Shown in pieces: positions 1 to 35,294 of a DNA stretch of 35,294 bases (position 1 is its first letter; the number at the start of each line of letters is the position of its first letter). The stretch is from assembly GCA_001919865.1 (NCBI GenBank), contig MNIR01000046.1:1-35294 (forward strand), given 5' to 3'. The position numbers and the translations under genes were made by a program. The notes under the pieces were generated by a model. That model saw only the letters and a list, made by a program, of their open reading frames with translations. It was not told where the DNA came from and did no database searches. The DNA comes from Gemmatimonadetes bacterium 13_1_20CM_4_69_16 (GTDB taxonomy: Bacteria; Gemmatimonadota; Gemmatimonadetes; Gemmatimonadales; GWC2-71-9).

Positions 1-1
1 C

Positions 2-724
2 GGCGCCGAGCTGGTGCAGAGCGCCACCGACCTGACGTACGCCGAATACGCGCGGCGGGGGTTCTTCGAGCTCGTCGCTGCCAGCGGTCTGGTGCTCCCC
101 TTCCTGCTCGGCGCGGACTGGCAGCTGCGCGACGCGTCGCGCGAGCACCAGCGCACGCTACGCCAGCTGTCGGGGCTGCTGCTCGCCCTGCTGGGCGTCG
201 TCATGGCGTCCGCGCTACAGCGGATGCGGCTCTACGTCGCGGAGTTCGGACTGTCGGAGATCCGCCTCTACGCCACCGCCTTCATGATCTACCTGGCGGG
301 GGCGTTCGCATGGTTCGCGTGGACCGTGCTGCGCGGGCACTGGCGCCGCTTCGCCTTCGGAGCAGTGGTCCAGGGCTTCGCGGTGCTCGGCGGGCTGCAC
401 CTGCTCAATCCCGACGCGTTCATCGTCCGCACGAACCTCGCCCGCCCTGCGGCGCACCGTCCCTTCGATGCCGCATACGCTGCCTCGCTGGGCGCCGACG
501 CCGTGCCCGACCTGCTCGCGGGGTTCGCCGGCCTCGAGGATCAAGAGAAGTGCCGGGCGGCGGCGGCGCTCTTGGCACGCTGGACGCCCGAGGGGAGTGG
601 GGGGAAGCGGCCCGTCGGGGACGGCTGGCGGAACTGGAACCTGGCCCGCGCCCGGGCGCGCCGCGCCGTACAGGAGCAGCGAGCGAGTCTCAGAGCACAC
701 ACGTGCAAGGAGTTACAGCCATGA
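2..724 (+). CDS. DUF4173-type polytopic membrane protein, C-terminal part (5' end outside window)
   Basis: The reading frame is open from the first bases, so the gene begins upstream; a GTG at 14 is probably internal. The visible 240 residues start with a TDLTYAEYARRGFFELVAAS stretch, which I recognise as typical of the DUF4173/DUF4153 family of integral membrane proteins of unknown function. At least four hydrophobic segments follow (around codons 20-35, 55-72, 85-105 and 115-130). A soluble tail rich in Ala and Arg comes after them. The stop overlaps the next start as ATGA (721-724), so the next gene is probably translationally coupled. Family assignment rests on one conserved stretch and the membrane topology; the function is unknown. 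Confidence 0.65.
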   Translation, partial: GAELVQSATDLTYAEYARRGFFELVAASGLVLPFLLGADWQLRDASREHQRTLRQLSGLLLALLGVVMASALQRMRLYVAEFGLSEIRLYATAFMIYLAGAFAWFAWTVLRGHWRRFAFGAVVQGFAVLGGLHLLNPDAFIVRTNLARPAAHRPFDAAYAASLGADAVPDLLAGFAGLEDQEKCRAAAALLARWTPEGSGGKRPVGDGWRNWNLARARARRAVQEQRASLRAHTCKELQP

Positions 725-1356
725 TCACCGACGGCCTGAACCCGCTCAACCTCCTGACGTTCCTCGCGCTGGTCGTCGGATCGGGGGCGGCCGTGCTCCT
801 CATTGTGTTTTCTCTCGTCCTCAAGCGCCCCGATGCGGCCAGGCTGATCGGCCAGGTCGCGCTGGGTGGCGTCGGCGTGTACCTCGCCCTGTTCCTGATC
901 GCCGCGCTCGCGAGTAAGGAGCGCGTGCTCGACCCGAGCGAAGAAAAGCACATCTGCGAAGTGGACTGCCACCTCGCGTACTCCGTCGTCGGCACGAAAA
1001 CGGCGAAGCTGCTGGACGGCCACACCGCGCACGGGGTGTTCTACGTCGTGACCGTGAAGATCCGCTTCGACGAGACGACCATCTCCTCGCACCGCGGCAT
1101 GGCTCCGCTCACGCCCAACAGCCGCTACGTGGCGATCCTGGACGGCCAGGGCCGGCGCTACGAGGGCCCGACCGACGCACTTCAGCGCCAGCTCGTCCCG
1201 GGCGAGTCGTACACCACGGATCTCGCTTTCGATCTGCCTCCCGACGCCCGCGACCTGAGGCTCATCCTGGCGAGCCACGACGTGGCGACCGCCTTCATCA
1301 TCGGGCACGAAAACAGCTTCTTTCACGGCAAGACGACCTTCCGGCTGAGCGTGTAG
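721..1356 (+). CDS. Hypothetical membrane-anchored protein
   Basis: This encodes 211 residues starting at the ATG of the ATGA overlap with the upstream DUF4173-type gene. Two hydrophobic helices lie near the N-terminus (about residues 10-33 and 40-60). They are followed by an extracytoplasmic domain of about 150 residues with alternating beta-like segments, such as GVFYVVTVKIRFDETT and SRYVAILDGQGRRYEGP. It carries two Cys (ICEVDC) just after the second helix. The domain looks like the immunoglobulin-like DUF4352 fold often found in small lipoproteins and membrane proteins, but I could not confirm this. The coupled start suggests it works with the upstream membrane protein. An earlier in-frame ATG at 310 lies inside the upstream gene and was not used. 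Confidence 0.75.
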   Translation: MITDGLNPLNLLTFLALVVGSGAAVLLIVFSLVLKRPDAARLIGQVALGGVGVYLALFLIAALASKERVLDPSEEKHICEVDCHLAYSVVGTKTAKLLDGHTAHGVFYVVTVKIRFDETTISSHRGMAPLTPNSRYVAILDGQGRRYEGPTDALQRQLVPGESYTTDLAFDLPPDARDLRLILASHDVATAFIIGHENSFFHGKTTFRLSV

Positions 1357-1368
1357 ATTACAGCCCCG

Positions 1369-2160
1369 ATGGGGCTCGCAGTCGTTCACGTGGATGCCTT
1401 CACGAGCACGCCGTTCGCCGGCAACCCGGCGGCGGTGTGCGTGCTTCCCGGCGCGCGCGACGCGCGTTGGATGCAGGACGTGGCGCGCGAGCTGAATCTC
1501 TCCGAGACGGCATTCCTGCACGCCGAGCGGGACCTATACCACCTGCGCTGGTTCACGCCGGCGATCGAGGTCGACCTGTGCGGCCACGCCACGGTCGCCA
1601 GCGCGCACGTGCTGTGGGAGGACGGGCATCTGCCGGCGGGCCGCCAGGCCCGCTTCATGACGCGCAGCGGCCTGCTCACGGCCGATCGACGGGACGGCTG
1701 GATCGAGCTCGATTTCCCCGCCACACCCGCGGCCCCCGCCGCGCCGCCCCCGAGGCTCGCGGAAGCGCTCGGCGTCACCCCGCGCTGGGTGGGGCGAAGC
1801 AAGTTCGACTACCTGCTCGAGGTCGACGCCGAGGCGACGGTGCGCTCGCTCGCCCCCGACTTCACCGCACTGGCACGGGCAGAGGCGCGCGGCGTCATCG
1901 TCACCAGCCGGGCGACCACCCCCGGCTATGATTTCGTGTCGCGCTTCTTCGCTCCCCGCGCCGGCGTGAACGAAGACCCCGTGACGGGATCCGCCCACTG
2001 CGCGCTCACGCCGTTCTGGAGCGAGCGCCTGCAGCGCACCGAGATGACGGCGTATCAGGCGTCGCCCCGCGGCGGCGTGGTCCGCGTGCGGCTCGCGGGT
2101 GATCGCGTCGTCTTGAGCGGGCAGGCGGTGACGGTGGTGCGCGGCGACCTCACCGTCTGA
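1369..2160 (+). CDS. PhzF family isomerase
   Basis: The product is 263 residues, the usual length for the PhzF/diaminopimelate-epimerase fold. The N-terminus has the family signature VDAFTSTPFAGNPAAVCVLP. The catalytic Glu lies in LNLSETAFL (about residue 46), and WFTPAIEVDLCGHATVASAH follows. The second half ends with the conserved NEDPVTGSAHCAL block. Characterised PhzF isomerises trans-2,3-dihydro-3-hydroxyanthranilate, but most homologues like this stand alone and have unknown substrates. No phenazine genes are present here. There is no clear Shine-Dalgarno; a TAGATT hexamer lies at 1354-1359, overlapping the upstream stop. It is probably a cytoplasmic isomerase of unknown substrate. Confidence 0.88.
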   Translation: MGLAVVHVDAFTSTPFAGNPAAVCVLPGARDARWMQDVARELNLSETAFLHAERDLYHLRWFTPAIEVDLCGHATVASAHVLWEDGHLPAGRQARFMTRSGLLTADRRDGWIELDFPATPAAPAAPPPRLAEALGVTPRWVGRSKFDYLLEVDAEATVRSLAPDFTALARAEARGVIVTSRATTPGYDFVSRFFAPRAGVNEDPVTGSAHCALTPFWSERLQRTEMTAYQASPRGGVVRVRLAGDRVVLSGQAVTVVRGDLTV

Positions 2161-2207
2161 CGCTTGCTTGACGGCGGCCGCGATGGCGTGGTTATCCTTC
2201 CGTTCCC

Positions 2208-3143
2208 ATGACGACGGCGCCGCAGCAAGCCACCTCCCACACCAGCCGCGTCGCCGGCTACCTGCTCGCGCTCTCCGCCGGCGCGACGTGGGGCACGACG
2301 GGCCCGCTCTCCACCGGATTGTACCGACTCATGCCTGCCACGAGCATCGGGTTCTGGCGCGTGCTGATCGGCACTGTGTGCCTCGCGCTCTGGGGCCTCG
2401 CCTTCCGACGCGAGTTGTTCCGGGTGGACGGGCGCGGCTGGCTGCTGGTGGGCGTGGGCGGTGGCTTCCTGGTGGCGCTGTTCGAGGTCGCCTACCAGTT
2501 CGCGATCGCGGGCGTCGGCGTGGCCGGCGCCGCGGCCCTGCTGTACACCGCGCCCGTGCTCGTCGCCGTGCTGGCGCGCGTGCTGCTGCATGAAGCGCTC
2601 ACGGTCACGCGGCTGCTGCTCGCGCTGGTCGTGATGGCGGGCGTCGCCCTCACGGTGAGCGGCGGCAGCAACGCCGGGGCGGAGGCGGCCCGGCTCGGCA
2701 TCGGGGCCGGCATCGCGGGGGGTCTCTTGTCCGCGTTGAGCTACGCCGGCACCACCCTCATGGCCCGTTTCGCCGTGCCGCGCTACGGGGCCGTCCGCGT
2801 GCTGTTCCTCGAGGCGTTGGGCGGCATCGTGATCATGGGGATCGTGCTGACGCTCTCCGGGCACGCCCCGACGCCGCCGCCCTCGGCCGCCGCCTGGGGG
2901 GGAGTGGCCGGCCTGACCGCCGGGTCGGTGCTGGCGGCGAACTTGCTGTTCTTCGCCGCGGTCAAGCGGATCGAGGCCGCGCCCGCGGCTGTCGCCGCCA
3001 CGATCGAGCCCGTCGTGGGGACGCTCCTGGCGCTCGCGATGTTCAATCAGCGACTCAGCGCGCTGGGCTCGCTCGGGTTGTGCATGGTGGTGGGCGGAGT
3101 CGCGGCCGGTTACCTGAATGAAGCGAAACAGGGAGGGCATTGA
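2208..3143 (+). CDS. EamA-type drug/metabolite transporter (DMT superfamily)
   Basis: This 311-residue protein has about ten hydrophobic helices arranged as two EamA repeats. The first repeat opens with GYLLALSAGATWGTTGPLST. The second begins near residue 165 (IGAGIAGGLLSALSYAGTTLMARF) and contains the usual AAPAAVAATIEPVVGTLLAL near its end. Members export amino acids, metabolites or drugs across the inner membrane, and substrate cannot be read from sequence. It starts at ATG 2208 without a Shine-Dalgarno; TATCCT lies about nine bases upstream. Its stop overlaps the next start as TGATG, coupling it to the M1 peptidase gene. Confidence 0.9.
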   Translation: MTTAPQQATSHTSRVAGYLLALSAGATWGTTGPLSTGLYRLMPATSIGFWRVLIGTVCLALWGLAFRRELFRVDGRGWLLVGVGGGFLVALFEVAYQFAIAGVGVAGAAALLYTAPVLVAVLARVLLHEALTVTRLLLALVVMAGVALTVSGGSNAGAEAARLGIGAGIAGGLLSALSYAGTTLMARFAVPRYGAVRVLFLEALGGIVIMGIVLTLSGHAPTPPPSAAAWGGVAGLTAGSVLAANLLFFAAVKRIEAAPAAVAATIEPVVGTLLALAMFNQRLSALGSLGLCMVVGGVAAGYLNEAKQGGH

Positions 3144-5092
3144 TGCTGACCCTTGCGTTGGTCCTCGCAGCGCTGCAGCAGCCCGCGGCCCCCCCCCCTC
3201 CCCCGCCCGCCCCTGCTCTGCCGCCGCAAGTGGGCGACACGTCACCCTTTCGCCGGCTCGCGCTCCCCTCCCCGACCCTGCTGCGCGAGGGCTCCGGGCG
3301 CGCCGGGCCGCGCTACTGGCAACAACGCGCCGACTACACGATCCGCGCCAGCCTCGACACCGCCACACACGTGATCACCGGCCGCGAGACGATCCGGTAC
3401 AGCAACAACTCCCCCGATACGCTGACCTACCTCTGGCTCCAGCTCGACCAGAACATCTACCGCGCGAACAGCCGGGGCGCGGCGCTCAATCCGACCGACG
3501 CCCGGTTCGCGGGCCAGGGCTTCGAAGGGGGCTACACGATCGAATACGTCCGGGCCCTCCAGCGCTTCGGACAGGCGATCGGCAGGGCGCCGCTCGCCAC
3601 CACCGTGAACGGCACGGTGATGCGGGCCGAGCTCGATCGGCCGCTGCCGCCGGGACAGAACGTCACCCTGGAGCTCGCGTACCGCTTCGAGGTGCCGGAG
3701 CATGGGTCCGACCGCATGGGCCGCGAGCGGTTCCCCGGCGGATGGCTCTACGAGATCGCGCAGTGGTACCCCCGGCTCGCCGTGTACGACGACGTGCGCG
3801 GCTGGAACACCGAGCAGTACTTGGGCCAGGGCGAGTTCTACCTCGAGTACGGCGACTTCGACGTCACGATCACCGTGCCGCGCAGCTTCGTGGTGGCGGC
3901 GACCGGGACGCTCTTGAACCCGCTCGAGGTGCTGACCCCTACCGAGCGCGCCCGCCTGGCCCAAGCGCTCAAGTCGGACACAACGGTCGCGGTGATCGCG
4001 AAAACCGAGGTCGGGCAGGCGTTCACGCGGCCGGTCGGCGGGACCCCGACCCGGACGTGGCACTACAGCGCCAAGAGCGTGCGCGACGTCGCCTGGGCGG
4101 CGGCCCCGAACTTCATCTGGGACGCGAGCGGCTACAACGGGGTCCTGATCCAGTCGCTCTACCCCCCGGAGGCGAACGCCGGCTGGGCGCGCTCCACCGA
4201 ATACGCCCGCCATTCCATCAAGCACTACTCGGAGAAGTGGTTCCGCTACCCCTACCCCACCGCGATCAACGTAGCGGGACCGGTCGGGGGAATGGAATAC
4301 CCGATGATCGTGTTCTGCGGGCACCGCGCCGGCGACCGCGGCTTGTTCGGCGTGACCACCCACGAGCTCGGCCACCAGTGGTTCCCGATGGTCGTGGGGT
4401 CGAACGAGCGGCTGTATCCCTGGATGGACGAGGGGTTCAACAGTTTCATCAACATCTACTCAGGGCTGGCGTTCTACCACGACACCGTGGGGCCGGGTCG
4501 CAGCCCGGCGGCGCAGTGGGCACGTGCCGCCGCGGCGGGCCGGGACCAGCCGCCGATCCTCGCGGCCGACCGCGTGAACCCGGCGCTCTTGGGCAACGTG
4601 GAGTACTTCAAGCCCGCCGCCGGCCTGTACCTGCTGCGGCATCACATCATCGACGACACGACCCGGTTCGACCGGGCGTTCCGCGAGTACATCCGCCGCT
4701 GGGCCTACAAGCACCCCACTCCCGCGGACTTCTTCCGCTCGATGGAGGACGCGCTGGGTGAGGACCTGTCCTGGTTCTGGCGCGGCTGGTTCTACCGCAC
4801 CGACGTCATCGATCTCGCCGTGGACTCGGTGCGGGTGCGTCAAGACTCGACCGGCACCACCACACGGATCTTCCTGGCGAGCCCGGGCGCGCTGCCGATG
4901 CCGGTGGACCTCCGGGTCACCCTCGCGAACGGCAGCACCGAGGACGTCCGGCTCCCGGTCGAGATCTGGTGGTTGGGGAATCACTACGTGTACGAGCGCA
5001 AGTTCGCCGCCGATGTCGTCAAGGTCGAGATCGACCCGGGGCAGAATTTCCCCGATGTGCGGAGGGAGAACAACGTGTGGACGAAGCCGTGA
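3143..5092 (+). CDS. Secreted M1 family zinc metallopeptidase
   Basis: The product is 649 residues from ATG 3143; a TTG one codon earlier is possible, but the GGGAGGG ribosome site and TGATG overlap favour the ATG. A short signal peptide runs into a proline stretch. The M1 zinc site is complete: HELGH at residues 407-411 and the third ligand Glu 430 in WMDEGFNSF, with 18 residues between H411 and E430. The exopeptidase motif appears as GGMEYP in place of GAMEN. The N-terminal beta domain includes ITGRETIRYSNNSPDTLTYL. It probably cleaves peptides outside the cytoplasm; many gliding and soil bacteria carry several such enzymes. The proline stretch is encoded partly by a run of ten C (3189-3198), which could slip. 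Confidence 0.92.
   Translation: MLTLALVLAALQQPAAPPPPPPAPALPPQVGDTSPFRRLALPSPTLLREGSGRAGPRYWQQRADYTIRASLDTATHVITGRETIRYSNNSPDTLTYLWLQLDQNIYRANSRGAALNPTDARFAGQGFEGGYTIEYVRALQRFGQAIGRAPLATTVNGTVMRAELDRPLPPGQNVTLELAYRFEVPEHGSDRMGRERFPGGWLYEIAQWYPRLAVYDDVRGWNTEQYLGQGEFYLEYGDFDVTITVPRSFVVAATGTLLNPLEVLTPTERARLAQALKSDTTVAVIAKTEVGQAFTRPVGGTPTRTWHYSAKSVRDVAWAAAPNFIWDASGYNGVLIQSLYPPEANAGWARSTEYARHSIKHYSEKWFRYPYPTAINVAGPVGGMEYPMIVFCGHRAGDRGLFGVTTHELGHQWFPMVVGSNERLYPWMDEGFNSFINIYSGLAFYHDTVGPGRSPAAQWARAAAAGRDQPPILAADRVNPALLGNVEYFKPAAGLYLLRHHIIDDTTRFDRAFREYIRRWAYKHPTPADFFRSMEDALGEDLSWFWRGWFYRTDVIDLAVDSVRVRQDSTGTTTRIFLASPGALPMPVDLRVTLANGSTEDVRLPVEIWWLGNHYVYERKFAADVVKVEIDPGQNFPDVRRENNVWTKP
3189..3198 (+). repeat. 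Poly-C(10) tract in the M1 peptidase leader
   Basis: Ten consecutive C are followed by T and five more C. The tract encodes prolines just after the signal peptide. The reading frame is intact in this copy. A change of one base would abolish the 649-residue product about 15 codons after the start. Confidence 0.9.
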
Positions 5093-5101
5093 AGGCGTCA
5101 C

Positions 5102-5152
5102 ATGACGGCACGTTGCCCGATCAGGCGGCTCACTCGCGAAATGTGCCGTCGT
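5102..5152. terminator. Inverted repeat at the convergent end of the M1 peptidase gene
   Basis: Arms at 5102-5113 and 5141-5152 can pair over 12 positions in the plus-strand transcript, ten Watson-Crick and two G-U wobbles, with a 27-base loop. The arms start nine bases after the M1 stop and reach into the C-terminal codons of the opposing small membrane protein gene. No U-run follows, so it is either a 3'-end stabiliser or a non-canonical terminator. The function is inferred. Confidence 0.4.
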
Positions 5153-5513
5153 GCCGCCGTGTGACGCTGTTCATGACCAGCTCTAGCACGATCAAGAATA
5201 CCCCTCCCCACAACAGGCCCGGCAGGTCGCTCAAGTCCCGCCCCAATTTGATCCACAGCCAGCGCGCGACGACGTAGCACCACAGGCCCCCCGCGAACCA
5301 GCCGGCGAGCCGCACGAGTCGCCCCACCGCGGTCTCGATGCCTTGGAGCGCGAGCAGCAGGGCGTCGACGTAGTGGCCCAGCAAGGTGAAGCAGAAGCCG
5401 AGCGCGAAGACGTCCACCAAGTCCGCGGCCAAGGAGGCGTGCCGCGGCAGCGCCACGAGGAGCACCGGCGCGAGCAGCAGCGCCGCGATCGTATTGCGGG
5501 TGAGCGTCCGCAT
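5130..5513 (-). CDS. Small polytopic membrane protein
   Basis: This 127-residue protein starts at ATG 5513, 14 bases after the S9 peptidase stop on the same strand, so the two are probably one operon. It has about four hydrophobic segments: ALLLAPVLLVALP, DVFALGFCFTLLGHYVDALLLAL, a GWFAGGLWCYVVARWLW segment and LLWGGVFLIVLELVMNSV. It ends with the charged tail TRRHDGTFRE. I do not recognise the family. The same reading frame is open far upstream, antisense to nothing but inside the S9 gene in another frame; that extension is a GC-rich shadow and was discarded. Confidence 0.7.
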   Translation of the reverse strand: MRTLTRNTIAALLLAPVLLVALPRHASLAADLVDVFALGFCFTLLGHYVDALLLALQGIETAVGRLVRLAGWFAGGLWCYVVARWLWIKLGRDLSDLPGLLWGGVFLIVLELVMNSVTRRHDGTFRE

Positions 5514-5527
5514 GAAGGGCTCGCGCA

Positions 5528-7573
5528 CTAGCGCGCTCCCGTCGCCGGCGCAGCCGGCTTCAGGTAATGGTCGAGCCAGTCGAGCACCGTGCCCCACCAG
5601 AGGCGCCGGTTCCGGGGCTTCAGCACCCAGTGACCCTCGTCCGGGAAATACAGGAACTTCGCGGGCACGCCCATGCGACGGGCTGCGGTGAACGCCTGGT
5701 AGCCCTCCGACAGGTCCACCCGGTAATCGAGCTGCCCGTGGACGAACAGGATGGGCGTCTTCCAGTTTTTCACGAAGTTCAGCGGCGACCACTTCTCGTA
5801 CAGCGCGCGGTTCGCGTAGGGGGTTCCGCCGAACTCCCAGTCCGTGAACCACAGCTCTTCCGTGCTCCCCGCCATGCTCACGGTGTTGAACACTCCATCG
5901 TGGTCGACGAGCACTTTGAAGCGGTCCGTGTGGCCCGCGATCCAGGTGATCATGTAGCCGCCGTAGGACGCACCCGCGGCGCCCATGCGGGTCGAATCGA
6001 CGTATGGCAGCCGCGCCACCACGTCGAGGCCCTTCATGACGTCCTCGAACGGGTAGTCGCCCCAGTGCTGCGAGATCGCGTCGGTGAACTTCTGGCCGTA
6101 GCCGGTCGAGCCGTGGAAGTTGACCGCCGCCACGACGTAGCCGCGCGCGGCGAACATGGCGTAGTTCCAGCGTGCGCCCCAATAGTCGGTCCACGCCCCC
6201 TGCGGCCCACCGTGCACCAGGTAGACGAGCGGATACCTCCTCGCGGGGTCGAAGCCGGGCGGCTTCAAGATCCAGCCGAACACCGAGTCGCCGAGCGCGC
6301 CTACGAACCCGAATTCCTCCAGCGGCTTCGAGTCGAGGGCCGCCAGCGCCTGGTCGTTGTGGCGCGTGAGTTGCCGCCCGGACGCCCACACCTCGGGCGT
6401 CTGTGTGTTGCTCTGGTGCAGGTACACCACGGTCTTCCCGTCGGGCGTGAGACTAGGATTCGTGTTCAGCCCCGAGTTCCCAACTACGACGGAACGATGG
6501 AATGTGGGAACGTCAATGCGGTACAGATTGTCCCGCCCCCGCTCCTCGACGACGGCGAACACGCACCTCGAGTCGGGACACCACGTGTAGGAGCCCACGG
6601 AGAGGGCCCATCCCCGAGTCGCCTCGACGACGTTTCCACCTTCGGTCTTTCCATCCTTCCTCCCGACGAGCATCAGCCGCTGCCGATCGGCCTCAAACCC
6701 TGGTCGCTCCATCGAGAGATACGCCAGATAGCGCCCGTCCGGCGAGTAGCGCGGCGTGTTGTCGGCGCCGGCGCCCGTGGTGACGGCGTGCAGGCCGGAG
6801 CCGTCGGGGCGCACCGCATAGACGTCGACGTTGGTGTTGTCCGCCACGCTGGAGTCGGCGTGCATCGCGAACGCGATTTCCTTGCCGTCGGGGGACACCG
6901 CTACATCGCCGTCTCCGCCCGTCGCGATGGTGGGGGCGTCGTGGTCGAACGGGGTGATGTCCTTGGCGCCGTTGTCGGACAGGGTCACGAGGAACAGGTG
7001 CTGCCGCTTCCCGGCGCGCCAGTCGTCCCAGTGGCGCCAGAGGAGCCCGGTCCAGATGCGCGCCTCCGTCGGGTAGTCGCCGTTGCGGCGGTCGATCTCC
7101 TGGTCGGCGGGCCACTTCACGTCGCTCGTCACGATCAGCCCCTTGCCGTCGGGGAGCCAGGCTGGATCGGACACGCCGTCCGGGAGACTGGTCACCCGCC
7201 GGGCCTCGCCGCCCGCGATCGGTAGCACCCACAGCTGCGGGCCGGTCTGGCGCGTCGAGACGAACGCGAGCGTCGCGCCGTCGGGGGACCAGCGTGGCTG
7301 GCGGTCGGAGCCGGGCCCCTCGCTGAGCCGCCGGCTCTGCCCGGTCGCCACCTCGACGAGCCAGACCCGCGCCGTGCCGCGGTTTTCCTTGAGGGAGTAG
7401 TCGGTGACGGTGTAGGCGACCCACTTGCCGTCGGGGGACAGCTGCGGGTCGCTCACCGACTTGAGCGCGATGTAGTCGTCGAAGGTGATCGCGCGCTTTT
7501 GGGCGGAAAGCGCGGGAAAGGGGACAAGGGAAAGGGGAAACGCGATCACGGAGAGCGCCAGCAGCAGCTTCAT
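5528..7573 (-). CDS. Secreted S9 family prolyl oligopeptidase-type peptidase
   Basis: It is 681 residues from ATG 7573, chosen because it gives a clean signal peptide (MKLLLALSVIAFPLSLVPFP, then ALSAQ) and has AAGGA about nine bases upstream. The first half is a beta-propeller with repeated PD40-like WSPDG or YSPDG motifs. The C-terminal alpha/beta-hydrolase domain has the nucleophile Ser 536 in GASYGGY, Asp 616 in GQLDYRVD and His 648 in DEGHW. Together these define a dipeptidyl-peptidase or acylaminoacyl-peptidase type enzyme acting in the periplasm. The coding region for the signal peptide end (7500-7543) is an almost pure purine run on the plus strand, like other low-complexity patches in the window. 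Confidence 0.93.
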   Translation of the reverse strand: MKLLLALSVIAFPLSLVPFPALSAQKRAITFDDYIALKSVSDPQLSPDGKWVAYTVTDYSLKENRGTARVWLVEVATGQSRRLSEGPGSDRQPRWSPDGATLAFVSTRQTGPQLWVLPIAGGEARRVTSLPDGVSDPAWLPDGKGLIVTSDVKWPADQEIDRRNGDYPTEARIWTGLLWRHWDDWRAGKRQHLFLVTLSDNGAKDITPFDHDAPTIATGGDGDVAVSPDGKEIAFAMHADSSVADNTNVDVYAVRPDGSGLHAVTTGAGADNTPRYSPDGRYLAYLSMERPGFEADRQRLMLVGRKDGKTEGGNVVEATRGWALSVGSYTWCPDSRCVFAVVEERGRDNLYRIDVPTFHRSVVVGNSGLNTNPSLTPDGKTVVYLHQSNTQTPEVWASGRQLTRHNDQALAALDSKPLEEFGFVGALGDSVFGWILKPPGFDPARRYPLVYLVHGGPQGAWTDYWGARWNYAMFAARGYVVAAVNFHGSTGYGQKFTDAISQHWGDYPFEDVMKGLDVVARLPYVDSTRMGAAGASYGGYMITWIAGHTDRFKVLVDHDGVFNTVSMAGSTEELWFTDWEFGGTPYANRALYEKWSPLNFVKNWKTPILFVHGQLDYRVDLSEGYQAFTAARRMGVPAKFLYFPDEGHWVLKPRNRRLWWGTVLDWLDHYLKPAAPATGAR

Positions 7574-7592
7574 GCGTCGTCCTTTCGAGAGC

Positions 7593-7619
7593 GACCGTCC
7601 GCCCGTGCGCCCGACCGCC
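7593..7619. repeat. GACCGTCCGCCC-type simple repeat before the S9 gene
   Basis: The sequence is a degenerate tandem of CGACCG, CCGCCC and similar hexamers, between the S9 start and the end of the next minus-strand gene. Related patches occur at 12336-12360 and 27459-27479, and a purine version at 23294-23341. They look like one family of short low-complexity repeats. Confidence 0.5.
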
Positions 7620-7622
7620 ACC

Positions 7623-7892
7623 TCAGTAGTCGGGATGTGTGAGGATCGCCTTGACGAGGTCGTCGAACACGCGCGACTCCGGGCTGACGAGGCCGCTCGC
7701 GTCGGTGTGGACGTTCCAGGCGCACAGCTCGTTCAGCGCCGTCGCTTCCTCGTAGGTGAGGTGCAGCACGTAGCCCCCGCCCTCGCCGTCGCCCGAGCGC
7801 TTGGCGTCCTGCAGCACCTGCTTCAGCACGTCGGGGAGGTGTCGGGCGCCCCGCACGGCGTCGAGCTGCTCGCGGGTGACGGCGAGATCCAT
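7623..7892 (-). CDS. Small conserved-looking protein of unknown function
   Basis: The product is 89 residues starting at ATG 7892, preceded by AAGGGAG about four bases upstream, a good ribosome site. It begins MDLAVTREQLDAVRG and ends ESRVFDDLVKAILTHPDY. It is soluble, acidic and probably helical, with a YVLHLTYEEATALNELCAWN core. No motif identifies a function. It is divergent from fabH with 69 bases between starts, and 49 bases separate its stop from the S9 peptidase start. It may be in one transcript with the S9 gene. The longer frame upstream runs antisense to fabH and was rejected. Confidence 0.6.
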   Translation of the reverse strand: MDLAVTREQLDAVRGARHLPDVLKQVLQDAKRSGDGEGGGYVLHLTYEEATALNELCAWNVHTDASGLVSPESRVFDDLVKAILTHPDY

Positions 7893-7961
7893 GAACTCCC
7901 TTGCTTTGGCGGGTCGCGGGCGAAATCTTGTGTTTTCACCCTCGCCCCGCAAGGAAGCGCA

Positions 7962-8957
7962 ATGCCGCGCACCGAGTTCATCGCCACGGCGTTCCACGTC
8001 CCCGAGCGGGTCGTCACCAACGACGACCTGGCGCAGATCATGGACACGTCCGACGAATGGATCACCCAGCGCAGCGGCATCAAGACCCGTCACTGGGTCT
8101 CCGACGGCGAGACCGGCGCGAGCCTCGCGACGGCAGCCGCGCGCAAGGCGCTCGCCAAGGCGGGCATGCGGCCCGCTGAGCTGGACTGCATCGTCTACTG
8201 CACCTGCACGCCCGATCACTTCGAACCCGGTAACGGCGTGTTCCTCGAGCGCGAGCTCGGCTTGAGCGACATCCCCGCCATCGACGTTCGTAACCAGTGC
8301 TCGGGGTTCATCTATGGCCTTTCGGTCGCGGACGCCTGGATCCGCACCGGGCAATACCGTCGCGTGCTGCTGGTCGGCGCCGAGGTGCATTCCCGGGGCC
8401 TCGACAGGACGACCCGCGGTCGGGACACGACGGTGTTGTTCGGCGACGGCGCGGGCGTCGCCATCCTCGGCCCCACCGACGATCCCGAGCGGGGCGTGCT
8501 GTCCACCCACCTGTTCGCCGACGGTCGCCACGCCGAGAAGCTGTGGGTCGACGCGCCCGGACTCGCGCACGATCCCTTCATCAGCGAGCAGCTGATACGT
8601 GAGGGAAAGCACCACGCGGTGATGGAAGGCCGCGAGGTGTTCAAGTACGCCTCGATACTGATGCCGCAATCGGTCGCCGCGGCGCTTGAGGCGAACCACG
8701 TGACCCCGGGCGACGTGAAGCTGCTCGTCCCCCACCAGGCGAACCTGCGGATCATCGAGATGGTGCAGAAGGCGGTCGGCCTGCGGGACGATCAGGTGTA
8801 CACCAATATCGACCGGTACGGCAACACCACCGCGGCCTCGATCCCGATCGCGCTCGACGAGGCGCTGTGCGAGGGCCGGCTGGCGCGCGGCGACCTCTTG
8901 CTCCTCACCGCGTTCGGGTCGGGGTTTACCTGGGCGAGCGCGGCGGTGCGGTGGTAG
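7962..8957 (+). CDS. fabH: Beta-ketoacyl-ACP synthase III (KAS III)
   Basis: At 331 residues it matches the usual FabH length. The thiolase-fold catalytic triad is complete: Cys 113 in RNQCSGFIYG, His 258 in VPHQANLRI and Asn 288 in RYGNTTAAS. The C-terminus has the usual LLLLTAFGSGFTWASA. KAS III condenses acetyl- or other acyl-CoA primers with malonyl-ACP to start fatty acid synthesis in the cytoplasm. AAGGAAG at 7951-7957 sets the ATG at 7962. No other fatty acid synthesis gene is nearby, so it could be a second copy, an orphan housekeeping copy, or a related KAS III-like enzyme making another product. It ends three bases from the opposing stop. Confidence 0.88.
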   Translation: MPRTEFIATAFHVPERVVTNDDLAQIMDTSDEWITQRSGIKTRHWVSDGETGASLATAAARKALAKAGMRPAELDCIVYCTCTPDHFEPGNGVFLERELGLSDIPAIDVRNQCSGFIYGLSVADAWIRTGQYRRVLLVGAEVHSRGLDRTTRGRDTTVLFGDGAGVAILGPTDDPERGVLSTHLFADGRHAEKLWVDAPGLAHDPFISEQLIREGKHHAVMEGREVFKYASILMPQSVAAALEANHVTPGDVKLLVPHQANLRIIEMVQKAVGLRDDQVYTNIDRYGNTTAASIPIALDEALCEGRLARGDLLLLTAFGSGFTWASAAVRW

Positions 8958-8960
8958 GCT

Positions 8961-9587
8961 TCACCCGCCCGCTTCCGCCTTCAGCTCCTTGAGCTCCTGC
9001 GCCGCCGCGTCTCCGTGCGCGGTCCCGCGATACCGGTCCGCGAGTCGGGCCAGCTCCACCTTGAGCCGATCGCGCCGGCCGCTCTTGCGGTAGAGATCGA
9101 TCAGCGCGTTGCTCGCGGCATACTGCCGCCGCGGGTCGGCGCTGCGCCGGCGCGCCTCGAGATACTGCTGTTCCGCCCCCGCGGGGTCGGCGAGGTGGCG
9201 CTCCAGCAGCTCCGCCAGCCTGATCCGCGGGTCGCAGTCGTCGGGATCGACCCGGACGAGATCCCGGAAGTACTCCGCCGCTTCGGCATACTGGCCGCGA
9301 GCGATGAGCAGGTCCTGCTCCGGGTAGCTGCGCGGCGGCGGGATATCGCCCGCCGCGAGCAGCGTCTTCGCCAGGAGCACGGACGTCCTGCTCACGCTGT
9401 GCGCGATCAGTCGCACACCGGCCACCGTGATGGGGACGTTCGCGACCAGCAACGCCACGAACACGCCGGCGGAGATCACACCATCGCGGAGCAGCTTGAA
9501 CCACAGGGCGGAAAGGATGATGAAACACGCCGGCCCGAAATAGAGGGCGATGCGCAGGACGATCAGGCCGTCGTCTTCGTCCGTCAC
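8961..9587 (-). CDS. Membrane protein with TPR-like C-terminal domain
   Basis: About 208 residues if translation starts at the GTG of the GTGA overlap with the M16 gene stop (9584-9587). A GTG six codons earlier (9605) is the alternative. Two transmembrane helices (IALYFGPACFIILSALWFKLL and the GVFVALLVANVPITVAGVRL region) are followed by about 110 cytoplasmic or periplasmic residues. These have TPR-like helices: LLIARGQYAEAAEYFRDLVR, and later AEQQYLEARRRSADPRRQYA. It is the third gene of the M16 operon and probably helps assemble or scaffold the peptidases, which is inference from position only. Confidence 0.75.
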   Translation of the reverse strand: MTDEDDGLIVLRIALYFGPACFIILSALWFKLLRDGVISAGVFVALLVANVPITVAGVRLIAHSVSRTSVLLAKTLLAAGDIPPPRSYPEQDLLIARGQYAEAAEYFRDLVRVDPDDCDPRIRLAELLERHLADPAGAEQQYLEARRRSADPRRQYAASNALIDLYRKSGRRDRLKVELARLADRYRGTAHGDAAAQELKELKAEAGG

Positions 9588-11023
9588 TTCACGTCTTGCC
9601 CCCACAGGTCGCGGTACACGATGGGGCCTTCGTTCAACGCCTTGATCCCCGCCTCGATCTGGCTCTTGTCCCCCACGATCACGATGTCGAAGTGATCGGG
9701 GTCGATGTACTGCCGCGCCACCCGCTGCACGTCGGCCGCGGTGACCGTGTTGATCCGCTCGGCGTAGTGGGCGAAGTAGTCGAGCGGCAGCCCGTACACC
9801 AGCAGCTCGCGGAACCTGGCTGCCGCGGCCGCCGTCGTCTCGAAGTCCGCCGGCAGGCCGAGCGTGATGTACGCCTTCGCCTTGGCGAGCTCGGCGTCGG
9901 GCACGGCCTCGTCGCGGATGCGCCGCAACTCCTTCAAGAACTCGATCAGCGAGCTGTCGGTCTTGGCAGTCACGACCGAGGCGCTGGCGACGAACGGGCC
10001 GGCCAGCCGGCCCGCCGTGAACTGAGAAAACGCCCCGTAGGTGTAGCCGTGCGTCTCGCGCAGGTTCTGGTTAAGCCGCGACGTAAACGACCCGCCGAGG
10101 ATGGTGTTCAGGACCTGGAGCGCGAAGTAGTCCGGCGTCGTGCGCGCCACCCCGACGTGCCCGATGCGGATCACCGACTGTGCGGCACCCGGTTTGTCGA
10201 CGAGGTATACCGCGCGGGACGCCGGCGCCGGCGCCGCCGCCCCAGGCAGGGCGGGCACCGACCCTCGCTCCCACGCGCCCAACCGCGCGGTGAGGAGCCG
10301 CCGCGCCGCGGCGAGCGTCACGTCGCCCACGATCAGGATGCGAGCCGCGTTGGGGCGGTAGGAGGCCCGATAGAACTCCGTCACGCGGTCGCGCGACAGC
10401 ACGGTCGTGGAGGCCTCCGTGCCGTTGAGCGGGCGCCCGTAGGGGTGGGCCCGCCCGAACACGATCGCCGGGAACGCGATGCCGGCCATCGCCACCGGGT
10501 TGTCTCCCAGCTGGACGATCTGGGCGCGCCGCAGCTCCCGTTGCCGGACGACTTCGGAGTCGGCAAAGGTGGGCCGCAGCACGAGGTCCGCCAGCAGATC
10601 GAGCGCCGGCTCGAGGCGCCGCTTCGGAACGTGCAGCGACACCGTCGCCGCATCGTAGCTCGCCGCCGTGTTGAGCTGCGCCCCGAGGAACGCCGCCTCG
10701 TCCGCGATCTCGAGCGCCCCGCGCCGACCCGCCCCCTGCTGCAACATCGTAGCGGTGAAGGTGGCGAGGCCGGGCAGGTCCACGGGATCGCGCGCCGCGC
10801 CGGCGTCGAGCACTAGCTGCACGTCCACCACGGGCACCTTGTGCATCTCGACGACGGCGAGCTCGAGCCCGTTCGCGAGTGCCGCGGTCTGCACCGCGGG
10901 CAGCTTCAGCGCCGGTGGAGGAGGCAGCGCCGGCGGCTTGGCGCGATCGACCGCCTGCGCCGCCAGACTCGTCGCGCCGAGCAGCACCGCCACCACGCCA
11001 CCCCCCAGCCCGGCCGTCTTCAT
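9584..11023 (-). CDS. M16 family peptidase subunit lacking the zinc motif
   Basis: This 479-residue protein has a signal peptide (MKTAGLGGGVVAVLLGATSL) followed by a proline-rich stretch. It has the two-domain M16 fold. The position of the catalytic HxxEH is degenerate, reading LATFTATML, so it cannot bind zinc there. The later RETHGYTYGAFSQF supplies the Arg/Tyr pair that non-catalytic M16 subunits contribute to the substrate site. It starts with ATGA overlapping the stop of the catalytic M16 gene. Known two-subunit M16 enzymes (bacterial PqqL-like pairs, mitochondrial MPP) work in this arrangement. It probably forms a periplasmic heterodimer with its neighbour. Confidence 0.9.
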   Translation of the reverse strand: MKTAGLGGGVVAVLLGATSLAAQAVDRAKPPALPPPPALKLPAVQTAALANGLELAVVEMHKVPVVDVQLVLDAGAARDPVDLPGLATFTATMLQQGAGRRGALEIADEAAFLGAQLNTAASYDAATVSLHVPKRRLEPALDLLADLVLRPTFADSEVVRQRELRRAQIVQLGDNPVAMAGIAFPAIVFGRAHPYGRPLNGTEASTTVLSRDRVTEFYRASYRPNAARILIVGDVTLAAARRLLTARLGAWERGSVPALPGAAAPAPASRAVYLVDKPGAAQSVIRIGHVGVARTTPDYFALQVLNTILGGSFTSRLNQNLRETHGYTYGAFSQFTAGRLAGPFVASASVVTAKTDSSLIEFLKELRRIRDEAVPDAELAKAKAYITLGLPADFETTAAAAARFRELLVYGLPLDYFAHYAERINTVTAADVQRVARQYIDPDHFDIVIVGDKSQIEAGIKALNEGPIVYRDLWGQDVK

Positions 11024-12402
11024 GGGGTCACCCCCTGCTTCACCGCCAGCTCCGGCTTACCCTGTGGCACGACGCTCAAGACGACCCGATGCGCGTCGAC
11101 CAGGTAACGCCGCACTGCTCCTTGCACGTCGACCGCGGTCACCTTGCGATAGCGATCCAAGTCTTTTTGGAAGTAATCCGGCGTCCCGACGAAATAGTTG
11201 TAGAAGTTGAGCTGGTCCGCCTTGCCGCCGAAGCCGCCCACGCGCTCCATGCGCGAGAGGAACTGCGCTTCGAACGTGTTTTGCGCCCGCTCCACCTCCC
11301 GCGGCGTCGGCCCCGCCAGGGCGAGCTTCCGCACTTCCTCGTCGATCACTCGCTCCAGCTCGCTCAAGTCGTGCCCCGGGCGCGCCGTGGCCCAGAGCTC
11401 GAACTTCCCGTCGATCCGCCCGCCGTCCTGGAACGCGACCACGTCCGTCGCGATCTGCAGCTCGTATACGAGGCGCTTGTACAGCCGCGACGACCGGCCC
11501 CCCGCCAACACATTGGCCAGCACGTCGAGCGTCGCGTCCCCGTCGGCGAACGCCTTCATGCTGTGCCACGCATCGTAGACGCGCGGCACCTGCACCCGGT
11601 CTTCCAGCGTGGCGTAGATGTCCGTCCCGAGAGTGACGGCCGGCGGCGGGGTGCGCGTCACCGCGGGGCCGCGTGGGATCTCCCCGAAGTAGCGCTCCAC
11701 GAGCTGCCGGGCGTCACGCGGCGTGATGTCCCCGGCGATCGCGAGCGTGGCGTTGTTGGGGGTGTAGTAACTGCGGAAAAACCCGCGCACATCATCCAGC
11801 GTCGCCGCCTGCAGGTCGGCCATGGAGCCGATCACGGGCCAGTGGTATGGATGCTCGGGCGGGTAGAGCCGCTGCAGGATGTTCTCTTCCGCCAGCCCGT
11901 ACGGCCGGTTCTCGTAGCTCTGGCGTCGCTCGTTCTGCACTACCCCGCGCTGTACGTCTACCTTCTCCGCGGTGATCTCAGGGAGCAGGAACCCCATGCG
12001 GTCCGAGTCGAGCCACAGCATCAGCGCCAGCACATTGCTCGGCGCATCCTCGTAATAGTTGGTCCGGTCCTCGGCGGTGGATGCGTTGTTGTCTCCCCCC
12101 GTCGCCTCGAGCAGCTTGTCGAACTCACCAGTCGGCACGTGCTGCGAGCCCATGAACATGATGTGCTCGAACAGATGCGCGAACCCGGTGCGCCCGGGCT
12201 TCTCGTCCGCCGAGCCGACGTGATACCACATGTTCACCGCCACGAGCGGCACCGAGTGATCCTCGTGCAGCAGCACCTGCAGCCCGTTGGGCAGCGTGAA
12301 CGTCTGGTAGGGGACCCGCAGCGACTGGGCGGAGAGGCGGTCGGACGGTCGGGCGGTCAGGAGCCCCAGCAACGCCGCCGTCGCGGTGGCGATGTTTCGC
12401 AT
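11020..12402 (-). CDS. M16 family zinc peptidase, catalytic subunit
   Basis: The product is 460 residues from ATG 12402; the ATG directly before it (12405) lies only two bases from GAGGAG, so the second is favoured. The inverted zinc motif HLFEH is at residues 76-80, and the distal Glu is about residue 158 in VVQNERRQSYENRPYG. The signal peptide ends ARPSDRLSAQ; the DNA of this part is a degenerate GGTCGGACGG repeat. M16 enzymes degrade peptides inside a clamshell chamber. It is the first gene of a three-gene operon with the non-catalytic M16 and the TPR-like membrane protein. Confidence 0.93.
   Translation of the reverse strand: MRNIATATAALLGLLTARPSDRLSAQSLRVPYQTFTLPNGLQVLLHEDHSVPLVAVNMWYHVGSADEKPGRTGFAHLFEHIMFMGSQHVPTGEFDKLLEATGGDNNASTAEDRTNYYEDAPSNVLALMLWLDSDRMGFLLPEITAEKVDVQRGVVQNERRQSYENRPYGLAEENILQRLYPPEHPYHWPVIGSMADLQAATLDDVRGFFRSYYTPNNATLAIAGDITPRDARQLVERYFGEIPRGPAVTRTPPPAVTLGTDIYATLEDRVQVPRVYDAWHSMKAFADGDATLDVLANVLAGGRSSRLYKRLVYELQIATDVVAFQDGGRIDGKFELWATARPGHDLSELERVIDEEVRKLALAGPTPREVERAQNTFEAQFLSRMERVGGFGGKADQLNFYNYFVGTPDYFQKDLDRYRKVTAVDVQGAVRRYLVDAHRVVLSVVPQGKPELAVKQGVTP
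12336..12360. repeat. GGCGGTCGGACGG-type simple repeat inside the M16 signal peptide
   Basis: A degenerate tandem of GGTCGG, ACGGTC and GGGCGGTC units encodes the ARPSDRLS end of the signal peptide. It belongs to the same repeat family as the patches near 7593, 23294 and 27459. Confidence 0.5.
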
Positions 12403-12449
12403 CATTACTCCTCTGATTCCGAAGTGTACGAAACAGTTGCAAGCTGCGC

Positions 12450-12486
12450 CGTCGTCCTTCCCCTTCCCTTCCCCTTCCCATTCCCC
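12450..12486. repeat. Polypyrimidine CCTT-rich tract between divergent genes
   Basis: An almost pure pyrimidine stretch with repeated CCTTCCC units lies in the 174-base space between the M16 operon (-) and the small membrane protein gene (+). The rest of this spacer holds the GAGGAG ribosome site of the M16 gene and AAGGAG of the plus-strand gene. I saw no other feature. Such tracts can form triplex DNA, which is not shown here. Confidence 0.6.
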
Positions 12487-12576
12487 ACCCTGCGACCGCG
12501 CTGTGTCGAGCTGCGGAGATTTGCACCCGAAACAGTGCCCCTGCAACTTGCGTACGGGACCCGACAAGGAGAAACG

Positions 12577-12837
12577 ATGATCATCGGGCTGGGATTGTTG
12601 GTTGGTGGCGCGGCGTTGGGCGGCGGCTTCGTGGCGGCGCGGAATTTCGTGCGACGCCGCTTGCGCTACGTCGATGCGGTGCAGCGGCCGGCGGCGCCCG
12701 TCGTGGCGGGGCTCGCGGCTACGGCGATCGCGCTCCCCGTGGCGCTCCTGCCGGTCGTCACGGTGGCGACCGCGGTGGCGTTCGGGGTGGGCGTGGCAAG
12801 CGGGGTGGCGAGCGGACGGAGGCAGCCGCAACCCTAA
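12577..12837 (+). CDS. Small Gly/Ala-rich membrane protein
   Basis: It is 86 residues from ATG 12577 with AAGGAG at 12566-12571. The N-terminal helix (MIIGLGLLVGGAALGGGFVA) and a second long hydrophobic region (APVVAGLAATAIALPVALLP and beyond) flank a basic loop ARNFVRRRLRYVDAVQ. The C-terminus is SGRRQPQP. I do not recognise a family. Glycine- and alanine-rich helices suggest packing in the membrane. Its stop TAA (12835-12837) overlaps the opposing TAG stop of the HD-domain gene by two bases. Confidence 0.65.
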   Translation: MIIGLGLLVGGAALGGGFVAARNFVRRRLRYVDAVQRPAAPVVAGLAATAIALPVALLPVVTVATAVAFGVGVASGVASGRRQPQP

Positions 12838-13763
12838 ACGACTCGCAACTCCTGCATCACGCCGCCGGACACCTCGGGCCGGCCCGCCACGCTGCGCAAC
12901 GCCCGCACCGCGTCGTTGGCGAACGTCTTCCCGGCCCCCTTCTCCACTTCTTCGAGCGCGCTCCACTTGGGGAACGCAGCGCGCACCGGCGTCGCCATCT
13001 GCAACGTCTCGAACGCGTCCGCCACGGCCAGGATCTTCACCGTAACCGGGAGCGGCAACGCCTCGATGTCCCAGTCCTCTCCCACGATCTCGTAGTAGTG
13101 CCCGTACTCACTGATGATCTGGGCCGCGCCGCGCATCACGCGCGCCACGGCGACCGCCGGGTCGGTGACCGAGCCTGACAGCAGCCGGAGCAGCCGCTGA
13201 TCGCGCGTGCCCACTTCGTGCAGCAGCGCCGCCACCCGCAGGTTCTCGAGGTCCTCTTCGGGGAGCCTGAGCTCCCGCGCCATCGCCACCGCCACCTCCG
13301 CCACGCGGTTCGAGTGGCCTTGCTGGGTTCGCTCGGTGGATTCGATGTGATAGGTGAGCAGCTCGAGGATCGCGAGGTAGGCATTCTTCACGTCGCCCAG
13401 GCGCGTCTGCCGCTGCTCGGCGAGCGTGCCTACCACGTAGCCCGTGAGGATCAGAAACCCGGCCCACGGCGTGAGCGCGAGCAGGGCGTCGCCGTAGAAC
13501 CCCGGCAGCATGTCCAGGCCCTGCACGCTCTGATAGAACGCTACCAGGGCCACGACGAACAGCCCAGCCAGCACCGCGAACCGCCGGCCGCCGTAAAAGC
13601 CGGCGAGGATCATCGGCAGATAGTAGAAGCTCAGGAACGCGAACTTCTGCTCTACGAAGGCGTGGATCGCCACCATGGCGAACACGAGGAGCAGTACGAA
13701 AATCCGCTCGAAATGGCGGAAGAAGAAGAACTTGGCGCGCTCCAGTAAGCGTGGCTGGACCAC
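12834..13763 (-). CDS. Membrane protein with degenerate HD/HD-GYP-like domain
   Basis: Translation gives 309 residues from GTG 13763, with GAGGAG six bases upstream. About four transmembrane helices fill residues 17-120 (FERIFVLLLVFAMVAIHAFV, then FYYLPMILAGFYGGRRFAVL and two more). A helical linker with an ESTERTQQGHSNRVAEVAVA segment leads into an HD-type domain. The expected metal-binding HD reads LLHEVG, so Asp is replaced by Glu. The HHE and GYP motifs of HD-GYP c-di-GMP phosphodiesterases are not recognisable; instead there is an ISEYGHYYEIVGEDWD segment. LPVTVKILAVADAFETL is the typical later helix. It may be a catalytically dead sensor rather than an active phosphodiesterase. Confidence 0.8.
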   Translation of the reverse strand: MVQPRLLERAKFFFFRHFERIFVLLLVFAMVAIHAFVEQKFAFLSFYYLPMILAGFYGGRRFAVLAGLFVVALVAFYQSVQGLDMLPGFYGDALLALTPWAGFLILTGYVVGTLAEQRQTRLGDVKNAYLAILELLTYHIESTERTQQGHSNRVAEVAVAMARELRLPEEDLENLRVAALLHEVGTRDQRLLRLLSGSVTDPAVAVARVMRGAAQIISEYGHYYEIVGEDWDIEALPLPVTVKILAVADAFETLQMATPVRAAFPKWSALEEVEKGAGKTFANDAVRALRSVAGRPEVSGGVMQELRVV

Positions 13764-13802
13764 GGAGACTCCTCGCGTCGAATTGTCGTTGGGCGCGCTC
13801 CC

Positions 13803-13830
13803 AAGGTAGAAGAGCGGCGGGCCGGCGCAA
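13803..13830 (-). promoter_or_regulatory. Putative sigma-70 promoter of the HD-domain gene
   Basis: On the minus strand TTGCGC (13825-13830) and TACCTT (13803-13808) are separated by 16 bases. They lie about 40 bases before the GTG start. The same -10 hexamer appears before the chemoreceptor gene. The prediction is from consensus only. Confidence 0.4.
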
Positions 13831-13837
13831 TACCCAG

Positions 13838-14290
13838 TCAGGTCGTCCTGAGGGCGCCCCGCACATTGTGCGGCGGGAACTCGACGATCTCGGCGCGCGC
13901 GACCCCCGCCGTCACGTAGGGGTCCTCCGCCACCACCGCTTCCAGGGTCGCCCGGTCGGGGGCGACCGCGATGAGGACGCCACCGTCCGGCGGGTCGCGC
14001 CGCGCCCAGGCGTGAAACACGCCGCGCGCCGCGTGCGCCTCGAGGTGGCGAACATGTGCGGGACGCACCGCCTCCACTTCCGGCAACGGCCGCGTGTACT
14101 CGAGCAGGACGACAAAGAGCATCGCTTCCTCGTAACCAGAACAGGTGAGCAAGGGGAGCTGCGGGTAGCGCACGAACTGCACATCAGTGTCGGCGCGGCG
14201 ACAGCGGAAGAACGCCGACCCACGCCGGTTGGCGACCGACCGCATCCAACGGCACGTGAAGCACAGACCCACTGAGCCGGCATCGCTCAT
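13838..14290 (-). CDS. Cys-rich small domain fused to YCII-like domain
   Basis: The continuous frame from ATG 14290 gives 150 residues. The first 56 form a small Cys-rich unit: CFTC at 10-13, Cys 30 and Cys 49 (LLTCSGYE), with RRGSAFFRC and RADTD. I recall this pattern in stand-alone small bacterial proteins, probably zinc- or iron-binding. Residues 57-150 form a YCII-like ferredoxin-fold domain (LFVVLLEYTRPLPEVEAVRP, then HLEAHAARG, GVLIAVAP and EDPYVTAGVA). Met 57 is preceded by GAGGAAG, a good ribosome site, so the YCII part may also be made alone from 14122. TAGCTT exactly seven bases before ATG 14290 suggests a leaderless start for the longer form. Function unknown. Confidence 0.7.
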   Translation of the reverse strand: MSDAGSVGLCFTCRWMRSVANRRGSAFFRCRRADTDVQFVRYPQLPLLTCSGYEEAMLFVVLLEYTRPLPEVEAVRPAHVRHLEAHAARGVFHAWARRDPPDGGVLIAVAPDRATLEAVVAEDPYVTAGVARAEIVEFPPHNVRGALRTT

Positions 14291-14297
14291 GCGCCGG

Positions 14298-14303
14298 AAG
14301 CTA
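14298..14303 (-). promoter_or_regulatory. TANNNT (-10-like) box before the Cys-rich/YCII gene
   Basis: On the minus strand TAGCTT lies seven bases before ATG 14290 and there is no Shine-Dalgarno. This is the arrangement expected for a leaderless mRNA. No convincing -35 was found. Confidence 0.35.
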
Positions 14304-14344
14304 CTCTGGCGTTTTCGTCGCACCATTCCCCATTTTGCGCCATG
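14304..14344 (+). promoter_or_regulatory. Upstream element of hpt-rec 1, repeated before hpt-rec 2
   Basis: This region starts CTCTGGCGTTTTCG and ends TTCCCCATTTTG near the ATG. A matching block at 15161-15203 precedes the second hpt-rec gene (CTCTGGCTTTTTCG and TTTCCCCATCTTG). Neither has a Shine-Dalgarno. CATTTT and CATCTT sit five or seven bases before the ATGs and could be -10 boxes of leaderless transcripts. Conservation outside the coding regions suggests a regulatory function or recent duplication. Confidence 0.45.
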
Positions 14345-15112
14345 AGCAGCGACGCCACGACGCCCGAGCTGCCGCCGGGCCTGCTGGAGGAGTACCTCAC
14401 CGGCATGCGCCGCCAGCTCGGCGAGCTCGCCGGGATCGCCGACGACCTCGACGTTGACGGCGGCGACACACGCGCGCTCGAGCAGCTGCGTCGCGAAACC
14501 CACAAGATCCACGGCTCCGCCGGGTCGTTCGGGTTCTGGAGCGCGTCACGCCTCGCCGCGGGCATGGAGGAGACCGCGAAGGACTGGCTCTCCCGCCCGA
14601 CCGACACCGACGTGGACCGCGGCTCGCTCACCCGGTGGTTCGTCGTGCGGCTCGCCGAAATCCTCCGGCTCGACGTGCCGACGACCCAGCGGGCCGACCG
14701 CCCGAGCGGTCCGATCCTCCAGGCGGACCTGCTCAACGTGCCCGAGGTGATCGTGGTGGAGGACGATCCCGCACTCGCCGAGCTGCTCGAGTACGGGCTG
14801 CGCTCGCGGGCGTACCGGTTCGCGTGCTACCGCGACGGCGGCGAGGCGCTCGGCGACCTACTGGCGCTCGAGACCGGAGAGTCGCACCCGCTGCTGCTGC
14901 TCGACGTGGACCTGCCCGTGGTGGACGGCTATGCCATCTTCGAGGCGTTGGAGCGGGAGCGGCCGGGCGCCTACCGTGTGGTCTTCACCACGGCGCGCGG
15001 GGACGAATCCGAGCAGCGGCGAGGCCTCGAGGCGGGCGCGCTCGAGTATCTCGTGAAACCGATCAGCCTGCGAGTCGCACTCGAGAAGATCCACCGCTGG
15101 GTGGGGAGGTGA
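14342..15112 (+). CDS. Hpt-REC phosphorelay protein 1
   Basis: The product is 256 residues. An N-terminal histidine phosphotransfer domain carries the phospho-acceptor His 54 in ETHKIHGSAGSFGF. A linker of about 20 residues leads to a receiver domain with the acidic pair at 140-142 (VEDD), phospho-acceptor Asp 188 in LLLLDVDLP, the Thr switch in VVFTTARGDE and Lys 239 in YLVKPIS. There is no output domain, so it should pass phosphate or bind a partner rather than DNA. It is 89 bases upstream of a paralogue with the same layout, followed by a HEAT protein and a GT2 enzyme. It probably tunes polysaccharide synthesis, which is inferred from the context. Confidence 0.93.
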   Translation: MSSDATTPELPPGLLEEYLTGMRRQLGELAGIADDLDVDGGDTRALEQLRRETHKIHGSAGSFGFWSASRLAAGMEETAKDWLSRPTDTDVDRGSLTRWFVVRLAEILRLDVPTTQRADRPSGPILQADLLNVPEVIVVEDDPALAELLEYGLRSRAYRFACYRDGGEALGDLLALETGESHPLLLLDVDLPVVDGYAIFEALERERPGAYRVVFTTARGDESEQRRGLEAGALEYLVKPISLRVALEKIHRWVGR

Positions 15113-15160
15113 CGCGGCCGCCGCCGGACGGCAGGCTCTCCGGTTGGTGTCGCAGCGGCG

Positions 15161-15203
15161 CTCTGGCTTTTTCGCCCACGGTTTCCCCATCTTGATGGCC
15201 ATG
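15161..15203 (+). promoter_or_regulatory. Second copy of the hpt-rec upstream element
   Basis: This block repeats the sequence before hpt-rec 1 (see 14304-14344): CTCTGGC, a T-rich run, then TTTCCCCATCTTG, ending at the start codon. An ATG at 15195 lies inside it; the paralogue alignment points to ATG 15201 as the start. Confidence 0.45.
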
Positions 15204-16233
15204 ACTGACCGGGGGACGTCTCCCGAGCTGCCGCCGGGGCTGCTCGAGGAGTACCTCGCGGGGATGCGCGCCGAGCTGGCGACGCTCGCGGCGATCGCGG
15301 AGCGTCTCGCCGCGGCATCGGACGATAGCGAGGCGCTCGAGGCGCTGCGCCGGGCGACGCACAAAATCCACGGCTCCGCCGGCTCCTACGGGTTCATGGA
15401 GGCGTCGCGGCTCGCTGCCGGTATGGAGGCCACTGCCAAGGACTGGGTGGCGTGGCCGGGCGACCCGGAGGTGGAGCGTGGCCCCATCACCCGGTGGTTC
15501 GTGGCGCGCCTCGCCGAGATGCTCGGCCTGCCGGCGCCCCGCGCTCCGGCGGCGCCTGTGGCGACAACGCCACCGCTCCCGCCGGTCGGCTCCCCGCCAC
15601 GTCCCCGCGCGACCCCGCCGCCGCAAACCCCCCCCCCCCCCCCCCAGCGCGAGTCCAACTCGGGTGCCGCGGCCACGGACTCCCAGTCCCCCGACCCCCC
15701 CGACCGCCCCCGCTCGGCCCGCACCAGCGCAGCCTGGGTCAACCGACCTGCCGTGGGTAACTCCGCCCTCGCCCGCGCCGACGGCGCGGCCCCCGGCACG
15801 CGCGCCCGCGCCGCCAGTCAAGCCCACGACGCCTCAGCCGACGGCCGAAGCGCTCAGGGTGCCGGAGGTGATCTACGTGGAGGATGACGCGGCGCTCGCC
15901 GAGCTGCTCGAGTATGGGCTGCGGGCGCATGGGTACCGCTTCGCGGCGTACCGGAACGGGCGCGAAGCGCTGCGCGAGCTGCTGGCGCTCGACGTGCAGG
16001 GCACTCATCCCCTGCTGCTGCTGGACGTGGACCTCCCGGCACTCGACGGCTACTCGATCCTCGGCGCCTTGCAGCGGGAGCGTCCCGGCGTCTACCGCGT
16101 CGTCTTCACCACGGTGCACGGCACGGAGGAGGAGCAACTGCGCGGCCTCGAAGCCGGCGCGCTCGATTATCTCGTGAAGCCGATGAGCTTGCGCGTGGCG
16201 CTCGAGAAGATCAAGCGCTGGGTGGGGAGGTGA
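15201..16233 (+). CDS. Hpt-REC phosphorelay protein 2, frame-split at a poly-C tract
   Basis: Start ATG 15201 matches the paralogue (SPELPPGLLEEYL near the N-terminus). The Hpt domain has the phospho-acceptor His 54 in ATHKIHGSAGSYGF. A proline-rich linker follows and contains 18 C in a row (15628-15645). In the sequence as given, the Hpt frame continues only to a TGA at 15885-15887, making a 228-residue protein without a receiver. The receiver (VEDDAALAELLEYGL, LLLLDVDLPALDGY, VVFTTVHG, YLVKPMS) is in the next frame and ends at 16233. Reading one C fewer joins them into 343 residues with a linker rich in Pro throughout. This may be an assembly error, phase variation, or a true break. Confidence 0.85.
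15628..15645 (+). repeat. Poly-C(18) tract between Hpt and REC
   Basis: Eighteen consecutive C lie in the proline-linker codons, preceded by GCAAA and followed by AGCGCG. The coding frames before and after the tract differ by one base. Lengths of 17, 14 or 20 would join the domains. Confidence 0.95.
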
Positions 16234-17291
16234 CGAACCGCCAGTTCCTCCTCATCGTCGCCGCCGCCCAAGGCGTGCTGCTCGTGGCCTTGATCGTCCT
16301 CATCATCCTGAATCGCTGGATCCGGCTGCGCCGGAGCGCCAAGCTGCATCCGCGCCGCTTGGAGCTCGACGCGGTGATGCGGCGCTGGACGCTGAGCCAG
16401 GCCGGCGCGGACGACGTCCTCCGGGGGCTGTCGCGCCTGCCCGTGTCGCTCGCGATCGACGCGCTCGTCAACTGGTCGGCGCGCGTGGCAGGCGAGCGGT
16501 GGCAAGAGCTGTCCCACGCCCTCGAGCACCAGTGGTGGGCCCGGGTGGTACGCGCCAACTGTCGATCGGCGCGCTGGTGGCAGCGGCTCGAGTGCGCGCG
16601 CTTCCTCTCGGTGGCGGCGACGCAGCGCGACATCGGCCGCGTGCTGCGGCTGTTGCGTGATCACCATCCAGCGGTGCAGATCGCCGCCGCGACAACGCTC
16701 GAGCGCCTGACCAGTCCGGTGCTCGTAACCGCCGCTTTGGAGCAACTGCCCTTCCTCGGCCCCACGGTGCAGGCATACTACGCGAGCGTGCTCAAACGCG
16801 CGCGCCCGGCGGTGCTGCGACACTTGCAGCAGCTGTTCCGGCGACTGGACGATCCCAGGCTGCCCCGCATCATTGAATTCGCGGGGCGACTGCAGGAGCC
16901 GGTGCTGCGCGAGCCGTTCACGACGCTCGCCACGCATCCCGATGCCGAAGTCCGGACCCAAGTCGCCCGCGCCCTGGGCAGGTTTCCGCACAAGGAGTCG
17001 GTCGCCGCGCTCGGGTACCTCGTGCAGGACGAGGCCTGGCAGATCCGCGCGCAGGCGGTGCGCTCGCTGGGCATGATCGCCGACCCGGCGACGCTCCCGC
17101 TCGTGCGCGAGGCGCTGCGGGATCGCGAGTGGTGGGTGCGGTTGCGCGCGGGCCTCGCCCTCACCCGCTTCGGCGCCTTCGGCCGGAACGTGCTGCTGGA
17201 AACAGAAGTGGGCGTGCACACCGAGGCCCGAGACATGGCGCGGCTCATCCTCGGCCTCTCGCCCCAGGCCCTGGCGGAATACGCCGCGTGA
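16230..17291 (+). CDS. Membrane-anchored HEAT-repeat protein
   Basis: It has 353 residues starting at GTG 16230, which overlaps the previous stop as GTGA. A single N-terminal transmembrane helix (FLLIVAAAQGVLLVALIVLI) anchors a cytoplasmic, all-helical domain. Helical HEAT units are visible: LECARFLSVAATQRDIGRVL, then DHHPAVQIAAATTLERL, HPDAEVRTQVARALGRFP, DEAWQIRAQAVRSLGMIAD and DREWWVRLRAGLALTRFG. HEAT proteins bind partners. The gene is overlapped by the GT2 gene, also by GTGA, so it is probably the scaffold or regulator of that enzyme. I recall similar HEAT-GT2 pairs in other genomes next to response regulators and YaiO-type outer membrane proteins; no such porin gene follows here. Confidence 0.9.
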   Translation: MTNRQFLLIVAAAQGVLLVALIVLIILNRWIRLRRSAKLHPRRLELDAVMRRWTLSQAGADDVLRGLSRLPVSLAIDALVNWSARVAGERWQELSHALEHQWWARVVRANCRSARWWQRLECARFLSVAATQRDIGRVLRLLRDHHPAVQIAAATTLERLTSPVLVTAALEQLPFLGPTVQAYYASVLKRARPAVLRHLQQLFRRLDDPRLPRIIEFAGRLQEPVLREPFTTLATHPDAEVRTQVARALGRFPHKESVAALGYLVQDEAWQIRAQAVRSLGMIADPATLPLVREALRDREWWVRLRAGLALTRFGAFGRNVLLETEVGVHTEARDMARLILGLSPQALAEYAA

Positions 17292-18715
17292 CGCACGTCA
17301 TCCAGGCGACCGATCTCCTCATCCTCGCCTACTTCCTCGGGCTCAACTCGTTCTACGCGCTGCTGCTCGTGCTCTCGATCCCGGAGATCTGGGAGCAGAC
17401 TCGGCTGGCCGAGGACGAGGACTTCCAGCGGCTGATGCAGAGTGACGCGCTGCCGCCGATCACGATCCTGGTCCCCGCCCATAACGAAAGCGCCACTATA
17501 GAGACGAGCGTCACCGCGATCCTCACGCTCGAGTACCGGAGCTTCGAGATCATCGTGGTGAACGACGGCTCCAAGGACGATACGCTCGAGCAGCTACGGC
17601 ACGCGTTCCAGCTGTACGAGGTTCCGCGCACCTATCCGGAGGGGATCGCGACCAAGCCGATACGCGCCGTGTACCGCTCGCGCACTCGGACCCGGCTGCT
17701 CGTCATCGATAAGGAGAACGGAGGCAAGGCGGACTCGCTCAACGCCGCCATCAACGCGAGCCGCTTCCCGCTCGTGATCGCGGTGGACGCCGACACCCTG
17801 ATCGAGCCGGACGCGCTGCTGCGGCTCACGCGGCCGTTCCTCCTCAGCAGCAAGATCGCCGCCGTCGGCGGCACGGTCCGGGTGGCGAACGGCTGCACCG
17901 TCGCCGATGGCCGCGTCACCGACGCCAGAGTGCCGCGCCGCTTCCTCCCGGGCATCCAAGTGGTGGAGTATCTCCGGGCGTTTCTGTTCGGCCGGCTCGG
18001 CTGGAACCGCTTGGGTGGCAGCCTCGTCATCTCCGGCGCGTTCGGGCTGTTCCGCAAGGAGTACCTCCACGCCATCGGCGGGTACCACGTAGACAGCGTC
18101 GTGGAAGACTTGGACCTAGTCGTGCGGCTGCACCGCCACCTGCGGCGGCAACGCATTCCCTACCTCATCCCCTTCATTCCCGATCCTGTGGCGTGGACGG
18201 AAGTGCCGGAGTCGGGCCGGATCCTGGCCCGCCAGCGGGAGCGCTGGCATCGCGGCCTCCTCGCCGCGATGTGGCAATACAAAGGCACGCTCTGCAATCC
18301 CCGCTACGGTCCCGTCGGGCTGATCGCGATGCCGTTTTTCACGTTCGGCGAGGCGCTCGCGCCGCTGATCGAGGTGATGGGTTACGTGGTGACGATCGCC
18401 GGCCTCGCGCTGGGCGTGGTCGATCTGCCGTTCGCGCTGCTCTTCGTGCTCGTCGCGTGGGGCTACGGCATGCTGCTCTCGCTGTGGGCGGTCGTGCTCG
18501 AGGAAGTGAGCTTCCGACGCTATCGGCGGATCGGCGACCTGGCGCGACTGCTCGCGTACGCCATGCTCGAGAACTTCGGGTATCGGCAGCGAACCGTGTG
18601 GTGGCGGCTCAAGGCGTTCTTCACGGTGTGGAAACACCGCCAGGTGTGGGGGGAGATGACCAGAAAGGGATTCGAGTCGGCAGGAAAACAGGTTGCGGGA
18701 CAGGCGAGAGACTAG
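17288..18715 (+). CDS. Processive family 2 glycosyltransferase (exopolysaccharide synthase type)
   Basis: This 475-residue protein starts at GTG 17288, overlapping the HEAT stop. An N-terminal membrane helix (DLLILAYFLGLNSFYALLLV) precedes a GT-A domain with ILVPAHNES, Asp 93 in VVNDGSKDD, the DAD motif at 167-169, the acceptor Asp 274 in VVEDLDLVVRLH and QRERW at 316-320. These D, DxD, D, QxxRW signatures mark processive GT2 enzymes such as IcaA/PgaC and BcsA. Several membrane helices follow (about residues 345-420). It should add sugars from a nucleotide-sugar at the inner membrane and extrude a polymer; the sugar is unknown. The long inverted repeat after the stop may end the transcript. 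Confidence 0.93.
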   Translation: MTHVIQATDLLILAYFLGLNSFYALLLVLSIPEIWEQTRLAEDEDFQRLMQSDALPPITILVPAHNESATIETSVTAILTLEYRSFEIIVVNDGSKDDTLEQLRHAFQLYEVPRTYPEGIATKPIRAVYRSRTRTRLLVIDKENGGKADSLNAAINASRFPLVIAVDADTLIEPDALLRLTRPFLLSSKIAAVGGTVRVANGCTVADGRVTDARVPRRFLPGIQVVEYLRAFLFGRLGWNRLGGSLVISGAFGLFRKEYLHAIGGYHVDSVVEDLDLVVRLHRHLRRQRIPYLIPFIPDPVAWTEVPESGRILARQRERWHRGLLAAMWQYKGTLCNPRYGPVGLIAMPFFTFGEALAPLIEVMGYVVTIAGLALGVVDLPFALLFVLVAWGYGMLLSLWAVVLEEVSFRRYRRIGDLARLLAYAMLENFGYRQRTVWWRLKAFFTVWKHRQVWGEMTRKGFESAGKQVAGQARD

Positions 18716-18804
18716 GCGCACAGACGCGCAGCGGCGAACTGATGCAAGCGAACAGGCATTACCTGCTTACTCTCGACTGTTTACCGCTGTGCGTCTGTGC
18801 GTCT
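18714..18804. terminator. Long inverted repeat at the convergent GT2/dipeptidase junction
   Basis: Arms 18714-18734 and 18784-18804 pair over all 21 positions in the plus-strand transcript, with two G-U wobbles; the minus transcript has two mismatches at these positions. The loop is 49 bases. The left arm begins inside the GT2 stop codon and the right arm covers the last codons of the dipeptidase gene. No U-run follows. A role as 3' stabiliser or bidirectional end signal is inferred. Confidence 0.5.
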
Positions 18805-20028
18805 AGCTTTTGCATTTCCCTCTGTTGCAACCCGTTCGGCATCCCGTAACACCCGCAGCACATTCATCCCCGCGACCTTGCGTAGATCCTGTTCGCTCCA
18901 GCCTCTCCTCAGCAGCTCCGCAATGAGATCCGGGAACTTCGACACATCCTCGAGCCCCACGGGCACCTCGGTGATGCCGTCGAAGTCGGAGCCCAGGCCC
19001 ACGTGGTCCGCGCCGACCACCCGCCGCAGGTAGTCGATGTGGTCCGCCACCTGCTGCAACGTGGCCTTCGGAGCGCGCGCCCGCCACGTCCTCAATGAGT
19101 CGCGGATCGCCGCCGTATCGGTCCCCGCCGCCTTGAGCGCACGCACCCGGGGCTCGAGGCTGTCCTCGTATACCCGCACCGCTTCGGAAACGAAGCCGGG
19201 GTTGAAATTCACCATGACGATGCCGCCATTCGGGGCCACCAGCCGCAGAATCGAGTCAGGCACATTGCGCGAATGGTGTGACAGGGCGCGCGCCGACGAG
19301 TGAGAAAACATGACGGGGGCGCGAGCGGCGTGCAGCGCATCGGACATCGTGCCGTCGTTCACGTGCGAGAGGTCCACCAGGATCCCGAGTCGATTCATCT
19401 CGTGCACGACTTCCCGGCCGAACGCCGAGAGCCCGCGCCGCGCGGTATCAGTCGAGGCGGTCGCCCAGGAGAGACTGCGCCAGTGCGTGAGGGTGATATA
19501 ACGGACGCCGAGCGCTGCGAACATCCGGAGCGCGCCGAGCGAGTTCTCGATGGCGTGCCCACCCTCGATGCCGATGAGGCACGAGATCTTCCCGGCGGCG
19601 AAGTTGCGCTCCACGTCCGCCGCGCTGTAGGCCATCGCGAGGTCGCGAGGATACTTCGCGCACAGCCGTTTGATCAAATCGATCTGCTCGAGCGCGTACA
19701 CCGCCGGGTGCGGCCCCGAGTCCATGGTGGTGACGGGCACGTAGGCAGCCCAGAACTGTCCTCCCACCGCGCCGGCGCGGAGCTTGGGGATGTCGGTCAT
19801 CAGTTTCGGCTGCGGGACTGCGAAGTCCACCGAGTCGAGCCCACCCCGTTCCCGGATCGCGTCGGGGATGTCGTTGTGGCCGTCGATCAGCGGGACGGCC
19901 TTCAGGATGCGCAACGCTTGTGCGCGGTAGTCCTGGGCCGACAGACGGAACGATGGAGCGGTGGAGAGGAAGACCGCCAGCACCCACAGCTTCAGCCGTC
20001 GCAACGTTGCGGCGTTCCATTCTTCCAT
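18781..20028 (-). CDS. Secreted M19 family (renal dipeptidase-like) peptidase
   Basis: It is 415 residues with a signal peptide (LKLWVLAVFLSTAPSF, then LSAQ). The zinc-binding motifs of the M19 amidohydrolase fold are present: DGHND at about residues 49-53, the bridging Glu in GIEGGHAI, His in LVDLSHVND and FSHSSARAL, and GLGSDFDGI near the C-terminus. Members cleave dipeptides, including D-amino acid dipeptides from the cell wall, or beta-lactams. It stands alone, facing the GT2 gene and divergent from the molybdenum enzyme genes. The C-terminal tail (KARRTDAQR) is encoded by the right arm of the inverted repeat, so its last residues may be recent additions. Confidence 0.92.
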   Translation of the reverse strand: MEEWNAATLRRLKLWVLAVFLSTAPSFRLSAQDYRAQALRILKAVPLIDGHNDIPDAIRERGGLDSVDFAVPQPKLMTDIPKLRAGAVGGQFWAAYVPVTTMDSGPHPAVYALEQIDLIKRLCAKYPRDLAMAYSAADVERNFAAGKISCLIGIEGGHAIENSLGALRMFAALGVRYITLTHWRSLSWATASTDTARRGLSAFGREVVHEMNRLGILVDLSHVNDGTMSDALHAARAPVMFSHSSARALSHHSRNVPDSILRLVAPNGGIVMVNFNPGFVSEAVRVYEDSLEPRVRALKAAGTDTAAIRDSLRTWRARAPKATLQQVADHIDYLRRVVGADHVGLGSDFDGITEVPVGLEDVSKFPDLIAELLRRGWSEQDLRKVAGMNVLRVLRDAERVATEGNAKARRTDAQR

Positions 20029-20083
20029 CTTTCCCTCGCTTTCCGGCCCGAAAGCTGGCGTCGCTCCTGTCGGTTATCAAGAT

Positions 20084-20089
20084 TAGGTT
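20084..20089 (+). promoter_or_regulatory. TAGGTT -10-like box before hcrC
   Basis: TAGGTT is seven bases before ATG 20097 and there is no clear ribosome binding site. This suggests a leaderless transcript for the three-gene operon. No good -35 was found, so support is modest. Confidence 0.35.
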
Positions 20090-20096
20090 TCCACAA

Positions 20097-20618
20097 ATGC
20101 CCGACGCCAAAGTAAAGATCGGCTTCGATCTGAACGGCGAGTCGGTCGAGGTCGCCTTCGCGCCGCACAAGACGCTGCTTGAAGTGCTGCGCGAGGACCT
20201 CGGGCTCACCGGCACGAAGCACGGCTGTGAGCTGGGCGAGTGCGGTACCTGCGCCGTGCTGGTGGACGGCAAGCCGGTCCTCTCCTGCCTCGTGCTCGGC
20301 CTCGCGTGCGCCGGGCGGCGCGTGAAGACCGTCGAGGGGATGGCGGTGAGCGGGAAGCTCCACCCGCTCCAGGACACGTTCGCCGAGCTGGGCGCGGCGC
20401 AGTGCGGCTACTGCACCCCCGCGTTCCTGCTCGCCGCCGAAGCGCTGCTCGCCGAGCACCCCAAGCCGTCGCGCGACGAGATCAAGCAGGCGCTGTCGGG
20501 CAACCTATGCCGCTGCACGGGATACGTGAAGATCTACGAGGCCGTGGAATTGGCCGCGGCGCGCATGCGGGGGGAGCGGGCCGAGCCGGCGCGGGAGACC
20601 CTGTATGGGCACCCGTAA
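20097..20618 (+). CDS. hcrC: 4-hydroxybenzoyl-CoA reductase-like gamma subunit, two [2Fe-2S] clusters
   Basis: The product is 173 residues. It has the plant-type cluster motif with Cys 44, 49, 52 and 64 (GCELGECGTC and LSC). The second cluster motif has Cys 103, 106, 138 and 140 (CGYCTPAF and LCRCTGY). This is the small subunit of xanthine oxidase family enzymes, which passes electrons between the FAD and molybdenum subunits. The specific assignment to 4-hydroxybenzoyl-CoA reductase comes from the neighbours, since small subunits are alike across the family. Its last 14 bases overlap the start of the large subunit gene. It is divergent from the dipeptidase gene with 68 bases between. Confidence 0.85.
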   Translation: MPDAKVKIGFDLNGESVEVAFAPHKTLLEVLREDLGLTGTKHGCELGECGTCAVLVDGKPVLSCLVLGLACAGRRVKTVEGMAVSGKLHPLQDTFAELGAAQCGYCTPAFLLAAEALLAEHPKPSRDEIKQALSGNLCRCTGYVKIYEAVELAAARMRGERAEPARETLYGHP

Positions 20619-23106
20619 AAAGGCGGCGGTCAAAGAAACGGCGGCGGTCGGGCGGCCCGGTACGCCGTTTCGAGTCGTCGGCAACGCGCTCCGCAAGGTC
20701 GACGCGACGGCCAAGGTCACCGGCGTGACCAAGTTCGCCGACGACCTGTTCCTGCCCCGCATGCTGTACGCCAAGCTGCTCCGGAGCCCCCACCCCCACG
20801 CGCGCATCACCGCCATCGATACGTCGCGTGCCCTGACGTTGCCGGGGGTGAAGGCCGTGCTCACCGGCCACGACCTGCCGATCCCGTTCGGCATCCTGCC
20901 CGTCAGCCAGGACGAGCACGCGCTGGCGCTCGACAAGGTGCGCTTCGTGGGCGATCCCGTCGCCGCCGTCGCCGCCGCGAGCGAGGAGGTCGCGACGGCG
21001 GCGCTCGATCTGATCGCGGTCACGTACGAGCTCGAGCGGCCGATCACCGACGCGGAGGACGCGGTGGCACACCCCGAGCCGCGCATCCACGACTACGGCG
21101 ACCTCGGGAACCTCCACAAGCTCGTCAACTTGGAGTTCGGCGACGTCGAGCAGGGCTTCGCCGAGGCGGACCTGGTGCGCGACGACCTGCTGTTCTTCGA
21201 GGGCAGCACCCACCTGCCGATGGAGCAGCACGCCGCGGTCGGCGACTGGTCCCCCCCGCCCGACGGGAAGCTCACCCTGTGGAGCTCGACCCAGACGCCT
21301 CATTACGTGCACCGCGCCCTCGCCAAGGTGCTCGAGCTGCCGCCTGCGAAGGTCCGCGTGATCGCCACGCCGAACGGTGGCGGCTTCGGTGGCAAGAGCG
21401 ACCCCTTCAGCCACGAGCTCGTGGTGGCGAAACTCGCGATGCTCACCGGCCGGCCGGTGAAGATCACCCTCACCCGCGAGGAAGTGTTTTACTGCCACCG
21501 CGGCCGCCACCCAACGCTGATGTGGGTGAAAACCGGCGTGAAAAAAGACGGGGCGATCACCGCCATGCACTTCAAGTCGCTGTTGGACGGTGGCGGCTAC
21601 GGCTCTTACGGTGTCGCGAGCACGTATTACACGGGGGCGCTACAGACCGTCACGTATCACGTCCCACGGTACAAGTTTCAAGGCGCAAGAGCGTTCACCA
21701 ACAAGCCGCCCTGCGGCCCCAAGCGCGGACACGGCACGCCCCAGCCGCGCTTCGCCCTCGAAGTCCATCTCGACAAGATCGCCGAGCAGCTCGGCATGGA
21801 CCCGGCCGAGCTGCGGCTCAAGCAGCTCGTCCCGCCCAACTCTCTGACGGCGAACTGGCTGCGCATCGGCTCGATGGGACTCGGTGCCTGTATCCGCAAG
21901 GTGGTCCAAGGCTCCGGGTGGAAGGAACAGTTCCGCAACCTTCCCCACGGCAAGGGCATCGGGCTGGCGTGCTCGTCTTACATCACCGGCGCCGGCCTCC
22001 CGGTCTACTGGAACGCGATGCCGCATTCCGGCGTGCAGCTCAAGTGCGACCGCGGCGGCGGCGTCACCGTGTTCTGTGGGTCGACGGAGATCGGCCAGGG
22101 CTCGGACTCGATCCTCGCCGTCCTCGTGGCGGAAGTGCTGGGGCTCGATCCGTTCGACATCGCCGTCGTCACCGGCGACACCGACCTCACCCCCGTGGAC
22201 CTGGGCTCCTACTCGAGTCGCGTCACCCTCATGACCGGGAACGCCTGCATTCAGGCTGCGGAGCGGGCGCGTGAGATGATCCGCCGTCACGCGGCGACCC
22301 AGCTCGCCGTCCCGGCGGAGCGCCTGGCGTTCGCCGAGCGGCGCATATTCGACGTGGCGGATCCGGCGTGTGGGCTCAGCTTCGCCGAGGCGGTGCAGCT
22401 CGCCGAGGCGGCGGAAGGCACCATCGGCACCGTCGGCTCTTATACGCCGCAGCCCTCGGCCGGCAAGTATCGCGGCGCGGGCGTCGGACCGTCACCCGCC
22501 TACTCCTACAGCGCCTGCGTCGCGCTGGTCGACGTGGACCCCGCGACCGGCATCGTGCGCGTGCCGCGCGTCTGGATCGCCCACGACGTGGGTCGCTCGA
22601 TCAATGCGGCAAGCGTCATGGGGCAGATCGAAGGCTCGGTGTACATGGGCTTGGGTGAAGCCCTGATGGAAGAGATGGCCTACCGCGGCAACCGCAACGT
22701 GGTCCACAAGATCCCCAGCCTGCTCGAGTATAAGAGCCCCACGACGCTCGAGATGTGCGACGTCGTCACCTATGTCGTCGAGGATCCCGATCCCAACGGT
22801 CCCTTCGGCGCCAAAGAGTGCGGCCAGGGACCGCTCCTCCCGGTGCCGCCGGCGGTCGCGAACGCGGTGTACGACGCGGTGGGCGTGCGCATCGACGAGG
22901 TGCCGATCACCCCCGAAAAGGTCTTCAAGGCGCTGCGTCGCAAGGAGAAGGGCGAAGCGGCTCGCTACGGGCCGGACCAGTTCCCAGACATACCCTGGCC
23001 CGAGCCCACGCGTGTGGCTCCCCCCTGGGAAGGCGGTGACGGAACCGCGGCAGAAGGGGGTAAAGGCCGGCAGAAGGCGGCAGCGCTGGCCGCGCGGAAG
23101 CGCTGA
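20605..23106 (+). CDS. hcrA: 4-hydroxybenzoyl-CoA reductase-like alpha subunit, molybdopterin-binding
   Basis: The product is 833 residues, long for the HBCR alpha subunit because of a C-terminal Lys/Arg/Ala-rich tail after about residue 790. Conserved blocks include FGILPVSQDEHALALDKVRF, HLPMEQHAA, GGGFGGKSDPFSHEL, FTNKPPCGPKRGHGTPQPR, GSTEIGQGSDS and DLGSYSSRVTLMTGN. The active-site Glu lies in GAKECGQGPLLPVPP. These match my memory of HcrA/HbaC closely and are less like xanthine or CO dehydrogenases. The enzyme reduces 4-hydroxybenzoyl-CoA to benzoyl-CoA in anaerobic aromatic degradation. No CoA ligase or benzoyl-CoA reductase gene is in the window, so the real substrate may differ. Confidence 0.85.
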   Translation: MGTRKKAAVKETAAVGRPGTPFRVVGNALRKVDATAKVTGVTKFADDLFLPRMLYAKLLRSPHPHARITAIDTSRALTLPGVKAVLTGHDLPIPFGILPVSQDEHALALDKVRFVGDPVAAVAAASEEVATAALDLIAVTYELERPITDAEDAVAHPEPRIHDYGDLGNLHKLVNLEFGDVEQGFAEADLVRDDLLFFEGSTHLPMEQHAAVGDWSPPPDGKLTLWSSTQTPHYVHRALAKVLELPPAKVRVIATPNGGGFGGKSDPFSHELVVAKLAMLTGRPVKITLTREEVFYCHRGRHPTLMWVKTGVKKDGAITAMHFKSLLDGGGYGSYGVASTYYTGALQTVTYHVPRYKFQGARAFTNKPPCGPKRGHGTPQPRFALEVHLDKIAEQLGMDPAELRLKQLVPPNSLTANWLRIGSMGLGACIRKVVQGSGWKEQFRNLPHGKGIGLACSSYITGAGLPVYWNAMPHSGVQLKCDRGGGVTVFCGSTEIGQGSDSILAVLVAEVLGLDPFDIAVVTGDTDLTPVDLGSYSSRVTLMTGNACIQAAERAREMIRRHAATQLAVPAERLAFAERRIFDVADPACGLSFAEAVQLAEAAEGTIGTVGSYTPQPSAGKYRGAGVGPSPAYSYSACVALVDVDPATGIVRVPRVWIAHDVGRSINAASVMGQIEGSVYMGLGEALMEEMAYRGNRNVVHKIPSLLEYKSPTTLEMCDVVTYVVEDPDPNGPFGAKECGQGPLLPVPPAVANAVYDAVGVRIDEVPITPEKVFKALRRKEKGEAARYGPDQFPDIPWPEPTRVAPPWEGGDGTAAEGGKGRQKAAALAARKR

Positions 23107-24116
23107 TGCTGCGCCTTCCCTCGTTCACCTATCTGCAGCCCAAGACGCTGCACGAGGCGCTCGCGATGAAGGTCGACGCCGGGCCGGACGGGGTGTTCGT
23201 CTCCGGCGGGACCGACCTCTACCCCAACATGAAGCGGCGGCAACAGGAGCCGAAGATCGTGATCTCGCTGATGGGGATCCCGGAGCTGCAAAAGACGGAA
23301 GGAGGGAACGACGGAAGGACGGAAGGTCGGACAGTGGTCGGGTCATGCATCACTCTTTCCGAGCTTGCCATCGTTCCTTCATTCCGCCGCGGCTATCCAG
23401 TCGTCGTCCACGCCGCCGAGCTCGTCTCCACGCCGCTGCTCCGCAACATGGGCACGCTAGGGGGCAATCTTTGCCTCGACACCCGTTGCAACTACTACGA
23501 CCAGACGTACGAGTGGCGCAAGGCAATCGACTTCTGCATGAAGAAGGACGGCCACATCTGCTGGGTAGCCCCGTCCAGCCCGCGCTGCTGGGCAGTCAGC
23601 TCATCCGACGTGGCCCCGGTCATGGTCGTGCTGGGCGCCGAGTTCCGGCTGGTGGGCCCGAAAGGTGAGCGCGTCGTGCCCGCGGGGCGGCTGTACGCCA
23701 ACGACGGCATCAACTACTTGACCAAGCACGCCGATGAGATCCTGGCCGACATCCGGCTGCCCGCGCCGGACGACTGGGACGCGACCTATCACAAGTTGCG
23801 ACGTCGCGGCTCGTTCGATTTCCCCGTGCTCGGCGTCGCGGCGTGGATCAGGTGGGATGACCGCACGGTGGCGGACGCGCGCATCGTGCTCGGGGGTGTG
23901 GCGAGCCGGCCGCAGGAGATCGTCGAAGCTGGGAGGGTGCTCACCGGGACCGACCTCTCGGAGGAGGCGATCGCCGCGGCCGCGGACGCCGCGTATCGCC
24001 CCGCCAAGCCGCTGGACAACACCGACTTCGATCTGTCGTGGCGGAAACAAATGACGCGGGTGTACGTGAAAGCCGCGCTGCAAGAGCTGCGGCAACGCCG
24101 CACGGCTCCTGCGTGA
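23106..24116 (+). CDS. hcrB: 4-hydroxybenzoyl-CoA reductase-like beta subunit, FAD and extra [4Fe-4S]
   Basis: This 336-residue subunit starts at ATG 23106 (TGATG overlap). It has the FAD-binding FVSGGTDLYPNMK and LLRNMGTLGGNLC motifs. A loop unique to HBCR follows: Cys 128, 144, 152 and 161 (TRC, DFC, HIC, PRC) with spacings 16, 8 and 9. As I recall, the Thauera enzyme binds an additional [4Fe-4S] cluster with the same spacings, which supports electron flow toward the substrate. Residues 63-79 (KTEGGNDGRTEGRTVVG) are a low-complexity insert encoded by repeated ACGGAAGG. The PadR regulator gene ends eight bases away on the other strand. Confidence 0.85.
   Translation: MLRLPSFTYLQPKTLHEALAMKVDAGPDGVFVSGGTDLYPNMKRRQQEPKIVISLMGIPELQKTEGGNDGRTEGRTVVGSCITLSELAIVPSFRRGYPVVVHAAELVSTPLLRNMGTLGGNLCLDTRCNYYDQTYEWRKAIDFCMKKDGHICWVAPSSPRCWAVSSSDVAPVMVVLGAEFRLVGPKGERVVPAGRLYANDGINYLTKHADEILADIRLPAPDDWDATYHKLRRRGSFDFPVLGVAAWIRWDDRTVADARIVLGGVASRPQEIVEAGRVLTGTDLSEEAIAAAADAAYRPAKPLDNTDFDLSWRKQMTRVYVKAALQELRQRRTAPA
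23294..23341. repeat. ACGGAAGG tandem in the hcrB coding sequence
   Basis: Four degenerate copies of GACGGAAGG/GACGGAAGGTCGG lie in frame inside hcrB, between the FAD-motif strand and the GSCITLSELA block. The sequence encodes a polar loop and looks like an in-frame insertion of the repeat family seen elsewhere in the window. Confidence 0.6.
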
Positions 24117-24123
24117 GGGCGCG

Positions 24124-24666
24124 TCACGTCACCAGCGTTTCGATCTCCTCCCGCGCCTTCTCCAGCCGGTCGGCGATCTGCTTGCGCGTGGCCTCGTCGC
24201 GCGACCGCCAGCTCGCCCGGTACACCGCCTTCACCAACCGACCCACGGCGCGGTTCATGTCCGCCATCGCGCCGCCGAGCGCGCGCTCCACGGTGTCGTG
24301 CACGCGCTCGAAGATGTCGTCCACGACGTCCTTGTGCTCTTCCAAGAAGGTGCGGCCCGCGTCGGTGATCTCGTACACCTTCTTGCCCTGCACCTCGCGG
24401 GAGGTCACGAGCCCCTCGTCTTCGAGCCACTGCAGGGTCGGGTAGACGGTGCCGGGCGACGGCGAGTAGCAGCCGCGCAGCTGGTCCTCGAGCTCCTTCA
24501 TGACCTCGTAGCCGTGGCGCGGCTTGTCTTTGAGGAGCTTCAGGATCACGTACTTCATGTCGCCCGATTCGAACCACTGGCGGCGCCGACGGCGCGGTCC
24601 GGCCCAGAAGAAGCCGCGGGGCCCGAACCCGAAGCCGAACGATTCCCATCCGAAGTGCCGAGGCAT
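24124..24666 (-). CDS. PadR family transcriptional regulator
   Basis: It is 180 residues from ATG 24666, with AGAGGA about eight bases upstream. A 30-residue head rich in Phe, Gly and Arg (GWESFGFGFGPRGFF) precedes the winged helix. The PadR core is clear: MKYVILKLLKDKPRHGYEVM, then CYSPSPGTVYPTLQWLEDEG and the wing LVTSREVQGKKVYEITDAG. The C-terminal helices (EEHKDVVDDIFERVHDTVER) form the dimer. PadR proteins repress phenolic-acid or transport genes and often themselves. Its promoter contains a palindrome between the -35 and -10. Its position beside the HBCR-like genes suggests control of aromatic metabolism, but they converge and share no promoter. Confidence 0.93.
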   Translation of the reverse strand: MPRHFGWESFGFGFGPRGFFWAGPRRRRRQWFESGDMKYVILKLLKDKPRHGYEVMKELEDQLRGCYSPSPGTVYPTLQWLEDEGLVTSREVQGKKVYEITDAGRTFLEEHKDVVDDIFERVHDTVERALGGAMADMNRAVGRLVKAVYRASWRSRDEATRKQIADRLEKAREEIETLVT

Positions 24667-24697
24667 TGGATTTCCTCTAGTTGCGATGTAACGGCAA

Positions 24698-24725
24698 GAT
24701 ATACTTCCACGATATATCGTGTCAA
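24698..24725 (-). promoter_or_regulatory. Promoter of the PadR gene
   Basis: On the minus strand a perfect TTGACA (24720-24725) and TATATC (24698-24703) are separated by 16 bases. The predicted transcription start lies about 25 bases before ATG 24666, leaving room for the AGAGGA ribosome site. Confidence 0.7.
24708..24721. promoter_or_regulatory. Perfect 14-bp palindrome, probable PadR operator
   Basis: CACGATATATCGTG reads the same on both strands. It sits between the -35 and -10 of the padR promoter and overlaps one base pair of the -35. AT-rich dyads with ATAT centres are typical PadR sites, so autorepression is likely. Binding is inferred. Confidence 0.65.
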
Positions 24726-24789
24726 CACGTCGTAACCGGCCTCACATCCCCCCACCGCGCCCTCCGGCAACTTCCAAGGTCGCATAAAC

Positions 24790-24817
24790 TTGTCGCGCCG
24801 GGTCGCGGCCGTAAATT
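24790..24817 (+). promoter_or_regulatory. Putative promoter of the oxidase-kinase operon
   Basis: TTGTCG (24790-24795) and TAAATT (24812-24817) are 16 bases apart and lie about 50 bases before ATG 24867. The remaining 24667-24866 spacer contains the PadR promoter and operator and the ribosome site GGAAGGA at 24854-24860. Confidence 0.4.
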
Positions 24818-24866
24818 GTAGCGCTCCCTGCCGATGCATGTCACGAGCGCCCTGGAAGGAGACCCG

Positions 24867-25541
24867 ATGTCCGTGCAGGTGACCCCCCACCCGAGATGGG
24901 TGGCCGACCTGGATGCCGCCTTGGACCCGAGCCGCGAGGCGATCCTCGACACCTCGGTGATCGTGCACGCCTCCGAGAACCAACTGGTCGACGGCAGGAT
25001 TCAGAACTTTCTTGTGGCGTTCTACCCGATCATCCGCGACTTCCCGCAATGGCTGCAGCTGCTGCTCGACCGCTCGCCCGAGGATGGCAAGGTCTTTTTC
25101 CGCGACAACATCCGCGTCGAGAAGCGGCACGACGCCATGTGGCGCGCCATGGGCGACGGCTTCAATGTCCCGAGAGAGCGCTTCCAGGTGCCCGAGCCGA
25201 TGATCCCAGAAGTGGAGGAATTCCACGGCTATCTCACCCAGATGTGCCGGGGCGCGCAGTTCGGCGCCGCGGTGTCGGCCACGAACTACGCCGTGGAGGG
25301 CGTGGCGCAGAAGATCTCGGAGAAGGCGCTGCGGGGGCTCGCGAAGAACGAGAAGATCGGCCCGCGCGGGCGGTGGTGGCTGGAAGAGCACGCTAAGTAC
25401 GACGACGAGCACCCGATCCACGCGCTCGAGATCATCAAGGGTTGCGTCAAGCGGGGTGAGGAGCCGCAGGCCATGACGGACGCGGCGCTCAAGAGCCTCA
25501 CTCTGATGAGAGAAGCCATGATCGGCTCTTACGACTCATGA
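24867..25541 (+). CDS. Haem-oxygenase-like diiron oxidase (iron-containing redox enzyme family)
   Basis: This 224-residue protein begins at ATG 24867, which has GGAAGGA seven bases upstream; an ATG 11 codons earlier was rejected for lack of one. It is all helical and resembles TenA/HDO proteins. Candidate iron ligands are Glu 85 and His 88 (VEKRHDAMW), Glu 144 (YAVEGVAQK) and the H-x3-D-x2-H set His 175, Asp 179, His 182 (EEHAKYDDEHPIHALEII). HDO enzymes use a labile diiron site for oxidations such as decarboxylation, N-oxygenation or C-C cleavage; no substrate is evident here. The stop overlaps the kinase start as ATGA, implying one coupled unit. Confidence 0.75.
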   Translation: MSVQVTPHPRWVADLDAALDPSREAILDTSVIVHASENQLVDGRIQNFLVAFYPIIRDFPQWLQLLLDRSPEDGKVFFRDNIRVEKRHDAMWRAMGDGFNVPRERFQVPEPMIPEVEEFHGYLTQMCRGAQFGAAVSATNYAVEGVAQKISEKALRGLAKNEKIGPRGRWWLEEHAKYDDEHPIHALEIIKGCVKRGEEPQAMTDAALKSLTLMREAMIGSYDS

Positions 25542-27457
25542 GCAAGGGTCGGCGCGCGTCGCCGACCCGGGGGCTCAGAGACCCCGCGCCAGCGCCCAAG
25601 GCAGCCCCGAAGCACCCGGCATTCGACCAGATGCGAGTGGCCACGGAAATCGTCGCGGCGCTCGCGGACGCAGTGGTCGTGACCGGGACCGACCGTCGGA
25701 TCCTCACCGCCAATCGAGCGGCGGGCGCGTTGTTCGGCCGCCCCCTCGAGGACCTCCCCGGCACCGCGATCGACGACCTCGTCGTCTCGGCCGAGCGCCA
25801 GCACGTGGCCGAGCGCGAGCACCGCGCGGTCGAGGGCGAGGAGCAGCACTACGAGACGAAGGTGGTGCGGGGGAACGGCGAGGAGCGCAGCGTAGCCGTT
25901 TCGACCACCCCGCTCGTGATCGAGGGGGAGCTGCTCGGCACCGTCGCCACGCTGCGCGACATCACCCAGCAGCAGAGCGAACAGGAGACGCTGGCCCGCT
26001 CGGAGGCCCGCTACCGCAACCTGATCGAATCCGCATCGGACGCCATCGTGACGCTCGATGCCAACGGTCGGTTCACCACCGTCAACCACGCCGCGGAGAT
26101 CGTGTCGGGCTACCGTCGCGGCGAGCTCGTGGGGCTGTGGTTCGCGCCGCTGCTCCCCGATGACGAGCTGCCCAAGGCACTCGCCAACTTCCAGAAAGCG
26201 CTGGCGGGGGAGACCGGGCTGTTCGAAAGTCAGTTCTACCGCAAGGATGGAGAGATTCGCTTCATCTCCATCACGTACTCCACGCCCCAAAAGGACGAGG
26301 AGGTCCTCTGTCTGATCCGCGACGTCACCGACCAGAAGATGCTGCAGGAGCAGCTCATCCAGTCGGAGAAGATGTCGGCGATCGGCCAGCTGGTGTCGGG
26401 GGTGGCGCACGAGCTCAACAACCCGCTCGCCGGGATTTCGGCGTTCGCGCAGCTGCTGCTGTCCGAGAAGCGGTTCCCGCCCGATCAGCGGACCGCGGCC
26501 GAGATGATCTACGCCGAGGCGCGGCGCGCGTCACGCATCGTGCAGAACCTCCTCACGTTCGCGCGCCAGCATAAGCCGGAGCGCACGCCCACCCAGGTCA
26601 ACCAGGTGCTGGACGATACGCTCGAGCTGCGCGGCTACGAGCTGCGGGTGCGCGGCATCGACGTGCAGCGCGACTACGACGAGCAGGTGCCGGAGACGAT
26701 GGCGGACGCGCACCAGCTGCAGCAGGTATTCCTGAACCTGATCACCAACGCCGAGCAGGCGATGGAGCGCTCGGAGCGCGACAAGCAACGGCTCACGGTG
26801 CGCACGCGGCGCGCGGGCGACATGCTCCGTATCGACATCGAAGACACCGGCCCCGGGATCCCTCCCAACCTGCTCGAGCGCATCTTCAATCCCTTCTTCA
26901 CCACCAAACCCACCGGCTCGGGCACGGGCCTCGGGCTCTCGATCTCGCTCGGCATCGTACGCGAGCACGAGGGGCGCATCTGGGCGGAAAACGCGGCCCA
27001 AGGTGCCCGCTTCGTGATCGAGCTGCCGATCATCGCCCCGCGCACCACCGGCGACTACCCCGCCGTGCCGCCCACGATCCCAGTCACCGATCGCCTGCAC
27101 ATCCTGGTCATCGACGACGAGGCCTCGGTGCGGGTCGCGCTGCAGCGCTATCTCTCGAGTCGGGGCCACGAAGTGGAGACGACCGCGAGCGGCAAAGAGG
27201 CCCTGGCGCGGATGCGGGAGGACGCCTTCGACGCGGTGATCGTCGACATGCGTATGCCCGACCTGTCGGGCGAGCAGCTGTTCCAGGAGCTGAAGGCCCG
27301 TGACGAGTCCTACGCCGAGCGCGTCATCTTTACCACGGGCCAGCTGGTGGACGACAGCGTGCGCAGCTTCCTCGCCTCCACCGGCCGGCCCTGCGTGCCC
27401 AAGCCGTTCGAGTTCGGCGCGTTCGACCAGGTCCTGCCGGCGCGGCGCACTTCGTAG
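25538..27457 (+). CDS. PAS-PAS hybrid histidine kinase with C-terminal receiver
   Basis: The product has 639 residues and no transmembrane helix, so it is cytoplasmic. Two PAS domains lie at about residues 35-145 and 155-270 (AALADAVVVTGTDRRILTAN and NLIESASDAIVTLDANGRFT). HisKA carries phospho-acceptor His 291 in VAHELNNPLAGI. HATPase boxes are NLITNAEQA, DTGPGIP, FNPFFTTK and GTGLGLSI. The receiver has IDDE, Asp 570 in VDMRMPDLSG, FTTG and the Lys in CVPKPFE. Its ATG is inside the oxidase gene end (ATGA), so both are made together; the kinase may sense a product or redox state linked to the oxidase. No partner regulator is adjacent. Confidence 0.95.
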   Translation: MSKGRRASPTRGLRDPAPAPKAAPKHPAFDQMRVATEIVAALADAVVVTGTDRRILTANRAAGALFGRPLEDLPGTAIDDLVVSAERQHVAEREHRAVEGEEQHYETKVVRGNGEERSVAVSTTPLVIEGELLGTVATLRDITQQQSEQETLARSEARYRNLIESASDAIVTLDANGRFTTVNHAAEIVSGYRRGELVGLWFAPLLPDDELPKALANFQKALAGETGLFESQFYRKDGEIRFISITYSTPQKDEEVLCLIRDVTDQKMLQEQLIQSEKMSAIGQLVSGVAHELNNPLAGISAFAQLLLSEKRFPPDQRTAAEMIYAEARRASRIVQNLLTFARQHKPERTPTQVNQVLDDTLELRGYELRVRGIDVQRDYDEQVPETMADAHQLQQVFLNLITNAEQAMERSERDKQRLTVRTRRAGDMLRIDIEDTGPGIPPNLLERIFNPFFTTKPTGSGTGLGLSISLGIVREHEGRIWAENAAQGARFVIELPIIAPRTTGDYPAVPPTIPVTDRLHILVIDDEASVRVALQRYLSSRGHEVETTASGKEALARMREDAFDAVIVDMRMPDLSGEQLFQELKARDESYAERVIFTTGQLVDDSVRSFLASTGRPCVPKPFEFGAFDQVLPARRTS

Positions 27458-27458
27458 G

Positions 27459-27479
27459 TCGACCGACCCGTCAGACCCG
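27459..27479. repeat. GACCGACCCGTCAGACCCGC-type patch at a convergent junction
   Basis: A short degenerate GACC repeat fills the 13 bases between the kinase and PDZ gene stops and extends into the end of the PDZ gene. GGTC-GACC-GACC could form a 4-bp hairpin, which is weak. It belongs to the simple-repeat family seen in the window. Confidence 0.35.
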
Positions 27480-28364
27480 CTGGAGCCGCAGGGCGTGACG
27501 CAGCGTCCGCCGGGCGCTGCTCTGATCCTCCTGTTCGTGGCGCCGCGGGAACATGTGCTCCTCGCGCTCCGGGACCTTCCAGCTCACCGTCATCCGCTTC
27601 TGCTTCCGCATGAGCTCGATGGACACCGTCTCCCCCGGCTCGTAGGAGTGGAAGATCCGCATCGCGTGTGAGGGCGAGCTCGGCTTCCGCCCGCCGACGG
27701 AGAGAATCACGTCGCCGCTCCGCACCGGCAGGCTCGAGTCGCTCGGCGCCTTCACGACGAGGATCCCGTCCTTCGTGCCGAAGTACTCGCCGAGATCGGA
27801 GTTCAAGTTGACCAGCTCCAGATCGCCCCACGGCGTGCCGAACGCCAAGTCCCAGCCCTCCATCCCGGGCATGCGGGGCATGACCGTCGCGATCTTCGGC
27901 ATCTCGAACCGGAACGTGGCACCCAAGTCTTCGGCGACCAGTGTCGCCTTCTTCGAGTCACTGCCGCGCCGGTACTCGATCTGCACGGTGTCGCCCGGCT
28001 CGAGCCTGCGAGCCAGCTCGACGAGCTTGGCCCCGGGACCCGATTCCTCCTCGTCCTCTGCCTTGGCGCCGGTGAGCGAGGTGCCGTTGAACTTGGTGAT
28101 GACGTCACCCACCTTGAGCCCCGCCTTCGCGGCCGGCCCGCCCGGCGTCACCGCCGCCAGCTTCGCCCCGATCTTGTCCGTCTGAGAATCGGGCTCCGTG
28201 TTCACGATCACCCCGATCCGGCCGCGGTTCTCGGTGGAATAGGAGTAGGCATATGCCCGCGGCGCGCGCGGGGGACGGGGGGGACGAGGGGTGCGTTGCG
28301 CGTCGAGGCCCGCGGGCCAGGCGGCGATCACCGCCGCCGCGATCACGATCCACTTCCGCTGCAT
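27471..28364 (-). CDS. Periplasmic double-PDZ protein
   Basis: It is 297 residues from ATG 28364, with AAGGAG nine bases upstream. A signal peptide (WIVIAAAVIAAWPAGLDAQ) is followed by a Pro/Arg stretch. PDZ 1 is at about residues 50-130 (KLAAVTPGGPAAKAGLKVGD and VITKFNGTSL), and PDZ 2 at about 190-270 (KDGILVVKAPSDSSLPVRSG and DVILSVGGRKP). There is no protease domain, so it is likely a binding protein for exposed C-termini. The C-terminal tail is basic and low in order (HEQEDQSSARRTLRHALRLQ). It is third after the ECF sigma and anti-sigma, so it may sense envelope damage for them, as PDZ proteins do in the RseB/DegS type systems; this is inference. Confidence 0.88.
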   Translation of the reverse strand: MQRKWIVIAAAVIAAWPAGLDAQRTPRPPRPPRAPRAYAYSYSTENRGRIGVIVNTEPDSQTDKIGAKLAAVTPGGPAAKAGLKVGDVITKFNGTSLTGAKAEDEEESGPGAKLVELARRLEPGDTVQIEYRRGSDSKKATLVAEDLGATFRFEMPKIATVMPRMPGMEGWDLAFGTPWGDLELVNLNSDLGEYFGTKDGILVVKAPSDSSLPVRSGDVILSVGGRKPSSPSHAMRIFHSYEPGETVSIELMRKQKRMTVSWKVPEREEHMFPRRHEQEDQSSARRTLRHALRLQRV

Positions 28365-28386
28365 AACTAAAAGCTCCTTCGGGGCG

Positions 28387-28968
28387 TCACAGCCCCACAT
28401 AGGCCACGCGAGTGACACGGACGCTCATGAGCTGCTGCATCGCGTCCACCCGCTCCTGCCATAGTTTCACGAGTTCGGCGCGGCGCACCGGGGCTTGGGG
28501 CGTCCCCAGCTGCGCCAGCTCGCCGTCGATGACGGCAATGCGGTCTTCCAGAACGGCCGCGAGCGCGGCCGTGCGACCGCTCGTCACCCGCCCGTCGGGA
28601 TCGTAGCGGTCGAGCTCGGCCTCGAGCGTCGCCGACTGCTGCTTCACGCGCTGCAGCTCGGCGGCGTCCACCCGCCCCCCGGACGGCCGGACCAGCAGCA
28701 GCAGCGCGATCCCGGCCGCCGCGGCGAGGCTCCACGCACCCCAGCGACGCCGCCGGCGACGCTGGTCCGCCCGGATGGCGTCGCGCACCGCCGGCCACCG
28801 ATCCCGGGCCGGCCGACGCACCGGCAACGCCTTGAGCGCCGCGATGCGCTGATACAGCGCGTCGAGCTCGGCCCGGCAGGCCGGGCAGGTCTCGAGGTGC
28901 TGTTTCGCCCACGCCGACGCCTCGTTCTCTTTGAGGGCCAGCAGGTCATCCATGGTGCAATGCATCAT
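28387..28968 (-). CDS. Zinc-binding anti-sigma factor
   Basis: The product is 193 residues from ATG 28968, chosen because AAGGAG lies seven bases upstream and it overlaps the sigma stop as TGATG; a GTG one codon earlier and an ATG one later are possible. The N-terminus has the anti-sigma ZAS motif HLETCPACRAEL, with the H/C pair before it in HCTMDD. A single transmembrane helix (WGAWSLAAAAGIALLLLV) follows a run of arginines. The C-terminal coiled coil (LQRVKQQSATLEAELDRY, and on) is extracytoplasmic. It should hold the ECF sigma at the membrane and release it on a signal. Confidence 0.93.
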   Translation of the reverse strand: MMHCTMDDLLALKENEASAWAKQHLETCPACRAELDALYQRIAALKALPVRRPARDRWPAVRDAIRADQRRRRRRWGAWSLAAAAGIALLLLVRPSGGRVDAAELQRVKQQSATLEAELDRYDPDGRVTSGRTAALAAVLEDRIAVIDGELAQLGTPQAPVRRAELVKLWQERVDAMQQLMSVRVTRVAYVGL

Positions 28969-29507
28969 CACGCTGCTCCTTCCGCGTCCAGCATCCGCCG
29001 CAGCCGCGCGTGCGCGCGCGCCAGCTGCGACTTCGAAAAGCTCACCGTCTTGCCCATCTGCTCGGCGATCTCCTCGTGGGTATAGCCCTCCACGTCGTGC
29101 ATCCAGACCACCGAGCGTGACGTCTCGCTCAACCGCTCGAACGCCCGTTCCAGGTCGATCTGCATCGGCACACCGCCCGTCGACCCCGGTCCGCCCGTCG
29201 ACTCTTCATCCAGCTCTTCGGTGGCCCGCACCTGATTGCGACGGATCCGCATCAGCGCCTTCGACGCCGCGATGCGCTTGATCCAGCCCCACAAGTGCCC
29301 CTCCCCGCGGTATTGCTTGATGCTCCGCACCACCTCGAGGAAGGTCTCCTGCAATACGTCCTCGGCGTCCTCGGGCGTCCGCAGGATGCGGAGCGCGAGG
29401 TTGTACACGGGCGTTTCGAACGCCCGGTAGAGCGCTTCCAGCGCCTCCAGATCGCCCGCACGGGCGCGCGCGACGAGGATGTCGGGGACGGCGAGCGAGA
29501 TGGTCAT
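28968..29507 (-). CDS. ECF (RpoE-type) RNA polymerase sigma factor
   Basis: The product is 179 residues. Region 2 spans about residues 15-80 (LEALYRAFETPVYNLALRIL, RTPEDAEDVLQETFLEVVRS and GWIKRIAASKALMRIRR). Region 4 spans about 115-175 (LSETSRSVVWMHDVEGYTHE and EIAEQMGKTVSFSKSQLARA). A Gly/Ser-rich linker (ELDEESTGGPGSTGGVP) joins them. There is no extra C-terminal domain. AGGAG touches the ATG at 29507 with no spacer, which is odd and may mean weak initiation. It is divergent from the iron exporter gene, with 145 bases between starts. The stop overlaps the anti-sigma start. Confidence 0.93.
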   Translation of the reverse strand: MTISLAVPDILVARARAGDLEALEALYRAFETPVYNLALRILRTPEDAEDVLQETFLEVVRSIKQYRGEGHLWGWIKRIAASKALMRIRRNQVRATEELDEESTGGPGSTGGVPMQIDLERAFERLSETSRSVVWMHDVEGYTHEEIAEQMGKTVSFSKSQLARAHARLRRMLDAEGAA

Positions 29508-29563
29508 CTCCTGAAAGACTAAGATGCGTCAAGTACGCAATAGGTCGCGGGAAAGCGTCACGA

Positions 29564-29582
29564 GACGTCGTCCGGCGACGTC
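29564..29582. promoter_or_regulatory. Inverted repeat between the sigma and iron exporter genes
   Basis: GACGTCG and CGACGTC are perfect 7-bp arms around TCCGG. The repeat lies in the middle of the 145-base divergent spacer. It could be an operator for either gene. I saw no match to an ECF-type promoter that would decide. Confidence 0.4.
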
Positions 29583-29619
29583 GTCATCGCAGCGCGTCTT
29601 CGCGACGGCGTCTAACCGA

Positions 29620-29647
29620 TTGCCATCCTGCAAGTTGCGACTATGTT
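29620..29647 (+). promoter_or_regulatory. Putative promoter of the iron exporter gene
   Basis: TTGCCA (29620-29625) and TATGTT (29642-29647) have a 16-base spacer. The expected start of transcription is at or next to ATG 29653, which has no Shine-Dalgarno. This suggests a leaderless message. Confidence 0.5.
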
Positions 29648-29652
29648 CCAGC

Positions 29653-30774
29653 ATGCCTGATCTCGATAACGCCACCCTGCATAACTGGCTGCACCACTGG
29701 CAGGACGAATTCGACGCGGCGTACCTGTATCTGGTGCTCGCGGGTCAGGAGCCCGACCAGAAGAAGAAGGAGATCTACGTCAAGCTGGCGGGCGTGGAGG
29801 AACGCCATACGCAGCTGTGGGAAAAGCTGCTGGCCGAGCACGGCCACCCGGTCGCGACGGGCCGAGCGCGGCCCTCCCTCAACGCGCGCGTGCGGGCGTG
29901 GTTCGGGCGCCAGTTCGGGCCCGGTTACCTGCTGCCGTTGCTGCTGCGGGAGGAGGGGCAGGAGGTGAAGGGCTACATGGACCTCCACGAGCAGTCCCGG
30001 CTCGACGACGCGCGGGACATCTCGCTCAAGCTCGCCAAGGAATCCGCGGCGCATGCCGAAACGCTGGCGCACCTCGCCGGACGGGCGAGCGAGCCGTGGC
30101 ACCGGACGGAATCCGGCGGATACCTGCGCAACGTCGTGTACGGCTTCAACGACGGCTTGACGGCGAACTTTGGCCTAGTGGCGGGGGTGTTGGGCGCCGC
30201 CGCAGCCCCGCACTTCGTCCTGGTCTCCGGGATCGCGGGAATGATCGCGGACGCGCTCTCGATGGGAGCCTCGGGCTACCTCGCCGCCAAGAGCGAGCTG
30301 GAGGTGTACGCGCACGAGATCGCGATGGAGCAGGAAGAGATCCGGCTCATGCCCGAGGTGGAGCAGGACGAGCTGGCGCTCGTTTACCAGGCGAAGGGGA
30401 TCGAGGCGGGCATCGCGCGCCAGATGGCAGCCGAAGTGATGCGCGACCCGAAGCGCGCCCTGGGTGAGCAGGTGCGCGAGGAGCTGAAGATCGGCGAAGC
30501 GCACGCCACGCCGTTCAAGGAGGGGTGGGTCACCGGGGTCTCCACGGCGGTCGGCGCGCTCATTCCGGTCGCTCCGTTCGTCGTGCTCAGCGGGCCGACC
30601 GCCGCATGGACCGCGTTCGCGGTCGCCATGCTGTCCCACTTCGCGGTCGGCGGCGCCCGCAGCTTTTTCACCGGCCGCGGCGTGATCCGCAGCGGAATCG
30701 ACATGTTCGTGGTCGGGTTGGGCGTGGCGGCGGTCGGCTACTTCGTCGGGAATCTCGTGGCGGGAACCCTGTAG
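29653..30774 (+). CDS. Ferritin-like domain fused to VIT iron transporter (MbfA type)
   Basis: It has 373 residues from ATG 29653; the open frame before it (from 29524) is basic and unconvincing. The first 150 residues form a rubrerythrin/erythrin-type four-helix domain with EFDAAYLYLVLAG, EERHTQLW, LREEGQEVKGYMDLHEQ and ESAAHAETLAHL, which can bind two iron ions. The C-terminal half is a VIT1/CCC1 transporter (VVYGFNDGLTANFGLVAGVL, then IADALSMGASGYLAAKSE and the Glu-rich MEQEEIRLMPEVEQDE loop) with about five helices. MbfA proteins export iron and protect against iron and peroxide. It is next to the ECF sigma gene; shared stress control is inferred. Confidence 0.9.
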   Translation: MPDLDNATLHNWLHHWQDEFDAAYLYLVLAGQEPDQKKKEIYVKLAGVEERHTQLWEKLLAEHGHPVATGRARPSLNARVRAWFGRQFGPGYLLPLLLREEGQEVKGYMDLHEQSRLDDARDISLKLAKESAAHAETLAHLAGRASEPWHRTESGGYLRNVVYGFNDGLTANFGLVAGVLGAAAAPHFVLVSGIAGMIADALSMGASGYLAAKSELEVYAHEIAMEQEEIRLMPEVEQDELALVYQAKGIEAGIARQMAAEVMRDPKRALGEQVREELKIGEAHATPFKEGWVTGVSTAVGALIPVAPFVVLSGPTAAWTAFAVAMLSHFAVGGARSFFTGRGVIRSGIDMFVVGLGVAAVGYFVGNLVAGTL

Positions 30775-30780
30775 CAGGCC

Positions 30781-33189
30781 TTACACGACGAGGTTCAGCA
30801 AGCGGTCCTGCACGTAGATCGTCTTTCGGACCGGCTGGCCATCTACGAACTTCCGGACGGACTCATCCTTCAGCGCCTGCTCGACCACCTGCGCTTCGGT
30901 CGCGCCGCGGGAGATGGTGAGCCGGCCGCGCACCTTCCCGTTCACCTGTACCACGATCTCCACGTCGCCCGCCGCGGCGAGCCGCTCGTCGTAGGACGGC
31001 CAGGACGCGGACACGACCGACTGCTCGTGGCCGAGCGCGGCCCACAGCTCCTCGGCGAAATGGGGCGCGTACGGCGCCAGCATGACGAGCAGGGGCTCAA
31101 CCGCATCCCGCGTCCCTGCTCCCTGCTCCCGCACGAGATTCACATACTCCATCATGGCCGCGATCGCGGTATTGTAGTCGAGGCCCTCGGTGTCCGTCGT
31201 CACTTTGCGGATCGTCTGGTGGAGCTTCCGCGCGACCGCCGGCGGCAGCGCCGAGGAGGGAGCCGGGCCGCGTGCCTCGTGCGCCAGCTGCCACACCTTG
31301 TCGAGGAACCGCCGGATACCGGTGATCCCCTCGTCCCGGAAGTCGCCGCCCTCCTGGAAGGGCCCAAGAAACATGAGATACATCCGGAAGGTGTCCGCGC
31401 CCCACTGCTGGAGGTAGGCATCGGGGATCACGACGTTGCCGCGCGACTTGGACATCTTCGCGCCGTCCTTGATGATCAGCCCGTGCGCCCGGAACTTCGG
31501 GAACGGCTCCTCGAAGTGCACGTGCCCGAGCTCCTGGAGCGCCATGGTGATGAAGCGCGAATAAAGGAGGTGGAGCACGGCGTGCTCGTTGCCGCCGATG
31601 TAGGTCGTCACCGGCAGCCACGTCTTGGTCCGGGGCGGGTCCCACGGCCGGTCGTCGAACTCGGTGGACGGATAGCGCAGGAAGTACCACGCCGAGTCGA
31701 GGAAGGTGTCCGAGACGTCGGTCTCGCGACGCCCCTGGGCCCCGCATTGCGGGCAGGGCGCGAAGTACCACTCCTTGTGCCGCGCCAGCGGACTCACGCC
31801 GGCCGCGTCGGGGCGGAAGTCCTCGATGAAGGGGAGCTCCACCGGCAGATCCTGCTCCGGCACCGGCACCGGCCCGCAGCCGTCGCAGTAGATGATCGGG
31901 ATCGGCGGCCCCCAGTACCGCTGGCGCGAGATGCACCAGTCGTGCAGCCGGTACTGCACCTGGGGGGTCGCGAGCCCCTTGGACAGGAGCCAGGCCACGA
32001 TCCGCCGGCCCGCATCCCGGCACGGCAGCCCGTCGAACTCGCCCGAGTTCATGAGCACGCCGTCTTCGCTGACGGTCGGCAACGGCCCCTCGGCACGCAC
32101 CACCGGGCGGATCGGCAGCTTGAACGCCGTCGCAAACTCGAAGTCGCGCCGGTCGTGCGCCGGAACGGCCATGATGGCCCCGGTGCCGTACTCCATGAGC
32201 ACGTAGTCTGCGATCCAGACGGGGATCGCCTCGCCGGTCGCCGGGTTGCGGGCGTAGGAGCCGAGGAAGACGCCGGTCTTGGCCTTGTCGCCCACCCGGC
32301 GCGTCACGATGTCGGTCGCCTGCGCCTCTCGGCGGTAGGCTTTGACCCGGGCGCGCTGCTCGTCGGCGGTGAGGGCGTCCACCAACGGATGCTCGGGCGC
32401 GAGCACCAGATAGGTCGCGCCGAACAGCGTGTCGGGCCGCGTCGTGAAGACGGCGATCTTATGGCCGTCGGGCGTCTCGAACACGAGCTCGGCGCCCTCG
32501 CTTCGCCCGATCCAGTTGCGCTGTAGCGTGCGGGTCGAGGCGGACCAGTCGAGCCAGTCGAGGTTTTTGAGCAGCCGCTCGGCGTAGCGCGTGATCGCGA
32601 AGAACCATTGCTCGAGGAAACGCTGCTCCACCCTGGTGTCGGGATGGCGCTCGCAGTAGCCGTTGATCACCTGCTCGTTGGCGAGAACGCTCATGTCCTT
32701 GGGACACCAGTTGACCGCGGCCTTCTTGCGGAACGCGAGCCCCGCCTTGAAGAGCTTGACGAAGATCCACTGGGTCCACTTGTAATAGCGCGGGTCCGTC
32801 GTGGAGAGCTCGTGCCGCCAGTCGAACATGCCGCCGAAGCGCCGCAGCTGGCGACGGAACGTCTCGATGTTCTTGGGAATCAGCTTCGCCGGGTTGGTGC
32901 CGACCTGTAGCGCGTAGTTCTCCGAGTGGATGCCGAACGCGTCGAACCCGATCGGCTCGAACACGTCGTGCCCCTGAAGTCGTTTGAACCGGCCGTAGAT
33001 GTCCGCGCCCGTGAACGCGAACATGTTCCCCACGTGTAACCCTTCCGCGGAGGGATAGGGGAACATCATGAGGTTGTAAAACGGCTGGCGCGGCCGGTCG
33101 AGGTCGGGTTCGTTGGTGTGATCGGCGACCCAGCGTGCCTGCCAGCGCGCCTCCACCGCCTGCGGGTCGTAGATGGGGACCTGAGTCAT
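30781..33189 (-). CDS. leuS: Leucyl-tRNA synthetase
   Basis: The product is 802 residues, the normal size for bacterial LeuRS. It charges tRNA-Leu with leucine. The class I motif is [12 protein letters not shown] at residues 44-55, so the last position of HIGH is Asn instead of His. KMSKS is intact at 578-582 (AKMSKSRGN). The editing domain CP1 has [14 protein letters not shown] and [14 protein letters not shown]. The zinc-binding segments CDGC and CPQC are present, along with the leucine-specific region and tRNA anticodon domain. The start at 33189 gives [17 protein letters not shown], typical of the family. It faces the chemoreceptor gene and ends six bases from the iron exporter stop. Confidence 0.97.
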
Positions 33190-33211
33190 AAGTGCATGAA
33201 ACTAAACAGAC

Positions 33212-33240
33212 TTGCCCCTGCGGGTAACCCTGCGTACCTT
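33212..33240 (+). promoter_or_regulatory. Putative promoter of the chemoreceptor gene
   Basis: TTGCCC (33212-33217) and TACCTT (33235-33240) are 17 bases apart. Transcription would start about 12 bases before ATG 33259, leaving no room for a ribosome site, and none is visible. Confidence 0.4.
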
Positions 33241-33258
33241 AGCGCTCCAACCCGCGCC

Positions 33259-35294
33259 ATGACCAGCCGCACCCAGCAGCTCCGGCAGAGCTTCCTCCTC
33301 ACGGGGGCGGCCGTCGCCCTAGTGCTCGTGATCACGTTCGCGGCCCTGTCCGGCAACAGCGCCCAGCGGACCGTCGAGCAGCAAGCGAAGGACCTGGGCC
33401 AGGATGTGGCGACCCGGGTCGCCACCCTCGTCAACCAGTACCTGCGCGAGCGCCGCCACGAAGCCGAAGCGCTCGCCTCTTCTCCCGCCGTGGTCCGAGC
33501 CGCGCTCGACGGCGCGCAGCAGGCCGTAAAGCAAAAACTGCCGCAGCTCGACACGCCCACCCTCGAGCGCATGTTCAACCAGCGCCGCGCGCTGGGCGGG
33601 GACGCCGACCTCGCCGCCTACCTAGGCGGATACGTCCAACGCTCCGATTACGCCGAGCTGTTCTTCACCGAGAGCCACGGATATACCGTCCTCTCCTCGG
33701 GACGGACGTCGGTCTTCGTGCAGTCGGACGAGGCGTGGTGGCAGCGGGCGGTGGCGGATGGTGTGTTCGAGGGCGCGCCGCGCTACGATTCGTCGGCGGC
33801 CATCGTGTCGCTCGAGTACGACGTCGCGATCCGCGCACCGCGGGCCACGCGGCCGCTCGGCGTGCTCAAGAGCGTCTTCGCGCTGGACCACCTGGCGCAG
33901 CTGCTCTCGGCCGCCGAAGTCGGCGGTGGCGCCATACTGCAGGTCGTGGACGCCGAGGGCCGCGTGATCGTGAGCGCGAGCCCAGGCGACGTGCTACACA
34001 CGCTGGCGGATGCCCCGGCGCTGCCGCGCACCCAGCTGCCCGCGCAGACGACGCTCCGCACCGGCACGGCCGAGGAGCTCGTGGTCACGGTGCCGGCGAA
34101 CAACGGCAAATGGTGGGTGGTGTTCCGCCAGCCGACCGCCACGGCGTACGCGGCGGCGCGCAGCACGCGCGCGAGCATCTTCTTGTGGGCGCTGCTCCTG
34201 TTCGGCGCGACGCTGGGCCTGCTCGCGCTGTTCCGCCATCGCCTCAACAAGCGCATCACCGAGCCGGTGAAAGCGGCGGGTGCGATCGCGAGCCGGGTGG
34301 CGGGCGGCGACCTCTCCGTGACCGTGGTGACCGAGCGGACCGAAGCGGCCGAGGTGGGCGATCTGCTCTCCTCGGTCCACACGATGGTCGTGGCGCTGCG
34401 GCGGCTGGTGGGCGCGATTCGCACGGCCGCCGACGAAGCCGCCGCGATGGCGACCGAGATCTCGGCGTCGACCGAGCAGATGAGCGCGTCGACAGAAGAG
34501 ATGACGGCCACCTGCCAGGACTTGACCAAGCGCGCGGCGGAGCAGGCGCACCTCGTGCACGGGGCGGCGGACGATGCGGCCAAGATCCTTCACATCGCCA
34601 CGGCGCTCGCGGCCGGCGCGGAAGACTCGGTCCGCCGCAACGCCGCCGTCGCGGACATCGCCCGCCGGCACAAGGACGTGCTCGATCAGAGCACCGCGCA
34701 GCTCGCCAAGCTCGCCGAGGAGGTGGAGCGGGGCGCCAAGGAAGCGGCCGCGCTGGCCCAGGCCTCGGCAGAGATCCAGAAGTTCGTGGTGCAGGCGAAG
34801 GCGATCGCGACGCAGACGAACATGCTCGCCTTGAACGCCGCGATCGAGGCGGCGCGCGCCGGGCCGCAGGGACGCGGCTTCGCCGTGGTGGCCGATGAGG
34901 TCCGGAAGCTCGCCTCGGTCGCCGCCGCGGCGGCGGGGGACACCGGCGATACGGTGCGCGGCGTGCTGGCGCGGGTCGAGGCCACGCGGGAGCGGCTCAC
35001 GCACCTCGCCCAGGGCGGCGCCGCGGCGCGCGAGGCGGCGCACACCGCCGCGCAGGGCCTCGCCACGGTGGCGGCGGAGGCGCAGGCGAGCGACATCTGG
35101 AGCCGGGAGATCGCGCGGTCCGCGCAAGAGATGCGGGCCCTGGTGGAGGAGATCAGCGCCCGTCTCGCCACGGTGGCGCAGGGGACGGAGAGCCTGCTCG
35201 CCGCGGCCGAGCAAATCGCCGCCTCGAGCGAGGAGCAGAGCGCATCGACGGAGGAGATAGCCAGCTCGGCGAACCAGCTGGCCGAGGCGGCGGA
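33259..35294 (+). CDS. Methyl-accepting chemotaxis protein, 3' end outside window
   Basis: The frame from ATG 33259 stays open to the last base; 678 codons are visible. A transmembrane helix ([18 protein letters not shown]) is followed by a periplasmic ligand domain of about 270 residues, resembling dCache ([19 protein letters not shown], then [19 protein letters not shown]). A second helix lies at about 305-325, followed by a HAMP domain ([20 protein letters not shown]). The signalling coiled coil has the highly conserved tip [20 protein letters not shown] (about 516-535). Before the tip are [20 protein letters not shown] repeats. Ligand is unknown. No che genes are visible, but the window ends here. 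Confidence 0.95.

Follow-up and report, generated by a model that had tools for sequence, protein, structure and literature searches.

A predicted diiron oxidase gene paired with a PAS hybrid histidine kinase gene in Gemmatimonadota, a variant of the undA-rbdA association

UndA is a medium-chain fatty-acid decarboxylase that makes 1-alkenes (1-undecene in Pseudomonas), and RbdA is a PAS-GGDEF-EAL regulator of biofilm dispersal. In pairs of the RpfF-RpfR type, the gene for a fatty-acid-acting enzyme lies beside that for a PAS sensor of the fatty acid; RpfF is a crotonase-fold enzyme and not a heme-oxygenase-fold diiron oxidase (HDO), and the output of these pairs is c-di-GMP. Among Pseudomonas genomes undA is reported to be always associated with rbdA (Rui et al., 2014, as cited in the available text of PMC10614000), so the preliminary description of the present locus, which knew of no characterised pair of its kind, has to be corrected: such an association was already in print. 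The same text reports that deletion of undA in P. fluorescens impairs biofilm maturation, which is restored by 1-undecene or by wild-type volatiles; the Pseudomonas evidence presented there is of 1-undecene acting on biofilm, not of RbdA sensing 1-undecene, and no functional link of UndA to RbdA is described there. In the available portions of two other papers, undA is listed as PA14_53120 (PMC8246062), and RbdA is described as a membrane protein, the physiological ligand of whose periplasmic pocket is not known (PMC11372557). HDOs are treated as metabolic and natural-product enzymes in the available part of PMC13108848, where the word "kinase" is not mentioned. A literature search for an HDO-kinase pair found none among the matches listed (titles and abstract openings), and nothing was found in the literature on 1-undecene with UndA and c-di-GMP; undA together with rbdA gave a single paper.

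The pair of genes described here is a variant of the known undA-rbdA association and not a new kind of pair. It is located in a contig of Gemmatimonadetes bacterium 13_1_20CM_4_69_16, and the whole stretch of 35,294 nt that was analysed is referred to as the window. The pair consists of the following features:

24867..25541, + strand: HDO gene (224 aa), encoding an UndA-like predicted diiron oxidase of the heme-oxygenase fold (PF14518)
25538..27457, + strand: hybrid histidine kinase gene (639 aa), PAS-PAS-HisKA-HATPase_c-REC (Pfam)
25538..25541, + strand: ATGA, in which the kinase start codon overlaps the HDO stop codon (sequence)
24856..24861, + strand: AAGGAG, ribosome-binding site of the HDO gene (sequence; AGGAG conserved)
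25658..26347, + strand: two PAS domains of the kinase, about residues 41-270 (Pfam and NCBIfam; AF2 pLDDT 86.1)
26384..27031, + strand: HisKA (residues 283-344) and HATPase_c (residues 390-498) of the kinase (Pfam; H-box present)
27101..27418, + strand: receiver domain of the kinase, residues 522-627 (Pfam)

The pair has the coordinates originally proposed, and the 4-nt ATGA overlap at 25538-25541 was confirmed in the sequence. The longest ORF for HDO begins at 24834. Since AAGGAG lies 5 nt before the ATG at 24867, and since AGGAG at this site is retained in 22 of 22 aligned upstream regions (the window plus 21 loci), we take 24867 and not 24834 as the start. The neighbors of the pair in the window are padR and a gene for a PDZ protein, with no response-regulator gene adjoining. 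The best explanation of the arrangement is that HDO and a soluble PAS hybrid kinase form one translationally coupled unit.

HDO matched PF14518 above the Pfam cut-off (E 2.9e-15), and no NCBIfam model matched it at E 1 or better. Its closest solved relatives by sequence were PSPTO1738 and UndA (E about 1e-13; 8e-14 for UndA), followed by CADD (5e-5). An AF2 model of HDO built from 22 family sequences had a pLDDT of 90.8 and, when compared with solved structures using VIA-align, matched 3oql with Z 25.9, UndA with Z 25.3 (2.5 Å over 222 residues) and CADD with Z 24.4; rows no more than 1 Z apart count as tied, which leaves UndA and CADD nearly tied. Taken with the Pfam match, the pLDDT and the UndA and CADD scores place HDO in the heme-oxygenase-like helical superfamily. 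The predicted ligands are E85-x2-H88, E144 and H175-x3-D179-x2-H182. All six, together with W171, were invariant in an alignment of 22 of the 34 available family sequences (window included) and also in a 12-sequence alignment that included UndA of P. aeruginosa, in which W171 aligned with UndA W190. The UndA ligands are presumably E101, H104, E159, H194, D198 and H201; E101, H104 and E159, counted in the alignment, match these numbers after a shift of two. By alignment, HDO therefore has three His and three carboxylate ligands (3H/3C), as most HDOs do according to the available part of PMC13108848, where W190 of UndA is also named. That the ligands lie together is indicated indirectly, by the whole-chain match of the model to UndA and by the sequence alignment, and the early assignment of a stand-alone HDO fold with a full ligand set is supported by both.

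The proximity of CADD to UndA among the fold matches (Z 24.4 vs. 25.3) would suit a CADD-like, self-modifying protein, that is, a side-chain donor or radical protein in place of a turnover enzyme. We consider this very improbable, as the HDO sequence is nearer to UndA (8e-14) than to CADD (5e-5) and has the E-x2-H spacing of the UndA type. With UndA (PDB 4wwj, 6p5q), HDO has in common the fold, the six ligand positions and the Trp at the W190 position. The two are only 22-24% identical, so the substrate may differ, and R57-D58 is a feature of the window HDO family, the UndA lineage having E, S, N or A followed by Q or H at these positions. UndA is among the best solved relatives of HDO, and in the tree the HDOs of Proteobacteria are set apart as a distant group. 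We consider HDO a probable functional diiron oxidase within the UndA branch, and infer both its iron binding and its substrate class.

Plasmid-encoded relatives were 24-28% identical to the window HDO. At four of the seven plasmid places examined, the gene for an UndA-type HDO lies directly downstream of a PAS-GGDEF-EAL gene. On the 847 kb plasmid of P. aeruginosa, the HDO is UndA (2.9e-136 to 4wwj) and the gene 74 nt upstream is that of RbdA PA0861 (5xgb, E 0); the gap is 19 nt in B. ambifaria and 13 nt in Caballeronia M1242 (L096), where the PAS match is below Pfam cut-offs, and for Caballeronia SBC1 an ORF call in an unannotated record gives a 4-nt overlap, like that of the window pair. These four places belong to one HDO lineage in the tree and so may represent one event. 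A codirectional PAS neighbor was absent in three of the seven places. In C. zhejiangensis no PAS-GGDEF-EAL gene is annotated beside HDO; upstream of a second HDO gene of SBC1 lie two kinase-like genes and a gene for a regulator, with a gap of more than 0.6 kb; and in Acinetobacter the neighbor of HDO is a GGDEF gene in divergent orientation that gave no PAS match.

The Gemmatimonadota pair thus shares with undA-rbdA an UndA-type HDO gene adjoining a PAS signaling gene on the same strand. It also resembles pairs of the RpfF-RpfR type, in which a fatty-acid signal enzyme is encoded beside a PAS sensor. It differs from undA-rbdA in order, HDO preceding the sensor and not following it, and in its HDO, which is about 24% identical to UndA. 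The partner likewise differs, being a PAS-PAS-HisKA-HATPase_c-REC protein and not a PAS-GGDEF-EAL c-di-GMP enzyme, and, in contrast to the membrane protein RbdA (PMC11372557, available text), it gives no indication of being anchored in a membrane.

The PAS, HisKA, HATPase_c and Response_reg domains of the kinase all matched above Pfam cut-offs, bearing out the PAS-PAS-HisKA-REC architecture first read from the sequence. The HisKA domain has its H-box and the receiver its Asp. As in other PAS hybrid histidine kinases, HisKA, HATPase_c and REC are all present. Unlike these, the window kinase is encoded by a gene that overlaps an HDO gene and, among 151 related genomes, was found only where that HDO is. 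Calling it soluble, as was done at the outset, is reasonable because no strongly hydrophobic 19-residue stretch was found; its hydrophobicity peak was 1.4 per 19-residue stretch vs. 1.97 for VIT, a membrane protein of the window. By sequence and by fold, the PAS domains matched only generic PAS structures, and we therefore rejected any identification of their ligand or cofactor from these matches. RbdA-like PAS domains matched them weakly and generically (best E 1e-5). The catalytic part of the kinase was 57-61% identical to that of five of six long multi-PAS kinases of a neighboring family. Fused HDO-kinase proteins were sought, as had been suggested, but none of the six long kinases nearest to it in the order gave an HDO match. 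At one locus (L014, 2075..3982, + strand), the kinase has a Tyr in place of the H-box His (GVAYELNNP) and may be inactive, or the change may be a sequencing error.

The reading that we favor, with a probability of about 45%, is that HDO makes or removes a hydrophobic ligand that is read by the PAS domains of the kinase, perhaps with relay to an Hpt-REC protein. It is put forward from the anatomy of the pair and by analogy, because in a second phylum, where the output is different, members of the same HDO branch are likewise encoded next to PAS proteins. HDO would bind two irons, activate O2 and oxidize a small molecule, probably a hydrophobic one resembling a fatty acid. The substrate or product of this reaction would be read by the PAS domains, kinase activity would thereby report the metabolite together with O2, and the phosphoryl group would be transferred to the receiver of the kinase itself and from there, perhaps, to an Hpt-REC protein encoded about 10 kb away.

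A scan of genome contigs yielded 33 distinct HDO loci, 32 of them labelled Gemmatimonadetes or Gemmatimonadales and one (L026) labelled Euryarchaeota. The kinase gene lies directly downstream of HDO in 28 of the 33, and these clade-A loci have a 4-nt overlap in 27 of 28 cases (ATGA in 18, GTGA in 9; the exception is L019). Across 298 genomes of the phylum, HDO matches occurred in 22, at 26 places and in one family only, with the kinase present at all 22 clade-A (orthologous) places and at none of the four clade-B (paralogous) places; this sample overlaps the 33 loci, so the two sets of counts should not be summed. The adjacency proposed in the preliminary description is thus conserved, and loss of the pair elsewhere was not met within the clade-A family. 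Thirteen comparisons with the window gave dN/dS values of 0.07-0.16 for HDO, and 13 gave 0.11-0.28 for the kinase; for PadR, 10 comparisons gave 0.09-0.27. Both HDO and kinase genes are under purifying selection, and these values, with the overlap kept at 27 of 28 clade-A loci, point to more than a chance arrangement. We take the pair to be real and its conservation to be confined to a single family.

Upstream of the pair, the following features were identified:

24124..24666, - strand: divergent padR gene, a conserved neighbor in most loci (Pfam; comparison of loci)
24708..24721, no strand: perfect palindrome CACGATATATCGTG, intergenic, on the side toward padR (its core is kept in the 22 upstream regions that were aligned)
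24790..24817, + strand: promoter-like element before HDO, TTGTCG-16 nt-TAAATT (conserved: TTG-GTAnATT; conservation)

The palindrome CACGATATATCGTG is a possible PadR operator and may be autoregulatory. A promoter belonging to the HDO-kinase unit itself is suggested by conservation, the consensus promoter scan having given sites on the minus strand only and not detected the element at 24790..24817. Because enzymes and regulators are often joined in operons, and because padR, read divergently from the pair in most loci, may be its regulator, the pair could reflect mere co-expression, HDO being a metabolic enzyme and the kinase sensing something else and controlling the pathway or stress response that HDO serves. 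We regard this as doubtful. Among 151 relatives, with eight candidates per genome scored, every one of the 24 that have a clade-A HDO but none of the 127 others contained a kinase ortholog (at least 71% identity over nearly the full length), which thus never occurred without HDO; in the same scoring, six genomes of another family had kinases with 41-49% identity. Two loci (L027 and L055) retain the pair although padR was not found there and the other probed neighbors are absent as well. Mere co-expression would also make the Proteobacterial PAS parallel a coincidence.

Clade-B paralogs lack such a kinase (5 of 33 loci, 4 of 26 places) and come from four genomes that also carry the pair, plus L026. 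The contig of L026, labelled Euryarchaeota archaeon, has the gene order of a Gemmatimonadetes locus (L033) around HDO and is probably misbinned. In the tree, from which L031 was omitted as a fragment, clade B is placed at the base of clade A, with a very distant outgroup and hence weak rooting. At two of the four clade-B places a stand-alone receiver gene adjoins HDO, and at the other two there is none; the two receivers are about 55% identical, and one is encoded 125 nt downstream of HDO in the same direction, the other divergently. The clade-B paralogs with a receiver neighbor in place of the kinase are those of L030 (5828..6298, + strand) and L032 (3258..3671, - strand).

These receiver neighbors fit a different role for HDO, that of the sensor itself, in which O2, iron or a bound ligand would alter the diiron site and HDO would switch the kinase by binding to it, with no diffusible product involved. 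The overlapping genes and the strict co-occurrence would suit a stoichiometric complex of this sort, and the dN/dS of HDO, below that of the kinase in most comparisons, also counts for this role. Such a role nevertheless seems unlikely, given that the kinase already has a sensory part in its PAS domains and that the full ligand set and W171 suit an O2-activating enzyme. As a control, we considered all 44 PF14518 places in the 298 genomes, 18 of which differ from the window type. The surroundings of those 18 yielded a single kinase match, on the opposite strand; some neighbors may have escaped notice, since several of the loci span only 3.1-6.6 kb and two have no full HDO frame. A kinase link as a general trait of PF14518 proteins in the phylum is therefore not supported, and the link is a trait of the window HDO lineage.

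A broader proposal, which we hold only tentatively, is that UndA-type HDOs form a recurrent unit of oxidase plus PAS reader in at least two phyla and that the main role of the branch, UndA included, is signaling. In such a unit, a diiron enzyme would turn over a hydrophobic metabolite in an O2-dependent manner and the adjacent PAS protein would read that metabolite; gene orders would differ, as would outputs (c-di-GMP turnover in one case and a His-Asp phosphorelay in the other). UndA-type chemistry may thus serve signaling. With the present pair, the little-noticed undA-rbdA association of Pseudomonas extends to a further phylum and a further class of output, so that what was an odd synteny may be part of a pattern. 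Should the pattern hold, sensing by RbdA-like PAS proteins and the retention of UndA-type decarboxylases would become testable, and HDOs would enter signal transduction.

A candidate for the output of the kinase is encoded elsewhere in the window:

14342..15112, + strand: Hpt-REC gene, putative phosphorelay partner, not adjacent to the pair

Relatives of the Hpt-REC gene were found in 20 of 24 genomes with a clade-A HDO vs. 7 of 127 others, one of the seven being in the same family and the other six, with weaker matches, in another family. In 12 of the 20 (window genome included) the gene lies 9-14 kb from HDO on the same contig, and in 8 it is on other contigs. Kinase output may perhaps pass through this protein, whose gene lies some 10 kb from the pair. 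We treat the pairing as no more than a candidate, since shared ancestry and synteny explain part of the co-occurrence and the genome has 26 HisKA matches. Four Hpt matches above the cut-off were present in the genome, which is 85% complete: two here and two in frames of 593 and 973 aa. After the Hpt-REC gene, a second Hpt (15144..15887) and REC (15478..16233) occur on the + strand in different frames, and in a relative (G114) both Hpt and REC matches lie in open frames of 365 aa. The stretch 14342..16233 (+ strand) is followed by a HEAT-repeat gene and a glycosyltransferase family 2 gene.

A role in anti-phage defense was rejected, as PADLOC gave no HDO match; its three weak matches (E 0.0004-0.006) all fell on the receiver domain of the kinase. 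Phage origin was likewise rejected, there being no PHROG match. Two records labelled Acinetobacter phage contain an HDO relative, and one of them (L098) has prmB, aroC and lipA around the HDO gene and so resembles a bacterial chromosome and not a phage. Molybdenum hydroxylase genes (2Fe-2S, Mo and FAD subunits) occupy 19920..24116 (+ strand) and are upstream of padR in many relatives; the nearest NCBIfam models are those of 4-hydroxybenzoyl-CoA reductase, below cut-off. At 29524..30774 (+ strand), a VIT-family protein is encoded whose N-terminal part weakly matches rubrerythrin (E 0.067), and by these matches the product is perhaps a ferritin-like/VIT fusion.
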